This document shows positions 1 through 59,195 of a DNA stretch of 59,195 bases, one piece after another. Source of the stretch: Akkermansiaceae bacterium. Lineage in GTDB: Bacteria; Verrucomicrobiota; Verrucomicrobiia; Verrucomicrobiales; Akkermansiaceae. Positions within the stretch are counted from its first letter, which is position 1; each line of letters starts with the position of its first letter. A program made the translations under genes and the position numbers. The stretch covers positions 1 through 59,195 of the forward strand of contig CAIKDP010000375.1 of NCBI GenBank assembly GCA_903826205.1, written 5' to 3'. The notes beneath the pieces were generated by a model, which saw only the letters and a list, made by a program, of their open reading frames with translations, searched no databases and was not told the DNA's origin.

Positions 1-2
1 AG

Positions 3-1715
3 CGTGGCATCGTGTTGGGCTCCGGCGGCGGTGCGTTTGACACGGCAACCTCCAACAAGACATTGACCGTGACGGGCGTCATCTCCGGCAGCGGCGCCCT
101 GACCAAGACGGGCGCGGGCAATCTAACACTCACCGGAGCCAACACCTACGCCGGTGCCACCACCGTCAGCGGCGGTACACTGGGCCTCGCGGCGGATAGT
201 GGGCTGGGAACCGCCCCGGAAGCCATCACCGCGGGGCATTTGGTGCTCAACGGCGGCACCCTGGCCGCCACCAATACCTTCGAACTCGCCAGCACCCGCG
301 GCGTCCAGCTCGCAACCACCAGCACGCTCGACGTCGCTGCCGACATGACCTTGACCTACAGCGGCGTCGTGGCCGGACCGGGTGGGCTTAACAAGACCGG
401 CACCGGTACGCTTGAGTTGTTAGGACGCAACCAATTCGCCGGTGAAATCACCCACAACGCCGGCACGCTAGTCATCAATTCCGGCATGAGTCTTGGCGCT
501 TATGTGGAAGGTGAATCCGGCGGCCAACTCGTCTTTGCCGGTACCGCCACCCTGAAACTGGCGGCGGACGTCAACGCCGCCCGCAGCTTCGTTTTCAACG
601 AAGGCGCCACGGCCACGATTGACACCGACGGCCACACGTTCGAGCAGAGCGGGGTGTTCTCCGGTGGCGGCGCGCTGACCAAGACCGGCACCGGCACGCT
701 AACTCTCACCGGCACCAACGCCAACGCCTACAGCGGCCTGACCACGGTCAAGGAGGGGGAATTGAACCTCAACAGAGCCCCCGGCACCTTGGCGGTGAGC
801 GGCGATCTAACGATCGGCGACGGCACGGGCGGAGCCAATGCCGACGTGGTGAGGCTGCAAGCCAGCGGCCAGATTTCGAGCACCGCCGTCGTGCGTATCA
901 ACGGCAGCAGCGGCAAGCTCGACCTCAACGGCAACGCCCAGGTGATAGGTTCGTTGGCGGACGCCGGCACGCTCACCGCCAATGGCAGCAGCGTGGCCTT
1001 GGGCAGCGCAGGGGCTCTGACAGTTGGGGATGCCACCAGTACCACCTTCTCCGGGGTGATCTCCGGCACCGATGGCTCCCTGACCAAGCAAGGCAGTGGC
1101 ACCTTGGTCCTCACCGGATCTAACACCTACACCGGCGCCACCACGGTCGATGCGGGGATTTTGGTGGTCAATGGCGACCAACATGCGGCCACCGGCGCGG
1201 TCGCAGTCTCCGGCACGCTCGCCGGCACCGGCACGCTCGGCGGGGCCACCACCATCAACTCTGGCGGCACCCATGCGCCAGGGGAGGTGGGCACGGTGGG
1301 TACGCAGAATTTCTCCGGCGATCTGACGTACGCTGACGGTTCGATCTTCGAGTGGGATCTCAATGAAAACTCAACGAGCAACATGGGCTATGACATGGTG
1401 GGTGCGGCAGGCAAGATCAGCGTCGATACCAGCAACACCACCTTCAGGATTGTCTTCGGTGATAGCGTCGACATGAACGATGAGTTCTGGAGCACGCCGC
1501 ACGTCACCCGCCAATGGGCGATGCACTCGATCTTTGGCAAGGCGTTCTTCTCGGGGGCTTTTTCCACCGTGGAGACCCGCGGCGCCACCGTCAATCCCCT
1601 CGGCAGCTTCAAAATCGACGGCTCGTACCTGACCTACACCACCGTCCCCGAACCGAGCAGCGTGCTGGCGGGCTTGTTGTTAGGTGCGGGCTTGCTGCGC
1701 CGCCGGCGCAACTGA
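3..1715 (+). CDS. PEP-CTERM protein with autotransporter-associated beta-strand repeats (5' partial)
   Basis: The reading frame is open to the left edge of the window, so the start lies upstream; the GTG at 12 is not a credible start. At least four copies of a repeat of the type G-x-L-T-K-x-G-x-G-x-L-x-L-x-G-x-N (autotransporter-associated beta-strand repeat) are visible at about 88-177, 380-470, 670-765 and 1070-1165. These stack into a right-handed beta helix in known family members. The C-terminus has the PEP-CTERM layout: VPEPS, a hydrophobic helix, then RRRR and the stop, which in known systems is recognised by exosortase for cell-surface sorting. No exosortase gene lies in this window. 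The passenger function is unknown; surface display or matrix is inferred. Confidence 0.9.
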   Translation, partial: RGIVLGSGGGAFDTATSNKTLTVTGVISGSGALTKTGAGNLTLTGANTYAGATTVSGGTLGLAADSGLGTAPEAITAGHLVLNGGTLAATNTFELASTRGVQLATTSTLDVAADMTLTYSGVVAGPGGLNKTGTGTLELLGRNQFAGEITHNAGTLVINSGMSLGAYVEGESGGQLVFAGTATLKLAADVNAARSFVFNEGATATIDTDGHTFEQSGVFSGGGALTKTGTGTLTLTGTNANAYSGLTTVKEGELNLNRAPGTLAVSGDLTIGDGTGGANADVVRLQASGQISSTAVVRINGSSGKLDLNGNAQVIGSLADAGTLTANGSSVALGSAGALTVGDATSTTFSGVISGTDGSLTKQGSGTLVLTGSNTYTGATTVDAGILVVNGDQHAATGAVAVSGTLAGTGTLGGATTINSGGTHAPGEVGTVGTQNFSGDLTYADGSIFEWDLNENSTSNMGYDMVGAAGKISVDTSNTTFRIVFGDSVDMNDEFWSTPHVTRQWAMHSIFGKAFFSGAFSTVETRGATVNPLGSFKIDGSYLTYTTVPEPSSVLAGLLLGAGLLRRRRN

Positions 1716-2148
1716 GGCCGGCTTCAACAAATGACATGTCTCTATCCAAGGTGAACCGCTGATTCCAGGGATGGACCCGGGTGCCATGCCTGGCCTCCTC
1801 CAACACGGTAGCTCCACCCCCTGTGACCCGGTCGGACGTCAGCTGCTCCTATCAACCCGGGCCGGGACCTGCGGCGCCCGCCTGCCGGCACCCACGGCAA
1901 ACGCGACAAATTCACTGACGATCGTCAGTGAATTTGTCGCGTTCTATCTTCCTACCCCAAAATTTCCTGCCAAAGCTCATGCAGTTGCGGTTCATTGCCG
2001 GGATTTATTTCAGTCAGTCAAACGCCTTGGCGTGAGCCTGCGCCGCCCACACGCGGTCTTGCAATTCGCCAAATCCCAGCCAAATTTCCGGCGTCGCCGT
2101 GCTCCTTGCGGTGCCGCGTCAGGTCCGTCCAGTATTGCCTTTTCACCC
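1716..2148. other. Intergenic region with long palindrome
   Basis: This 433-base gap separates the PEP-CTERM gene from cbiX. The only clear structure is the 44-base perfect palindrome at 1900-1943. I looked for a cobalamin riboswitch because cbiX follows, but saw no convincing B12-box. A longer frame open from 1771 runs into cbiX but has no family resemblance before 2149. Confidence 0.6.
1900..1943. repeat. 44-bp perfect palindrome (core GACGATCGTC)
   Basis: Positions 1900-1921 are the exact reverse complement of 1922-1943, with no loop. There is no T-run on either side, so it is not a classical intrinsic terminator. The centre GACGATCGTC resembles the centres of the dyads at 8107-8138 and 28374-28405. 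It could act as a terminator-like cruciform, a protein-binding site or a small palindromic repeat. Confidence 0.85.
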
Positions 2149-2970
2149 ATGCCCTTTGCCCCCAAACCTCATTCTGCATTGCTCATCGTCGGTCACGGAT
2201 CCACCCAAAACCCGGACTCCGCCACCCCGTATTTCGAGCACGCCGAGGAAATCCGCAGCCGCGGGCTGTTTGCCGAGGTCCATTGTGGCTTCTGGAAAGA
2301 GGAACCGTCGCTGCGGGAGGCGGCCTATCTGGTGGATTCGGACGAAATCTATGTGGTTCCCGATTTCATCAGCGAAGGGTATTTCACCCAGGATGTGATC
2401 CCGCGCGAACTCAGGCTCACCGGTCCCACCAGCGTCGTGCGCGGCAAAACCTTCCACTACTGCCTGCCCGTGGGCATCCATCCGTCCATGACCGGGTTGA
2501 TCCTGCGCCGTGCCAGGGAAGTGGCCCCGGACGTCGATCCCGCCACCACCACGCTCATCATCTGCGGTCACGGCACCCGCCAAAACCCCAACTCCGCCAA
2601 GGCCATCCGCGACCAGGTCGCACTCATCAGCGCGGCCCACGCAGGCTATGCGGCCGTGCGCGAGGCCTTCATGGAAGAGGCGCCGTTCATCGCCGATTGG
2701 CACCAATTCTCACCCACGCCGCATGTGGTCGTCGTGCCTTTCTTCATCTCCGACGGCCTCCACTCCTATCAGGATATCCCCGTGCTGCTGGGCATTGAAA
2801 CCGACGTCGGCCCCGCCGCGAGCCAACGCGAGGTCTTCCGCCACAACCCCCATGCCCTCCGCGGCAAGGCCCTTTACTACTCGTCCGCCATCGGCACCGA
2901 ACGCTTCATCGCCGATGTCATCCTCGACCAGGTCCACGATTTTGATGCCACCCACAAGGCTTCCAAATGA
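2149..2970 (+). CDS. CbiX-type sirohydrochlorin chelatase, two-domain
   Basis: The 273-residue protein has two CbiX-like halves. Each begins with a glycine-histidine motif after a beta strand: VGHGS at residues 14-18 and CGHGT near 139-143. Family members insert cobalt or iron into sirohydrochlorin, for cobalamin or siroheme, and use active-site histidines for the metal. The ATG at 2149 is chosen because recognisable sequence (PHSALLIVGHGS) begins just after it, and it has the C-rich context TTCACCC found before many starts here. The next gene, starting 28 bases downstream, looks like the Fe-S module that is fused to CbiX in DR2241-type proteins, so the two probably work together. The metal and the end product cannot be told from sequence. 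Confidence 0.8.
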   Translation: MPFAPKPHSALLIVGHGSTQNPDSATPYFEHAEEIRSRGLFAEVHCGFWKEEPSLREAAYLVDSDEIYVVPDFISEGYFTQDVIPRELRLTGPTSVVRGKTFHYCLPVGIHPSMTGLILRRAREVAPDVDPATTTLIICGHGTRQNPNSAKAIRDQVALISAAHAGYAAVREAFMEEAPFIADWHQFSPTPHVVVVPFFISDGLHSYQDIPVLLGIETDVGPAASQREVFRHNPHALRGKALYYSSAIGTERFIADVILDQVHDFDATHKASK

Positions 2971-2998
2971 GCCACTTCCGCCGATTTTCACTGCATTC

Positions 2999-3670
2999 AT
3001 GGAACCGATGACCCACTCCCAAAAACTCGCCCAAGCCATCGCCTCGGGTACCCACCGCATCGGGGAAATCGAGATTCAAACAGAGGTTTCAAACGGAGGC
3101 TTTAAACTCTGCCATGCCTACGATGGGACGGTCGGCACGGCGGCGGAGAGTGGCATGCTGACGGTCTATGATGGTCCGGCGGCGGCGCGCGAGATTGCGG
3201 CATATGCCGAGGATGGCAGCTACCGCTTTCTCAAGGGGCAGCGGAATTTGCGCCGGGGCTGGCTGCTGCGGCTCGCCAGCGTCGAGGACCTGCGGCTGGC
3301 GCTGGATCAATTCTATCCGGCTTGCGTCGGCCTCTGGCTGGCGCAGCAGGACGGCACGCTGGAAGTGACTCCGCTCCGCGACACGCTACAGCGCCAAAGC
3401 GGCATGTACCGCCGTGCCCAGGCGCTCGACGATGGCGCGCTCCAAGCGCTCGTGCCGCACACCTGCGGTTCCGCCATTCCTTGTGCCAGGCGCATCCTCT
3501 GGCAAATCGACGCGCACACGCCGCTGCTGCCCAGCGCCGCCAGCAGGTGCAGCGGCCTCCCTGACGAGGTGGCCGCGGCTGGGCAGGCCATCCCGCTGCT
3601 GTGCCGCGAGGCCTGCAACCATTTTGTGGCCGCATGCCTGGCCAGCGCGAAAGCGGTGCCGGCCGGTTGA
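2999..3670 (+). CDS. DR2241-type 4Fe-4S protein, putative CbiX partner
   Basis: A 223-residue protein follows cbiX closely. Its C-terminal third holds cysteines in a layout like the 4Fe-4S domain known from Deinococcus DR2241: C156, C162 followed by ARRILWQI, then C202 and C206 in LLCREAC. The motif RQSGMYRRA at 132-140 also fits what I recall of that family. In DR2241 this domain sits in one chain with CbiX; here it is a separate gene. The likely role is redox or substrate handling in tetrapyrrole metal insertion, which is inferred. ATG at 3008 is an alternative start. The gene is convergent with the DUF2892 gene, with stops 13 bases apart. Confidence 0.6.
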   Translation: MEPMTHSQKLAQAIASGTHRIGEIEIQTEVSNGGFKLCHAYDGTVGTAAESGMLTVYDGPAAAREIAAYAEDGSYRFLKGQRNLRRGWLLRLASVEDLRLALDQFYPACVGLWLAQQDGTLEVTPLRDTLQRQSGMYRRAQALDDGALQALVPHTCGSAIPCARRILWQIDAHTPLLPSAASRCSGLPDEVAAAGQAIPLLCREACNHFVAACLASAKAVPAG

Positions 3671-3683
3671 ATCCTCGGCTGAC

Positions 3684-3920
3684 CTACGCGGAGGGATCCG
3701 GCTTATGGCCACCCCAGTGGATGAGGCCTTCCCTATCGAGCCAGCCGAGCTTGGTCAACAGGATGGACGGCGGACAAAACCCGGTGAACACCGACTGGAT
3801 CAAATTCACCCCGGCGAAGGCGGGCAACAGCAACCACCACGGGCTAACAAAATAGGTCAGGGCGGTGCCAAGCAGCACGACCGTACCGGCGAGCAGACGG
3901 ATGAGGGAATCAATTTTCAT
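3684..3920 (-). CDS. DUF2892 (YgaP-type transmembrane domain) protein
   Basis: A 78-residue protein made almost entirely of two hydrophobic helices: [19 protein letters not shown], and [18 protein letters not shown], followed by TGFCPP. This is the DUF2892 pattern found at the C-terminus of YgaP rhodaneses and as stand-alone small inner-membrane proteins. The start at 3920 (MKIDSL) matches the family start; an upstream ATG at 3953 would add eleven unlike residues. Function is unknown; the conserved cysteine after the second helix is typical of the family. Confidence 0.75.
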
Positions 3921-4087
3921 GGGGGATGGCGATATTCCACCCCCAACATGCACTCACTGGCACGCATGTCAACCCCCGCAGGTCCCGGCCTATGGGCCCT
4001 TGCGTTGCAATATGGCCGGACATCTTTGGGGGAAGTGTGAAATCGGTTTACAGGGATTGCCCGGCTGGCCTATTCTGCGTCCCCACC

Positions 4088-5718
<1,631 letters not shown>

Positions 5719-5722
<4 letters not shown>

Positions 5723-6336
5723 TACTGCCCGTCATCCACCTCCCGGATTTGATAGACTATCAGGATGCGCTGCGCCTGCAAGAGCAGGCGGTCGAGGCCA
5801 TTCTCGATGGCAGCGGCGGGGAGCGGGTCTATTTGTTAGAGCACCGCCCGGTGTTCACCATCGGGCGGCTGCGGGACCAGTCCTCGCTGCGGGATGCCGG
5901 CGCGTTGCCTCATCCCGTGGTGGAAACCAACCGCGGCGGCCAGGCGACCTATCACGGGCCGGGCCAGCTCGTCGGCTATCCGATCCTTGATCTGTCCGCG
6001 CGCGGCCGCGACCTGCACCTGCATCTGCGCGGCATCGAGGACGCGCTGATTCGTGCCTGCGCCGCCTTTGGCGTCACCGCCGGGCGCCGGGATGATCTAA
6101 CAGGCGTGTGGGTTGCCAACCGCAAACTCGCCTCGATCGGCGTGGGCGTGCGCAAGTGGGTGTCGATGCACGGGTTTGCCCTCAACGTCACCAATGCCTG
6201 CCTGCCGCCGTTTCTGGCCATCACCCCGTGCGGCATCGCCGGCGTGGCCATGACCAGCCTGGAAGCGGAGGCCGGGCGGGCCATGCCGATGGCCGAAGCG
6301 GTGGCGGCGGTGACCAGGGAACTGCGCGGGTTGTAG
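5719..6336 (+). CDS. lipB: Octanoyl-[ACP]:protein N-octanoyltransferase LipB
   Basis: The 205-residue protein carries the LipB signatures [12 protein letters not shown] (72-83), RKLASIG with the catalytic lysine at 136, and ITPCGI with the catalytic cysteine at 171. It transfers octanoyl from ACP to the lipoyl domains of 2-oxoacid dehydrogenases and the glycine cleavage system. The start is TTG at 5719, overlapping the fumarase stop; no better start lies nearby. Its partner lipA is in the same window on the other strand (18315-19259) but not in the same operon. Confidence 0.93.
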
Positions 6337-6520
6337 CGGGTGGCCGGTCTTATGGCCCGGGCATGCCCGGACATGTGGCCCGGAGCCCAAGGGTTGCACC
6401 GGCTGTCCCGGGTGACTGTCACCCCCCCGGTAGAGGCCAGGATGGAATGGCTGGCCCCTCTTTCGTCTTCTGGTCTTGCGTCTTTTACTCCTACGTCTAT
6501 GACTCGTCCCGTCCGCACTC

Positions 6521-7558
6521 ATGTCCGAGAATTTTTACCAACAAACCACCAGCGCCCCGGCCACCCCGTTTGATGTCTCGTTGCGGCCCCCGGCCTTTTC
6601 CGAGTTTATCGGCCAGGAAAAGGTCAAGGAGCGCCTATTGCTCATGTTGGAGGCCGCCAAACAACGCGGCGATGTGCTCGACCATGTCCTGCTCTCCGGC
6701 CCGCCCGGATTGGGAAAAACCACCCTTGCCAACCTCATCGCCCGCGCCGCCGGCAGCCAACTCCACACCACCTCCGGTCCGCAAATCGAAAAGGCCGGCG
6801 ACCTTGCCGGCATCCTCACCAACATCCAACGCGGCGACATCCTCTTTATCGATGAGATCCACCGCCTCCATCCCGCCATCGAGGAATACCTCTATCCGGC
6901 CATGGAGGACTTCCGCCTCGACATCATCATCGACTCCGGCCCCGCCGCCCGCTCGATCCAAATCAACTTGCCGCGCTTCACCCTGGTCGGCGCCACCACC
7001 CGCTCCGGCATGCTCACCGCCCCCTTGCGCTCACGCTTCGGCCTGATCAACCGCCTCGACTATTACTCACAGGACGAGCTGGCCCTCATCATCGAACGCT
7101 CCGCCGGCTTGTTGGATGTGGTGATCGAACGTTGTGGCGCACTCGAGGTCGCTTCGCGGTCCCGCGGCACGCCCCGCGTCGCCAACGCCCTGTTGCGCTG
7201 GGTCCGCGATTTCGCCCAAGTCCGCGGCGGCGGCTTCATCGATGAAAAAACCGCCGATGCCGCCCTCGCCATGATCGAAATCGACGCCCAAGGACTCGAT
7301 GAAATGGACATGCGTTTGTTGGAATCGCTCATCTACAAATTCGGCGGCGGGCCGGTGGGCCTCAACTCGCTGGCGGTCGCGGTGGGCGAGGACGCCGCCA
7401 CCATCGAGGAGGTGCACGAACCGTTTTTGATCATGCAGGGTTACCTGCAGCGGACGCCCCGCGGACGCCTTGCCATGCCCTCCGCCTATCAGAAAATTGG
7501 CGCCCCGCCGCCCGCCCGCCCGCCCGACCCGCCCGACCCGCAGGCCAGCTTGTTTTGA
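6521..7558 (+). CDS. ruvB: Holliday junction branch migration helicase RuvB
   Basis: A 345-residue AAA+ ATPase with Walker [10 protein letters not shown] at 60-68, Walker B FIDEIH near 114-119, the sensor region GATTRSG and the C-terminal winged helix ending LQRTPRGR. It drives branch migration with RuvA during recombination repair. The C-terminus has an extra proline-rich tail ([12 protein letters not shown]) encoded by a CCCGCC-type run, beyond the usual family end. ruvA and ruvC are not adjacent. A Fur-family gene follows 23 bases later across two tightly spaced CTAAC pentamers. Confidence 0.95.
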
Positions 7559-7581
7559 TTGGCTAACAACCTAACAGACCA

Positions 7582-8007
7582 ATGAACCCGCTCATTCAGC
7601 AAACCATCGGGCGTTGCCGCGAGGCCGGCTTGCGCCGCACCAAGGCGCTGGAGGAATTGCTCGCCACCCTGTTGGAGAGCGCCCGCCCGATGACCCTGGC
7701 CGAACTGGCGGCTTCGCCGCGGCTCGCCGACCAATGTGACAAGGCAACGGTGTTCCGCCTGTTGCAGCGCCTCATCGGGCATGGCATCGTGCGCCGCCTA
7801 GGGCTCCACGAACGGGCGGCGTATTTCACCCTGCTATTGCCCGGCCGGCACAACGACTATCTCATCTGCACCGGCTGCGGCAGCATCGAGGCCATCACCG
7901 CGCCCTGCCCGGTGCATGAATTGGAAGATGAAATCCGCGCCAAAACCGGCTATCGCAACCTCTATCATGAGTTGGAGTTCTTCGGCCTCTGCCCGCATTG
8001 TGAGTGA
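7582..8007 (+). CDS. Fur-family metal-responsive regulator
   Basis: A 141-residue protein with an N-terminal winged helix (KATVFRLLQRLIGHGIVRR at about 54-72) and a C-terminal dimerisation domain with two CxxC pairs: C96/C99 in ICTGCG and C137/C140 in LCPHCE. These form the structural zinc site of Fur, Zur and PerR proteins. The HND motif at 90-92 replaces the more usual HHDH, so sensing specificity cannot be assigned; Zur, Fur and PerR are all possible. It probably shares a transcript with ruvB. Its 3' end faces holB, with the dyad at 8107-8138 between them. Confidence 0.8.
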   Translation: MNPLIQQTIGRCREAGLRRTKALEELLATLLESARPMTLAELAASPRLADQCDKATVFRLLQRLIGHGIVRRLGLHERAAYFTLLLPGRHNDYLICTGCGSIEAITAPCPVHELEDEIRAKTGYRNLYHELEFFGLCPHCE

Positions 8008-8106
8008 CCGCCAGCCCGGCTCGCGCACAACCCCTTTCCATATTGCCTGGCCGAAACTCAGGATGAGGCGTCTTCTTGGTTCGGGAAGGCAAGCTCCCCC
8101 ACATGA

Positions 8107-8138
8107 CAATATCTTTGGACGACCGTCCAAAGATATTG
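8107..8138. terminator. Dyad between convergent genes (core GACGACCGTC)
   Basis: Two 15-base arms (8107-8121 and 8124-8138) are perfect inverted repeats around a 2-base centre. The element lies between the convergent Fur-family gene (ends 8007) and holB (ends 8197), where a bidirectional terminator would be expected. It lacks a T-tract, and its core matches the dyad at 28374-28405, so a repeat or protein-binding role is equally possible. Confidence 0.55.
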
Positions 8139-8196
8139 CAAGATTGGGTGTCAGATTGAGGCAGTTCCTTTGATTGAAATTAGGATGTGGCAAGGC

Positions 8197-9210
8197 TCAG
8201 CCAAACGCCTTGAGGAAGCCGACCTCGAGGGCGAGCGGCTCGAAGGCATTGGTCTCGAGGGTGCGGCGCAGGGCATCGAGCGACTCGATGCGTTGCAGCA
8301 GGCGGGATTCACTTTCAGTTTCGGCGATGGGTCGCAGCTTGGGCGCGGAGTCCGGGAAATCCAGGCCCGCGGCCTGGGTTTTGAGGCGCAGCAAATCGGC
8401 CATCCAGGCCATGAGCACATCGAACAAGCGGCTGCGGCCATCGAGATATTCGGCCTGTGCCGCCGCCTCGTGAAACGCCTTGCGTTCTTTGAGCCAGGCC
8501 CCGTCGGTGGCCTCCCGATAGGCGGCGATTTCCTCCTTCTCCGCGGCGGCGGCGGCCGCCTCCGCGGCCGTCCGGTGTTGGGCAAGAAACGACACAAAGG
8601 CCGCCTTGAGATGCAAAGCCGCCACCGGTGTGCCAAAGCCGCGGGTAGCCGCCTGATTGAGGGCGGCCACCAACTCGGCGCCACCTTCGGCCAGCAGCGG
8701 CCGCCCGCCTAACAGCTGGATGCACACGCAGCGCGAAAGAATCGTTGGCAGCAGCCGCTGGGGATTGGCGGTGAGTAACAACAACAGTGTTTTTGGCGGC
8801 GGCTCTTCGAGGGTTTTCAAAAACGCATTGGCAGCCTGGTCGTTCATGCGGTCCGCTTCGGTGATAACGCCCACCTTGCAAGCCCCGCCCGGGGCCGCCA
8901 GATGCAGGGTGTGTTCCAGATCGCGGATTTCATCCACGCCGATGCGGCGGGACTTCATGCGTGGTCGCAACACCCGCACCCATCCGCTTTCCAAGTCATC
9001 GAGCGGCGGCACCTCCACAGCCACCGGTGCCCCAAACAAATCAAAGCCGGTACTTGCCTGCGCGCCTCCATTGACCAATTGGATCAGGCGTGCGGCCAAC
9101 ATTTCCTTGCCACAGCCCACCGCTCCGCTGAGTAAAAACGCATGGGCCAGGCGACCGCGCTGGTGTGCCGCTGAGATCAATTCGAAGGCCCGTTCGGAGG
9201 TGTATGCCAT
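8197..9210 (-). CDS. holB: DNA polymerase III subunit delta' (HolB)
   Basis: A 337-residue clamp-loader subunit. It shows a P-loop-like motif (SGAVGCGKEMLA), the central helix DQAANAFLKTLEEPP and the SRC motif (LPTILSRC) characteristic of DnaX and delta' proteins. The zinc-ribbon cysteines seen in some delta' and tau subunits are absent. It opens and loads the sliding clamp as part of the replisome. Start at 9210 (MAYTSERAF) fits the family; an in-frame start at 9246 would add twelve basic residues. It is convergent with the Fur-family gene and divergent from hisI. Confidence 0.87.
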   Translation of the reverse strand: MAYTSERAFELISAAHQRGRLAHAFLLSGAVGCGKEMLAARLIQLVNGGAQASTGFDLFGAPVAVEVPPLDDLESGWVRVLRPRMKSRRIGVDEIRDLEHTLHLAAPGGACKVGVITEADRMNDQAANAFLKTLEEPPPKTLLLLLTANPQRLLPTILSRCVCIQLLGGRPLLAEGGAELVAALNQAATRGFGTPVAALHLKAAFVSFLAQHRTAAEAAAAAAEKEEIAAYREATDGAWLKERKAFHEAAAQAEYLDGRSRLFDVLMAWMADLLRLKTQAAGLDFPDSAPKLRPIAETESESRLLQRIESLDALRRTLETNAFEPLALEVGFLKAFG

Positions 9211-9314
9211 GCGCGCCGATGGTGCCCGGCCACGCCCGCCGCGCAACCAGAAATGATCGTCCCACCTGAGAATGTGCGCTGGACAAGGTTCGGACCGCCT
9301 TGCATGCTCGGGGC

Positions 9315-9782
9315 ATGGACTCCAACCCCCCCTTCGCCCCCCGCGGCAGCCACGCCGAAGTCGAGGAAGGCCGCAGTTTTTGCCCGAAATTCGCGGCGGA
9401 CGGCCTGATTCCGGCGCTCGCCATCGATGCCACCACCCGCGAGCCGTTGATGCTCGCCTACATGAACGCCGAATCCCTGCGCCGCACCCTGGAAATCGGC
9501 GAGGCGGTCTATTGGTCCCGCTCCCGCAGCGAATACTGGCATAAGGGTGCCACTTCCGGCCACATCCAGCGCATCGTGGAAATCCGTACCGACTGTGATC
9601 AGGACGCGTTGATACTCGTCGTCGAGCAAGTGGGAGCCGGGGCCTGCCACACCGGCCGGGGCAGTTGTTTTTACCGGCGTTTGGTCCCGGATGCCGCCAC
9701 GGGCGGGGCCAAATTGGAGTTTCTCAGCACCGAACTGACCTTCGATCCGGAAAAAGTTTACGCAAAACCGCCGCTTGGATGA
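9315..9782 (+). CDS. hisI: Phosphoribosyl-AMP cyclohydrolase HisI
   Basis: A 155-residue single-domain HisI. Metal and catalytic motifs are present: [10 protein letters not shown], the aspartate/cysteine cluster DCDQD at 93-97, and [12 protein letters not shown] with C111 and C118. It opens the imidazole ring of PR-AMP in histidine synthesis using zinc and magnesium. The HisE pyrophosphohydrolase domain that is fused in some bacteria is absent. No other his gene is nearby, so histidine genes appear scattered. The ATG at 9315 is chosen over an upstream TTG at 9300. Confidence 0.93.
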
Positions 9783-9881
9783 ATTTCGCAGTTGCAATTG
9801 TGCCGCACATCACCTAGCTCTGCCGCCCCGCGCTGCGGGTCGCACTGACCCGGACGCCCCACACCGCACCTATTTCCCGCC

Positions 9882-9888
9882 AAGGAGG
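9882..9888 (+). promoter_or_regulatory. Canonical Shine-Dalgarno site of rplS
   Basis: AAGGAGG lies five bases before the rplS ATG. It is the clearest anti-16S match before any start in this window, where most lead genes have a C-rich stretch instead, and so it marks rplS as an exception. Confidence 0.85.
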
Positions 9889-9893
9889 ACCCC

Positions 9894-10238
9894 ATGGACA
9901 TCATAAAAAAAATCGAACAGGAACAGATGAAACAAGACGTCGCCGAATTCAACATCGGCGATACCGTCAAGGTCCACACCCGCGTCGTTGAAGGCGGCAA
10001 GGAGCGCGTGCAGATTTTTGCCGGCATTGTCATTGCCCGCCGTGGCAGTGGCGTGAACGCCTCCTTCACCGTGCGCAAAATCTCCTACGGCGAAGGCGTA
10101 GAGCGCGTGTTTCCGGTGCACACCCCGCGCATCGCCAAGATTGAGGTCACTCACAAGGGCAAGGTCCGCCGCGCCAAGTTGCACTACCTCCGCGATCGCG
10201 TCGGCAAGCGCGCCCTCCTCGTCAAATCCGAGAGCTGA
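9894..10238 (+). CDS. rplS: 50S ribosomal protein L19
   Basis: A 114-residue protein of normal L19 length with family motifs: [49 protein letters not shown] and KAKLHYLR-like [14 protein letters not shown]19 sits at the subunit interface of the ribosome. It is preceded by a strong AAGGAGG and followed by an intrinsic terminator at 10267-10300, so it seems to be the end of a short transcript. The usual trmD and rpsP neighbours are absent. Confidence 0.97.
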
Positions 10239-10266
10239 GCCAATCCCTGGCAACCTTTTCACCCCT

Positions 10267-10300
10267 CAAGAGGCATCCTGCACCGGGATGCCTCTTGTTT
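10267..10300 (+). terminator. Intrinsic terminator of rplS
   Basis: A 12-base-pair perfect stem (10267-10278 with 10286-10297), 7-base loop, followed by TTT and a mixed T-rich stretch. It lies 28 bases after the rplS stop and before the facing topB gene. Confidence 0.8.
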
Positions 10301-10409
10301 CGTTAGAAGCGATGATCCATGCCTCGGGTTGGCCTGCAAATACAGGTTCCTTACCACACGGGCAAGCTGCCTGTGCCCCCCTTGAAACGCCCGCCCGCCA
10401 GCTTCGGCA

Positions 10410-13055
10410 TCATGGGATGGTCTTGGTCTTCCTGGCGGCGGCTTTTCCAACAGATTTTTTCGCGGCCTTCTTCGCGGGTTTTTTCGCGGTTTTTTTCACC
10501 GGGGTTTTGGCCGCGGCGGTGCCATGGTCGGTGGGCTTTACGGCAGGCTTCTTTTCCGGGCGGGGCTCGAATTCGAAGCCGATCTTGCCGGTGGCGGGGT
10601 CGAAGGTGAGGTGGGCGTCGAACTTGCGTTTGGTGCGGTTGGAGACGAAGCCGCGGAGGAGGTCGGTCTTGCCTGCGGCGAGCAACTTGAAGACTTGGTC
10701 GGCGGGGATGTCGCGCTGCAGGATGGAGCGGCCGATGCGAACCCCGTTGGGTTCTTTCTTGGTGATCAGGCAGGGGATGTGATAGGCCTTGTCGGTTTGA
10801 TAGATATCGACCGTCCGGCCGTCGGTGAGGGTGGCTTCGCCGATGATCTGCTCGGCGGTGAGTTCGGGGGCGGCCTCGCGGTCATCGTTGTCGAAGACAA
10901 AGTTGACCTTGAATTTGGCATCCAGGCCGAGACCGGCATCAAACGGTTTGTTGAACTTGGATTTGAAACCGGTGAGCGGGCCGACAAATTTGGTGGTGAT
11001 GAGTTGGAGCGCCTCCTGGTCTGTTAGAACGCGGCCGGCGATGTGTTTTTTGATTTGGAATTTGCATTCCGGCTCGCGGCATTCGTAGGTGGCGTCGGTT
11101 TGTTTGAGGCCGTGGGCGCCGCAGACCGGGCAGGTGGCGGGCAGGTCGGGGAACGGCTGGCTCTTGGCATCGGCGGCGAGTTTGCGGGCCTTGGCGACGA
11201 TGTCGTTGGTGTAGGTGATGATTTCGCGCATGAAGTCGGCGCGTTGGAGGTGGCCGTGTTCCATTTGGCGGAGTTTGAATTCCCAATCGCCGGTGAGCAT
11301 GGGCGAGTAGAGGCCTTCGATGTCCATTTGACGGACCAGTGCGATGAGGCGCATGCCGCTGCCGGTGACGTGGAGGTCGCGGCCGTCGCGGGCGAGGTAT
11401 TTTTGGGCGATGAGGCCTTCGATGGTGGCGGCGCGGGTGGCCGGAGTGCCGAGGCCTCGCTCGGCCATGGCTTCGGCCAGTGCTTCATCGTCGATGAGTT
11501 TGCCGGCGCCTTCCATGGCGGACAGCAGGGTGGCCTCGGTCATGCGTGCCGGCGGCTTGGTCATTTCATGGACGACCTCAATGGCGGTGACTTTGGCGGA
11601 CTCGCCGGGCGTGGCGGGGACGAGTTCGTCTTTACCTGCGGCGACGCCGGGGCGGCGGCCATAAACTTCGAGCCAACCGGGCTTGATGAGGACGCGGCCC
11701 TCGGTTTTGAAAACGTCGGTGAGCGAGGGATGGGCGATGCGGGTGAGGCGGGTGGTTTGCTCAAACTCGGCGGCGGGATAAAAGACGGCGATGAAACGCT
11801 TGACGATGAGGTCGTACACCTTTTGCTCGGTATCGGAGAGCTTGGCGATGTTGCCGGTGGGAATGATCGCAAAATGGTCGGATACCTTTTTGTTATCAAA
11901 AATGCGGCGGGACTTGCTGAGGTGGGGACCGTTGTCCTGGCCGCCTTTGAGGACGGCGCTCGCGTATGGGGCGACCTGCAAGCTGCTGGCGGCGATGTCC
12001 CGCATGGTATCGCGGACGTTGCCGGTATAATCTTCCGGGAGGTAGCGGGAGTCCGTCCGCGGATAGGTGATCATCTTGTGCTTCTCGTAGAGTGCCTGGG
12101 CGATTTGCAGGGTGCCCTTGGCCGAGAACGGCGCCTCGCGTTGCAAGGTGGTGAGGTCGTAGAGTTGGGGCGCAATCTGGGATTGGGAGCGCTTTTCCTC
12201 GGTGACGATGCCCGATTGGCCTTCGCAGCGGGCGCGGATAGCCTCGGCGGCGGCTTGCTCCCAAAGGCGCTCCGGTCGCGAGTGCGGGTTGGCCTCATCT
12301 TTTTTCCAGCCTTCATCGATCCATTTGCCCGGATAGTGGCCGGCGGTGATGGCAAAGGTGGCTTGCACCTCGAAATACGGGGTGGGGGTGAATGCTTGGA
12401 TTTCCGCCTCGCGGGTGGCGAGGATGGCGAGGGTGGGGGTTTGGACGCGGCCGGCGGCGGTGATGTTGAAGCCACCGTGGCGGGAATTGAAACAGGTGAG
12501 CGCGCGGGTGGCGTTGAGGCCGACGAGCCAGTCGGATTCCGACCGGCACTTGGCGGCATCGGTGAGCGGGCGCATCTGGGCCTCGCTGCGGAGATGCTCC
12601 CATGCCTCGAGGATGGCGTTGTTGGTCATGGATTGCATCCACAGCCGCCGGACCGGCTTGGTGATGCCGCCAATGTCGAGGATGTAGCGGAAAATCAATT
12701 CGCCTTCGCGCCCGGCGTCGCAGGCGTTGACGATTTGGTCGATATCCTTGCGTTTGGCGAGCTTGAGGATTTGTTTGAGGCGGGCTTCGGAGTCCGGGAT
12801 CGGATCCAGGTCGAAGGTTTCCGGAATCGCCGGAAGCACCTCGAATTTCCATGGCAGTTTTTTGCCGTTGGGCCCCATGGGCATGCGGAGTTCGACGAGG
12901 TGACCGACGGCTGAGGTGATCACGGCGGCGTCGTTTTCGTAGAAAATATCGCGGCCGGTGCCTTGTTTGTCGAATTTTCCGAGAGGCTTGGCCAGTGCGC
13001 GGCTCAAGTCGGTCATGACGCTGGGTTTCTCGGCGATGATGAGTGTTTTTCCCAT
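10410..13055 (-). CDS. topB: DNA topoisomerase III with lysine/alanine-rich tail
   Basis: An 881-residue type IA topoisomerase starting [12 protein letters not shown] as TopB proteins do. The Toprim motif [11 protein letters not shown] lies at 113-123 and the catalytic tyrosine is Y331 in [11 protein letters not shown] zinc ribbon follows (CPVCGAHG and CREPEC). The last 45 residues are a run of KKP/KKA repeats like histone H1 and like the tails of some actinobacterial and chlamydial DNA-binding proteins; this probably adds non-specific DNA binding. It decatenates and relaxes DNA. The gene is monocistronic by spacing, convergent with rplS. Confidence 0.9.
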
Positions 13056-13288
13056 GGTGGATGGCAGCGGTAAGGGCTGTGGCGTCAGGGACTAGGCTTG
13101 AAATGCGGAACTTGGCAAGCGGATTGTGGAAATATTGGCAAGGAAGCGCTTGGCGTGCGGCGGCACATGCGGGAAAGTCCGGGACTTGATAGGGGTCTTC
13201 AATAAAGACCTGTCGCTCCCGGTCTAACGGTAATGGCGGGCCGCCGGACACGCATGTGACAGGCGGTGTCCCTTGCCCCCTCGGGGGG

Positions 13289-15217
13289 TCAGGGGCTATC
13301 GGCAGTCGGTTCCGGTGGGGTTGGAGCATTCATGGATGGTGCCGGGTCAGCGGGGCGGGCCGCCTCCGCATGTTCCTTCCCGCCCCGCGCCAACGCCGTC
13401 CGCCAGGCGGGGGTGGGGGCGGGGGTGGCGCTGCCGGGTTCCGGCAACGGCGTCCCGCTGAACTTGAGTTTTTGCAACAAGGCGCGGAAGACGACGCGCT
13501 CCTGGGGCATGAGGGTGGACCAATCGACCTTGTCTAACAATGATGTCGCGGCTGCGGTCTCGCCAAGCATGAGGCGGGCGGAGCCCTCCAGTGCGACGGT
13601 TATTTGCGGGTTGATGCGGGGGCTGTTGCGAAACTGCGGCAAACGGGTCAGGGCGTCCGCCGCCCGGTTGTCGAGGATCTCAGCCATCATCAGGGTGGAA
13701 TGAAACTCCGAACGATCCGGATTCACCGCCACCAATTGCAACAGCTTGGTGACCACCTGTGCGGGTGGCAGGGTGCCGTGGATCAGCGCGAGGTAGTGGT
13801 AATTGTTGAGCAAGCCATGGTCGTTAGGTTCGAACCACGAGAGAGTCTGATACATCGCCAGCAAGTCCTCGGTTCGGCCGGCGACTGCCAGCGAGTTGAG
13901 AACCGGCACCAGATCCAGGTAAATCGGCAAGGGCCCCCATCCCATCAGGAGGGCCGCCAGCCAGGCGTCTTGGCTGGCGGCCACGGCCCGGTGGCGGGTG
14001 GCAAACCAAGCGATGTCGATAAAGCGGTTGTGGTGGGTGTCACTGGCCGCGTGATTCATCGCCCGGGTGATGGCGGCCTCGGCGGCAGTGGAATTGCTGC
14101 GAAGCCACGCCAACTCGGCCTGCATGAATTCAATCTCGATGGGATCGGTGGCCGGAGGGGGGGATGCCAGGCTGGCTTCAACTTGCGCCTCCTCATGCAA
14201 ATCCAACAGGATTCGCAAACGGGCAAGGAAAGCCTCCGGGCGGGAACGGGCCGGTGCTTCGAGGATGGTTGCCGCCTGACTGGCGCGACCGTGTTTGGCC
14301 AGCCAGGCACCGAGCGTGGCGGGGTCGTCCGGCAGGAAGCGGGTGATGGCCGCCGCATACATGGCATCGGCGGCTTGCGTTTGGTCGGGGGTGGTGGGTT
14401 CCAGCGCCAGCAGATGGTGCTTGGCAGTGGCGGTGGGCTGGGTTTTGAGCCACGCCCGGAGGTCCGGCAATGGGTCCCCCGCGGCGAGGCCGCCGCTCGC
14501 CTCTCCTAACAGAATAAGGGCGGCCATGGCTTCCGTATCCGCCTTGGTGGCGATCAGACTCGCGAGAATCCCGCGGGCTTCCGCCACGCGTGCGGGAGTC
14601 GGGCGGGCGCAAAGCACGCGCAGCAATTCGAGCCGGACCTTGGCGCTCGCGGTGTTTTCCAACACCTTGCGCAGGGCCTTTTCTGCATTATCGATGTCCC
14701 CGCGCGTGACCAACAAGGGGGTGAGGGCTGCCACAAAGGCGGCATCCTTGCGCAGTTCCGGCGGCAGGTGGGAATAGACAGTGAAGACGACCGCATGTGG
14801 CCCTTGGCGTGCCAGCACCCGGATACATTCCAAGCGGTCCTCGCGCGGCGTGCGCTTGTCCGAAGCCAGTTGTACTGCGGCCATGCCTGCAGCGGGCTCT
14901 TCGAGCCTGCCGATGGCGCGGACCCACAGGCAGTAGGCGGCGAAGTCACCCGGGCGTGCCAATAACACGCTGCGGGCCTTGTCGCGCGCCGCGCCCCAAT
15001 CGCCGGTGCGTGCCGCCGCCTGCGCCGCCTGGAAATTCATCTCAATCCGGTGCTTGCGGTAGGCACGGTAGGCGGGTTTGGTCAGAAAGCCCGCCCCGGT
15101 GGTGATCACGAGCGCGACGATGACCCAGATGGGGATCCTCCGTCGTCCGATCTTGAGGGTGGTGCGCGAGCGCCGTTTGCGACGGCGGCGGGGGTTGGCG
15201 GAAGGCTCGGCTTTCAT
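13289..15217 (-). CDS. Membrane-anchored TPR-like repeat protein
   Basis: A 642-residue protein. Residues 1-25 are extremely basic (RRRRKRRSRTT), followed by one transmembrane helix (IPIWVIVALVITTGAGFL, about 28-45) and a long alanine/leucine-rich helical region that reads as degenerate TPR-like pairs, ending in a proline/alanine tail. This predicts a cytoplasmic basic N-terminus and a periplasmic repeat domain for protein binding. It is the last gene of the block sigma factor > membrane protein > PDZ protein > TPR-like protein, starting 18 bases after the PDZ gene stop. No specific function can be assigned. Confidence 0.75.
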   Translation of the reverse strand: MKAEPSANPRRRRKRRSRTTLKIGRRRIPIWVIVALVITTGAGFLTKPAYRAYRKHRIEMNFQAAQAAARTGDWGAARDKARSVLLARPGDFAAYCLWVRAIGRLEEPAAGMAAVQLASDKRTPREDRLECIRVLARQGPHAVVFTVYSHLPPELRKDAAFVAALTPLLVTRGDIDNAEKALRKVLENTASAKVRLELLRVLCARPTPARVAEARGILASLIATKADTEAMAALILLGEASGGLAAGDPLPDLRAWLKTQPTATAKHHLLALEPTTPDQTQAADAMYAAAITRFLPDDPATLGAWLAKHGRASQAATILEAPARSRPEAFLARLRILLDLHEEAQVEASLASPPPATDPIEIEFMQAELAWLRSNSTAAEAAITRAMNHAASDTHHNRFIDIAWFATRHRAVAASQDAWLAALLMGWGPLPIYLDLVPVLNSLAVAGRTEDLLAMYQTLSWFEPNDHGLLNNYHYLALIHGTLPPAQVVTKLLQLVAVNPDRSEFHSTLMMAEILDNRAADALTRLPQFRNSPRINPQITVALEGSARLMLGETAAATSLLDKVDWSTLMPQERVVFRALLQKLKFSGTPLPEPGSATPAPTPAWRTALARGGKEHAEAARPADPAPSMNAPTPPEPTADSP

Positions 15218-15235
15218 GTGGGGGCATGCCGCGAT

Positions 15236-16207
15236 TCACTCGCCGGCGGCGTCACCGGGGGCCGGTGCGTCCGGTGCCACGAGATCGGGGATGATCGCGC
15301 CTTGGCCGCCGAAGTGCAGGCGGATGCCGCCGCCTTGGAAGTTGTTGTCGAGATTGAGCTTGTCGATGCGGGCGCGGGCGTCGGGCGGGGCGGCGGCCTT
15401 GTCTTGTTGGGTATCCCAGGGGCCGCTCCAGATTACTTTGTCATTTTTGTCGCGGAGGGTGACTTCCTTGCCGCCATCCACGGATTTCATTTCGATGCTG
15501 CCTTGTTCATCCATCATGCGGAAGACGGCACTGTTTTGGAGTTGGAGTTCGCCTTTGTCCATGGCTTGAGGCCTGGCCCCGCCCAGCTGTGGCATGCCAA
15601 ACATCCCTTTGGGGAGGGCGGCTCCATCTTGCATGGCGCGCAGTTGGCGTTCGATGGCCTCGCGGATGTGCTTGGCCTGATCTTGCGGCATGCCATCCAG
15701 CATCAGATGGTCCAAGTCTTGCGGTGCGGCGGCAATGCCTCCGCCATCGGGGCGGGCACCGAGGGTCACGGACTGGGTGGCAGTCTTGCCTTGGTGAATC
15801 ACATCCAAGGCGATCTGGTCTCCCGGTTGGTGGCTTTGAAGTTGTTTGACAAGTTCGGCGTGCGAGCCGACCGCCTGCCCCGCGACGCGGGTGATGACGT
15901 CGTGTTGGGCCAGGCCGGCCTTGGCAGCGGGCCCCGCCGGATCGATGACGCGGACGACGATGCCCTCATCGGCCTTGAGACCGATATGGGCGGCCAGCAC
16001 TTCCGGCAGCGGGGAGGTGCCGACGCCTAGATAAGGCGCGGCCTGGGCTGCAGGCACGGCTTGCGGTAGCGGGGCCGCGGGCACGGCTTGGGCCTGCGCT
16101 GCGGGCGGCGGCGGGGCATTGTCGGCGGGTGGCTCAATGGCCGGAAGTGGCTGGGCCAGCAGGATGGCAATGCCAGTGGGAATGAATGTGAGCTTCGTGG
16201 TTTTCAT
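15236..16207 (-). CDS. Exported PDZ-domain protein
   Basis: A 323-residue protein with a signal peptide (MKTTKLTFIPTGIAILLAQP), a proline/alanine linker (30-55) and a PDZ domain at about 58-145: YLGVGTSPLPEVLAAHIGL, VVRVIDPAGPAAKAGLAQHDVI, then an HAELVKQLQSHQPGDQI helix. No protease domain is attached, unlike DegP. The rest is polar, with a helix rich in Q and R, and a C-terminal part of beta character. It may bind C-termini of envelope proteins and inform the adjacent anti-sigma candidate; that link is inference from operon order. Confidence 0.8.
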   Translation of the reverse strand: MKTTKLTFIPTGIAILLAQPLPAIEPPADNAPPPPAAQAQAVPAAPLPQAVPAAQAAPYLGVGTSPLPEVLAAHIGLKADEGIVVRVIDPAGPAAKAGLAQHDVITRVAGQAVGSHAELVKQLQSHQPGDQIALDVIHQGKTATQSVTLGARPDGGGIAAAPQDLDHLMLDGMPQDQAKHIREAIERQLRAMQDGAALPKGMFGMPQLGGARPQAMDKGELQLQNSAVFRMMDEQGSIEMKSVDGGKEVTLRDKNDKVIWSGPWDTQQDKAAAPPDARARIDKLNLDNNFQGGGIRLHFGGQGAIIPDLVAPDAPAPGDAAGE

Positions 16208-16259
16208 GGCGTTTTACTAGAAACGTAGTAGTTGCGCGGATTTGTTTAAACCGCTGAAA

Positions 16260-16916
16260 CTAATCGATTTTTTCCGGGACGAGGAGGTATTCGACGCGCG
16301 GCTTTTCGTATTCGATTTTCCTGCCCTCGGGATTGACGAAGGTGACGCGGTCCCAATAGACGACCTTGACGACGCGGCGCGGTTGGTCTTTGGCTTTCCA
16401 GACGACGCCCTCGTCACTGGTCTGGCTCAGGCCGGTATTGAAGCCGGCGGGGACGAAGTTTTGTGAGGCAGGGGAGGCGGGCGCGGTGGTGCGAGCCGGG
16501 GCTTGCGGCGCAGGCGTGGCGGTCGCGGCAAGCGTCGGCTGCGGGCTCTTGCCGGGAGTGTACAAGGCGGCCAGCGCCCCGAGCAAGGCAACGGCTGCGG
16601 CAGCCGCAAACATCGGGCGCTTGGCATGGCGGGTGTGTGCGACGGCAGGCGGGGAGCTTTGCGGGAAGGGGATGATGGACGTCTCCACCGTGGTGGTGCC
16701 GCCGCCGAGCGTGGCTTCCAACGCGGCCATGAAGGAGGGCGAGAGCGGTGCCGGACGCACTTGGCGCAGGGAGGTTTCCAACTGCAACTCCGCCGGACTC
16801 AAGGTGCCGGGGGTGCCATGGGTCGCGTCCTCAAGTCGTTCTAACAAATCCCGGCCGAGGACTGACGGATGGAGTCCTTCCAGGGTGGCTTCCAGTTGCT
16901 GAAAATTGTTGGACAT
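16260..16916 (-). CDS. Single-pass membrane protein, putative anti-sigma factor
   Basis: A 218-residue protein starting 13 bases after the ECF sigma gene stop. An N-terminal soluble helical part (1-100) is followed by one transmembrane helix (MFAAAAAVALLGALAALYT, about 103-121), an A/P/T-rich linker and a small C-terminal domain. This topology and position are those of anti-sigma factors, but I see no ZAS (HxxxCxxC) motif, so the assignment rests on context. The start at 16916 (MSNNFQQLE) is used rather than the long open extension to 17066, which would overlap the sigma gene. Confidence 0.65.
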   Translation of the reverse strand: MSNNFQQLEATLEGLHPSVLGRDLLERLEDATHGTPGTLSPAELQLETSLRQVRPAPLSPSFMAALEATLGGGTTTVETSIIPFPQSSPPAVAHTRHAKRPMFAAAAAVALLGALAALYTPGKSPQPTLAATATPAPQAPARTTAPASPASQNFVPAGFNTGLSQTSDEGVVWKAKDQPRRVVKVVYWDRVTFVNPEGRKIEYEKPRVEYLLVPEKID

Positions 16917-16929
16917 GGGGTGGGGTGAT

Positions 16930-17541
16930 TCAGATGGAAAGGTCGCCGCGGCGGCGGGCACCACCGAGATGGCGTTTGAGTGCTTCCAGTCCATAGCGAT
17001 ACCGAGAGGCGGCTGTGTTTTGAGAAATTCCAAGAGTTTCGCCAATTTCAGCAAATGTCTGCTCACCCCAGATTTTCATGACGATGACTTCCGCGAATTT
17101 GGGCGGCAGTTCCTTGAGTCCGGCTTCGAGTTGGTCGCGGGTTTCGTCATCCGTGGAATCCGTTTCAAACCACGGGTGGAAGGTTTCGCGTTGGTCGGCT
17201 TCAAAATCTTCGGTGACGCTGTCCTCGCGGCGGCGGCGGCGGTCATCGCGGCGGCTCAGGTCGATGGCGAGGCGGCGCAGGGTGCTATACAGATAGGGCA
17301 TCCAGGATTCCCTGCCGCCCACAAACTCGCCGTTGCGGAGTTTTTCGATGAGTTTGACCAAGGCGTCTTGCAAGATATCCTGGGCATCTTCATGGGAGCG
17401 GGTCTGCTGGCGGGCAAACAACAGCAAGCGCGGGCCATGCTCGACCAGCCACTCATGCCAGTCGGCGGGAGTGGGGGCGGCGTCGGGCGCGGCGTCGGAT
17501 GCGGGGGGGGGCGGTGATGGGATATAGGGATCTGTCATCAT
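16930..17541 (-). CDS. ECF-type RNA polymerase sigma factor
   Basis: A 203-residue sigma-70 family protein with region 2 (LLLFARQQTRSHEDAQDILQDALVKL) and region 4 (LKELPPKFAEVIVMKIWGEQTFAEIGETLGISQNTAASRYRYGLEALK) joined by an acidic linker. An N-terminal proline-rich stretch of about 25 residues is extra. It is likely controlled by the membrane protein encoded just downstream. The start codon overlaps the stop of the upstream PIN-toxin gene in ATGATGA, so translation may be coupled to the toxin gene. Target promoters are unknown. Confidence 0.88.
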   Translation of the reverse strand: MMTDPYIPSPPPPASDAAPDAAPTPADWHEWLVEHGPRLLLFARQQTRSHEDAQDILQDALVKLIEKLRNGEFVGGRESWMPYLYSTLRRLAIDLSRRDDRRRRREDSVTEDFEADQRETFHPWFETDSTDDETRDQLEAGLKELPPKFAEVIVMKIWGEQTFAEIGETLGISQNTAASRYRYGLEALKRHLGGARRRGDLSI

Positions 17542-17993
17542 AGGGTTCCAGAAAGGAGGTTGAGTTTCAGTCCGTGCCGCTCGTAGGTTTTGAAATCCCG
17601 GTCAAAAGTGATCATCTCGGTGTCGAGAGCGATGGCAAAAGCGGCAAGGTAGGCATCCATCCAAACATTGGGCGACGGGAAGGGTGATCGGGCGATTTGC
17701 AGCCACAGACTGCGGGTGGCTGGAGGTTCTTCCGCGCGGGCAACCACAGGGTCGGCGCATACCCTGGCTAGAAACTCAAGCGCTGCGGTATTTGACAGGG
17801 CATGGAGGCCACAGCGTTCCATGACCCGCTGTTGGGTGATGAGCCGCAAGACTCCGATCTCGGTCTGACGGCAAAATAGCAGGGCTCCGGCTGGGAGCGA
17901 CGTTTGTTCATACCATCGACGGGCACTGGCGTGCTGTGGGTGTCCCTCCAAGCTGAGGGCGAGCCAAGTGTTAATGTCCAAGAGCTTTCTCAT
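17538..17993 (-). CDS. PIN-domain toxin, VapC-like
   Basis: A 151-residue PIN protein. The acidic residues expected for the Mg-dependent RNase site are visible: D6 in LLDINTW, E45 in RQTEIGVLRL, D113 in VWMDAYLAAFA and D131 in TFDRDF. VapC toxins cleave RNA, often tRNA, until bound by antitoxin. The gene start overlaps the antitoxin gene by 23 bases, a usual arrangement. Its stop overlaps the ECF sigma start, which is unusual for a toxin-antitoxin pair. Confidence 0.85.
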   Translation of the reverse strand: MRKLLDINTWLALSLEGHPQHASARRWYEQTSLPAGALLFCRQTEIGVLRLITQQRVMERCGLHALSNTAALEFLARVCADPVVARAEEPPATRSLWLQIARSPFPSPNVWMDAYLAAFAIALDTEMITFDRDFKTYERHGLKLNLLSGTL

Positions 17994-18264
17994 GGCTCGT
18001 CACGTCAAGGTCCATGTCGGCTTGTTTGATGAAGTCACCAAACTCCTGAGCCGCCACGGTTGCGTCGGCGGCAGGGAGGTTGGCTTTGAGGACTGGCAGG
18101 GTTTTGGGTAAGGCGGCGGTGGGACGGTGCGTAGGCAACGTGCCGGGCGTGAGGGCGGCGCGCAGGAGTTCCGCGGCGACATCCTTGAGCTTGCGGCCTT
18201 CATGGACAGCCCGCAGCTTCATCTCACGCACGAGGTCACTGGGTAGATCAATAGTGCTTTTCAT
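17971..18264 (-). CDS. Antitoxin, VapB/ribbon-helix-helix-like
   Basis: A 97-residue protein beginning MKSTIDLPSDLVREMKLRAVHEGRKLKDVAAELLRAAL, in the ribbon-helix-helix pattern: one strand and two helices for DNA binding. The C-terminal half is flexible and acidic, as expected for the toxin-binding part, ending close to the VapC-like gene. It probably represses the pair and neutralises the toxin. Because the ECF operon lies directly downstream, the same autoregulated promoter might read into it. Confidence 0.8.
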   Translation of the reverse strand: MKSTIDLPSDLVREMKLRAVHEGRKLKDVAAELLRAALTPGTLPTHRPTAALPKTLPVLKANLPAADATVAAQEFGDFIKQADMDLDVTSHEKALGH

Positions 18265-18314
18265 GGAACCAGTTTGCTGGGTTTCTGGGTTGCTGTCAAC
18301 CCTTGATAGGTATG

Positions 18315-19259
18315 TTAGGTTGATGACACCCGCAAGTCCGCCTCGATGGCTTCGAGCACATCGAGCTCGGGGCGGAAGTTGGCGGCGTGATAGGAACTGC
18401 GCACCAGCGGCCCGCTGGCGACATGCCGGAAACCTTTGGCCAGGGCGATGGCCTTGAGTTCGTCGAAGACGGCCGGCTCGATGTATTCGCTGACCGGCAA
18501 ATGTTTGGGCGAGGGCCGGAGGTATTGGCCGAGGGTGAGCACGGTGACGTCGTGGGCACGCAGGTCGTCCATGGCTTGGAGGATTTCATGGGCTTGCTCG
18601 CCCAGGCCGAGCATGAGGCCGCTTTTGGTGGCGACCTTGCCGTGGACCATGGCCTTGGCCTTTTTGAGGACGGTGAGGCTGCGTTGGTATTGGGCGCGGG
18701 AACGGACCAAGGGGGTGAGGCGCTCGACGGTTTCGAGGTTGTGGTTGAAAATGTGCGGGCGGGCTTCCATCACCAGGGCCAGCGCCCAATCGCGGTCGTT
18801 GAAGTCCGGGACCAGGACCTCGATGATGGTGTTAGGGTTCAATTCGCGCAGCGCCCGGATGGTTTGTTGGAAATGGCCGGCGCCCCCATCACGGAGGTCG
18901 TCGCGGGCCACGGCCGTGATCACGACGTGGCTCAACTTCATGCGGCGGGTGGCTTCCGCCACCCGCTGCGGCTCATCGGCTTCGAGCGGGTCGGGCTTGG
19001 CCGTCTTGATCGCGCAAAAGCCGCAGGCGCGGGTGCATTTCTCACCGGCGATCATGAAGGTGGCGGTGCCGTGACTCCAACATTCCCAGCGGTTCGGGCA
19101 CTGGGCTTCCTCGCAGACGGTGACCAGCTTGAGGTCGGTGACCAACGATTTGGTGGACCAGAAGGTTGGGTCGCTGGGCAACTTCACCTTGATCCAGGAG
19201 GGTTTTTTCTCCCGCTGTTGGGATAGGTCCTCGGGTTGATTGATGCCACAGCCACTCAT
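18315..19259 (-). CDS. lipA: Lipoyl synthase LipA
   Basis: A 314-residue radical-SAM enzyme. The auxiliary cluster motif is C49-x4-C54-x5-C60 (CEEAQCPNRWEC), the radical-SAM cluster is C75-x3-C79-x2-C82 (CTRACGFC), and the C-terminal RSSYHA supplies the serine ligand of the auxiliary cluster. It inserts two sulfurs into octanoylated lipoyl domains, after LipB. It is divergent from the DUF4175-like operon, with about 210 bases between the starts. The short spacing from the VapB-like gene suggests independent transcription. Confidence 0.95.
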   Translation of the reverse strand: MSGCGINQPEDLSQQREKKPSWIKVKLPSDPTFWSTKSLVTDLKLVTVCEEAQCPNRWECWSHGTATFMIAGEKCTRACGFCAIKTAKPDPLEADEPQRVAEATRRMKLSHVVITAVARDDLRDGGAGHFQQTIRALRELNPNTIIEVLVPDFNDRDWALALVMEARPHIFNHNLETVERLTPLVRSRAQYQRSLTVLKKAKAMVHGKVATKSGLMLGLGEQAHEILQAMDDLRAHDVTVLTLGQYLRPSPKHLPVSEYIEPAVFDELKAIALAKGFRHVASGPLVRSSYHAANFRPELDVLEAIEADLRVSST

Positions 19260-19472
19260 TGCGGGCGGACGCTAACCTTGGAAAGTCGTGCCGGAAAGGC
19301 GAAAATCGTTTGGGGACGGCCAATAATCGGTGGATTCCAGCCGAATCAAGCAAACGAGGTTGGCGGTGGCGCTAAAACCGACGATACTTCCCGCGGCGGA
19401 ATCTTCTGGAAAGCCGCAGGTTTTTTTGGAACCTTCCGCCAAGCGCCTGAAGTTGCGCCCCGCCCAGTTCCC

Positions 19473-22136
19473 ATGTCCCGATCTAACACCCCACCCGCTT
19501 CCACGGTTGCCATTCCCGAGTCGCTGCGCCGGCAACTCGAGGCGTTCCGCCGTCACCTGTGGCGGGTCAAGATTTTCGAGGCGGGGGCCGCGGGCGTGGT
19601 GGGGCTGCTGCTGTCATTTTTGTTAGTTTACGGTTGCGACCGGATTTGGGTGACGCCGGCGATGGTGCGCTTGGTCATTCTCATGGGTGGCACCTCGTTG
19701 TTTGCCGTGTTTGCGCCCTACTGGCTGCACCGCTGGGTGTGGCGGCACCGGCGCGAGGCGCAACTGGCGCGCCTGATCGCCCGCCGCTTCCCCGGCCTGG
19801 GCGATCGCCTGCTGGGTGTCATCGAACTCCAAGACCAACAGGAGAGTGTCGATTCGCTCTCGCCCCGCCTGCGGGCGGCCGCCATGGAAGTGGTGGCGGC
19901 CGAGGCCGGCCTCCGCAAGCTCGACGGGGCGCTGCCGCCGCCGCGCCACCGGCGCTGGGCGTTGGCGCTGCTGGTGTTGGCCGGCGGCGTTGCGGCGGTG
20001 CTCACGCTCACGCCGCGTGCGGGGATCAATGCGTTCAAGCGCTGGCTCATGCCGCTTTCCAACACCGAACGCTACACCTTCACCCGACTGGACCAAGCGC
20101 CGGCCTATCTGGCAGTGCCGTATGGCGAGGCCTTTGAGGTTGCCTTGCGGCTTTCCAAAGATTCCGAGCAACACCCGGCGAGCGCCACCGGTCGCTATGG
20201 CCTGCAACCGCCGGTGGGGGCCAACCTCGACGGCCACACCTATCAATTTTGTTTTCCCGGTCAGCAGGATCCGGGTGTGGTGGTGTTTCACATCGGTGAT
20301 GCCGTGCACAGCCTGGCCGTGAAGCCGATCCCGCGCCCCTCCGTCAAAGCGGTGGCCGCCATCGTCAGCCCGCCCGCCTATCTGAACATCCCGGAACAAA
20401 CCATCGACCTCAGCAGCGGAGTGCTCAGCGCGGTGGAAGGCAGTCGTGTGCGCATCAGGCTCACCACCGATCGCGCCTTGGCCCGCGCCACTTTTGGTCC
20501 GACGCGGGCGGTGCTGGCCGCGGAGTCCGATGAGACCGCGGCCAATCCGCCGCAGCCACCGGCCGCGGCACCCTACACGCCATTGGAAGGATCGCTCACG
20601 CACCACGACTGCGACTCGCTCACGCCGGACTTTGATGTGGGCAAGGTGGCGTTTGAGATTCCCTTCGCCTGGATCGCCAACGACGGACTGGCGGGTGAGG
20701 CCGGCTTCCGCTTGCGGGTGGATGCGCTGGGTGACGCCGCGCCTAACTGTTACTTGCAGGGGGTTGAGCGGCAAAAGGTGATCCTGCCCGAGGAAACCCT
20801 CGATTTTGAAGTGCTGGCGGAGGATGATTTTGGCATCCAGCGTGCCGGCATCGAGTGGTCCGGCGAATTCACCAAGCCGACCGGGGAGGCACCGGCCAAG
20901 GGGGAAATGCAACTCGTGGAAGGGGCTTCCCAACAACCGCGCATCGCCCGCGCGGCCGCCTTTTCGCCCAAAGCTTTTGGCATCACGCCGCAGAAAATCA
21001 CGCTGCGCGGGTTTGCCGAGGATTATTTTCCCGGGCGTGGCCGGGTTTATTCCGAGCCGGTGACGATCTATGTGCTGACCCGTGACGAACACGCCCAGAT
21101 GTTGAAAAGCCAGTTTGACCGCGTCATCACCGAGTTGGAAGACCTGGCCCGCCGCGAGGGCAACCAGTTGGATGAAACCCAACGCCTCGACGACCTCAAG
21201 GGCGAAGACCTCCAGACCGAGGACAACCGCAAGCGCCTCGCCGCCCAGGAACAGGCGGAGGAGGAAGGCACCCGCCGCATGGAGGAACTCACCCGGCGCA
21301 CCGAGCAACTCATGAAGGATGCCGCCCGCAACGGCGAAATCGATAAGGAAACGCTCAAGAAAATGGCCGAGTCCCTCAAGTCCATGCAGGAACTCTCCGC
21401 CGCGGACATGCCCAAGGTGCAGGAAAAACTCACCGACGCCCAGGAACAATCCAACACCCCGGATAAAGCCGACAAGGATGTGGAACAGGCCAAGGAGGAA
21501 CAAACCAAAGTGGTCGATAAAATGAAGGAAGCCATCGACAAGGCCAATGAGGCCAACCGCCGCATGGAGGCCGGCACCTTCGTCAATCGCTTGAAAAAAG
21601 CCGCCTCCGAGGAGGAGGCGGTCGCGGGATCCTTGATAGAGGGCTTCGCCAGCCTGCTGGGTGCCAAAGCCAGCGATGTCGATCCCAAGGATGCCCGCCG
21701 CCTCAAGGAGGCCAACCGCCAGCAAGGCGACACCGCCTCGGATGTGCGCTGGCTCCAAGAGGATTTGGGCCACTATTTCGCCCGCACGGAGAAGGAGGTG
21801 TTCAAGCAGATTTTTGATGACATGCGCGAGTCCAAGATCGATTTGGGACTTGATGACGTGCGCAACCGCCTGCGTGACAATCATTCCTATCTTGCCACCG
21901 AGGGCGCCAAACAGTGGTCCGCCAAACTCACCGAGTGGGCCAAAAAACTCGAAGGCGAAATGAAAAAAGATCAGGCGGGCGGCGGCGGCGACGGCGGCGC
22001 GTCCAGCCCCGAGGATGAGGATTTCGAGTTCATGTTGCGGGTCATGAAAATGATCCAACACCAACAGGACCTGCGCGCCCGCACCCGCGCCTTGGAACAA
22101 TTCCGCCGCTCATCCCAGCCCGCGCCCAACTCATGA
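19473..22136 (+). CDS. DUF4175-like membrane protein with long coiled coil
   Basis: An 887-residue protein opening a six-gene plus-strand operon. Hydrophobic helices lie at about 35-55 (AGAAGVVGLLLSFLLVYG), 62-82 and 148-170. A beta-rich periplasmic region follows (about 190-540), and then a long charged helical segment (about 545-880, rich in E, K, Q, with KEEQTKVVDKMKEAIDKANEANRR) that should form coiled coils. This layout matches DUF4175-type proteins found in Planctomycetes, Verrucomicrobia and Bacteroidetes near BatA/BatB or MoxR clusters, which are absent here. ATG at 19473 (CAGTTCCC before it) is preferred to the open extension from 19236. Function unknown; an envelope scaffold is inferred. 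Confidence 0.7.
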   Translation: MSRSNTPPASTVAIPESLRRQLEAFRRHLWRVKIFEAGAAGVVGLLLSFLLVYGCDRIWVTPAMVRLVILMGGTSLFAVFAPYWLHRWVWRHRREAQLARLIARRFPGLGDRLLGVIELQDQQESVDSLSPRLRAAAMEVVAAEAGLRKLDGALPPPRHRRWALALLVLAGGVAAVLTLTPRAGINAFKRWLMPLSNTERYTFTRLDQAPAYLAVPYGEAFEVALRLSKDSEQHPASATGRYGLQPPVGANLDGHTYQFCFPGQQDPGVVVFHIGDAVHSLAVKPIPRPSVKAVAAIVSPPAYLNIPEQTIDLSSGVLSAVEGSRVRIRLTTDRALARATFGPTRAVLAAESDETAANPPQPPAAAPYTPLEGSLTHHDCDSLTPDFDVGKVAFEIPFAWIANDGLAGEAGFRLRVDALGDAAPNCYLQGVERQKVILPEETLDFEVLAEDDFGIQRAGIEWSGEFTKPTGEAPAKGEMQLVEGASQQPRIARAAAFSPKAFGITPQKITLRGFAEDYFPGRGRVYSEPVTIYVLTRDEHAQMLKSQFDRVITELEDLARREGNQLDETQRLDDLKGEDLQTEDNRKRLAAQEQAEEEGTRRMEELTRRTEQLMKDAARNGEIDKETLKKMAESLKSMQELSAADMPKVQEKLTDAQEQSNTPDKADKDVEQAKEEQTKVVDKMKEAIDKANEANRRMEAGTFVNRLKKAASEEEAVAGSLIEGFASLLGAKASDVDPKDARRLKEANRQQGDTASDVRWLQEDLGHYFARTEKEVFKQIFDDMRESKIDLGLDDVRNRLRDNHSYLATEGAKQWSAKLTEWAKKLEGEMKKDQAGGGGDGGASSPEDEDFEFMLRVMKMIQHQQDLRARTRALEQFRRSSQPAPNS

Positions 22137-22780
22137 AGAAGTCCTGTCTAACATCGCTTGTCGTTGGCCTGGCTCTGGCTGCCGCCGGCTTCGGTGCGGA
22201 ACCCCCGCCTGCCGCGCCTGCCGCGCCCGAGGATCCGGTCACCAAGCACCATCAGGGATCGGCCAAGGTGGCCAACGAACAGGACGAGCTTTCCGCCGAT
22301 GTGCAACAGCTCGCCATCGAGCAAACCATCCCCATGGTCATCAAGCTGTTCAAGGAAGTGGAAGGCATCATGGACGAGGCCACCGATTGGCTCGCAGAGA
22401 ATGATACCGGCGGCCGCACCCTCGCCGCACAAACCGAGGTGATCGAAAAAATCTTCGAAGCCGCCAAGGAACGCCAAAAACAACAGGGGGGCGGCAAGTC
22501 CGGCGGCGCCATGCTCGACATGACGGAAAAAATGATGCAGGGCGACGAGGCCAAGGAGGGCGAGCAACCGAAAAAAGGCAAGAAACCCGGCGACAAGGGC
22601 GGCGGTGGCGTGACCGGTGGTTCCGATGCCGCCAATGACCCCGCCGAGGGCGCCGGCGATGGCAAAAGCGAGCTGCGCCGCATCCCCAAAGCCGCCGGCA
22701 CCGCCGGCCGCGCCCTGCCCGAGGAGTTCCGTTCTGCCCTGGATGCCTATAACCGCGGCCTGGAGAAAAAAATCAAGTAG
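22133..22780 (+). CDS. Exported small helical protein
   Basis: A 215-residue protein with a signal peptide (MKKSCLTSLVVGLALAAAGFGAE), a helical middle (QQLAIEQTIPMVIKLFKEVEGIMDEATDWLAE) and a glycine/lysine-rich low-complexity linker (QQGGGKSGG, GKKPGDKGGGG) before a short conserved-looking end. It overlaps the DUF4175-like gene by ATGA, so it is likely its partner. A CTAAC pentamer lies within codons 6-7. No family recognised. Confidence 0.65.
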   Translation: MKKSCLTSLVVGLALAAAGFGAEPPPAAPAAPEDPVTKHHQGSAKVANEQDELSADVQQLAIEQTIPMVIKLFKEVEGIMDEATDWLAENDTGGRTLAAQTEVIEKIFEAAKERQKQQGGGKSGGAMLDMTEKMMQGDEAKEGEQPKKGKKPGDKGGGGVTGGSDAANDPAEGAGDGKSELRRIPKAAGTAGRALPEEFRSALDAYNRGLEKKIK

Positions 22781-22822
22781 GGCGGCAGCGCCGGGAGTTA
22801 TCAGTTATACATTGTTAGAAAC

Positions 22823-23806
22823 ATGCGCAGTTATATCACAATTTTGGTTTTGGCCTCGGCAGCGGTGGCATGGGCGCAGGACATCACCCGCCGCCAGGAC
22901 GACACCGTGCCGCCGCAGGCGGAGTCCATCTATGAGAAGGGGCTGCAATACCTGGCCAAGTCCCAAAATGACCAGGGATCATGGAACGACAGCACCGGCG
23001 CGGAACCGGCCGTGGTCGGCCTGTGTGTGGCGGCGTTTCTGGCCCACGGCGAGGACCCTAACAACGGCCCCTATGCCAAGGTCATGCGCCGCGGGATTGA
23101 TTATATCCTGACCCAGCAGGACGCCGCCAACGGCTATATCGGCTCGAGCATGTACAATCACGCCTTTGCCACCAAGGCGCTGGCGGAGTCTTATGGGGTG
23201 ATCGACAATCCAAAGATTGCGCCGGCCTTGAAAAAGGCGGTGGAACTCATCCTCAGCGCGCAGAAGCGCAACCGCCAGAACGGCTGGCGCTACACCCCGC
23301 AGTCCACGGATGCGGACACCACGGTGACCGGATGCAACATGGTCACCTTGTTTGCCGCACGCAATGCCGGCATGGCCGTGCCCGATGAGGCCATCAAGAA
23401 AGGACTCGGCTTTCTGGCGACCTGCCGCAGTATTGACGGTTCCTATGGCTACACCTCCAAGTCCGGTGGCAAGCCGACGTTGACGGCAATTGGTTTGCTG
23501 TGTTATTCGCTGGCCAAGGAGAAGGACGCCAAGGGTTACAAGGCGAGCTTGGAGTATCTCAAGAAAAACCTCGATTATCGCGAGAAATATTATCCCTACT
23601 ACTACGAATACTACATGGCCCAGGCGTTGTTCCATGCGGATGAGGAAACCTGGCGCGAGTGGAACGCGCGCAACATCCGCTACCTCGGCACCATCCAGAA
23701 TCGCGAGGGGGCGTTTCCGGGTAATCAAGGCGCCTCCTTCAATACCGCCGGCGCCTTGCTCTCGCTGGCCCTCAATTACCGCTATCTGCCCATTTACGAA
23801 AAATGA
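22823..23806 (+). CDS. Exported prenyltransferase/squalene-cyclase-fold repeat protein
   Basis: A 327-residue protein with a signal peptide (MRSYITILVLASAAVAWAQD) and QW-type alpha-alpha repeats: GLQYLAKSQNDQGSWND, GIDYILTQQDAANGYIG, AVELILSAQKRNRQNGWRY, GLGFLATCRSIDGSYGY and IRYLGTIQNREGAFPGNQG. The fold is that of terpene cyclases and prenyltransferase beta subunits, but the DXDD cyclase motif is not seen, and export to the periplasm argues against terpene chemistry. Such proteins accompany DUF4175-like operons in Verrucomicrobia and Planctomycetes. A GTTAG pentamer lies six bases before the start; there is no Shine-Dalgarno site. Confidence 0.75.
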   Translation: MRSYITILVLASAAVAWAQDITRRQDDTVPPQAESIYEKGLQYLAKSQNDQGSWNDSTGAEPAVVGLCVAAFLAHGEDPNNGPYAKVMRRGIDYILTQQDAANGYIGSSMYNHAFATKALAESYGVIDNPKIAPALKKAVELILSAQKRNRQNGWRYTPQSTDADTTVTGCNMVTLFAARNAGMAVPDEAIKKGLGFLATCRSIDGSYGYTSKSGGKPTLTAIGLLCYSLAKEKDAKGYKASLEYLKKNLDYREKYYPYYYEYYMAQALFHADEETWREWNARNIRYLGTIQNREGAFPGNQGASFNTAGALLSLALNYRYLPIYEK

Positions 23807-25434
23807 CGCGACGTCTTGCCATCTTGTTGTTAGCCTGCCTCCCGTCAGGGTTGGTGGCCGCGCCCGCCGCGCCACGGCAGGATTTGCTGCGCTTTGTCAA
23901 TGGTGACCAACTGCATGGCACGTTCCAAGGCATCAAGGAGGGGATGGTGGCGGTTTGGCAACGCCCGGATCTAACGGCATCCGGCGAGTTCAAGCCCGCC
24001 CAGATCCAGAAAATCATTCTGCATGCCGGACGGCCGGAAAATTCCAGCGGCACCCTGGCGCACGTGGCGTTGATCGATGGGGACCGCATTCCGGGAACCC
24101 TCGCCGCCTTGGATGACGAAACCGTCACCGTCGATACCCCCATGGCAGGCATGGTGCACATCGCCCGCAAACGGGTGGGCATGGTGGCTCCCATGCCGCT
24201 GGGCGGACGGGTGCTCTATCACGGGCCGTATTCCGAGGATGGCTGGCTCATGACCCACCCTAACTTTCCCGACGGCATCCCGGAGGCGCCCCAGGCGGCG
24301 GTCGCTGACCCGGCCGAGGTGCCCAAGCCGGCAGCCGATGAGGCCAAGGCCGCGCCGGAGGAAGCGGCGGAGGGTGAGGATGAGGCCAAGCCCAAGGAGG
24401 CTCAGCAGGCCGCCTTGCCGCGCTGGGATTTTGCGGGTGCGGCATGGTATTGGAATCACAAGCAGCCATCCACGGCACTCGTCCGCAAGTCTGGCATGAC
24501 CGACCGTTCGATCCTGCGTTTCAAGTTGGCTTGGCGCAACCGCCTCATGCTCGCGCTGGCCTTTCACGCGGATTTCGCCCGTCCGGCCAAACCCGCCGCC
24601 CAAGCCGCCGAGGAAAAGCCGGCCAAGGACGGTTTGCCCAAGCGCCAGCTGATCAACCGTTTTGGCCCCGGTGACGCCTCGGCCTTTCCGCAGTTGTTCG
24701 GTCACAGCTATGTCCTTCAAGTCAATTCCGGCTACGTGGTCATGCTCCGCTGCGGCTTCGATGACAAGGGCAACCCCACCGTGGACCGGCTCCAAGTCAA
24801 CAACCCCAGCATCCGCCTGACCGAATCTGGTGCCGCCAGTTTTGAACTCCGCTGCGACCGACTCAAGGGCATGATCCTGCTCTACGTCGATGGCGAATTC
24901 GCCATGCAGTGGTCGGAGCCGGGGCTGGCCGATCCTGCCGGCTATGCGGGCAAGGGCGGCGGCATCGGCTTCCTCTCGCAGATGGACAATGCCCAACTGC
25001 GCCTGTCCGATGTGGTCATCGCCGAGTGGAACGGCATGACCGATTCCGCCCGCAGCATGCAGGTGGACGATCAGGATATCGTCCTGCTGACCAATGGCAC
25101 CGACCGCTTCTCCGGCAAGGTCACCGGCTTCCAAGACGGCAAAGTCCGCTTGCACGGGAAATTCGGCGACTTCAGCTTCCCGCTCGAGGATGTCGCCGAA
25201 CTGCGCTTCGCCAGCAACAGTCTAACCAAAGTCGAGGACGCCGCCACCGAGCGCATCATCGTCCGCTTCGATCCCATCGGCAACATCACCGGCAAACCCC
25301 TCGCCGGCGATGCCCACTCGCTCAAACTCCTCACCCCATATGCCGGTGAAATCAACCTCAAGCTGGACTCCGCCATCATCCTCGATTTCCAACAAACCAA
25401 CAACTTCCTCGATGACTGGGATCCGCAGTTCTAA
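23803..25434 (+). CDS. Exported protein, paralogue 1 of 3 (NGD-repeat and lectin-like)
   Basis: A 543-residue protein with a signal peptide (LAILLLACLPSGLVAAPA). It has short beta modules of the form NGD-x4-G-x-L/V (VNGDQLHGTFQGI, IDGDRIPGTLAAL, TNGTDRFSGKVTGF) at both ends and, in the middle, a beta-sandwich-like region (about 200-415) with RLKGMILLYVDGEFAMQWSEPG that recalls LamG/DUF1080-type folds. An insert of A/E/K-rich low complexity sits at about 165-205. It overlaps the preceding gene by ATGA and the next by 23 bases. The two downstream genes have the same architecture. Function unknown. Confidence 0.65.
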   Translation: MTRRLAILLLACLPSGLVAAPAAPRQDLLRFVNGDQLHGTFQGIKEGMVAVWQRPDLTASGEFKPAQIQKIILHAGRPENSSGTLAHVALIDGDRIPGTLAALDDETVTVDTPMAGMVHIARKRVGMVAPMPLGGRVLYHGPYSEDGWLMTHPNFPDGIPEAPQAAVADPAEVPKPAADEAKAAPEEAAEGEDEAKPKEAQQAALPRWDFAGAAWYWNHKQPSTALVRKSGMTDRSILRFKLAWRNRLMLALAFHADFARPAKPAAQAAEEKPAKDGLPKRQLINRFGPGDASAFPQLFGHSYVLQVNSGYVVMLRCGFDDKGNPTVDRLQVNNPSIRLTESGAASFELRCDRLKGMILLYVDGEFAMQWSEPGLADPAGYAGKGGGIGFLSQMDNAQLRLSDVVIAEWNGMTDSARSMQVDDQDIVLLTNGTDRFSGKVTGFQDGKVRLHGKFGDFSFPLEDVAELRFASNSLTKVEDAATERIIVRFDPIGNITGKPLAGDAHSLKLLTPYAGEINLKLDSAIILDFQQTNNFLDDWDPQF

Positions 25435-26776
25435 CAATATCAAGGCGGCCCTGTGCGCGGTGGCGCTGGCGGCCGCCGGCATGCCGCCGGCCCTGCTGGC
25501 CGATGACATCCTCCTGGAGGGCGCCGAACGCTTGTCCGGCAGTGTCCGCGCCATCAGCGACAACGGCTCGGTGCTGCTGGAGACACCGCTCTCACCGGAT
25601 GTCATCTCGGTGAGGGGCGATGGTGTTAGAAAAGCGGTTTTCAGCGAGTCCATAGGTAAATCCGCCCCCGCCGCCTGCTGTGTCACGCTGGTCAATGAGG
25701 ATGTGCTGCCGGGGGACATCGAGGCGATCGATGACAAAAACCTGACGCTGGTATCGGGCTGCGCCGGGCGCGTCGTCATTCCCCGCAACCTGGTCTATTC
25801 ACTGCAACTGGGCGTGCACCGGCCCAACATCATTTTCGCCGGACCTGACGGGCTCAACGGCTGGACCCGCGAGCCCGCCACGGCTGAGCACTGGACCTTC
25901 GAAAATGAGGCGTTGCAGGTGCGGGGCAGTGGCAAGCTCAGCCGCGATTTCGAGGTGCCGCCACAGTTCATCGTGCGTTTCAACCTGAGCTGGGACGGCA
26001 ATCCGAACGTGCGCGTCTACTTTGCGGCGGCCCCCGGCACCGGGGAGCTTCCGCCGGATCGTTATTACCTCCAGTTCAACACCGCCGGCATCGAGCTCAA
26101 GCGCGAGTCGCCCAGCGGCCGCCGCTACACCACCATCACCACCCTCAACCGCTTGCCCCAACAATATCCCGGCAGGCACCTGTCCGTTGAAATCCGCGTG
26201 GATCGCCTGGGCCACACGCTGCAACTTTTTCTCAACGACGAACCGGAAGGCCAGTTCAAAGATCCCGTGGCCAAGGCCCCTGCGGGCGGCGGCATCGGTT
26301 TTGAAAGCATGGTCGGCGATGCGTCGAAAGTCCTGATCAGCAAGATCGAGTTGCTGGACTGGAACCTCAAGGGCGAGCGCCGCCGCACCGAGGACCGTGG
26401 CGATGTGACCAAGGATGTTTTGATCGGGATCAAGTCGGAGCGCTTCAGCGGCCGTTTCCTGCAGGCGAAAAAAGGGCCGGAGGGCATGCTCTATGGATTC
26501 AAGAGCGCCTTTCAGGATGAGGCGCTCGAGGTGCCTGAAAGCGAGATCGCCACCCTCTTTTTTGCCGCTAACAAGGACGCCGGCGCAAACCCCGATAAAA
26601 ACCCCTTCATCCTCCAACTGCGTGGTGGTGGCTCGTTGCACGTCGCGTCCTGCGCGTTCTCGGCCGCTCAGGTCGAGGCCACGCATCCGTTGTTAGGCCG
26701 CATGACGCTCCAGCGTGATGGCGTGGCGGCCTTCGAGCGTGTGAGTCCCAAATCCAAGGCAGCCAAAGAACCATGA
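25412..26776 (+). CDS. Exported protein, paralogue 2 of 3
   Basis: A 454-residue protein starting at ATG 25412 inside the end of paralogue 1. It has a signal peptide (IKAALCAVALAAAGMPPALLAD) and paired short beta modules (EGAERLSGSVRAI; VNEDVLPGDIEAIDD). The linker IIFAGPDGLNGWTREP aligns with IVFSGPTGLDGW-like sequence in paralogue 3, and a lectin-like sandwich follows with LQLFLNDEPEGQFKDP. No catalytic motif was recognised. It is translationally coupled on both sides by overlap (ATGA with the next gene). Confidence 0.65.
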   Translation: MTGIRSSNNIKAALCAVALAAAGMPPALLADDILLEGAERLSGSVRAISDNGSVLLETPLSPDVISVRGDGVRKAVFSESIGKSAPAACCVTLVNEDVLPGDIEAIDDKNLTLVSGCAGRVVIPRNLVYSLQLGVHRPNIIFAGPDGLNGWTREPATAEHWTFENEALQVRGSGKLSRDFEVPPQFIVRFNLSWDGNPNVRVYFAAAPGTGELPPDRYYLQFNTAGIELKRESPSGRRYTTITTLNRLPQQYPGRHLSVEIRVDRLGHTLQLFLNDEPEGQFKDPVAKAPAGGGIGFESMVGDASKVLISKIELLDWNLKGERRRTEDRGDVTKDVLIGIKSERFSGRFLQAKKGPEGMLYGFKSAFQDEALEVPESEIATLFFAANKDAGANPDKNPFILQLRGGGSLHVASCAFSAAQVEATHPLLGRMTLQRDGVAAFERVSPKSKAAKEP

Positions 26777-28224
26777 ACTTCCGCGTTTCACTCATTGGGA
26801 TCGCCGCGGCCCTGGCCGGCGTGGCCGCCGCTCAGCCCGCCGCTCAGCCCGCCGCTCAGCCCGCCGCTCAGCCCGCCGCCGTCATCCGCTTTGCCAACAA
26901 GTCGCTGGACCAGCTCTCAGGGACCCTTGAAGGCCTCTCTGCCGACCGGATCGTGTGGAATTCCCCCATCCTTGAAAAGCCGGCGCCGTTTTGGCTGAAA
27001 AACATTCTGGAGGTGTCGCTGCCGGCGACGCCGCCGGAGTTCAATGCAACGCATGAGGCCACCCTCACGCTGATGAACGGCGATTGCGTGCGCGGGCAGG
27101 TCGCGGCCGTCACGGATGACACCATCACCTTGGATACTTGGTATGCCGGACGCCTGGGTTTCCGCCGCGTGATGGTCAAGGAGGTGGCCATTGACGCGCG
27201 GCCGTCACTGGTGTTCAGCGGTCCCACCGGGCTCGACGGCTGGAGCCAATCCGCCAAGACCGCCCCGTGGACCTATGAATACGGCGTGTTGCGCACCAGT
27301 GCCAACCAAGGGGTGGGCATTGGCCGGGAGGTGGGCCTGCCCGATGAATGCAGCATCGGCTTTGATGTCGCATGGCGTGGCCCGCTCATGTTCAATTTCA
27401 ATTTCTTCACCGATGATCCCGCCGCGGAAAGCCCGACCAGTGGCTATCAGATCAGTTGTCAGGGGTCTTATGCCAGCATTCGCAGGCAGAACGCCGGCAT
27501 GCAAGGCAGTGACGTGAGCAACATTCCGGAATTCAAGGAAAATGAAAAGGTCCGGCTGGAAGTGCGGGCGAGTCGTCTAACCGGCAATGTGTGTTTGTAT
27601 GTCAACGGCCGCTTTGCCGCACTGTGGAAGGACCCGGGCGTGGCCAAGGCCAAACTCGGCAAATGCATCCAGTTTGTCCCGCAAGGCAACGAGACTCTGC
27701 GCGTTTCCGCCATCAAGGTCGCCTCATGGGATGGCATCCTCGAGGAATTTTCCGATGAAAACGCGGCCATGCTCGGCATGGGCATGGGTTTCCGCCGCTT
27801 CCAGATGGGCAACGGCAAGCAGCAACCCACCCTCCCCGAGCCCAAACCCAAACCCGCCGCGGATGGCCGCATGAAATTGCGCAACGGCGATTCCATCGGT
27901 GGCGAGGTCACCTCGATCGTGGACGGTGTCATCTCTATCAAAACCCCGTTCGCCGAGGTCAAGCTGCCGGTGGCCCGCGTCCGCAACATCATCCTCAAAC
28001 CCGCCCCGCTCGAAGAACCCATCCGCCGCAATGGCGATGTGCGCGCCTGGTTTGGTGACGGTTCGTCGATTGTGTTTTGTTTCGATGCAATGTCCCGGGA
28101 TGTCATCACCGGCCACAGCCAGACCTTCGGCTCCGCCTCCTTCAAACTCGCCGCCTTCAACCGCATCGAGTTCAATATCTACGACCCCCAAATCGCCGAC
28201 TTGCGCGCCAAACAAGGCCTCTAG
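26773..28224 (+). CDS. Exported protein, paralogue 3 of 3, with AAQP repeat
   Basis: A 483-residue protein with a signal peptide followed directly by AAQP repeated four times, encoded by a 12-base tandem repeat. The rest follows the paralogue plan: MNGDCVRGQVAAVTDD, LVFSGPTGLDGWS, a lectin-like core with NVCLYVNGRFAALWKDPG, then RNGDSIGGEVTSIVDG and a C-terminal strand-rich end. It is the last gene of the operon that begins at 19473; the intergenic dyad 28374-28405 follows. Function unknown. Confidence 0.65.
   Translation: MNFRVSLIGIAAALAGVAAAQPAAQPAAQPAAQPAAVIRFANKSLDQLSGTLEGLSADRIVWNSPILEKPAPFWLKNILEVSLPATPPEFNATHEATLTLMNGDCVRGQVAAVTDDTITLDTWYAGRLGFRRVMVKEVAIDARPSLVFSGPTGLDGWSQSAKTAPWTYEYGVLRTSANQGVGIGREVGLPDECSIGFDVAWRGPLMFNFNFFTDDPAAESPTSGYQISCQGSYASIRRQNAGMQGSDVSNIPEFKENEKVRLEVRASRLTGNVCLYVNGRFAALWKDPGVAKAKLGKCIQFVPQGNETLRVSAIKVASWDGILEEFSDENAAMLGMGMGFRRFQMGNGKQQPTLPEPKPKPAADGRMKLRNGDSIGGEVTSIVDGVISIKTPFAEVKLPVARVRNIILKPAPLEEPIRRNGDVRAWFGDGSSIVFCFDAMSRDVITGHSQTFGSASFKLAAFNRIEFNIYDPQIADLRAKQGL
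26827..26874 (+). repeat. 12-bp tandem repeat, four copies, in coding frame
   Basis: The unit GCCGCTCAGCCC occurs four times without change and encodes AAQP just after the signal peptide. Being a multiple of three, copy-number change would lengthen or shorten the linker without a frameshift. Confidence 0.9.
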
Positions 28225-28572
28225 CCGCGGCCACCACCCGCAGCCGAAAAAGCCGGCCAAACTCCTGTCCGCACCTCCCAGCCGCACCTCCCAGCCGCAC
28301 CTCCCAGCCGCGGCGCCAACCACCGCACCCACGGCCAACCGCGCCACCATGAACCACCCGGTCAATTTGTTAGCAATAATTTGGGACGACCGTCCAAAAT
28401 TATTGTCATTGATTCGGGTGTTCTCAAGCGCTCTGTCATCTGCGGGCAAGTAGTGCCGGCTGAGAGGGGCAAGGGGTACGAGGTGCGGCCTCTGGAAAAT
28501 GAAGTGCAAGCAAGGGAAAATCGCTGATCCTGGGCTTGCACCCGGGGCGGAACCGGCACAGCATCGGCGGCC
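28225..28572. other. Intergenic region with 13-bp repeats and dyad
   Basis: This 348-base gap lies between paralogue 3 and parC. It holds three exact copies of the 13-base unit GCACCTCCCAGCC (28271-28309) and the dyad at 28374-28405. I saw no gene or convincing promoter in the rest. Confidence 0.7.
28374..28405. repeat. Dyad with core GACGACCGTC, second copy
   Basis: Arms of 15 bases (28374-28388, 28391-28405) are inverted repeats with one mismatch around a 2-base centre. Core and AT-rich outer arms (CAATA...TATTG type) match the dyad at 8107-8138, and a GTTAG pentamer abuts the left arm. It sits downstream of the long operon, so a terminator role is possible, but no T-run follows. Confidence 0.7.
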
Positions 28573-30552
28573 ATGACTCACGACCCGGACCAGCATGCCT
28601 CGCTAGGGGCGATGTATTCGGACTACTTCCTCGATTACGCCAGCTACGTGATTTTGGAGCGCGCGGTGCCACATCTGCTCGACGGACTCAAACCGGTGCA
28701 GCGGCGGATCCTGCACTCGCTCGACGAACTGGATGACGGGCGCTACAACAAGGTGGCCAATGTGGTGGGCAACACGATGAAATACCACCCGCACGGCGAT
28801 CAATCGATCGGCGACGCGATGGTGCAGTTGGGACAAAAGGATTTGCTCATCGACACCCAGGGCAACTGGGGCAACACGCTCACGGGGGACGGTGCGGCCG
28901 CCCCGCGCTACATCGAGGCGCGCCTGACAAAGTTTGCGCTGGAGGTGGTGTTCAACCCGAAGACGACCCAATGGGTTCCGAGCTACGACGGTCGCAACAA
29001 GGAGCCGCTGACGCTGCCGGTGAAGTTTCCGTTGTTGCTCGCCCAAGGAGTGGAAGGGATTGCGGTGGGACTGGCCTGCAAGATTCTGCCGCACAATTTC
29101 AACGAGCTCATCGCGGCGTCCATCGCGGTGCTGCGTGACGAGCCGTTCACCTTGATGCCGGATTTCCCCACGGGAGGGATCATGGATGCCAGCGATTACC
29201 GCGACGGCCTGCGCGGGGGCAAAGTCCGCGTCCGGGCGCGCATTTCCACCGAGAAAAAAGGCCTGCTGCGCATTACCGAAATTCCTTTTGGCACCACCAC
29301 CGGTGCCGTGATGGATTCCATCGTGGCAGCCGCCGACAAGGGGAAAATCAAGATCGCCAAGATCGAGGACAACACCGCCGCCCATGCCGACATCCTGGTG
29401 CATCTGCCGCCGGGCATGGATGCCGAGACCTCGCGCGACGCGCTCTATGCCTTCACGGATTGCGAGCAATCGCTCTCGCCCAATGCCTGCGTCATCGCCG
29501 AGGGCAAGCCGCAGTTTCTCGGCGTCTCCGACATCCTGCGCCGCGGCACCCACCAGACCCGCGAGCTGCTCAAACTCGAACTCGAAATCAAACTCGCCGA
29601 GCTCGCCGAAAAATGGCACTTCAGCTCGCTGGAAAAAATCTTCATCGAAAAGCGGATCTATCGCGACATCGAGGAATGCGAGACATGGGAAGCCGTGCTC
29701 AAGGCCATCGACGACGGCCTGGCACCCTACAAAAGCCTGCTCAAGCGCGAGGTGACCACCGACGACCTGGTTCGCCTAACGGAAATCAAGATCAAGCGCA
29801 TCTCGAAATTCGACGCGTTCAAGGCCGACGAGGAAATCCGCAACCTCGAAAAGGCCATCGAGGAGACCACCAAAAGCCTGCGCAATCTAACCAAGTTCAC
29901 CATCCGCTGGTTCGAGGAACTCGGCAAGAAATACGGCACGCAACGCGAGCGGCGCACCGAGATCGCCTCGTTCGAGCGGGTCGACCGCATGCAAGTGGTG
30001 GCCGCCACCGAGACCCTCTATCTGGATGCCAAGAACGGCTTCGCCGGCTATGGTCTCAAGAAGGAGGATCCGGTCGAGAAATGCTCCACCATTGATGACA
30101 TCATCACCTTCACCCAGGATGGCAAGATGCGGGTGCTGAAAGTCGCGGAAAAGGTTTTTGTCGGCCAGCGGCCGCTGCGGGTGGCCGTGTTCCGCAAGGA
30201 CGAGGATTTGATCTATTCGATGATTTTCCGCGACGGGCGCGACGGGCCGATTCTGGCCAAGCGCTTCACCGTCGGCGGCATCACCCGCGACAAGGAATAC
30301 GATCTAACCAAAGGCAAGCCGGGTACCCGTGTGCTGTACTTTGCCGTCCACAAGACCAATGAGGAAAGCTCCGCGCAGATGCTGCTCATCCATCTCAAGT
30401 CCGCGCTGCGCATGCGCAACCTGATCCGTCCGCTGCACTTCGCCGAGTTCGGCATCAAGGGCCGCGCCAGCGGCGGCAATCTCGTCACCAAACACGCCAT
30501 TGAAAAAATCGTCCGCGCCCCCAAGGATTACGACCCCGCGCTTGGTGCCTGA
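28573..30552 (+). CDS. parC: DNA topoisomerase IV subunit A (ParC/GyrA family)
   Basis: A 659-residue type IIA topoisomerase A subunit. The N-terminal winged-helix domain contains LLDGLKPVQRRIL and the catalytic tyrosine in AAPRYIEARL (near residue 116). The tower and coiled-coil regions follow. The C-terminal part is short (about 160 residues), and I do not see a clear GyrA-box (QRRGGKG), so ParC is favoured over GyrA. It decatenates chromosomes with ParE, which is not adjacent. The product resembles the shorter Bacteroidetes-type proteins. The next gene starts inside its last codons. Confidence 0.85.
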   Translation: MTHDPDQHASLGAMYSDYFLDYASYVILERAVPHLLDGLKPVQRRILHSLDELDDGRYNKVANVVGNTMKYHPHGDQSIGDAMVQLGQKDLLIDTQGNWGNTLTGDGAAAPRYIEARLTKFALEVVFNPKTTQWVPSYDGRNKEPLTLPVKFPLLLAQGVEGIAVGLACKILPHNFNELIAASIAVLRDEPFTLMPDFPTGGIMDASDYRDGLRGGKVRVRARISTEKKGLLRITEIPFGTTTGAVMDSIVAAADKGKIKIAKIEDNTAAHADILVHLPPGMDAETSRDALYAFTDCEQSLSPNACVIAEGKPQFLGVSDILRRGTHQTRELLKLELEIKLAELAEKWHFSSLEKIFIEKRIYRDIEECETWEAVLKAIDDGLAPYKSLLKREVTTDDLVRLTEIKIKRISKFDAFKADEEIRNLEKAIEETTKSLRNLTKFTIRWFEELGKKYGTQRERRTEIASFERVDRMQVVAATETLYLDAKNGFAGYGLKKEDPVEKCSTIDDIITFTQDGKMRVLKVAEKVFVGQRPLRVAVFRKDEDLIYSMIFRDGRDGPILAKRFTVGGITRDKEYDLTKGKPGTRVLYFAVHKTNEESSAQMLLIHLKSALRMRNLIRPLHFAEFGIKGRASGGNLVTKHAIEKIVRAPKDYDPALGA

Positions 30553-31360
30553 GCTGGCACCCCTGCCGCTGCGTCCGCATATCCCTCTCCTGCGCCGGCC
30601 AGCGGTCCGCTGGTTGCTGGTGTTGCTGGCATGCTGGGTGATTTCATTGTTAGGTCCGCTGTCCTGGCTGGTGATTCCCGCGGTCGGCATCGCGGGGTGG
30701 CGTGCCATCTGCCGGCGCGCCTGGGTGGCGTTGGCGCTGCTGGTGATCCTCAACCCCTTGAGTGCGGTTTTCGGTGGCGGACTTGTAACCTATCTGGGTG
30801 GCGCGCCCGCGCTGCGGTCCCGTGATCTAACAACCCTGGAGGCCTCCAACCTGGACCGGGCCACCCGGTGTTTCCGCCGCGGCGGGGTGTGCCTTGTGCC
30901 GGGCAACGCGTGGCTCTTCATCCATACCCACAACGCCGCCGTGCGGCTCATGTGCCATGGCTTTGGCGCGCCGTCGAAAGCGTATGACGGCCCGTATCCG
31001 ACGCGGGCGCAAGCCCTTGCCTTCATGGCCGACACCCTGCTCACCCCGGTGGACGAATTCAAGAAGGGCCGGTTTCTAGCAGATGGCGACATCATCCGCC
31101 TGCAGCCGTCGGTTGTCGATGGTCTCGGGCAGCTTGCGGGCTTGAAACATGACACCACCACGCCTGTGCGGGCCAAGGTCTATCAGGGCCGCTGCGTGAT
31201 CGTCCGGATGTCCCGGGTGAGCGATCCGGCGAATCCGGATGCCGGCTATGACGCGGATTTCCTCGTGCTTCTTGACAAGCGCCACCCGCGGCCCTTCGCC
31301 TACTATCAGCTCACAGGCACCACCGCGCCAAGCGCGCCGCCCGTGACCTATCTGGAATAA
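30545..31360 (+). CDS. Membrane protein of unknown function
   Basis: A 271-residue product if GTG 30545 is the start (overlapping the parC stop by eight bases); TTG codons at 30542 and 30500 are alternatives. Two or three hydrophobic segments lie near the N-terminus (VRWLLVLLACWVISLL, LSWLVIPAVGIAGW, WVALALLVILNPLSAVFGG), followed by a soluble C-terminal domain (about 95-271) with strands such as CLVPGNAWLFIHTH. No family recognised. Coupling to parC is suggested by overlap only. Confidence 0.6.
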   Translation: MPELAPLPLRPHIPLLRRPAVRWLLVLLACWVISLLGPLSWLVIPAVGIAGWRAICRRAWVALALLVILNPLSAVFGGGLVTYLGGAPALRSRDLTTLEASNLDRATRCFRRGGVCLVPGNAWLFIHTHNAAVRLMCHGFGAPSKAYDGPYPTRAQALAFMADTLLTPVDEFKKGRFLADGDIIRLQPSVVDGLGQLAGLKHDTTTPVRAKVYQGRCVIVRMSRVSDPANPDAGYDADFLVLLDKRHPRPFAYYQLTGTTAPSAPPVTYLE

Positions 31361-31483
31361 AGCTGAAGAATTCCCCAAAAAGCAGCTTGACACGCCATCC
31401 ACACATGGCAGAAACGCCGCTCCGATTTGGCACGCATCCCTTTTCCACAGCCAGAAAAACCAACCTGCTGGCGCGTGTAGTCC

Positions 31484-31508
31484 AAATCGTGACACGTCTT
31501 TCACGAAT
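31484..31508 (+). promoter_or_regulatory. Shared operator-like block upstream of the DUF3570 gene
   Basis: This 25-base block matches 47594-47618 at 22 positions. It contains the inverted repeat TCGTGA-N8-TCACGA. A TATATA-like -10 candidate lies about 30 bases downstream, before the DUF3570 start at 31577. The binding factor is unknown. Confidence 0.6.
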
Positions 31509-31576
31509 CCGCCACGCAACTAACCCCTTGCTATATAGCCTCACTGCCACTTTCTTACGCCAGCCCCTACCACCCC

Positions 31577-32749
31577 ATGAATCCACGCCACTTCGTACTC
31601 GCCCCGCTGCTCCTGCCCACCGTGCGCACGGCTCAGGCCCTCACCCTGCCGGAAGCCCAACGCTACGACACCGGTTACCAGGTCTATCAGGAGGATGCCG
31701 AGCGCATCCGCGTCGAGTCGTTTTATCTCAAGGGCTTGATCGACATCAACGCCGACACCTCCGTCCGCTTCCAATACCTCCACGATGCCATCAGCGGCTC
31801 TTCGCCCACCGGCGCGCAATACGATCAAACGGAACTGCCGTTTCTTGCCGGGACCCATGATATCCGCGACGGCATACTGGGAGCGCTGGCGCGGCAATTC
31901 GGCGATCACCGGGTGGAGTTGGAAATTTCGCGCAGCACGGAATCGGATTACACATCCAATGGCATGGCCCTCAGCGACACCTGGGACCTCAACCAGAAAA
32001 ACACCACGCTCGCCTTCGGCCTCAACATCCTCAGGGATCGCGTCGCTGTCCAAGGCCTCGACAATCAGGACAAGACCGCCATCGACTTGTTCGGCGGCCT
32101 CACTCAGATCATTGACAAAAACACCACCGTCTCCGCCAACCTCACTTTGGGCTACAACTACGGCTACCTCAACGATCCCTACAAAGGCATTCAACGGACT
32201 GACGTCACCATATTTGATGATGGGTCGATGAGTGATCCTTATCTCAACCTCTATCCGGAAAACCGCCCCGACCATCGTTTCAGGCAGGTTCTGCAATTTC
32301 AAGGGACGCATTTCTTTGAACCATGCAACGCCGCGCTCGACGCGGTGTACCGCCTCTCCAACGATGACTTCGGCGTTTTCTCGCAGTGCATCCAATTGGA
32401 ATGGCGCCAAGCCATCGGCGAAAAATTCGAGGTGACGCCCTATATCCGCTACTACCGCCAGAGTGCCGCGGATTTCTTCATGAACACGCTCGATGGGGTT
32501 TTTCCCATCACCGTCAGTCCTCCTAGCATCCCTAACGGCTCCTCCCCCAACTACTCGGCGGACTACCGGCTCTCGGCGCTGGACTCGCTGAGCCTCGGCC
32601 TGCGCCTGACCTATCAGTTCTGCGACAATTTCTCCGCCAGCGTCTCTTACGAGCGCTACCAGATGAGCGGCAATGGCGGCAATCACGCCCCGTCCGCCGC
32701 CTACCCCAGCGCCGACATCTGGTCGTGCTGCGCGTTTGTCAAATTCTAA
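31577..32749 (+). CDS. DUF3570 outer-membrane beta-barrel candidate
   Basis: A 390-residue protein with a signal peptide (FVLAPLLLPTVRTAQA) and alternating beta-strand sequence throughout, ending in a terminal phenylalanine (CAFVKF), typical of outer-membrane barrels. The segment YQEDAERIRVESFYLKGLIDINADTSV fits DUF3570, a family known to sit beside ApbE, thioredoxin and DUF4266 genes. It opens that four-gene cluster here. Function is not known; a pore or assembly role at the outer membrane is inferred. ATG 31577 follows CTACCACCCC. Confidence 0.8.
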   Translation: MNPRHFVLAPLLLPTVRTAQALTLPEAQRYDTGYQVYQEDAERIRVESFYLKGLIDINADTSVRFQYLHDAISGSSPTGAQYDQTELPFLAGTHDIRDGILGALARQFGDHRVELEISRSTESDYTSNGMALSDTWDLNQKNTTLAFGLNILRDRVAVQGLDNQDKTAIDLFGGLTQIIDKNTTVSANLTLGYNYGYLNDPYKGIQRTDVTIFDDGSMSDPYLNLYPENRPDHRFRQVLQFQGTHFFEPCNAALDAVYRLSNDDFGVFSQCIQLEWRQAIGEKFEVTPYIRYYRQSAADFFMNTLDGVFPITVSPPSIPNGSSPNYSADYRLSALDSLSLGLRLTYQFCDNFSASVSYERYQMSGNGGNHAPSAAYPSADIWSCCAFVKF

Positions 32750-32755
32750 CACCCG

Positions 32756-33727
32756 ATGACTTCGACCACGGCAGCCCCCGCGATTCAGCCTGATGCCCGA
32801 GGCATCCGCAGGCTTGAATTCCGTGCGCTGGGCACCGCTTGTGCGATCCAATTCCGGCATCCCGACGCAACGACGGCGCTGCAATTTCTGGCCGACGCGC
32901 TGGGCTGGCTGGAGCGGTTTGAGGCGAAGTTTTCGCGTTACCGGGCGGACTCCATGGTATCCAAGGTCAATGCGGGCGCCGGGCGCGAATGGGTGCGGGT
33001 GGATGCGGAGATGGAGCAATTGTTGGATCTGGCCGCCGACCTGCATCATCTAACCGATGGTATCCTGGACCCCACGGTGCTGCCGCTGCTCAAGGTGTGG
33101 GATTGGAAAACCGTTCATATCCGGTTGCCGGATGCCGCGGCAATCAAGGCCGCCCACGCCCTCACGGGTTTTGCCAAAGTGGAGCGCAAAACCGGCCAGG
33201 TCTTTCTCCCGTTGCCGGGCATGGGCTTGGACTTCGGCGGTTTCGGCAAGGAATATGCGGTCGATCAACTCGTGCAGATCGCGCGCCAGCACGGCATTCA
33301 GGACGCGCTCATCGACCTCGGGCGCGACCTCTTCGGCATGGGTGGCAACGGCCAGCATCCGTTCTGGCACGTCGGCATCGAGGACGGGCGCAATCCCGGC
33401 ACCTGCCGCGGGGGCTTGGCGGTTTCCAACTTTGCGGTGGCAGCCTCCGGCGATTACGCGCGGCGCTTCGAGCACAAGGGCGTGCGCTATGGCCACATCC
33501 TCGACCCCCGCAGCGGCTGGCCCGTGGCCAATGGCATGCGGGCCGTCACGGTGCTTGCCCCCACCTGCCTGCAAGCCGGCATTTACAGCACCGCCTTGTT
33601 TGTGCTCGGTCCCAAGGACGGTCTGCACTTTGCCGCTTGCGCCCGCGACCTCGATGCCTGCCTGCAATCCGACCACGGTATCGAGACCACCCGCGGATTC
33701 ATCCGCCGCCAAGTCCAAGCTGCCTGA
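32756..33727 (+). CDS. ApbE-family FAD:protein FMN transferase, unusual active site
   Basis: A 323-residue protein with ApbE motifs: RALGTACAIQF (23-33), ILDPTVLPLLKVW (103-115), LDFGGFGKEYAVD (158-170) and HILDPRSGWP (247-256). ApbE proteins attach FMN covalently to threonine of target proteins. Two things are odd. The usual AD-x-x-(A/S)T motif, whose aspartate binds metal, reads AGIYST here (274-279), so glycine replaces that aspartate. There is also no signal peptide, although the neighbours are exported. Catalysis may be altered or lost. The gene starts six bases after the DUF3570 stop. Confidence 0.82.
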   Translation: MTSTTAAPAIQPDARGIRRLEFRALGTACAIQFRHPDATTALQFLADALGWLERFEAKFSRYRADSMVSKVNAGAGREWVRVDAEMEQLLDLAADLHHLTDGILDPTVLPLLKVWDWKTVHIRLPDAAAIKAAHALTGFAKVERKTGQVFLPLPGMGLDFGGFGKEYAVDQLVQIARQHGIQDALIDLGRDLFGMGGNGQHPFWHVGIEDGRNPGTCRGGLAVSNFAVAASGDYARRFEHKGVRYGHILDPRSGWPVANGMRAVTVLAPTCLQAGIYSTALFVLGPKDGLHFAACARDLDACLQSDHGIETTRGFIRRQVQAA

Positions 33728-33757
33728 CATTTCCATCCAACATCCAACAACCCCACC

Positions 33758-34246
33758 ATGAAAACCATCCTGACCACCCTCGTCCTTGCCTGCTCCACCC
33801 TCATGCTGCCCGCCGCCGATCCGCCCGCCGTCGGTCAAGCCCTGCCCAAACTCAGCGATCTGTTGCCTGGGGCCAAATTGCCCGCCACCGCCGGCAAGGT
33901 GGTGCTGGTGGATTTCTGGGCCTCCTGGTGCGCCCCCTGCGAGGCCTCCTTCCCGTGCATGACCCGCCTGCATGACAAATACGCCGCCAAGGGGCTGGTC
34001 ATCATCGGCATCGGCGTCGATGAGGAGGCCGCCAACTACCAAGCGTTTGCCGCCAAACAAAAGGCCGCCTTCACCCTCGTCCATGATGTTTCCCACAAGG
34101 CCGCCGGCTTCTTCAACCCGCCCACCATGCCCAGCAGCTACCTGGTCGACCGCAAAGGCAAGATCCGCAACATCCACAAGGGCTTCAAACGCGCCACCTC
34201 CGAGCCCGAGTATGTCAAGGAAATCGAGGCCCTGCTCGCCGAATGA
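33758..34246 (+). CDS. TlpA-like periplasmic thioredoxin
   Basis: A 162-residue protein with a signal peptide (ILTTLVLACSTLMLPAAD) and a thioredoxin fold: VLVDFWASWCAPCEASFP with the CAPC pair at 58-61, and the cis-proline loop PTMPSSYLVD. TlpA/ResA-type proteins reduce specific periplasmic disulfides. In this cluster the C-terminal cysteines of the DUF4266 lipoprotein next door are a natural candidate substrate, and the DsbD-like protein at 36579-38333 a candidate electron donor; both links are inference. Confidence 0.85.
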   Translation: MKTILTTLVLACSTLMLPAADPPAVGQALPKLSDLLPGAKLPATAGKVVLVDFWASWCAPCEASFPCMTRLHDKYAAKGLVIIGIGVDEEAANYQAFAAKQKAAFTLVHDVSHKAAGFFNPPTMPSSYLVDRKGKIRNIHKGFKRATSEPEYVKEIEALLAE

Positions 34247-34286
34247 TTTATTTGCCGGACCGATCCAACATTTTACAAATCCCCAC

Positions 34287-34514
34287 ATGAGACCCTCCTC
34301 ATATCTTTTGTTAGCCGTGCTGGCCGCCAGCCTCGGCAGTTGTGCCGAGAAGCTCGTCCGAGTCAAACCCTACGAACGCGGCAATCTCGCCAAGCCCATC
34401 ATGACCAATTCCCGCGCCCCATTGCTGGAAGCCATGGCCGAACACGCCTACTTCACCCGCGAAGCTTCCTTCGGCGGCGGCGGGGTCGGCGGCGGCGGCT
34501 GCGGCTGCAACTGA
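34287..34514 (+). CDS. DUF4266 small lipoprotein ending in GCGCN
   Basis: A 75-residue protein. The lipobox LGSC places the lipidated cysteine at C19. The middle has VKPYERGNLAKPIM and EHAYFTREAS, as in DUF4266. The end is a glycine-rich run closing in GCGCN with C72 and C74. The mature protein is thus a membrane-tethered 57-residue peptide with a Gly-Cys tail that could bind a metal or undergo thiol chemistry. It is the last gene of the DUF3570 cluster. Start ATG 34287 has AATCCCCAC before it; a GTTAG pentamer lies inside codons 8-9. Confidence 0.8.
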   Translation: MRPSSYLLLAVLAASLGSCAEKLVRVKPYERGNLAKPIMTNSRAPLLEAMAEHAYFTREASFGGGGVGGGGCGCN

Positions 34515-34643
34515 GGCACCCATCCCCGCCTTCAGGACCACCGGAAAAACGCCGGAAAGGATAAAGCAATTTCTCATTTCTGTAGCGCTGCCTACGCGGA
34601 AAAAATTAGATTGATATGACTCATAGCCAACCCAAGACACCCC

Positions 34644-36380
34644 ATGAACTCCGTTAGAATCCATCCCCGGCTGCGGCTGTGGTTTTCCCGCCTCAGCTCG
34701 CTGTTGCTGCTGTTCCAGCGCTCGCCGATCATGCAACTGATTTCCCCCCAAGCCAAGATCCTCGGCGGCTCGGCCGTGCTTGACACGGCCACCTTCGCCA
34801 TCGCCACCGTCGTCGGCCTTGGCGCGTTCGACTCGGTGGCCGGGGCCACGAATGCCGTAGTACAAAAACAACCCGTGGCAAATTCAACCACCGTCAACGC
34901 TACGGTTGGAGTTGCTATGACGAATTTCGTCTATGGGATTCAAACGACCGATTCCGTTGGATCCTTCCAAATCACCTCCGGCACTCTGCCGACAGGCCTG
35001 GTCAAGTCCAACACCATCTCTAACAAAACAAACTACATCTCCGGCACCCCGGCCGCTGGGACGCAAGGCACCTATTCCATCACCATCAAGGCCTGGAAAG
35101 AAACAAATAATACCGGGCTAAACACGACGGGTACCTTCAACATCATCGTGGCAGCTGGGGCTTCAACGCCGGCCACAATTGCCACGCACCCCGCGGCCAC
35201 CAGCATCAACAGCGGTTCCTCCACCACGCTGAGCGTGGTGGCCGGCGGCACCGCGCCCTTTACCTATCAATGGTATCAGGGGTCGTCGGGGACGACGACG
35301 AGCCCCGTGGGCACCAACTCGAACTCATTCAATACAGGGTCCCTGGTAGCCACCACCAGCTACTGGGTGAAAGTCACCAATGCCAGCAATCTCACGGGGG
35401 CCAATTCCAACACCGCCACCGTCACCGTGATCCAACCGGCCGCGATCACCACGCAACCGGCTTCCCCGTCCCCCATCACCAGCGGCGGCAGCGCCGATCT
35501 CAGTGTGGTTGCCAGCGGCACCGCGCCATTGACCTATCAATGGTATCAAGGAGCGAAGGGGGTCACCACCACCAAGGTGGGCACCAATTCGAATTCATTC
35601 AACACAGGGGCTCTCATTGCCACCACCAGTTACTGGGTGAAGGTCACCAACGCGGCCAACGTTGCGGGGGCCGATTCCGATGCCGCCACCGTCACCGTGA
35701 CCACGCCGCCGCTCATCACGACGCAACCGGCATCGACGACCATCAACAGCGGCAGTACCGCCACGTTGAACGTCGCGGCCTCCGGCACTTCGCCCACGTT
35801 CCAATGGTACACGGGAAGCGTCGGTGACTATGCCAATCCGGCGGGCACGGGCCCGTCGTTCACCACGCCGCCACTCAGCACAACCACGTCGTATTGGGTG
35901 CGTGCCACCAATAATGCCGGAAGTGACAACTCCAACACCGCCACCGTGACGGTCAACACGCAAACGCCGTTTGCATCATGGATGAGCACCACCGGATCCG
36001 CGGTGGCCGCCAACCAAGCCGGAGCGCTGGACATGCCGCAGGGCGACGGCGTGCCCAACCTGTTGAAATACGCCTTCAAGCTGGATCCTAACAAACCGGA
36101 TTCCCGCAGGCTGAGCGTGGGTGGCAATGGAGTGGAAGGCTTGCCGGGAGGCTCCCCGGTTGGCGGCGTGCTGCGTCTGGAATTCATCCGGCGCAAGGCG
36201 GGCCTTAGCCCGGGTATCACCTACACCCCCCAGTTTGGCTCCTCTCCGGGAGCCTTGACCGATGCCGCGATCGTCAACCCGCCCACCTCGATCGATGCCA
36301 CTTGGGAGCGGATTGTCGTGGATGATCCGACGCCCGTCACCACCCAACGCTTCGGGCGTGTGAAGGTGACCCAACCTTGA
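34644..36380 (+). CDS. Surface protein with Ig-like repeats
   Basis: A 578-residue protein. A long hydrophobic leader (1-60) precedes a putative-Ig-type domain (about 75-165), then three Ig-like repeats of about 85-90 residues, each with TYQWYQG or FQWYTG and ending SYWVKVTN/SYWVRATN then SNTATVTV. The C-terminal part contains GDGVPNLLKYAFKLDPNKPDS, a motif often seen near the end of verrucomicrobial exported proteins. No PEP-CTERM end is present. Adhesion or matrix function is inferred from the fold. Two repeats are nearly the same at DNA level (35200-35430 and 35460-35700), which invites recombination. Confidence 0.75.
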   Translation: MNSVRIHPRLRLWFSRLSSLLLLFQRSPIMQLISPQAKILGGSAVLDTATFAIATVVGLGAFDSVAGATNAVVQKQPVANSTTVNATVGVAMTNFVYGIQTTDSVGSFQITSGTLPTGLVKSNTISNKTNYISGTPAAGTQGTYSITIKAWKETNNTGLNTTGTFNIIVAAGASTPATIATHPAATSINSGSSTTLSVVAGGTAPFTYQWYQGSSGTTTSPVGTNSNSFNTGSLVATTSYWVKVTNASNLTGANSNTATVTVIQPAAITTQPASPSPITSGGSADLSVVASGTAPLTYQWYQGAKGVTTTKVGTNSNSFNTGALIATTSYWVKVTNAANVAGADSDAATVTVTTPPLITTQPASTTINSGSTATLNVAASGTSPTFQWYTGSVGDYANPAGTGPSFTTPPLSTTTSYWVRATNNAGSDNSNTATVTVNTQTPFASWMSTTGSAVAANQAGALDMPQGDGVPNLLKYAFKLDPNKPDSRRLSVGGNGVEGLPGGSPVGGVLRLEFIRRKAGLSPGITYTPQFGSSPGALTDAAIVNPPTSIDATWERIVVDDPTPVTTQRFGRVKVTQP

Positions 36381-36444
36381 TCCATCCTTACTCATCAGTC
36401 CGTGGTTCATGCGACATGCGCACCCCCCGTATTTCAGGCAAGAA

Positions 36445-36530
36445 AACCACTGAAACACTGATGACCACTGAGATCACTGAAAACATGATGGAATCAGTGT
36501 CCTCAGTGGGTCTCAGTGTTTTCAGTGGTT
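36445..36530. repeat. Long imperfect hairpin built from CACTGA units
   Basis: The left arm (about 36445-36480) holds four CACTGA units and the right arm (about 36493-36530) four TCAGTG units; the arms pair over most of their length. It lies between the Ig-repeat gene and the DsbD-like gene. There is no clear T-tract. It may be a transcription attenuator or a small palindromic repeat family. Confidence 0.75.
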
Positions 36531-36578
36531 CAATCGGTTGATCTAACCCCAAGTAATCCGACCTGCGGGTCCACCCTC

Positions 36579-38333
36579 ATGCGCACTCCCAAACTCCTGA
36601 TCCTGTTGACGGGCCTATTTTTTGTTAGCCCGACATCCGGCCACGCCCAACTCCGCAAGATCATTGCGGAACTGGGTCCCGTGGTGGAAAGCGACGGGGT
36701 GCATGCGGGCACCCGCGTGCGTGCGGCGGTGGCGGTGAAGCTGCCGGAAGGCTTCCACATGCAGTCGAACGCGCCGCGCAATCCCCTGCTGATCCCGACA
36801 AAACTGCAACTGGATGTGCCGGCAGGCGTGCAAGTCAACGAGTTGGTGTACCCGCCCGCGCTCGATCTCAAGCAAGAGGACGTCGAACTGCCACTCGCCG
36901 TGTTTGAGCGCGAGTTCCACATCGGGGTCAGTCTAACCATCGGGGCCGATGTGCCGCCCGGCGACCTGGTCATCCCCATGCACCTGCGTTATCAAGTCTG
37001 CGACGACAGCATGTGTTATGGCCCGACCAACGTCGACACGAGTTGGTCGCTCAAGGTGGTGGCCGCAGCCACGCCCCTCACCGCGCAGAACGCCGCGGTG
37101 CTCGACAAAATTGCCTTCGGCAGCGGTCAGGCCCCGCCAAGCGCCACAGCTACTCAGCCGCCGGCAGCACCGACCGCCGCCGCAGTCAGCGGCGGGCCGG
37201 ACGCTGGCATCGGCCAGCTGGACCACTTCGTGGTTGCCAGCACCGCGGGCGGGTTTCTGGGGTCCGACGCCTTCCTCAAGTTTATCAGGAATGCCGAGGC
37301 CGACGTGAAGGAAGCCGGGATGTTCGACGGCCGCGGTCCGCTGGCGATCATCCTGATCGTGCTGCTTGGCGGATTCGCCTTGAATCTAACACCCTGTGTG
37401 CTGCCGATGATCCCCATCAACCTCGCCATCATCGGCGCCGGCGCGCAGGCCGGTTCACGGCGGCGCGGACTCATGTTAGGCGCCACCTACGGCGCGGCCA
37501 TGGCCCTCGTCTATGGCGTGCTCGGCCTGGTGGTGATCCTCACCGCCGGCAGCTTCGGCACCATCAACGCCTCGCCATGGTTCAATCTGGGGATTGCCGT
37601 GCTGTTTGTGGTGCTGGGCCTCGCGATGTTCGATGTGATCACGATCGACTTCTCACGCTGGTCGGGCAACTTCAACCCCGGCGCGCGGCGCGGCAGCTTC
37701 GTGTTGGCCTTCTCCATGGGCGCGGTGGCAGCCTTGTTGGCAGGCGCATGCGTGGCACCCGTGGTGATTCAGGTCATCCTCTTCTCCAGCAACCTCTACG
37801 CCAAAGGCACTCAGAGCGCGCTGGCGCTGCCCTTTTTCCTTGGCATCGGAATGGCCATTCCATGGCCGTTGGCGGGGGCCGGCCTGGCATCGCTGCCCAA
37901 GCCGGGTGCCTGGATGATCCGGGTGAAACAGGCGTTTGGCGCACTCATCATCGCCACCGCCCTTTACTACGGCTATCTCTGCTATGAAATATTTTCCAGC
38001 CGCACGGCGGACACCAGCCAGGTGGCATCCAGCGCCAACGAAAAACTCAAGGAAGGCTGGCACGCGTCGCTGGCCGAGGGCCTGGCGGTGGCCGAGCGCG
38101 AACACAAGCCCGTACTCATCGACATCTGGGCCTCATGGTGCAAAAACTGCCTGACCATGGACAAGACCACGCTGCAGGATGCAGGGGTGAAGGCCGCTCT
38201 GGATGGCTATGTGAAAATCAAGTTCCAAGCCGAGCAACCGGATGACGAAGCCAGCAAAGCGCTGATGCAGCGCTTCAACGCGGTGGGCTTGCCCGCCTAC
38301 GTCATTCTCAAACCCAAGCCGGCGGGCAGGTGA
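36579..38333 (+). CDS. dsbD: DsbD-type thiol:disulfide interchange protein
   Basis: A 584-residue protein with all three DsbD parts. A signal peptide (1-24) and N-terminal domain contain CDDSMCYGPTN. Eight or so transmembrane helices (about 250-480) have LTPCVLPMIP and GACVAPVVI carrying the membrane cysteines. The C-terminal thioredoxin domain has WASWCKNC with C521 and C524. It passes electrons from cytoplasmic thioredoxin to periplasmic reductases. Its position two genes after a TlpA-like protein is consistent with a shared periplasmic reduction route. An extension open to 36516 is not used; ATG 36579 has CCACCCTC before it. Confidence 0.9.
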   Translation: MRTPKLLILLTGLFFVSPTSGHAQLRKIIAELGPVVESDGVHAGTRVRAAVAVKLPEGFHMQSNAPRNPLLIPTKLQLDVPAGVQVNELVYPPALDLKQEDVELPLAVFEREFHIGVSLTIGADVPPGDLVIPMHLRYQVCDDSMCYGPTNVDTSWSLKVVAAATPLTAQNAAVLDKIAFGSGQAPPSATATQPPAAPTAAAVSGGPDAGIGQLDHFVVASTAGGFLGSDAFLKFIRNAEADVKEAGMFDGRGPLAIILIVLLGGFALNLTPCVLPMIPINLAIIGAGAQAGSRRRGLMLGATYGAAMALVYGVLGLVVILTAGSFGTINASPWFNLGIAVLFVVLGLAMFDVITIDFSRWSGNFNPGARRGSFVLAFSMGAVAALLAGACVAPVVIQVILFSSNLYAKGTQSALALPFFLGIGMAIPWPLAGAGLASLPKPGAWMIRVKQAFGALIIATALYYGYLCYEIFSSRTADTSQVASSANEKLKEGWHASLAEGLAVAEREHKPVLIDIWASWCKNCLTMDKTTLQDAGVKAALDGYVKIKFQAEQPDDEASKALMQRFNAVGLPAYVILKPKPAGR

Positions 38334-38379
38334 GGTTGTTAGGACAGCCTCGCCGCCACCAGCCGGGTGCGTCCCTGTG

Positions 38380-40902
38380 TTAGATCTTGGCGTTCTCCGC
38401 GACCGCCGCCGCCTCCGGCTTCGGCTTTTTCGCCAGCGCGGCGAGATCCACGCCCGGCAGCAGCTTGGTGAGCATGCCCATGAGGCCGTCGGCGGCGTTG
38501 CCGCCGGTGACGAGCACGTCGGGGACGATCTTGATGTTGCCCTTTTCGATGGCGGCGGCAATCAAGTCCACGATCTTGATCTGTTTGATGGCATCCTCGC
38601 CGATGGCCTGTTGTTGCTTGTTGTAGGCTTGGGCGGTGGCCTCGCCAATGGCGGCAATCTTGGACGCCTCACCATCGCCGATGGCTATCAAACGTTTGCC
38701 CTCGCCGGTGCCTTCCAGCGCCTTGGCCTCGGCGTTGCCTTCGGCCAGGGTGATCATCTCCGCCTTCTTCTGGGTGGCCACTTTGACGGCGATCTCAGAG
38801 GCGACCAGTGTCGGTTGTTGGTCGGCGGTGGCGCGCATTTTTTCCATTTCGGTGCGTTCCGCCTGGGAGCGTTGCTCCATCTTGTACATCTCCTGTTGTT
38901 GTTCGGCGATGATGCGCTTGGTCTGGGTTTGCATCAGATCCTCGGGCAGGCGGATCTGACAGATGAGCACCGACACACACTCGACATGATATCTCTCAAG
39001 ATCGGCGCGGGCGCGGGTCTCCGCCTTGGTCTGTTCTTCCGAGCGGCTTTGCAAAAAGTTCATCGCCGAGGCGGTGGACGCCTGGTTGCGGAACGACGAG
39101 TCGATCATCGGATGGATCACATGTTGGATCAGGTTGTCGATGGAACCGACCTTGGCCACCATGTAGGGCGCCTGGTCCGGGCGCACGCGAATGACCACCT
39201 TGACCGATACCTGGATCGGGAAGCCGTCCTTGGAGATGACATTCAACTGGTCGAAGCGGGTGTCTTTCTGGTCGTCCCAGTCGATGGTGATGTTGGTCGT
39301 GTCGATGACATACATCATGAAGGCGCGGCGGTTCAGGTAGTAGCGGCCGGGGCCGGCCACCTCTTCCTGGATGCCGCGAAACCCTTTGGGCACCACGTAT
39401 TTTTCCTTGCCTTCCTCTTCGGAGGCGCCGATCTGCGTCGAGCCGAGCCGCTTCTTCATCTCCGCCGTCGGGTCCTCGCCCACGTTGGACACCACCACCC
39501 CGACCTGGCCGCGCTCGATGACCGCAACGTCGTCGAGTTCCACGCTGAACATGAACGGGTTGATGTAGTAGGTGCCCGGCCGCAGCACGTCGAGTTGCGG
39601 GCCGCGCTGTCCTTGTTTGGTTAGAAACGCGGAGCCGTCCTGATAGTCGTTGTGGCCGGTGATGGGGCAGGCGACGTATTCACGATCCGGCAGCGGGATG
39701 CCGTCGAGCGCGGTGACCAGGCCGACCTTGTTAGCCTCGATGACCACGGCCGGGGCAATCTGGATTTGGAACAAATTGAGGTTGATGCGGTAAGTGCCGG
39801 GCAGCAGCACATCGATTTGCGGGCCTTTTTGGCCGCCATTTTTGAGGAAGGCCTCGCCGTTTTCGAAATTCGAGTGGTTCGGCACGCTTTGTGCCAGGAG
39901 GCGTCCCATCGGGATGGGCGCGCCGTCCTGGGCGGTGACCATGCCGACCTGGCCTTTGGCAATGACCACCGCCTCGGCATTGGTGACTTTGAAGAGTTTG
40001 GGATGAATTCGATAGACGCCCGGCGGCAGGATCTCGGTTTGCGGGCCTTTCTGGCCGCCGTTTTTGCGGAAATCCTCGCCCGCTTGGAACGAGTTGTGAC
40101 CGGCTACCACGGTGGCGAAAATGCGCCCGGCCGGAATCGCCAGGCCATCGGATGACTCTATCAGGCCGATCTCGCCCTCATTGATCTTGGTGGTGGTGCT
40201 CTTGGTGACCTTGAACAGATAGGGATTGATGCGGTAGTTGCCGGGAGGAATGATGTCAATCTGCGGACCTTTCTGCCCGCCGTTTTTGATGAAGGCTTCG
40301 CCATTTTGGAATGACGCATGGCCATCCACCGCCTGGGCAAAGATGCGGCCTTCCGGGATGGCGGTGCCGTCCACCGAATCCACGATGCCGATCTCGTAAT
40401 CCTTGATCTCGGTGACACTGCCTTTGGTTAGTTTGAACAGGTACGGATTGATCCGGTATTTGCCGGGCGGCAGCACCTCGATCTGCGGGCCTTTCTGGCC
40501 GCCATTGCGGATGAACGCCTCCCCATCCTGAAACGAATTGTGGCCCGCCACCACCGCGGCAAAGATTTTGCCGGCGGGGATGGAGGTGCCGTCCACCGAC
40601 TCGATCAAGCCGATGCCGTTTTCCAGAATCTCGGTAAACGCGCTCTTGGTCGCCTTGTAGATAAAGGGAATGAGAAAATGCAAGCCCGGGCCCAGCGTGC
40701 GTGCCTGAATGCCCACTTCGTCACCCAGCGCCACCACGCGTCCCTGAGGCATCTTGCGGCCGAACCAGCGGCGTTCGATCAGGGCGATTTCATTGCCGCC
40801 GACCACCACCACCGATTCATAGATGAGGATGGCAGCCGGAACCAACAACGCCAGCCACCCCAAATGATTCAACACGAAATTCATTAACATGCAAAAAGGC
40901 AT
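38380..40902 (-). CDS. SPFH/band-7 protein with five tandem 74-residue repeats
   Basis: An 840-residue protein (numbered from ATG 40902; ATGs at 40890 and 40884 are also possible). One N-terminal transmembrane helix (LGWLALLVPAAILIYESVVVV) precedes a degenerate repeat. Five clear repeats then begin near residues 96, 171, 245, 319 and 393, each of the form IG(L/I)(I/V)(E/D)S-x-DG-x-x-IP, GH-x-SFQ-x-GEAF, NGGQKGPQ and LPPG-x-YRINPYLFKVT; a diverged sixth begins near 467. A band-7 domain (about 505-640) and a long charged helical segment (about 620-780, ending AEGNAEAKA) follow, as in flotillins. Ordinary flotillins lack the repeats. Divergent from the next gene, no operon partner. Confidence 0.85.
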   Translation of the reverse strand: MPFCMLMNFVLNHLGWLALLVPAAILIYESVVVVGGNEIALIERRWFGRKMPQGRVVALGDEVGIQARTLGPGLHFLIPFIYKATKSAFTEILENGIGLIESVDGTSIPAGKIFAAVVAGHNSFQDGEAFIRNGGQKGPQIEVLPPGKYRINPYLFKLTKGSVTEIKDYEIGIVDSVDGTAIPEGRIFAQAVDGHASFQNGEAFIKNGGQKGPQIDIIPPGNYRINPYLFKVTKSTTTKINEGEIGLIESSDGLAIPAGRIFATVVAGHNSFQAGEDFRKNGGQKGPQTEILPPGVYRIHPKLFKVTNAEAVVIAKGQVGMVTAQDGAPIPMGRLLAQSVPNHSNFENGEAFLKNGGQKGPQIDVLLPGTYRINLNLFQIQIAPAVVIEANKVGLVTALDGIPLPDREYVACPITGHNDYQDGSAFLTKQGQRGPQLDVLRPGTYYINPFMFSVELDDVAVIERGQVGVVVSNVGEDPTAEMKKRLGSTQIGASEEEGKEKYVVPKGFRGIQEEVAGPGRYYLNRRAFMMYVIDTTNITIDWDDQKDTRFDQLNVISKDGFPIQVSVKVVIRVRPDQAPYMVAKVGSIDNLIQHVIHPMIDSSFRNQASTASAMNFLQSRSEEQTKAETRARADLERYHVECVSVLICQIRLPEDLMQTQTKRIIAEQQQEMYKMEQRSQAERTEMEKMRATADQQPTLVASEIAVKVATQKKAEMITLAEGNAEAKALEGTGEGKRLIAIGDGEASKIAAIGEATAQAYNKQQQAIGEDAIKQIKIVDLIAAAIEKGNIKIVPDVLVTGGNAADGLMGMLTKLLPGVDLAALAKKPKPEAAAVAENAKI

Positions 40903-41035
40903 AGCGGTCGTGGCCGGCCGCGTCAATAGAAACGCGCCCCGATCTGCCAGCAATTAGAGGTTGCTTTGAGGCAAGGGTACGGGTAATGACAGTTCAGTTC
41001 TTTGTGATTACAATGTGTGGTAAATTGGCAGACGC

Positions 41036-44000
41036 ATGAAACCGTCCACTGCAGTGCCTCAGACCCGTGGGTTTGCCCTGGTGGTCACGCTCAGTCTGAT
41101 GGTGTTGTTGACGCTCCTGGCGGTCGGGTTGCTGACCTTGTCGAGTGTGTCGTTGCGGGCGGCCGGTCAGGATGAGGCACTGGCCACAGCGCGCAACAAC
41201 GCGCGGCTGGCCTTGATGCTGGCCATCGGCGAGTTGCAGCGCTCGCTGGGGCCGGACCAGGCGGTCACTGCCGGTTCCGAGATTCTCATGGCCACGCCCG
41301 GCAAGCCGAATCTCACGGGGGTTTGGGAGTCATGGGATTTCAACCCGGTTGGCGGGGCTCTCAACTACGGCGCGGAAAAAAACCGGCGCTTCCGCCGTTG
41401 GCTCGTCTCCAGTGCCGATCCCGCAGCGGCGGCCACCCGGGAGTTCGCCACTGCGGCATGGACCGGCGAGGCCATCGAACTCGTGGGCGACGCCGCCTTG
41501 GGCGGCAAGGCCGCGGCTGGCGCGAAAGCCGCAGCCGGCCGGGTGCCCGTCCTGCGGGACGGCAAGGTCCGTGGGGCGTTCGCCTGGCATGTGGCCGACG
41601 AGGCGGTCAAAGCCCGCATCAATCTCTATCGTGATCCCAGCCAAAACAAGACGCTGGCACAAAAACGCGCCCTGCTCGCCGGCCAGCGCCCCGATCCCGC
41701 GGTCGTCAGCTCCGCGTCTAACGGATTGGTGGATTGCCTGCCCAAGGACGACACGGCCGAGCATTTCACGGCGGCCGCTGCCAACGCCGTGAAATTCACC
41801 GATCTTGAGCAGGTGGAGTTGTATGGCCAGGCCAAGGGGCGTCTCAAGCCCTTGCGCAATGATGTGACGCCCTATTCGCTGGGCTTGCTCACGGATGTCC
41901 GCCGGGGCGGGCTCAAGCAGGATTTGTCCTCCGTGTTTGAAATGAACAGCACCCTGCCGGCCGCCTTTGCCGACAAGAAATTATACCAATCCACCCTCGA
42001 TATCACCGGCCTTTCCGACCCTTACTGGAGCGCGTTGTCAGGCTACTACAACAGCTTCCGCAACGTCACCAATGCCGACACCACCCCGGGGATGGTCACC
42101 AAGCCTGTGCAGGACGTGTTGATCACGACCCAGGCCGCGCCCACCACCTACTATCCGGGGCCGGTCATCGCCAAGGTTGAAATCGTGTTGAGCTTTGTGG
42201 TCCGTGAGTCCCACGGCATGTGGACGCCCCTGCTCACGGCGCAGAGTGCCGACCTGCGTTACATGGGGCATCTGGTTCTAACACCCCTCATCACCCTGCA
42301 CAATCCCTACAATCTCAGCCTTTCGTTCGATCAAATGGATGTGACCTTCAAGAACCTGCCGGTCGCCTTCAAGTTCTATGTCAATGGCCAGGCGCAAAAC
42401 ACCCAACTGGTGTCCTTGAACTCCCTGTATTGGGATGACAACCTCAGTCAGGACCGGGTGTTCGTCATCGGCATCGCCAATTGGTCCGATTACACTTCCA
42501 GTTCGACCGCCCGCACCGGGCCGATCGTCATGAAGCCCGGCCAAACCCTGGTGTGCGGACTTCATGTGGACCCGCAAACCATCTTTGGCGACGGTGACGG
42601 CAAGTTCATTGTCAACGACCGGGATCTCAGGGGTGAGTTTGTCAAGGCCAGCCCCGGATACAAGGGCCGTTGCGTCGGCTACGATCTGGATGTGCTTTCG
42701 CCAGTGGACTACAGCCCGCCGGAAGCCCAACAGAGCGACCGGGTGCACCGGGTGCTCGGCTTGAAACAGGACGACCGGATATCCATGGAGTTTGCCGTGC
42801 AAAAGCCCCCCAATGATCCGAGCGCGGAGTTCCAGATGCTCGCCACGATCACCTCCAATGGCGCAACCAAGAAATATGGCGGATTCAGTTTCAAATATCT
42901 GGACGATGCCACCCTCAAGTCGCTGTTTCCCAAGGTCTATCGCTACCCCGACAGCGGGGACTTCAGGGCCATCGACGCCCATGTATCTAACACCGCCACC
43001 CCCGATGCCTATATCTCCAACCATGCGCGGGCGAAAACCGTGGCGGTTTTCGCCACCTCCGCCCGCACCACCAACGGCGGTGTCTATGAAACGGGGAAGC
43101 GTACCGAGACCGCCGGCAGCGTCAACACGTTGTTAGACGGGCGTCTGGCGGGCAAGCCCTTCCTGTTTCACAATCCCGCCCGCACGGTCGTCACCATGGA
43201 CCTGAAAAAGGAAAAACCCGGAGCCCAATCCCATGAGCTCAACCTCCAGCGCTTCGCCGCCGCCGGGGCCTTCGAGGACTATCTGGTCGTGGATGCCACC
43301 AACCGCAGCCCGTATCTAACGGGAAACACCACCGCCAAGGGCATCAAGTCGGGCAGTTATCTGGAATTGCCCACCGGTCCGCTGCAAACAATCGCCGACT
43401 TCCGCCGCTCCAACGCCCTGACCTCGTTCTATCTGCCCAATTTCGTGCAGCCCGTGGCCAACTCGCTGGTCTCGCCATTGATGTCCACCGACAAGGTGAG
43501 CCAACTCGATTCGAGTGTGGCCGGCTATGCCTTGCTCGACCACTCGGTGCTGGCCAACCACGCGCTCTACGATCGGTTTTATTTTTCGACCTTTGCGACC
43601 GCGGGGAAGACCACACCGGACACGGTGTTCAGTGAATTCATGGAAGGTAAAAGGCCACTGGCGTCGCAGGCCTTCCAACCCTATCTGCCCGCCGGCAAAA
43701 CCATCGCCTCCGCCAAGGCGGAACTTTTCGCCTCCGCCAAGCCGAAAAACACCGCCTATCAGACTGCGGCGGAATACCAGATGCTCCAAGGGCCGTTCAA
43801 TGTCAACTCGACGCGCGTGCAGGCTTGGAAGGCCATGCTGGCGTCACTCAACAAGAGTCAGATGGTCACCCTTTGGGCGAAGAGTGGGGTGCTGGAAACC
43901 ACGGCCAGCACCCTTATCCCCATCCTGCCCATGTCGCTGGTCAACGGCGGTCGGATCGGCGGGGTCGTCAATGCCAGCAAAATCGATGACGCCAAAACCA

Positions 44001-44593
44001 ACGAGTGGAACGGCTATCGCGAACTCAGTGACACCGAGATCGCTGTCCTGGCCGAGAAAATCGTCGAGCAGGTGCGCCTCCGCGGACCGTTCCTCTCGCT
44101 CTCCGAATTTGTGAACCGCCAGATCGGCGCGGAATCCGACCTGACCCGCAGCGGTGCACTGGAAGCGGCTATCAGCCAGGCCAAGCTCAACGACAAGGCC
44201 TTCGCCACCCAAGTTCCAATCACCGTGGCCGACGTGACCAACGCCATTTTATACAACTACAAGACCCCGACGGCAGCCACCGGCAACCCCGCGGCAGGAG
44301 CCCCGGGCTGGATCTGCCAGGGGGATCTGATGCGGCTCCTCGAACCGGCCGCGACGGTGCGTGCCGATACCTTCGTCATCCGCGTTTGCGGTGAGGCATG
44401 GGGTGCCGACGGCAAAGTGAGCGCCCGCGCCTACGCTGAAGCGGTGGTGCAACGCTTGCCCGAATATGTGGATCCGGTTGACCGCCCGTCGTTGAATGCA
44501 GCCAGCGATACCAAGGCGGCGCCGATGAACCGGACTTTCGGCCGACGCATGAGCGTGAGGTCATTCCGGTGGCTTAACTGCAATGAAATCTGA
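41036..44593 (+). CDS. Verru_Chthon cassette protein A
   Basis: An 1185-residue protein whose N-terminus (GFALVVTLSLMVLLTLLAVGLLTLSSVSLR after a short basic leader) is a type IV pilin/PilX-like prepilin helix. The rest is a large extracellular domain with W, F and Y spread through long beta-rich stretches. This fits the Verru_Chthon cassette protein A family known from Verrucomicrobia, which in cassettes is accompanied by B, C and D pseudopilins. Here no B, C or D gene follows; only an exported protein overlaps its stop (TGATG). It may act with pseudopilins encoded elsewhere in a secretion machine. Confidence 0.85.
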   Translation: MKPSTAVPQTRGFALVVTLSLMVLLTLLAVGLLTLSSVSLRAAGQDEALATARNNARLALMLAIGELQRSLGPDQAVTAGSEILMATPGKPNLTGVWESWDFNPVGGALNYGAEKNRRFRRWLVSSADPAAAATREFATAAWTGEAIELVGDAALGGKAAAGAKAAAGRVPVLRDGKVRGAFAWHVADEAVKARINLYRDPSQNKTLAQKRALLAGQRPDPAVVSSASNGLVDCLPKDDTAEHFTAAAANAVKFTDLEQVELYGQAKGRLKPLRNDVTPYSLGLLTDVRRGGLKQDLSSVFEMNSTLPAAFADKKLYQSTLDITGLSDPYWSALSGYYNSFRNVTNADTTPGMVTKPVQDVLITTQAAPTTYYPGPVIAKVEIVLSFVVRESHGMWTPLLTAQSADLRYMGHLVLTPLITLHNPYNLSLSFDQMDVTFKNLPVAFKFYVNGQAQNTQLVSLNSLYWDDNLSQDRVFVIGIANWSDYTSSSTARTGPIVMKPGQTLVCGLHVDPQTIFGDGDGKFIVNDRDLRGEFVKASPGYKGRCVGYDLDVLSPVDYSPPEAQQSDRVHRVLGLKQDDRISMEFAVQKPPNDPSAEFQMLATITSNGATKKYGGFSFKYLDDATLKSLFPKVYRYPDSGDFRAIDAHVSNTATPDAYISNHARAKTVAVFATSARTTNGGVYETGKRTETAGSVNTLLDGRLAGKPFLFHNPARTVVTMDLKKEKPGAQSHELNLQRFAAAGAFEDYLVVDATNRSPYLTGNTTAKGIKSGSYLELPTGPLQTIADFRRSNALTSFYLPNFVQPVANSLVSPLMSTDKVSQLDSSVAGYALLDHSVLANHALYDRFYFSTFATAGKTTPDTVFSEFMEGKRPLASQAFQPYLPAGKTIASAKAELFASAKPKNTAYQTAAEYQMLQGPFNVNSTRVQAWKAMLASLNKSQMVTLWAKSGVLETTASTLIPILPMSLVNGGRIGGVVNASKIDDAKTNEWNGYRELSDTEIAVLAEKIVEQVRLRGPFLSLSEFVNRQIGAESDLTRSGALEAAISQAKLNDKAFATQVPITVADVTNAILYNYKTPTAATGNPAAGAPGWICQGDLMRLLEPAATVRADTFVIRVCGEAWGADGKVSARAYAEAVVQRLPEYVDPVDRPSLNAASDTKAAPMNRTFGRRMSVRSFRWLNCNEI

Positions 44594-45321
44594 TGCACAG
44601 GAACTCCCCCATACGCCCTTGGATTCTGCTTGTTCTGTTAGGCTTGTGGTCCGTGGCGGGCCATGCCCAGTCGCCGGCTGCGCCGGCACCGCTGCAGATC
44701 CGCGTGCTCTGGCATGATCCGGTCCATCCCGCGCCCGAATTGTTTGTGGCGGACGCGGCGGGCGCCCGGGTTCGCTTGCGATTTCTTGCGGGAGGGCTGT
44801 CCGAAGCGCAAGTCACCCAACCGGTCAACGGATTGTTGGTGCTTTACCCCACGGCTGCGCCCGCACCGGGCAAGTCCGAGGGCAAGCTGCTCGCCACCGT
44901 GAAAGTTCCCGCCGGCACCCAGCGGGCGATGGTCATTGTGTTGCCGGGGGCTCCTGACGCGCAACCTGCCTACCGGATGGTGCTCATCAACGACTCCGCG
45001 GAGGCCTTTCCCAAAGGCGAGTCACGGGTGCTCAGTCTGGTGGGCGTGGCCACCGCTATTGAAGCGGGTGAGCACAAATTCGCCATCAAGCCGGGGACCG
45101 TCGTCCGGGTGCCTGCCGTCCACAAGGTTAATGAATTCAACCTGGCCCAAACCAACTTCTATTATTGGGAGAACGCGGCGTGGGTGGCTTTCACCGAGCG
45201 CCAAGTGCAGTACCTCGAGGCCTTTCGCCGCGTCTTTATCATTCACACCACGCCGGGCGCCACCGAGCCGTCGGTCACGACCGTGGTCGATACCGCGCCG
45301 GCCACCCTGCCGCGTCCGTGA
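44593..45321 (+). CDS. Exported protein of unknown function, paired with cassette protein A
   Basis: A 242-residue protein with a signal peptide (ILLVLLGLWSVAGHAQS) and a beta-rich mature part (LQIRVLWHDPVHPAPELFVADAAG; KLLATVKVPAGTQRAMVIVLPG; EHKFAIKPGTVVRVPAVHKVNEFNLAQTNFYYWENAAWVAF). The start overlaps the cassette A stop in TGATG, implying coupling. The final codons and stop are part of a 38-base direct repeat that recurs at 45421. No family recognised. Confidence 0.65.
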   Translation: MHRNSPIRPWILLVLLGLWSVAGHAQSPAAPAPLQIRVLWHDPVHPAPELFVADAAGARVRLRFLAGGLSEAQVTQPVNGLLVLYPTAAPAPGKSEGKLLATVKVPAGTQRAMVIVLPGAPDAQPAYRMVLINDSAEAFPKGESRVLSLVGVATAIEAGEHKFAIKPGTVVRVPAVHKVNEFNLAQTNFYYWENAAWVAFTERQVQYLEAFRRVFIIHTTPGATEPSVTTVVDTAPATLPRP

Positions 45322-45667
45322 GCCGCAGGGTATCACCCTCACTGCGCGCTCACCCGCGCGCCTACGAAGAGCGCGGCAGCTCGTAGGCGCATTCGTGAGA
45401 ATGCGTCTTGGGCTGGTGGAGCGTCCGTGAGCCGCCGGGTATCGCCCTCACCGCGCGCATTGAGGTTGAAAGCGCCCCCCGGCCGGCCTTTTTTCCCGAA
45501 TCCGCAGCTTTGGCCTTGCCATCCGCCGCGGGCGGGCTAGTTTCGCCCTCCGTTTTTCTTTCTTCTGGCCGGCGGATGGAGCCCCGGTGTCTGTCAGAAG
45601 CCACTTACCCGGGGCATCATCGGCAGGAAAACGAACCCCCAACACAACCCCCAACCAAACACACACC
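45322..45667. other. Intergenic region before rpsA: repeats and hairpin, A/C-rich leader
   Basis: This 346-base gap contains a 38-base direct repeat (45312-45349 and 45421-45458, 35 matches), a 10-base-pair hairpin at 45358-45390 and, right before rpsA, about 40 bases made almost only of A and C, without a Shine-Dalgarno sequence. The rpsA promoter must lie here, but I cannot point to it with confidence. Confidence 0.65.
45358..45390 (+). terminator. Hairpin downstream of the exported-protein gene
   Basis: Stem 45358-45367 pairs with 45381-45390 (10 base pairs, 13-base loop). A second small hairpin follows (GCATTC/GAATGC, about 45390-45405). No T-tract follows, so termination is only inferred from position. 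Confidence 0.4.
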
Positions 45668-47371
45668 ATGAGTACCGTACTCGCGGAACCCACCAATAAA
45701 GAACTCAACGACCTGATCGACTCGCGTTTCCGCGAATTCCGCGAAGGCTCGATCGTCAAGGGCACCATTCTGGAAATCCGCCCCCAAGTCGTTCTCGTTG
45801 ACGTCGGCTACAAATCCGAAGGCGCCATCCCGTCCAACGAATTCGAGGACGAGGAAATTGAAATCGGCGACGAAATCGAAGTCCTGCTCGAAAAACTCGA
45901 AAATGAAGAGGGCATGGTCGTCCTCTCCAAGGAAAAGGCCGCCCACAAGCAAAACTGGGAAAAGATCGTCAAGGTTTTCCAAGATGGCGGCCTGGTCCGC
46001 GGCAAGGTCAAGAGCGTCGTCAAGGGCGGCCTGACCGTCAACGTCGGCGTGGAAGCGTTCCTGCCGGGCTCGCAGGTGGACATCATTCCCCCCAAGGATC
46101 TCAACGAATACGTCGGCAACGTCTACGAATTCAAGATCGTCAAGGTCAACGACGAGCGCAAAAACATCGTGCTGTCCCGCCGCGAGGTCATCGAGGCCGA
46201 GCGCTCGGAACTGCGCCAGCGTTTCCTCCAAACCGTCAAGATCGGCGACAAGGTCACCGGTGCGATCAAGAACATCACCGACTTCGGTGCCTTCGTCGAT
46301 CTCCAGGGCATGGACGGCTTGCTGCACATCACCGACATGTCGTGGGGTCGCATCAACCATCCTTCCGAATTGTTGCACATCGGCCAATCCGTGGATGTCG
46401 TCATCCTCGATGTGGACCGCGAGAAAGAGCGCGTGTCGCTCGGCCTCAAACAAATGTCGGAAAATCCTTGGGAAGACATCGAGCGCAAATATCCGATCGG
46501 CCACAACGTCAAAGGCCGCGTCACCAAGTTGCTGCCTTACGGCGCGTTCGTCGAAATCGAGCGTGGTGTGGAAGGCCTGGTCCACGTGTCCGAACTCTCT
46601 TGGGTCAAGCGCATCACCCGCCCGAGCGATGTGCTCGAAATCGGCCAGGAAATCTCCGCCGTCGTCCTCGGCATCAGCATCGAGGAACAGAAAATCTCGC
46701 TCGGCGTGCGCCAACTCGATGCCAACCCGTGGGATGAAATCGAGCTCCGCTACCCGGTGGGCGCCACCATCAAGGGACCGGTCCGCAACCTCACCGCCTA
46801 CGGCGCATTTGTGGAACTCGAAGAGGGCATCGATGGCATGATCCACGTCTCCGACATGTCGTGGACCCGCAAGATCAACCACCCGTCCGAAGTCCTCAAG
46901 AAAAACGACGAGGTGGAAGCAATTGTGCTCGCCATCGACAAGGCGAACCAACGCGTCTCCCTCGGTATCAAACAAACCGAGGAGGACCCCTGGAGCATCA
47001 TCGACAAGCGCTTCAAGGTCGGCGACCTGGTCAAGGGCACGGTGGCCAAGATTGCCTCTTTCGGCGCCTTCATCAGCCTCGATGGCGACATCGACGGCCT
47101 CATCCATATCTCGCAACTCAGCGAGGATCATGTGGAAAAGGTCAAGGACATCATCAAGGTCGGCGATCCCGTCGAGGCCCGCGTCATCAAGGTGGACAAG
47201 GTCGAGCGCCGCATCGGTCTCTCGATCAAGGCTGTCAACTACAGCGACGAGCAACTCAAGAAGGAAAGCGCCAGCTTCGAGAGCTTGCGTCCGTCCAGCG
47301 AGATGGTCGGCCTCGAGCAAGCCTTCAACCTTGCCGCCTCCGCCTCCGAGGAATGGAGTCCGGGCGAATGA
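45668..47371 (+). CDS. rpsA: 30S ribosomal protein S1
   Basis: A 567-residue S1 with six OB-fold S1 domains; the later ones show the repeated pattern G-x-V-x-x-(I/L)-x-x-(F/Y)GAFV followed by GL(L/V)H(I/V)S-x(L/M)SW. S1 binds mRNA leaders and unfolds them for translation initiation, and matters most for mRNAs with weak or no Shine-Dalgarno sequence, which seem common here. The start ATG 45668 is preceded by an A/C-rich leader. An intrinsic terminator lies at 47403-47466. No GTTAG/CTAAC pentamer was found in or near this gene. Confidence 0.97.
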   Translation: MSTVLAEPTNKELNDLIDSRFREFREGSIVKGTILEIRPQVVLVDVGYKSEGAIPSNEFEDEEIEIGDEIEVLLEKLENEEGMVVLSKEKAAHKQNWEKIVKVFQDGGLVRGKVKSVVKGGLTVNVGVEAFLPGSQVDIIPPKDLNEYVGNVYEFKIVKVNDERKNIVLSRREVIEAERSELRQRFLQTVKIGDKVTGAIKNITDFGAFVDLQGMDGLLHITDMSWGRINHPSELLHIGQSVDVVILDVDREKERVSLGLKQMSENPWEDIERKYPIGHNVKGRVTKLLPYGAFVEIERGVEGLVHVSELSWVKRITRPSDVLEIGQEISAVVLGISIEEQKISLGVRQLDANPWDEIELRYPVGATIKGPVRNLTAYGAFVELEEGIDGMIHVSDMSWTRKINHPSEVLKKNDEVEAIVLAIDKANQRVSLGIKQTEEDPWSIIDKRFKVGDLVKGTVAKIASFGAFISLDGDIDGLIHISQLSEDHVEKVKDIIKVGDPVEARVIKVDKVERRIGLSIKAVNYSDEQLKKESASFESLRPSSEMVGLEQAFNLAASASEEWSPGE

Positions 47372-47402
47372 TAAGGTGATCAGGTAAGGAAGTTATCAAG
47401 TC

Positions 47403-47466
47403 AAGAGGTGAAGAACCGGTGCCGTTTGGAGGATGCTCTGTGGCCCCGCTCTTCACCTCTTTTTTG
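47403..47466 (+). terminator. Intrinsic terminator of rpsA
   Basis: A 12-base-pair stem (47403-47414 with 47450-47461) encloses a 35-base loop and runs into a T-rich tract ending at 47465. Placement 31 bases after the rpsA stop is as expected. Confidence 0.8.
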
Positions 47467-47593
47467 TTGGATCACGCCACTCCTGCTGACAGTGCGAACG
47501 CTGCGGCGCATAACGCCGCCAGGTTCCGTTACGCGCCCGTCGGCGGGGTCGGGGTCCACGTGCCCGGCGCGATTGACCGGATCCGTGTGGTTG

Positions 47594-47618
47594 AAATCAT
47601 GACACGTCTATCACGAAA
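47594..47618 (+). promoter_or_regulatory. Shared operator-like block upstream of an exported-protein gene
   Basis: Twenty-two of 25 bases match 31484-31508. The dyad reads TCATGA-N8-TCACGA here, with one mismatch in symmetry, and the right half-site is reused in TCACGA-N3-TCGTGA. The next start is at 47705, about 87 bases away, similar to the 69 bases at the other site. Confidence 0.6.
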
Positions 47619-47704
47619 ATCGTGACTACCCTCAACTCTGGAAAAACGTACATTTCTTTCATCAACTCGCCCGTGATAAACCCACCCATTCCCAACAAAC
47701 CCGC

Positions 47705-48235
47705 ATGAGTCCCAACCCGATTACCACGCTCGCGGCGCTCGCCGTCGCAATCTCCGCGCTTGCCTCACCACAGGCATTGGCGCAAACCACTGATCCATCG
47801 ATTCCTGTCGGATCCTTGACCGCCTATCCGACCGTTGTGCAAACCGGCACCAAGCCGAACCGTCCTCAAGATCTGCTCAGCCAGTCGGATATCCTGTGTT
47901 TCGATGGCCTCGCCACCCTCGTGCCCAAGCATGCGATCATGCAGATTCCAGAGACTTGCGCCGAACGTCTCAAAATCCAGCCCGGGGCGAAAATCGTCGG
48001 CTGGGCGGATTTCTTCGCCGCCAATCGTGGCTGGATCACCACCATCGAAATCAGCCGCGTGCAAGCCGAGGGCAATGAACCGGTGGCCGAGGATACCCGC
48101 AAAATGATGACGCAATGCCGCAACCTGATCGTGGCGACCTATCTGGGAGGCCCCATATCATTGCTGCCACCCAAAGTCCCACCACCCGAAAAATCCCCAT
48201 CCGCTGCAACTCGAACTGAGAAAACCAAACCATGA
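47705..48235 (+). CDS. Exported protein of unknown function
   Basis: A 176-residue protein with a signal peptide (LAALAVAISALASPQALAQ). The mature part contains three cysteines (ILCFDG, PETCAER, TQCRN) and ends in a proline/lysine-rich tail. The operator-like block upstream suggests co-regulation with the DUF3570 cluster. It overlaps the next gene by ATGA. No family recognised. Confidence 0.65.
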   Translation: MSPNPITTLAALAVAISALASPQALAQTTDPSIPVGSLTAYPTVVQTGTKPNRPQDLLSQSDILCFDGLATLVPKHAIMQIPETCAERLKIQPGAKIVGWADFFAANRGWITTIEISRVQAEGNEPVAEDTRKMMTQCRNLIVATYLGGPISLLPPKVPPPEKSPSAATRTEKTKP

Positions 48236-49254
48236 GACATCTCCTGTTGCGCTTTGTTCCCGTGTTTCTGGCGGTTGCGGCACTGGCCCCGGCCCAAACA
48301 GCGACCTACACGAATTTCATCCGTCAAGTCCAGTTTCCCACCGCCGTCCAGTGGGATGCAACGGTGGCAGCCACCGGCTCGCAATTGTCCTCGCTCGCGA
48401 TTGACCCGGGTGGGGCCCGCTTTGAATTGTGGACCGTCAAATCCACCCCGTTGACGAGTTACCTGTTGGATACGCGCTATGTCGGTACCTACGTGCCATT
48501 GTCCAGCGTGGTCATCCGTTCGGAAGATACATATCCCGCCATCCCGCGAACCCGCGCGGACCGTCCGTTTTATGTCGATGTCACGGTATCCGGCTTGCTC
48601 AGTGGCGCGACGGATCCGGCGGCCTCGAAGAGCGCCAATCTATTGCATCATGTCCAATCCTATGGCACGGGTGGAACGGGCGTGACCTTGGATCGGACCC
48701 AGGCGACCTTGCTGACGCAGGCATCGATCACCACCAATGGCACGCAGACCCTGACCTACGCCGTGAATGCGGTGCCCGGTGCGGTCCGGACGAAGGTTCG
48801 GGGTGAGGAGCGTTTTTCGGTGTTCTCGTTGGCGGACTATCAAGCGCCGTCGTCACAACTCGCCTCGCAGTTCATTCAGATCTGGCCGGTGGCGGATGGT
48901 TCGATAGCCGGCCTGACACAAGGCATGATGCTGCGCTTCACCGTGCCGACGCTCACCTTGACACTCAACGACCTTTATCCGAGTTCGACTACTTACGCGC
49001 AGGTCTATCAGGGAGATCCGCGGCTGGGAGTTACCGGCACGATCGTGCCGGGGTCCGCCGTGGTCATCAGTGACTCCGTGCCACAAAACCGGGTGCTGAC
49101 AGTCAAAGACTACGACGCCGTCTTTAATGATGAGGGCCGCTGGACCATGGAACTGCTTACGCTGACGCCGTTTGGCATTGACCGCTTGGCATATGTTAGT
49201 TTCGATATCGAAAGAGTCATCAAGGTGAACAGCACCATCACCACCATCGAATGA
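48232..49254 (+). CDS. Exported beta-rich protein of unknown function
   Basis: A 340-residue protein with a signal peptide (LLLRFVPVFLAVAALAPAQ) followed by strand-rich sequence with many S, T and G (YTNFIRQVQFPTAVQWDATV; FYVDVTVSGLLSG; RPFYVD; VISDSVPQNRVLTV). The composition suits a surface or fibre protein. It is probably co-transcribed with the 47705 gene (ATGA overlap). No domain recognised. Its 3' end and following bases resemble the 3' end of rpsA. Confidence 0.65.
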   Translation: MRHLLLRFVPVFLAVAALAPAQTATYTNFIRQVQFPTAVQWDATVAATGSQLSSLAIDPGGARFELWTVKSTPLTSYLLDTRYVGTYVPLSSVVIRSEDTYPAIPRTRADRPFYVDVTVSGLLSGATDPAASKSANLLHHVQSYGTGGTGVTLDRTQATLLTQASITTNGTQTLTYAVNAVPGAVRTKVRGEERFSVFSLADYQAPSSQLASQFIQIWPVADGSIAGLTQGMMLRFTVPTLTLTLNDLYPSSTTYAQVYQGDPRLGVTGTIVPGSAVVISDSVPQNRVLTVKDYDAVFNDEGRWTMELLTLTPFGIDRLAYVSFDIERVIKVNSTITTIE

Positions 49255-49355
49255 TTCGGTGATTCGCTATAAAATCATCAAGTGTGGAGGTGAGGAACCG
49301 GCGCTGGAAAGATTTGGCCATTGAGTGCCGCAACAATCCCGGATTGACCAGGGGC

Positions 49356-49390
49356 CAGAGGTCAGAGGTCAGAGGTCAGAGGTCAGAGGG
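49356..49390 (+). repeat. Heptamer tandem array CAGAGGT
   Basis: Four exact copies of CAGAGGT (49356-49383) and a fifth with one change. Heptamers are not a multiple of three; the array is outside any gene and could vary in number between strains. Confidence 0.9.
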
Positions 49391-49477
49391 TGGATTGGCG
49401 CTGAATTGCGGGCAGTGGGGCCAGGGCTTTCGGTTGACTGGGCCAATTCGTAATTCAAAATTCAACACAAGGTTCAA

Positions 49478-49545
49478 TATAATGCCAGTCATTATGTAAT
49501 TGACACTGGTGTCGAATATATAATGCCAGTCATTATATTTTTGAC
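49478..49545. promoter_or_regulatory. Two direct copies of a 27-bp operator-like unit
   Basis: Units 49478-49504 and 49519-49545 share 18 identical bases (TATAATGCCAGTCATTAT) and a TTGAC at the same offset, 41 bases apart start to start. Each contains the inverted repeat ATAATG/CATTAT. Between them is GACAC/GTGTC. TATAAT and TTGACA look like promoter boxes, but at 13-base spacing, so a repressor site over a promoter or a multi-copy binding site is possible. Confidence 0.6.
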
Positions 49546-49863
49546 GACGGTGGCGAAATTCGATTTTCTTGCAGCATGAAAACGCCGAATCATTGGTTGG
49601 GAGTGCTGAATTGCGTGTCGGGTTAGGGTAGTGTCAGGTGGCGGGGCACGGCGGGCGCGGCGTGGCGTGGGATACGCCCGCCATAGCGGAAGGCATAACG
49701 CTGCGGAAGGCATAGCGCTGCGGAAGTGTATCGATGGTGGTTGGTTGGGGATGGGAAGACCCGCGGGAATAGAGCTTGATTAAGCCAATTACTCGGGCGG
49801 TGGGCGGCAGGGGTGGATCCGCGCTGGACAAAGCGGGCGGGCTCTGGCATGCCCTCGGGCCGC

Positions 49864-52560
49864 ATGTCCGAGTTGCCGAAAGCCTATGAACCGCAAGCCG
49901 TGGAAGCCAAATGGTATGCCGCGTGGATGGATGGAAAATGTTTTGAAGCCGATCCGACGTCGGCCAAGGACGGGTATTCGCTTGTCATTCCGCCGCCGAA
50001 TGTGACCGGCATTCTGCACCTTGGGCACGTCTTGAACAACGCCTTGCAGGACATCCTGGCGCGCCGCGCGCGGCAGTTGGGCAAGGAAGTGCTGTGGCTG
50101 CCCGGCACCGACCACGCGGGCATCGCCACGCAGGCGAAGGTTGAGCGCGAGTTGCGCGATGCCGAGGGCAAGACCCGCCGGGATCTGGGTCGCGAGGAAT
50201 TTCTCAAGCGGGTGTGGGTGTGGAAGGAAAAGCACGGCGGCATCATCATCCAACAACTCAAGCGCCTCGGCTGCTCGTGTGACTGGAGCCGCGAGCGCTT
50301 CACCATGGACGAGGACTACAGCCAGTGGGTGAGCCAGGTGTTTGTGGAGTTGTTCAAGCAGGGGCTCATTCATCGCGGCAAGCGGATGGTCAACTGGTGT
50401 CCGGTTTCTCTAACAGCGTTGTCCGACGAGGAGGTCATCATGACGCCGCAGCGCTCGAAGTTGTACACGATGCGATACGAGTTGGCGGATGCGCCCGGTG
50501 AGTTCATCGAGATATCCACCACGCGCCCGGAAACCCTGATGGGCGACTCCGCCGTGGCGGTCAATCCGAAGGACCCGCGCTATATCAAGCACATCGGGCG
50601 CAGGGTGAGGCGGCCGTTTCCGGCGGCGGACATTCCCATCATCGCGGATGACCACGTGGATTTGGAATTTGGCACCGGGGCGTTGAAGATCACGCCGGCG
50701 CACGACAAGGCGGACTTTGAAATCGGCCTGCGGCATGGGTTGGAAATCATCGATGTGCTGCACCCGGATGGCCGCGTGCATTGCCCGGCCTGCCCGGAGT
50801 TGGATGGATTGGACCGGTTTGTGGCCCGCAAGAAAGCGGTGGAAATGTTGGAATCGATGGGTTTGCTCATCAAGGTGGAGGAGTATGACAACAACGTCGG
50901 GTTTTCCGAGCGGGCGCATGTGCCGATCGAGCCGCGCATTTCGATGCAATGGTTCCTCAAGTATCCGTGCGTGCAACAAGCGGCGGAGGCGGTGGCCAAC
51001 GGTGACATCAAGTTCCGGCCCGAGCGTTGGGCGAAAACCTACGCGCATTGGATGGAAAACCTCCAGGACTGGTGCATCAGCCGGCAGCTCTGGTGGGGTC
51101 ACCAAATCCCGGTCTGGTATCGCAAGGACAAACTCGATGAGTTGAAATCCGCCGAGGCGTTAGGGATGGCGGACTTTGCCGCCGGCGACATTCACGTGGG
51201 GGTCGAGGCACCGGCGGAGGCGGCGGGCTGGGTGCGCGACGAGGATGTGATGGACACGTGGTTTTCCTCATGGTTGTGGCCGTTTGCGACGATGGCCGGG
51301 GTGGGGGAGGTTTCCCCGACGTTGCGGAAATTCTATCCGACCGCGGATTTGGTGACAGGGCCGGACATCATTTTTTTCTGGGTGGCGCGGATGATCATGG
51401 CGGGTTTTCAATTTGCCGGCGGGCTGCCATTCAAGAATGTTTATTTCACCACCATCATCCGCGACCTGCAAGGGCGCAAGATGTCAAAGTCCCTGGGCAA
51501 CTCGCCGGATCCCATCGATCTGATGGAGAAATATGGCGCGGACGGGCTGCGCTTCGGGCTGATGCGCATCGCGCCGGTGGGCAGTGATGTGAGGTTTGAC
51601 GAGGCCTCGATCGAGGAAGGCCGCAACTTTGCTAACAAAATCTACAACGCCTGCCGCTTCCGGCAAATGGCGGAAGGCGGCAGCGGTGGCTGGCAAGTGA
51701 GCCGTGAGCAGGCGTCGTTGCCGCCCTATCACCTCGACATCATGGCCAAGCTGGATGAGTTGAGCGCGGATCTGGAGCGGATTTACGGCGAGTATCGCTT
51801 TGGCGAGATTGCCCAGCGTTTGTATGAATTTTTGTGGAGTGAGTTTTGCGACAAATTTTTGGAAGCGGTCAAACTCGACCTGCGCGAGAGTGCCACGCCC
51901 GCGGCGCGGCTGGCCACCTTGGGCACCTTTGATGCGGTGATGAGCCGCTACTTGCAGTTGTTGCATCCGTACATGCCGCACGTCACCGAGGAACTATCCG
52001 CGCGCATGGGTTATGTGCCCGAGGGCACGTTTCTCATGCAACAGGCGCTGCCGGAGCAAGCGTTGCTGGCGGGCGTTGCCGTGGAGCGGATCGAGTTGGC
52101 CCAGGCGCGGGCGGCGGACATTTATGAAGCCGCCGGACGCATGCGCAACCTCAAGGCGGAATGCAAGATGGGGTCGCGCAAGGACCTGCGCTTTGTCATC
52201 AAAGCCGCCCCGGCGTGGCTCGCCGGGGAAGTCAGGGTGTTAGGCCTGCTGGCGGGGGCCGGACAGATCCTGCTGGAGCCGGGCTATGAGGCGGCCAAGG
52301 GCACGCCGGCCGCGGTGACCCCGGCGGGTGAGGTCTACATGCCATTGGAAGGCCTGATCGATGTGGAGGCCGAGCGCGTCCGCCTCACCAAGGAAATTGA
52401 ACGCATCGGTCTGGAGGTGAAGAAATGCGAAGGCAAACTGGGCAATGCCAGCTTTGTCGAGCGCGCGCCGCCGGAGGTGGTGGTCCAGGAAAAGGCCCGG
52501 CTGGAGGAATGGCGGGCGAAATTGCTGCAACTTGGGGAGATGTTGACGGCTTTGGCATGA
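49864..52560 (+). CDS. valS: Valyl-tRNA synthetase
   Basis: An 898-residue class Ia synthetase. The HIGH motif reads HLGH at 52-55 (PPPNVTGILHLGH), the editing domain contains STTRPETLMGD, and the KMSKS loop is KMSKSLGN near 538-545. The C-terminal coiled-coil (EAERVRLTKEIERIGLEVKKCEGKL) is the tRNA-binding arm typical of ValRS. It charges tRNA-Val and deacylates Thr-tRNA-Val. ATG 49864 (MSELPKAYEP) is chosen over the GTG/TTG-type extension from 49813. No T-box lies upstream. Confidence 0.96.
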   Translation: MSELPKAYEPQAVEAKWYAAWMDGKCFEADPTSAKDGYSLVIPPPNVTGILHLGHVLNNALQDILARRARQLGKEVLWLPGTDHAGIATQAKVERELRDAEGKTRRDLGREEFLKRVWVWKEKHGGIIIQQLKRLGCSCDWSRERFTMDEDYSQWVSQVFVELFKQGLIHRGKRMVNWCPVSLTALSDEEVIMTPQRSKLYTMRYELADAPGEFIEISTTRPETLMGDSAVAVNPKDPRYIKHIGRRVRRPFPAADIPIIADDHVDLEFGTGALKITPAHDKADFEIGLRHGLEIIDVLHPDGRVHCPACPELDGLDRFVARKKAVEMLESMGLLIKVEEYDNNVGFSERAHVPIEPRISMQWFLKYPCVQQAAEAVANGDIKFRPERWAKTYAHWMENLQDWCISRQLWWGHQIPVWYRKDKLDELKSAEALGMADFAAGDIHVGVEAPAEAAGWVRDEDVMDTWFSSWLWPFATMAGVGEVSPTLRKFYPTADLVTGPDIIFFWVARMIMAGFQFAGGLPFKNVYFTTIIRDLQGRKMSKSLGNSPDPIDLMEKYGADGLRFGLMRIAPVGSDVRFDEASIEEGRNFANKIYNACRFRQMAEGGSGGWQVSREQASLPPYHLDIMAKLDELSADLERIYGEYRFGEIAQRLYEFLWSEFCDKFLEAVKLDLRESATPAARLATLGTFDAVMSRYLQLLHPYMPHVTEELSARMGYVPEGTFLMQQALPEQALLAGVAVERIELAQARAADIYEAAGRMRNLKAECKMGSRKDLRFVIKAAPAWLAGEVRVLGLLAGAGQILLEPGYEAAKGTPAAVTPAGEVYMPLEGLIDVEAERVRLTKEIERIGLEVKKCEGKLGNASFVERAPPEVVVQEKARLEEWRAKLLQLGEMLTALA

Positions 52561-52610
52561 CGGCTTGCCAGTGCGTATTTAGCGGTTAAGATGCCAATGC
52601 CTCCAGCCCC

Positions 52611-53708
52611 ATGACTGATCTCAGCAGCATCCACGGAATCGGCAAAACGTCGCGCGAATTGCTCGAAGCGGCGGGGTTTCACAATATTGAGACCCTGGCC
52701 AAGGCCGGCGTGGAGGATTTGGTCCGTGAATTGGGCCGAGCTAACAAAATGCTGCAAATTGCCAGTCGCGCGCCAGCGCGGAAGGTCGTCGAAGGTTGGA
52801 TTTCCCATGCCCGTCAGAGTCTCGGGCAGGTGGATGAAGTGGCGGTGGTCTCGAGCATGCCGGTCAATTATGAGGCGACGCCACAAGGGTTGGAGTTGCT
52901 GGCTGCGGCGCCCTTGGCGATTCCGTTGCCGGCGTGGCAGTTGGTGGAGAATCAACTGGCGGTGGCGGACATCCCGCCGGCCATTTTGTTCAACCGTTGT
53001 TCCGGGGATCTTGAAATCCGTGTGAGTGGTCGCGACGCGACGCAAGGGGTGTTGCCGCGCACGCCATTGCCCGGGGTGTCCCGCCCGGCGTCCTCGTTCG
53101 TGTATGTGCAACTTGCCGAGGCCGTGCCGCAGCGGTTAGAGATAGATGTCACGCGGCTCAGGTCCATTGCGGATTTGGAAAAGGTGGGGCAGCGGATTCC
53201 GAGTTCGAGTTGTCCGTCCGCCGATGATGCCTCGCCTGAAAGCGGGCGGGTGGCGTTGATTCGGGCGCCCCTTGAAGCGACCAACAGAGGTCGTGACCCG
53301 CGTTCCCGTTCCTATGTGCGGGGCGTGCTGCACACCCATCCGCTAGGCATGCTCACGGGTGCCGTGGTCACCTTGTTGCTCGCGGTGATGTTGCCGCTGG
53401 CCATGGTGGATTGCACCATATTGCTGCTGGCGGTGATGTTTCCTGACAGTTTCAACTGGGTCACGTTATGGTTTTTGGTGGTGCCGTGCAGTTTGCCGGT
53501 GCTGGGGATATTGTATCTGATCTACGGTGTGGGGGGGCGTTGCCGGATCTGCACGCAGCGGGTGTTTTTGCCCCGCAGTTGTCGCAAAAATGCCAAGGCC
53601 CATTACTTCCGCGGACTGGGCCATATCATTCCCATGTGTCTGCACATGTTGTTTTTCCGTTGGTTCCGTTGCACCTATTGTGGCACGCCGGTGCGCTTGA
53701 AAAAGTAG
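52611..53708 (+). CDS. DUF4332-type HhH protein with two membrane helices and zinc ribbon
   Basis: A 365-residue protein. Residues 1-60 (SIHGIGKTSRELLEAAGFHNIETLAKAGVEDLV) form a DUF4332-like helix-hairpin-helix unit. A middle region of unknown fold follows (about 60-235). Two adjacent hydrophobic helices (MLTGAVVTLLLAVMLPLAMV and WVTLWFLVVPCSLPVLGILYLIYGV) precede a C-terminal zinc ribbon with CRIC and CTYC pairs. A nucleic-acid type domain and a membrane anchor in one protein is uncommon. It follows valS by 50 bases. Confidence 0.7.
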   Translation: MTDLSSIHGIGKTSRELLEAAGFHNIETLAKAGVEDLVRELGRANKMLQIASRAPARKVVEGWISHARQSLGQVDEVAVVSSMPVNYEATPQGLELLAAAPLAIPLPAWQLVENQLAVADIPPAILFNRCSGDLEIRVSGRDATQGVLPRTPLPGVSRPASSFVYVQLAEAVPQRLEIDVTRLRSIADLEKVGQRIPSSSCPSADDASPESGRVALIRAPLEATNRGRDPRSRSYVRGVLHTHPLGMLTGAVVTLLLAVMLPLAMVDCTILLLAVMFPDSFNWVTLWFLVVPCSLPVLGILYLIYGVGGRCRICTQRVFLPRSCRKNAKAHYFRGLGHIIPMCLHMLFFRWFRCTYCGTPVRLKK

Positions 53709-53756
53709 GGTCGAGCGCCCGGGTGAGGCTTGAAGAATTCCGCTGACATATTCCTG

Positions 53757-54701
53757 ATGAAACGCGCGTTGCCATGGTTGTTGGTGTGGGTCGTGGGCCT
53801 GACCGCCTGCGGCTGGTCCGGGGTGAGGTCCAAGCTGCACCCGCTCAACAACACCAAGGCGCAGGAAACCGCGGACATGCCGCCGCCACTCAAGGCGCAC
53901 GGAACCGACGCTGCGGCAGGCACGCCCGTGACGCCCGGCAGGAACAAGCCGGATCCCACCTCGGGTTTGGCATTCACCCCGATGGAGGACATTGTGTTCA
54001 CCAACCCGGATGATCCGGATGCGCAACTGCCCGAGTTGACCGACATGCTGACCGCGCCCAAATCCAAGACTTGGGAGGAAAGCGAGACGCTTGCCCGCCG
54101 GCGTTCCTCCCGTGAGGGCAAGCCGTTGCTCATTTGGTTCACCAGTTCCCAAAACAGCCCCCTGTGCAAAGCCCTCAATGAGGAGTTGCTGTCCACCAAT
54201 GACTTCGAAAAATGGGCCACGGAAAAACTCGTCCGGCTGCGGGTCGATGACGCGCTTAGCGTCAAAGATCCCGACCTCTCGCTGGATGCGGCGCGGACCC
54301 GTGAAATCGATGTTAGGAATTACGCCGTCGCGCTCAAAAAACGCTACAAGGTGTTAGGGCACCCCACCTTGATTTTGCTCAATTGCAGTGGCGAGGTCAT
54401 CGGCCGTTACGTCGGCTACAAGCGGGGCAACGCGGATTTCACTTGGGGGCTTATCAAGCACGGGGAATCGGTCTCCACCAAAGCCTATACCGGTTGGCGT
54501 GCCGACCTTGAGAAAAAGGGCTATCGCGAGTGGCAGGACCGGCGGGCCCGCAAAGTCTTTGCCAGGCTGGTGTCCTATGCCAAGGGGGAGTTGGTCCTCA
54601 TTGAGCCGGATGGCACCCGTTCCCGCACGCTCGAGGACAAGCTCTCCGATGCCGACCGCGCCTGGATCGCCGAGCAAAAGAAACTGCGCAATCTGCCCTG
54701 A
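53757..54701 (+). CDS. Thioredoxin-fold lipoprotein with single cysteine
   Basis: A 314-residue protein with a lipobox LTAC (MKRALPWLLVWVVGLTACGW), a proline-rich spacer and a thioredoxin-like domain (about 120-230). The active-site position reads SSQNSPLCKAL, so only one cysteine remains where CxxC is usual. The cis-proline loop is present (LGHPTLILLNCSGEVIGRYVGY). It may bind a partner by mixed disulfide or act as a chaperone-like domain. ATG 53757 is preferred to the upstream frame start at 53730. Confidence 0.7.
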   Translation: MKRALPWLLVWVVGLTACGWSGVRSKLHPLNNTKAQETADMPPPLKAHGTDAAAGTPVTPGRNKPDPTSGLAFTPMEDIVFTNPDDPDAQLPELTDMLTAPKSKTWEESETLARRRSSREGKPLLIWFTSSQNSPLCKALNEELLSTNDFEKWATEKLVRLRVDDALSVKDPDLSLDAARTREIDVRNYAVALKKRYKVLGHPTLILLNCSGEVIGRYVGYKRGNADFTWGLIKHGESVSTKAYTGWRADLEKKGYREWQDRRARKVFARLVSYAKGELVLIEPDGTRSRTLEDKLSDADRAWIAEQKKLRNLP

Positions 54702-54903
54702 GTGGCGTCGGCGATGCCCGCGCTGCCGTTGGCGCGGCCCCTGTCCCACCTTTAGCCTTGCCATGCTCTCACCGGGTCCCAATATGGTTGCCGACGTGCG
54801 TGATTTCCGGGGCTGGCCCCCTTCCGCCTTGCACGTTGCCCGTTCGAGGGTTATCGCTTTCGCCGTAGTCAATCTGGCACGCCCAAGTCAGTTCAATTCC
54901 CCC

Positions 54904-57738
54904 ATGCCCAATCCCGACCCTTCTTCCCGGCGCGCCGCGCCTGCCACTGGCAGGCATGGGTCAGGCGTGGCCCCGCGCCGTCCCGCCGACTCTAACAGCC
55001 ATCAGGCCGGCTTGCTCGATTCCCTGCTTTTCAGCATTCCCGACATCATTTTCTACAAGGACGTCAATGGCGTCTATCTGGGGTGCAATCCGTCCTTTGC
55101 CGAGTTTGTCGGACGTCCGCGCGAGGAGATCGTCGGCAAGACGGACCACGACCTTTTTGCGCCGGAGGTGGCGCAGCATTTCCAGGAATATGACCGGCGC
55201 ATGCTCGAATCGGGCGAGGCACGCCGCAATGAGGAGTGGGTCACCTACCCTGATGGCCGGCAGGTCCTCATCGATACCCTCAAAACCCCCTACCGCAGCC
55301 CCGATGGCCACCTCATCGGGGTGCTCGGCATCAGCCGCGATATCACCGCCTCCAAGCGCACCGAGGAGGCGCTGCGCGAGAGTGAGGCGAATTTCCGCAC
55401 CTTTTTCGAGACCATCACGGACATCATTCTGGTGAGCACGCCCGAGGGCCGGGTGCTCTTTGCCAACGCCGCGGTCACCCGCATGCTCGGCTACGGGCCC
55501 GACGAACTCCGCGGCATGCATCTGCTCGATGTTCATCCGGCGGACAAGCGTGAGGAAGCCGAGGCGATTTTCGGTGAGATGTTCCGCGGCGAACGGGAAA
55601 GTTGCCCGTTGCCGCTGGTGCGCAAGGACGGGGGCTTGGTGCCCGTCGAGACCCGCGTGTGGTTTGGCAAGTGGAATGGGGTGGACTGCATCTTCGGGGT
55701 CTGCAAAAACCTAACCGAGGAGCAGGAAGCCAAGACCAAACGCAAGCGCGCCGAGGCCGAACTGGCCAGGCTCTCGGTGATTCAACGCGAGTTGATGCAT
55801 CTGGCCACCCATTTTGTCAACGTGCCGACGGAGCGGCAGGATGCGGCCATTGACGAGTCTCTGGCAACCATGGGGCGGCTCATTGACGCGGACCGGGCCT
55901 ATCTGTTTGGCTACGACTTTGCCGCCGACACCATGAGCAACACCCACGAGTGGTGTGCTCCGGGTATCGCTCCGGAAATCGCCAACCTGCAGGCCGTGCC
56001 CAACGCGCTGCTGCCGGATTGGGTGAGAGCTCATCGCCATGGCGAGTCCATGCACGTCCCCAGCGTCGCGGCCTTGCCGGCTGACGGGTTTCTGCGGCAG
56101 GTGCTCGATCCGCAGGGGATCCGCTCGCTCATCACCCTGCCGTTGATGCAGGGGCAGACCTGTCTTGGTTTCGTTGGCTTTGACGCGGTGCGCGAGGAGC
56201 GGGTGTGGCGCGACGAGGAAGTGGCCTTGCTGCGCGTGCTGGCCGAGGTGTTCGCCAACTTTGAAGCCCGCCGCGCCAATGAGCGCGAGGCCCGCAAACT
56301 CCAGGAAAATTTGATTCACGCCCGCGATGCGGCGCAAGCCGCGGCCATGGCCAAAAGCCTGTTCCTGGCTAACATGTCGCACGAAATCCGCACGCCCCTC
56401 AACGCCATCCTCGGCTATGTCCAGATCATGCAACGCGAATGCCGGATGTGTCCGACCAGCAAGCGGCTGAGCGCGATCAACCGCAGCGGCGAGCATCTGC
56501 TCGAATTGCTCACCGATCTGTTGGAGTTGGTGCGCAGTGACGCGTGCGTGACCACGCTGGCCCCCGGCGACTTTGATTTCTATCAGGTTCTGGAGGATGT
56601 GCGGCTGATGTTTGTGCGGCACGCGCAGGCGCAGAGGTTGACGCTGGAGATCGCGCATGCCCCGGAGGTGCCGCAGTTCATTCACGCGGATTCCGGCAAG
56701 GTGCGCCAGATTCTGGTCAACCTCGTCGGCAACGCTTTCAAGTTCACCGCCAAGGGTGGCGTGCGCGTGTTTGCGGGCAGGGAGCCCGGCACCACGGTGG
56801 AGGCTCCCACACTGGTTGTGGACGTCGAGGATACGGGATGTGGCATCAGCGATGACGAATTGGAGCGCATCTTCGATGTCTTTGAGCAGGCGCAACAGGG
56901 CGTGCGGAGTGGCAAGGGTGCCGGCTTGGGACTGCCCTTGAGCCGGCGTTACGCGCGGGCCTTGGGTGGGGACGTCTCGGTCACCAGCCAGCCCGGTGCG
57001 GGTTGCCGCTTCCGTTTCACATTCACCGCGGGTGTGGTCAGTGGCGGGGTTGCAGGGTCACACTCATGGGGAAGTGTGCGGCACTTGGCGGCCGGGCAGC
57101 GGGTGTGCCGGGTGCTGGTGGTTGATGATGAATTTGATAACCGCGACATGCTTGCGGCCATGCTCACGGCGGCCGGCTTCAGCGTCGAAGCGGTGGACGA
57201 CGCGGCGCAAGCCCTCGACCGCTTGCAGCAGGCCAATGACATTAACCTGGTGCTGATGGACAAGCGCTTGCCGGGGATGGATGGGTACACCGCCATCGCC
57301 CGCTTGCGGCAACTGCCAGGCGGGCGCGAAGTGCCGGTGTTGGTGGTGACCGCCTCCGGGTTTGCCGATGAGAAGGCCCAGGCGCTTGCCATCGGCGCGG
57401 ATGGCTATGTCTCCAAGCCCGTGCGCCGTAATCAGTTGTTTGCTGAAATCAGCCGCGTCACCGGCGTTAGCTACGATCACGATACGGACCCGGTCGCGCC
57501 ACCCCAGGCCGCGCCCCCCCTGCTGGATGCCGCCGCCTTGGCCTGTCTGCCGGCGGCCACGCGCCACCTTCTCGAGCAAGCGCTGCGGCGCGGCGACATC
57601 CAACAATTGCGCGACCTGATAGCCGGGATTGAGCGCGAGCATGCCGGGTTGGCTGCCGGGATGCGTGTGTTGTCGGATGCCTACGACTATGACCGCCTGT
57701 ACTGTCTGCTGGAGTCAATTCCGAGAGAACCCCTATGA
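54904..57738 (+). CDS. Hybrid histidine kinase, PAS-PAS-GAF-HisKA-HATPase-REC
   Basis: A 944-residue soluble kinase. Two PAS domains (about 36-150 and 156-280; FYKDVNGVYLGCNPSFAEFVG is in the first) precede a GAF domain (about 290-455), an H-box with H493 in MSHEIRTPLN, an N-box in QILVNLVGNAFKF, G-boxes (DTGCGISDDELERIF; GKGAGLGLPLS), and a REC domain with D786 in LVLMDKRLPGMDGYTA. The last 70 residues form a helical tail. No transmembrane helix is visible, so sensing is cytoplasmic. ATG at 54904 follows CAATTCCCCC; an earlier ATG at 54763 would add a non-conserved stretch. It overlaps the next gene by ATGA. Confidence 0.9.
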   Translation: MPNPDPSSRRAAPATGRHGSGVAPRRPADSNSHQAGLLDSLLFSIPDIIFYKDVNGVYLGCNPSFAEFVGRPREEIVGKTDHDLFAPEVAQHFQEYDRRMLESGEARRNEEWVTYPDGRQVLIDTLKTPYRSPDGHLIGVLGISRDITASKRTEEALRESEANFRTFFETITDIILVSTPEGRVLFANAAVTRMLGYGPDELRGMHLLDVHPADKREEAEAIFGEMFRGERESCPLPLVRKDGGLVPVETRVWFGKWNGVDCIFGVCKNLTEEQEAKTKRKRAEAELARLSVIQRELMHLATHFVNVPTERQDAAIDESLATMGRLIDADRAYLFGYDFAADTMSNTHEWCAPGIAPEIANLQAVPNALLPDWVRAHRHGESMHVPSVAALPADGFLRQVLDPQGIRSLITLPLMQGQTCLGFVGFDAVREERVWRDEEVALLRVLAEVFANFEARRANEREARKLQENLIHARDAAQAAAMAKSLFLANMSHEIRTPLNAILGYVQIMQRECRMCPTSKRLSAINRSGEHLLELLTDLLELVRSDACVTTLAPGDFDFYQVLEDVRLMFVRHAQAQRLTLEIAHAPEVPQFIHADSGKVRQILVNLVGNAFKFTAKGGVRVFAGREPGTTVEAPTLVVDVEDTGCGISDDELERIFDVFEQAQQGVRSGKGAGLGLPLSRRYARALGGDVSVTSQPGAGCRFRFTFTAGVVSGGVAGSHSWGSVRHLAAGQRVCRVLVVDDEFDNRDMLAAMLTAAGFSVEAVDDAAQALDRLQQANDINLVLMDKRLPGMDGYTAIARLRQLPGGREVPVLVVTASGFADEKAQALAIGADGYVSKPVRRNQLFAEISRVTGVSYDHDTDPVAPPQAAPPLLDAAALACLPAATRHLLEQALRRGDIQQLRDLIAGIEREHAGLAAGMRVLSDAYDYDRLYCLLESIPREPL

Positions 57739-58904
57739 AGACTGATTGCATTCCAACCACCATCATGATCGTTGATGATGAACCCGGTAACCTCAACGTG
57801 CTCGGGGAAATGCTCAACGGGGCGGGGATGGGCGTGCGGGCCCTGCCGGGTGGGGTACTGGCATTGGCTGCCGCCCGTGCCGAGTTGCCGGACCTGGTGT
57901 TGCTGGATATCCAGATGCCGGGTATGGATGGCTACGAAGTGTGCCGCCGCTTCAAGGCGGATGAACAACTCCGCGGGATCCCCATCATTTTTCTCAGCGC
58001 CTTTACCGAGCCCTCTGACAAGCTGCAGGCCTTTGAGGCCGGGGGCGTGGATTATGTGACCAAGCCGTTTGCGGAGGTTGAGGTGTTGGCGCGCATCGGC
58101 ACCCATTTGCAGTTGCGGCGGCATCAACTCCATTTGGAAGAACTGGTGGCGCAGCGCATGCGGGAGTTGACCGAGGCGCATCGTCGTTTGCAAATCTGGG
58201 ATGATGCCAAAAACCAGTGGCTCAACGTGTTGTCCCACGAAATGCGCACGCCGCTCAATGGCGTCATTGGCATCGCGGAGTTGCTGTTCTCCTATTTGCC
58301 AGACGACTCCGAACATCACGAGATGTATCCGGAATTCGGCGTCTCATGCAGGCGCATCGAGAAATTGATCGATGACGCACTCACGGTCACGCAACTCGAT
58401 GTTGCGGCTGAGGGATTTGCGCGGATGCCGGTACGCTTGATGCCGGTGCTGGAGGACGCGGTGGCCGAGGTGGCCAGCCAGGTGGCCGCCAACCCGGTGC
58501 GCGCCGCCTTGAGTGGCGTGAGCGAGGTGAGCATCTGCGGGGAGGAGCGTTTGCTCCGGCGTGCCTTCACCGATCTGCTGCTGACGGCCACGCATTGTGT
58601 GGTGGCCGGGGAAGTCATCACGCTGGTGACTCACGTGGCCGCCGGGCAAGCCAATGTGCAGATTGTCACCCGTGGTGCCGCTCTCTCGTCGGCCGCCCTG
58701 GAAACGTTTTTCGAGGTCGGCGGCCAGCGCGAACTCCTCAAGGGAGCGGGCGATTTTGGTTTGGGGGCGACCCTGGCCAGTCGCATCATCCAGCTTTTTC
58801 ACGGCAGCGTCACGGTGCGCAACGGTTCCCAAGGCGGGCTCGTTATCCAGATTGCACTGCCCGTGGCAACATCTTGTACCCAAGCCGGGTGCCCTGACTT
58901 ATGA
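57735..58904 (+). CDS. Response regulator-histidine kinase fusion with degenerate ATPase
   Basis: A 389-residue protein. An N-terminal REC domain (D58 in VLLDIQMPGMDGYE, K110 in YVTKPF) is joined by a helix to an HisKA domain with H168 in VLSHEMRTPLNG. The C-terminal ATPase domain keeps a G-box-like GAGDFGLGATLASR, but the N-box reads RRAFTDLLLTATHCV without the asparagine that binds Mg-ATP. The second half may be unable to phosphorylate itself and could serve as a dimerisation and phosphotransfer platform for its neighbours. It is coupled to both neighbours by ATGA overlaps. Confidence 0.85.
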   Translation: MKTDCIPTTIMIVDDEPGNLNVLGEMLNGAGMGVRALPGGVLALAAARAELPDLVLLDIQMPGMDGYEVCRRFKADEQLRGIPIIFLSAFTEPSDKLQAFEAGGVDYVTKPFAEVEVLARIGTHLQLRRHQLHLEELVAQRMRELTEAHRRLQIWDDAKNQWLNVLSHEMRTPLNGVIGIAELLFSYLPDDSEHHEMYPEFGVSCRRIEKLIDDALTVTQLDVAAEGFARMPVRLMPVLEDAVAEVASQVAANPVRAALSGVSEVSICGEERLLRRAFTDLLLTATHCVVAGEVITLVTHVAAGQANVQIVTRGAALSSAALETFFEVGGQRELLKGAGDFGLGATLASRIIQLFHGSVTVRNGSQGGLVIQIALPVATSCTQAGCPDL

Positions 58905-59195
58905 ATGCCTCGTTACCCCAGCGCGCAGTGGATTCCGGGGCGCTGGAGCTCCCGCCGGGCGTGCCTGGTCGTGGAGTCTTCCGCAGCGCGGGCGGGGGTG
59001 GTAAATGGCCGGCCTTGTTATTGTTCGTGATGGGCCTGGGCATTACGGGTTGGTTGGTACGGGGGGTCAAATCCATGGATGAGGCAGAGGCGAAGCTGGC
59101 GTTTGATTTTGATTGTCAGAGAATCCAAGCCCGCGTCAAGGAGCGGCTCCGCGCCCACGAGCAGATCTTGCGCAGCGGCGCGGCGTTTTTCGCCG
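58901..59195 (+). CDS. CHASE-domain sensor protein (3' truncated by window)
   Basis: A frame opens at ATG 58901, overlapping the preceding stop in ATGA, and runs off the right edge for 98 codons. A basic, glycine-rich N-terminus is followed by a transmembrane helix (WPALLLFVMGLGITGWLV) and a periplasmic segment beginning AFDFDCQRIQARVKERLRAHEQIL, as at the start of CHASE sensory domains. It is probably the third member of the signalling cluster, a membrane sensor kinase or cyclase. Confidence 0.7.
   Translation, partial: MNASLPQRAVDSGALELPPGVPGRGVFRSAGGGGKWPALLLFVMGLGITGWLVRGVKSMDEAEAKLAFDFDCQRIQARVKERLRAHEQILRSGAAFFA

What the first reader, a model, noticed from the sequence alone, without database searches (positions are those of the whole stretch)
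38380..40902. SPFH protein with vault-like tandem repeats
Five repeats of about 74 residues, plus diverged copies at each end, precede a band-7 domain and a long helix. Major vault protein has the same order: tandem repeats, SPFH-like shoulder, cap helix. The repeats share NGGQKGPQ and LPPG-x-YRINPYLFKVT. Here a membrane anchor precedes them, so this could form a membrane-attached cage or cup. Similarity to vault repeats is a structural inference, not shown by sequence identity.
Basis: partly seen in the sequence, partly recalled or inferred. Interest (0 to 1): 0.75.

Follow-up and report, generated by a model that had tools for sequence, protein, structure and literature searches.

The report
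Membrane-anchored bacterial vault-like protein
A bacterial membrane protein carries a stack of repeated modules predicted to fold like the wall of the giant eukaryotic 'vault' particle, joined to a membrane anchor that vaults lack, which suggests that vault-type walls also exist in bacteria and in large phages.

Summary
In detail: an 840-aa protein on the minus strand has a transmembrane segment, five in-register 74-residue repeats (35-69% identical), a diverged unit at each end, an SPFH/Band_7 core and a long helix. No sequence search made here finds major vault protein (MVP), but fold searches do: Foldseek ranks 1-12 for the whole model and 1-13 for three repeats modelled alone are all MVP; VIA superposes about 150 residues at about 3 A, three units on three. 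SPFH1 subdomains of ordinary SPFH proteins come next, and the last 'repeat' is SPFH1 itself: an amplified SPFH1/vault-type module. Relatives in several phyla, phages and plasmids carry 1 to 5 full modules before SPFH1. The 5-module form is under purifying selection, patchy across phyla, without conserved neighbours. Best reading: a tall, cytosol-facing, membrane-anchored SPFH cage whose wall height follows module number. Ring assembly and function are untested. Not an MVP by sequence; a new variant of SPFH scaffold. A 2026 paper calls MVP domains 'unique to the vault'; this family argues otherwise.

The parts
38380..40902 (-). whole gene: 840-aa membrane-anchored SPFH protein with tandem vault-type modules
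   Evidence: 22 orthologues with Ka 0.04-0.12 and Ks 0.60-2.42 against the window
40801..40869 (-). single transmembrane segment (about residues 12-34); positive residues follow it, so the rest is predicted cytoplasmic
   Evidence: hydrophobic window at 17-35; K/R after > before the segment in 99 of 99 members with a clear segment, 6 of 105 rows dropped for late or doubtful starts; model helix 14-30
40639..40812 (-). diverged N-terminal unit (about residues 31-88), without the insert
   Evidence: hhalign of 103 N-terminal segments to 280 repeat copies, E 2.3e-11; MVP R1-R7 alignment starts at residue 29
40417..40638 (-). repeat unit 1 (residues 89-162)
40195..40416 (-). repeat unit 2 (residues 163-236)
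39973..40194 (-). repeat unit 3 (residues 237-310)
   Evidence: folded with units 4-5, pLDDT 93.8
39751..39972 (-). repeat unit 4 (residues 311-384)
39529..39750 (-). repeat unit 5 (residues 385-458)
39295..39528 (-). terminal copy = SPFH1 part of the SPFH domain (residues 459-536)
   Evidence: five-unit HMM 14.3 bits at 460-529; HMM of pre-SPFH copies 20.6 bits here; several SPFH structures align from residue 459
38947..39294 (-). SPFH2 / shoulder-like alpha-beta core (residues 537-652)
   Evidence: Band_7 512-680; stomatin SPFH domain 4fvj_B Z 13.1, 114 residues at 2.7 A
38545..38943 (-). long helical region (residues 654-786), cap-helix-like; low confidence
   Evidence: helices 654-730, 734-767, 769-786; pLDDT blocks 50-69

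Best explanation
The gene encodes a membrane-anchored SPFH scaffold whose wall has been lengthened by tandem copies of the SPFH1 / vault-repeat module. Shown by sequence or predicted with confidence: one N-terminal transmembrane segment with the rest of the chain predicted on the cytoplasmic side; seven consecutive beta units (one diverged, five full, and SPFH1); an SPFH2 core. Predicted with low confidence: the long helix. Inferred: as in HflK/C, QmcA, stomatin, flotillin and MVP, many chains pack side by side into a ring, the helices bundle into a cap, and the stacked units form a cylindrical wall between membrane and shoulder, giving a tall dome that encloses a patch of inner membrane and some cytosol. 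Wall height is set by the number of modules, which differs by whole units among relatives. The roughly 24-residue insert in each full unit (GHxxFQxG..F..xGGQKGPQ, with a short helix) repeats up the wall and is a candidate lateral contact or binding surface. The likely role, a guess from other SPFH cages, is to confine or protect membrane proteins or lipids.
For: Repeats-only model (residues 237-458, 76 rows, pLDDT 93.8, pTM 0.87): Foldseek ranks 1-13 all MVP; VIA ranks 1-13 all MVP, Z 6.9-9.2, 149-153 residues at 2.8-3.3 A, three 74-residue units on 158-161 MVP residues (165-322 or 112-272), then 16 SPFH rows with 40-45 residues at 0.9-2.8 A, Z 5.7-2.7. Full model: MVP at Foldseek ranks 1-12, E 1.9e-17 to 1.4e-13; MVP R1-R7 crystals, which have no shoulder, E 8.4e-8 to 1.8e-6, TMt 0.57-0.60; R1-R7 (3gf5_B) 342 of 380 residues at 4.6 A, Z 11.5, model 29-536, i.e. 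seven units on seven. SPFH core: stomatin Z 13.1, 114 residues at 2.7 A. Terminal repeat = SPFH1. K/R follows the membrane segment in 99 of 99. Copy number 1-5 before SPFH1. Purifying selection. Known SPFH complexes form rings and domes, mostly against membranes (PMC12624060, abstract start and passages).
Against: No oligomer was modelled or measured. The repeats-only Foldseek E-values are modest (6.5e-3 to 6.6e-2 for ranks 1-13, none of 102 matches at or below 0.001, TMq at best 0.46), and the VIA note warns that Z under about 13 for repeats can mean only a common arrangement. In the VIA list of the whole model the first 22 rows are SPFH proteins and MVP begins at rank 23; the whole-chain MVP matches at Foldseek ranks 1-12 have TM-scores of 0.21-0.30 and rmsd above 30 A, which I read as different domain orientations. 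No sequence method finds MVP: no Vault or MVP Pfam model at E up to 10 among the 25 of 27 families shown for 70 members, and a 70-row profile against PDB sequences finds flotillin-2 and HflC, not MVP. AlphaFold2 was trained on the PDB, which holds MVP (recalled). Each full unit has about 24 residues absent from MVP. Whole-model pTM is 0.56; two of five models have pLDDT 62-63; helix and C-terminus are low-confidence. Cargo and function have no evidence: no conserved neighbour.
Confidence: 0.72

Rival explanations
1. The repeats form a flexible or elongated stalk on an ordinary SPFH ring: they lift the SPFH ring off the membrane but do not pack laterally into a closed wall.
For: No lateral contacts were tested. 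Copy number differs between relatives, as for spacer domains. The extra inserted residues could block vault-like packing.
Against: The units dock in a vault-like stack with high confidence and superpose on three or seven consecutive MVP repeats. The repeat region is well conserved: 30-residue blocks from 91 to 450 have mean identity 0.81-0.96 to the window over 23 rows, the window included, which is tight for a mere spacer.
Confidence: 0.2
2. The resemblance to MVP is parallel: the SPFH1 module of SPFH proteins was amplified independently here and in MVP, so this says little about vault origin.
For: Copies resemble SPFH1 of their own protein by sequence and SPFH1 of other SPFH proteins by fold; no search found MVP by sequence; copy number changes inside the family, even within one family of bacteria (3 against 5 full units).
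Against: No tree can decide without detectable sequence similarity; a shared ancestor with a few modules remains possible.
Confidence: 0.55
3. It is an ordinary bacterial flotillin/HflC-like protein with an enlarged N-terminus of no special meaning.
For: Plasmid-borne relatives are annotated 'flotillin family protein'; weak sequence matches are to HflC and flotillin-2.
Against: Five full units kept in 24 of 24 close members (one of them cut by a contig end), under purifying selection; flotillin, stomatin, prohibitin and HflK/C structures match the repeats-only model over 40-45 residues, MVP over about 150.
Confidence: 0.1

Closest known systems
Major vault protein (MVP), eukaryotic vault
   Same: Tandem beta repeats, then SPFH-like shoulder, then long helix, in the same order; predicted repeats superpose three on three and seven on seven.
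   Different: No sequence similarity found; 74-residue units with a conserved insert instead of about 53; five full units plus two diverged instead of nine; an N-terminal transmembrane anchor where MVP has the surface on which half-vaults pair (PMC13347060, passages); bacterial and phage.
Membrane SPFH cages: HflK/C, QmcA, stomatin, prohibitin, erlin, flotillin
   Same: Band_7 domain, SPFH1+SPFH2 core, membrane anchor before it, C-terminal helical region.
   Different: These show one SPFH1-sized match to the repeats-only model; here five further full copies and a diverged one stand between anchor and SPFH1.
Shorter relatives ('flotillin family protein') in Bacteroidota, Verrucomicrobiota, Armatimonadota, Rhizobium plasmids and phages
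   Same: Same family by sequence over most of the chain (about 25-39% identity), with anchor, insert and core.
   Different: Mostly two full units plus SPFH1 (80 of 105 bacterial rows, 103 of them distinct; 73 of 80 predicted viral contigs).

Membership tests
SPFH / Band 7 superfamily | Band_7 domain by Pfam | tested here: met
   PF01145 1.6e-24, 87.4 bits against cut-off 23.6; 70 of 70 aligned members match at E up to 10
SPFH / Band 7 superfamily | SPFH1 + SPFH2 fold followed by helical region | tested here: met
   prohibitin 8rrh_A Z 15.1 (230 residues, rmsd 19.5 A over the long chain), stomatin SPFH 4fvj_B Z 13.1 (114 residues, 2.7 A); helices 654-786
SPFH / Band 7 superfamily | membrane anchor before the SPFH domain | tested here: met
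   one hydrophobic segment near the N-terminus of the window protein; clear segment in 99 of 101 members tested
SPFH / Band 7 superfamily | large ring or dome oligomer | not testable with these tools
   no oligomer prediction or experiment available
Major vault protein | recognised by MVP/Vault sequence models | tested here: not met
   for the window protein Band_7 is the only Pfam family at E up to 10; no Vault or MVP family among the 25 of 27 shown for 70 members; the MVP_shoulder model finds nothing in the own genome, though no control genome rang
Major vault protein | tandem MVP-fold repeats before the shoulder | tested here: met
   at the level of predicted fold only:
Major vault protein | nine repeats | tested here: not met
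   five full plus two diverged units
Major vault protein | no membrane-anchoring motif; soluble particle | tested here: not met
   transmembrane segment predicted
Major vault protein | 39-fold half cage, N-terminal pairing into a 78-mer | not testable with these tools
   no assembly data; an N-terminal anchor would be expected to preclude such pairing (inference)
Flotillin proper | sequence profile similarity to flotillin | tested here: inconclusive
   70-row profile matches flotillin-2 at profile positions 436-589 of 633, E 2.3e-6, i.e. towards the helical part, not over the repeats

The most novel reading that the evidence does not exclude
This is a membrane-anchored half-vault: a bacterial and phage family in which the vault wall module and the membrane anchor of ordinary SPFH cages coexist, with a ladder of 1 to 5 full modules that records how a plain SPFH cage grows into a vault-type cage. 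The vault's 'unique' MVP domain would then be an amplified SPFH1 module, and vaults a derivative that lost the anchor and gained end-to-end pairing.
Probability: 0.35. Interest if true: 0.9.

Novelty: new variant of a known kind. Interest (0 to 1): 0.76.

Why it matters
Vault function and origin are open questions. [quoted passage not shown] This family has both, in bacteria that by their record titles include isolates (long form: Geomonas, Paludibacterium; short form: Pedobacter) and in phage genomes. It offers a genetically simple system to ask what vault-type walls do, and a direct test of the idea that vault repeats are amplified SPFH1 modules.

Tried and rejected
Sequence links to MVP: Pfam, NCBIfam, PDB sequences with one protein and with a 70-row profile: none shows MVP. 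Weak fucose-binding-lectin hits (residues 30-107, E 0.007-0.05, no stretch passing on its own) were set aside.

MVP sequences for a profile-profile test: sought with the MVP_shoulder model in 288 genomes of the own phylum and 247 of the phylum of L088's genome; none, and no control rang, so absence is not shown. No profile-profile test against MVP was therefore made.

Function from neighbours: among 23 close loci (flanks up to 6 kb, ORFs of 90 aa or more) the most shared neighbour is in 4 loci; among 57 distant loci one neighbour cluster, in 7 loci, reached the threshold of 6. Neighbours were clustered, not all named, so a partner such as NfeD was not sought by name.

SPFH1 as terminal copy, the weaker side: with the HMM of pre-SPFH copies all 104 members give a listed match of 3.3-23.1 bits, but only 25 span 50 or more positions (all 24 long-form rows and one other), 30 have E below 0.01 and 89 below 1 for 1000 sequences. 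Of 104 reversed and 104 shuffled controls, 46 and 53 gave a listed match, at most -0.2 bits. The 104 segments had been located with an HMM trained on such copies too, so their borders are not independent. For the short forms the claim leans on hhalign (pairwise E 3.4e-13).

A first tiled alignment (A3, 90 rows) let MAFFT slip the register of one tile set; those 14 rows were removed to make A4 (76 rows). A3 itself took 90 of the 100 stretches listed, with tiles from 13 of the 22 untruncated long orthologues. A2 holds 69 of the 80 loci; the 11 left out are L055 (truncated) and ten left out to limit size and redundancy. A1 used genome-search loci and served only for the two collection scans.

BFVD search with the repeats: 78 matches at E up to 10, best 0.69 (a Pandoravirus protein); no convincing multi-unit match among the 50 shown, although phages encode relatives by sequence.

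Considered and rejected: pseudogene; chance periodicity; contamination as source of the gene (neighbours were not placed taxonomically; but gene and window GC are 0.60 and 0.62, and three other Verrucomicrobiota MAGs hold it).

Papers seen: PMC10153343, PMC12624060, PMC13174449, PMC13347060 and PMC13086221 as passages; PMC13100048 as passages, outline and Discussion. All others only as listings with title and abstract start. That nothing like this is in print rests on searches in one open-licence library; of 59 papers and 548 only 20 and 10 were listed, and most subscription papers are not held.
Full report
What is there. On the minus strand at 38380-40902 lies one gene for an 840-aa protein. 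It is convergent with a DsbD-like gene (36516-38333) and divergent from a 1185-aa ORF (41036-44593). The protein has one hydrophobic segment (best window residues 17-35), five 74-residue repeats, a Band_7 domain (512-680, E 1.6e-24) and a long helical region (654-786 in the model). The repetition is far beyond chance: score 968 at offset 74 against at most 48 in 200 shuffles. The five units are 35-69% identical to each other.

The end copies. An HMM of the window's own five units matches residues 460-529, the start of the SPFH domain, in register (14.3 bits). An HMM of the family's copies before the SPFH domain gives a match to the start of the SPFH domain in 104 of 104 members with three or six detected copies (3.3-23.1 bits), against at most -0.2 bits in reversed and shuffled controls. 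The match covers 50 or more positions in all 24 long-form rows (16.2-23.1 bits) but in only one other row; E is below 0.01 in 30 of 104 and below 1 in 89. Profile against profile it is clear for the family as a whole (E 3.4e-13). So the last 'diverged copy' is the SPFH1 subdomain, firmly for the long form and more weakly, row by row, for the short forms. The first diverged copy, between membrane segment and unit 1, is found by profile-profile comparison (E 2.3e-11; five column-shuffled controls 0.05-0.85), not by the five-unit HMM.

The fold. AlphaFold2 with a 70-row alignment gives mean pLDDT 75.4, and most ten-residue blocks across the five units lie between 80 and 93. Foldseek against the PDB puts MVP at ranks 1-12 of 219 matches (E 1.9e-17 to 1.4e-13), followed by prohibitin and HflC. 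VIA-align ranks SPFH proteins first (ranks 1-22; prohibitin Z 15.1, stomatin SPFH Z 13.1) and MVP from rank 23; it superposes model residues 29-536 on MVP R1-R7 (3gf5_B: 342 of 380 residues, 4.6 A, Z 11.5), seven units on seven. To be sure that the SPFH core does not drive the MVP match, I folded units 3-5 alone (76 rows; pLDDT 93.8). Foldseek ranks 1-13 of 102 are all MVP, with modest E-values (6.5e-3 to 6.6e-2). In VIA-align ranks 1-13 of 32 are MVP (Z 6.9-9.2, 149-153 residues at 2.8-3.3 A); ranks 14-29 are SPFH proteins (prohibitin, erlin, HflK/C, flotillin, stomatin, QmcA; 40-45 residues at 0.9-2.8 A, Z 5.7 to 2.7; most within model residues 1-75, prohibitin reaching to 141); two unrelated chains and one more SPFH row follow (Z 2.1-2.4). 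The module thus looks like both an SPFH1 unit and an MVP repeat, with about 24 extra residues per full unit (GHxxFQxG..F..xGGQKGPQ) that contain a short helix. That stretch is about as conserved as the strands around it among 25 dissimilar copies (0.61 against 0.56-0.57).

The family. Of 112 genomes of the own order, 24 have a member at E up to 1e-20, the window's own included; only the window's has the long form, and the three other genomes of its genus that were searched have none. Counting modules in 105 bacterial rows (103 distinct): 24 have five full units plus SPFH1, 80 have two plus SPFH1 (L029 partly read), and one fragment (L030) has none. Two genomes of the Geomonas family have three plus SPFH1 (L117, L118). 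Of 80 predicted viral contigs, 73 have two plus SPFH1, four have four plus SPFH1 (L126, L127, L184, L196; the last three give the same hits), and three are pieces at contig ends. Two Ackermannviridae Vibrio phages (L123, L124) have one plus SPFH1 and a 642-kb uncultured phage (L122) two plus SPFH1. Rhizobium plasmids carry members annotated 'flotillin family protein'. So every number from 1 to 5 full modules before SPFH1 was seen.

Spread and selection of the long form. Among 22 orthologues compared with the window, Ka is 0.041-0.121 and Ks 0.60-2.42: purifying selection, and any transfers are not very recent. In a tree of 70 rows from SPFH domain to C-terminus, the 23 long-form rows are one side of a branch with 100% SH-aLRT: Thermodesulfobacteriota 14, Verrucomicrobiota 3, Pseudomonadota 2, Myxococcota 1, and 3 in no group, the window among them; inner support is mostly weak. 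Of 48 genomes in the family of Geomonas oryzae's genome (G368), 16 match: 12 with the long form, 2 with the three-unit form, 2 with only a C-terminal piece. This patchiness across phyla, in records titled as isolates as well as in MAGs, points to horizontal transfer and loss, though bins can hold stray contigs. No gene neighbour is widely shared. Of 28 genomes reached through loci, each has one gene of the family at E up to 1e-10; in four of them it has two rows, which in three are pieces of one frame and in G384 include a separate C-terminal fragment.

How it probably works. Charge distribution puts the repeats in the cytoplasm: K/R after the membrane segment exceed those before it in 99 of 99 members with a clear segment (6 of 105 rows dropped for late or doubtful starts). 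Known SPFH complexes form rings and domes, mostly against membranes (PMC12624060, abstract start and passages). By analogy the long helices should bundle into a cap and the modules should form a wall, making a tall dome anchored at its base. The step from monomer model to ring is inference. Height in proportion to module number is a direct prediction. What the dome holds is unknown; confinement of membrane proteins or lipids is the working guess.

What it is not. It is not an MVP by any sequence test made here, it does not have nine repeats, and it has a membrane anchor. If the ring inference holds it works like a half-vault on a membrane, but I file it as an SPFH scaffold. Whether MVP repeats and these repeats descend from one amplified array or were amplified separately from SPFH1 cannot be decided here; changes of copy number inside the family favour the second, at least in part.

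Place in the literature. [quoted passage not shown] Ten searches of the open-licence library listed no paper whose title or abstract start describes bacterial or phage SPFH proteins with vault-type repeats; two of the listings were cut short.

Noticed in passing
L122 (LR756502.1), L123, L124 and L126-L205: The family is carried by phages: a 642-kb uncultured phage, Ackermannviridae Vibrio phages, and 85 predicted viral contigs (80 kept), several of 250-580 kb. Module counts were made; whether each contig is truly viral was not checked.
   Followed up: partly
L119 (near the intact gene), L120, L121: Short C-terminal pieces, 81-84% identical to parts of residues 710-832, stand alone in two genomes and 1.4 kb from an intact copy in a third, which looks like loss or partial duplication.
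   Followed up: partly
window 38947-39294 (SPFH2 core): Archaeal and eukaryotic ribosome structures hold a small-subunit chain that matches the SPFH2 region (90-98 residues at 1.9-3.7 A, Z 9.7-10.8).
   Followed up: no
34644-36380 +: A 578-aa ORF has a 270-bp tandem repeat (about 90 residues; 79% matches), possibly Ig-like surface repeats; no NCBIfam match at E up to 1e-4.
   Followed up: no
41036-44593 +: A 1185-aa ORF begins with a pilin-like hydrophobic stretch (GFALVVTLSLMVLLTLLAVGLLTL); no NCBIfam match at E up to 1e-4.
   Followed up: no
49349-49557: A heptamer array (CAGAGGT) and a 41-bp repeat (two copies) lie before a valine--tRNA ligase gene.
   Followed up: no
L051 and L042: Two Pseudomonadota records (Paludibacterium purpuratum strain; one MAG) carry the five-unit form, far from the other carriers by taxonomy.
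   Followed up: partly
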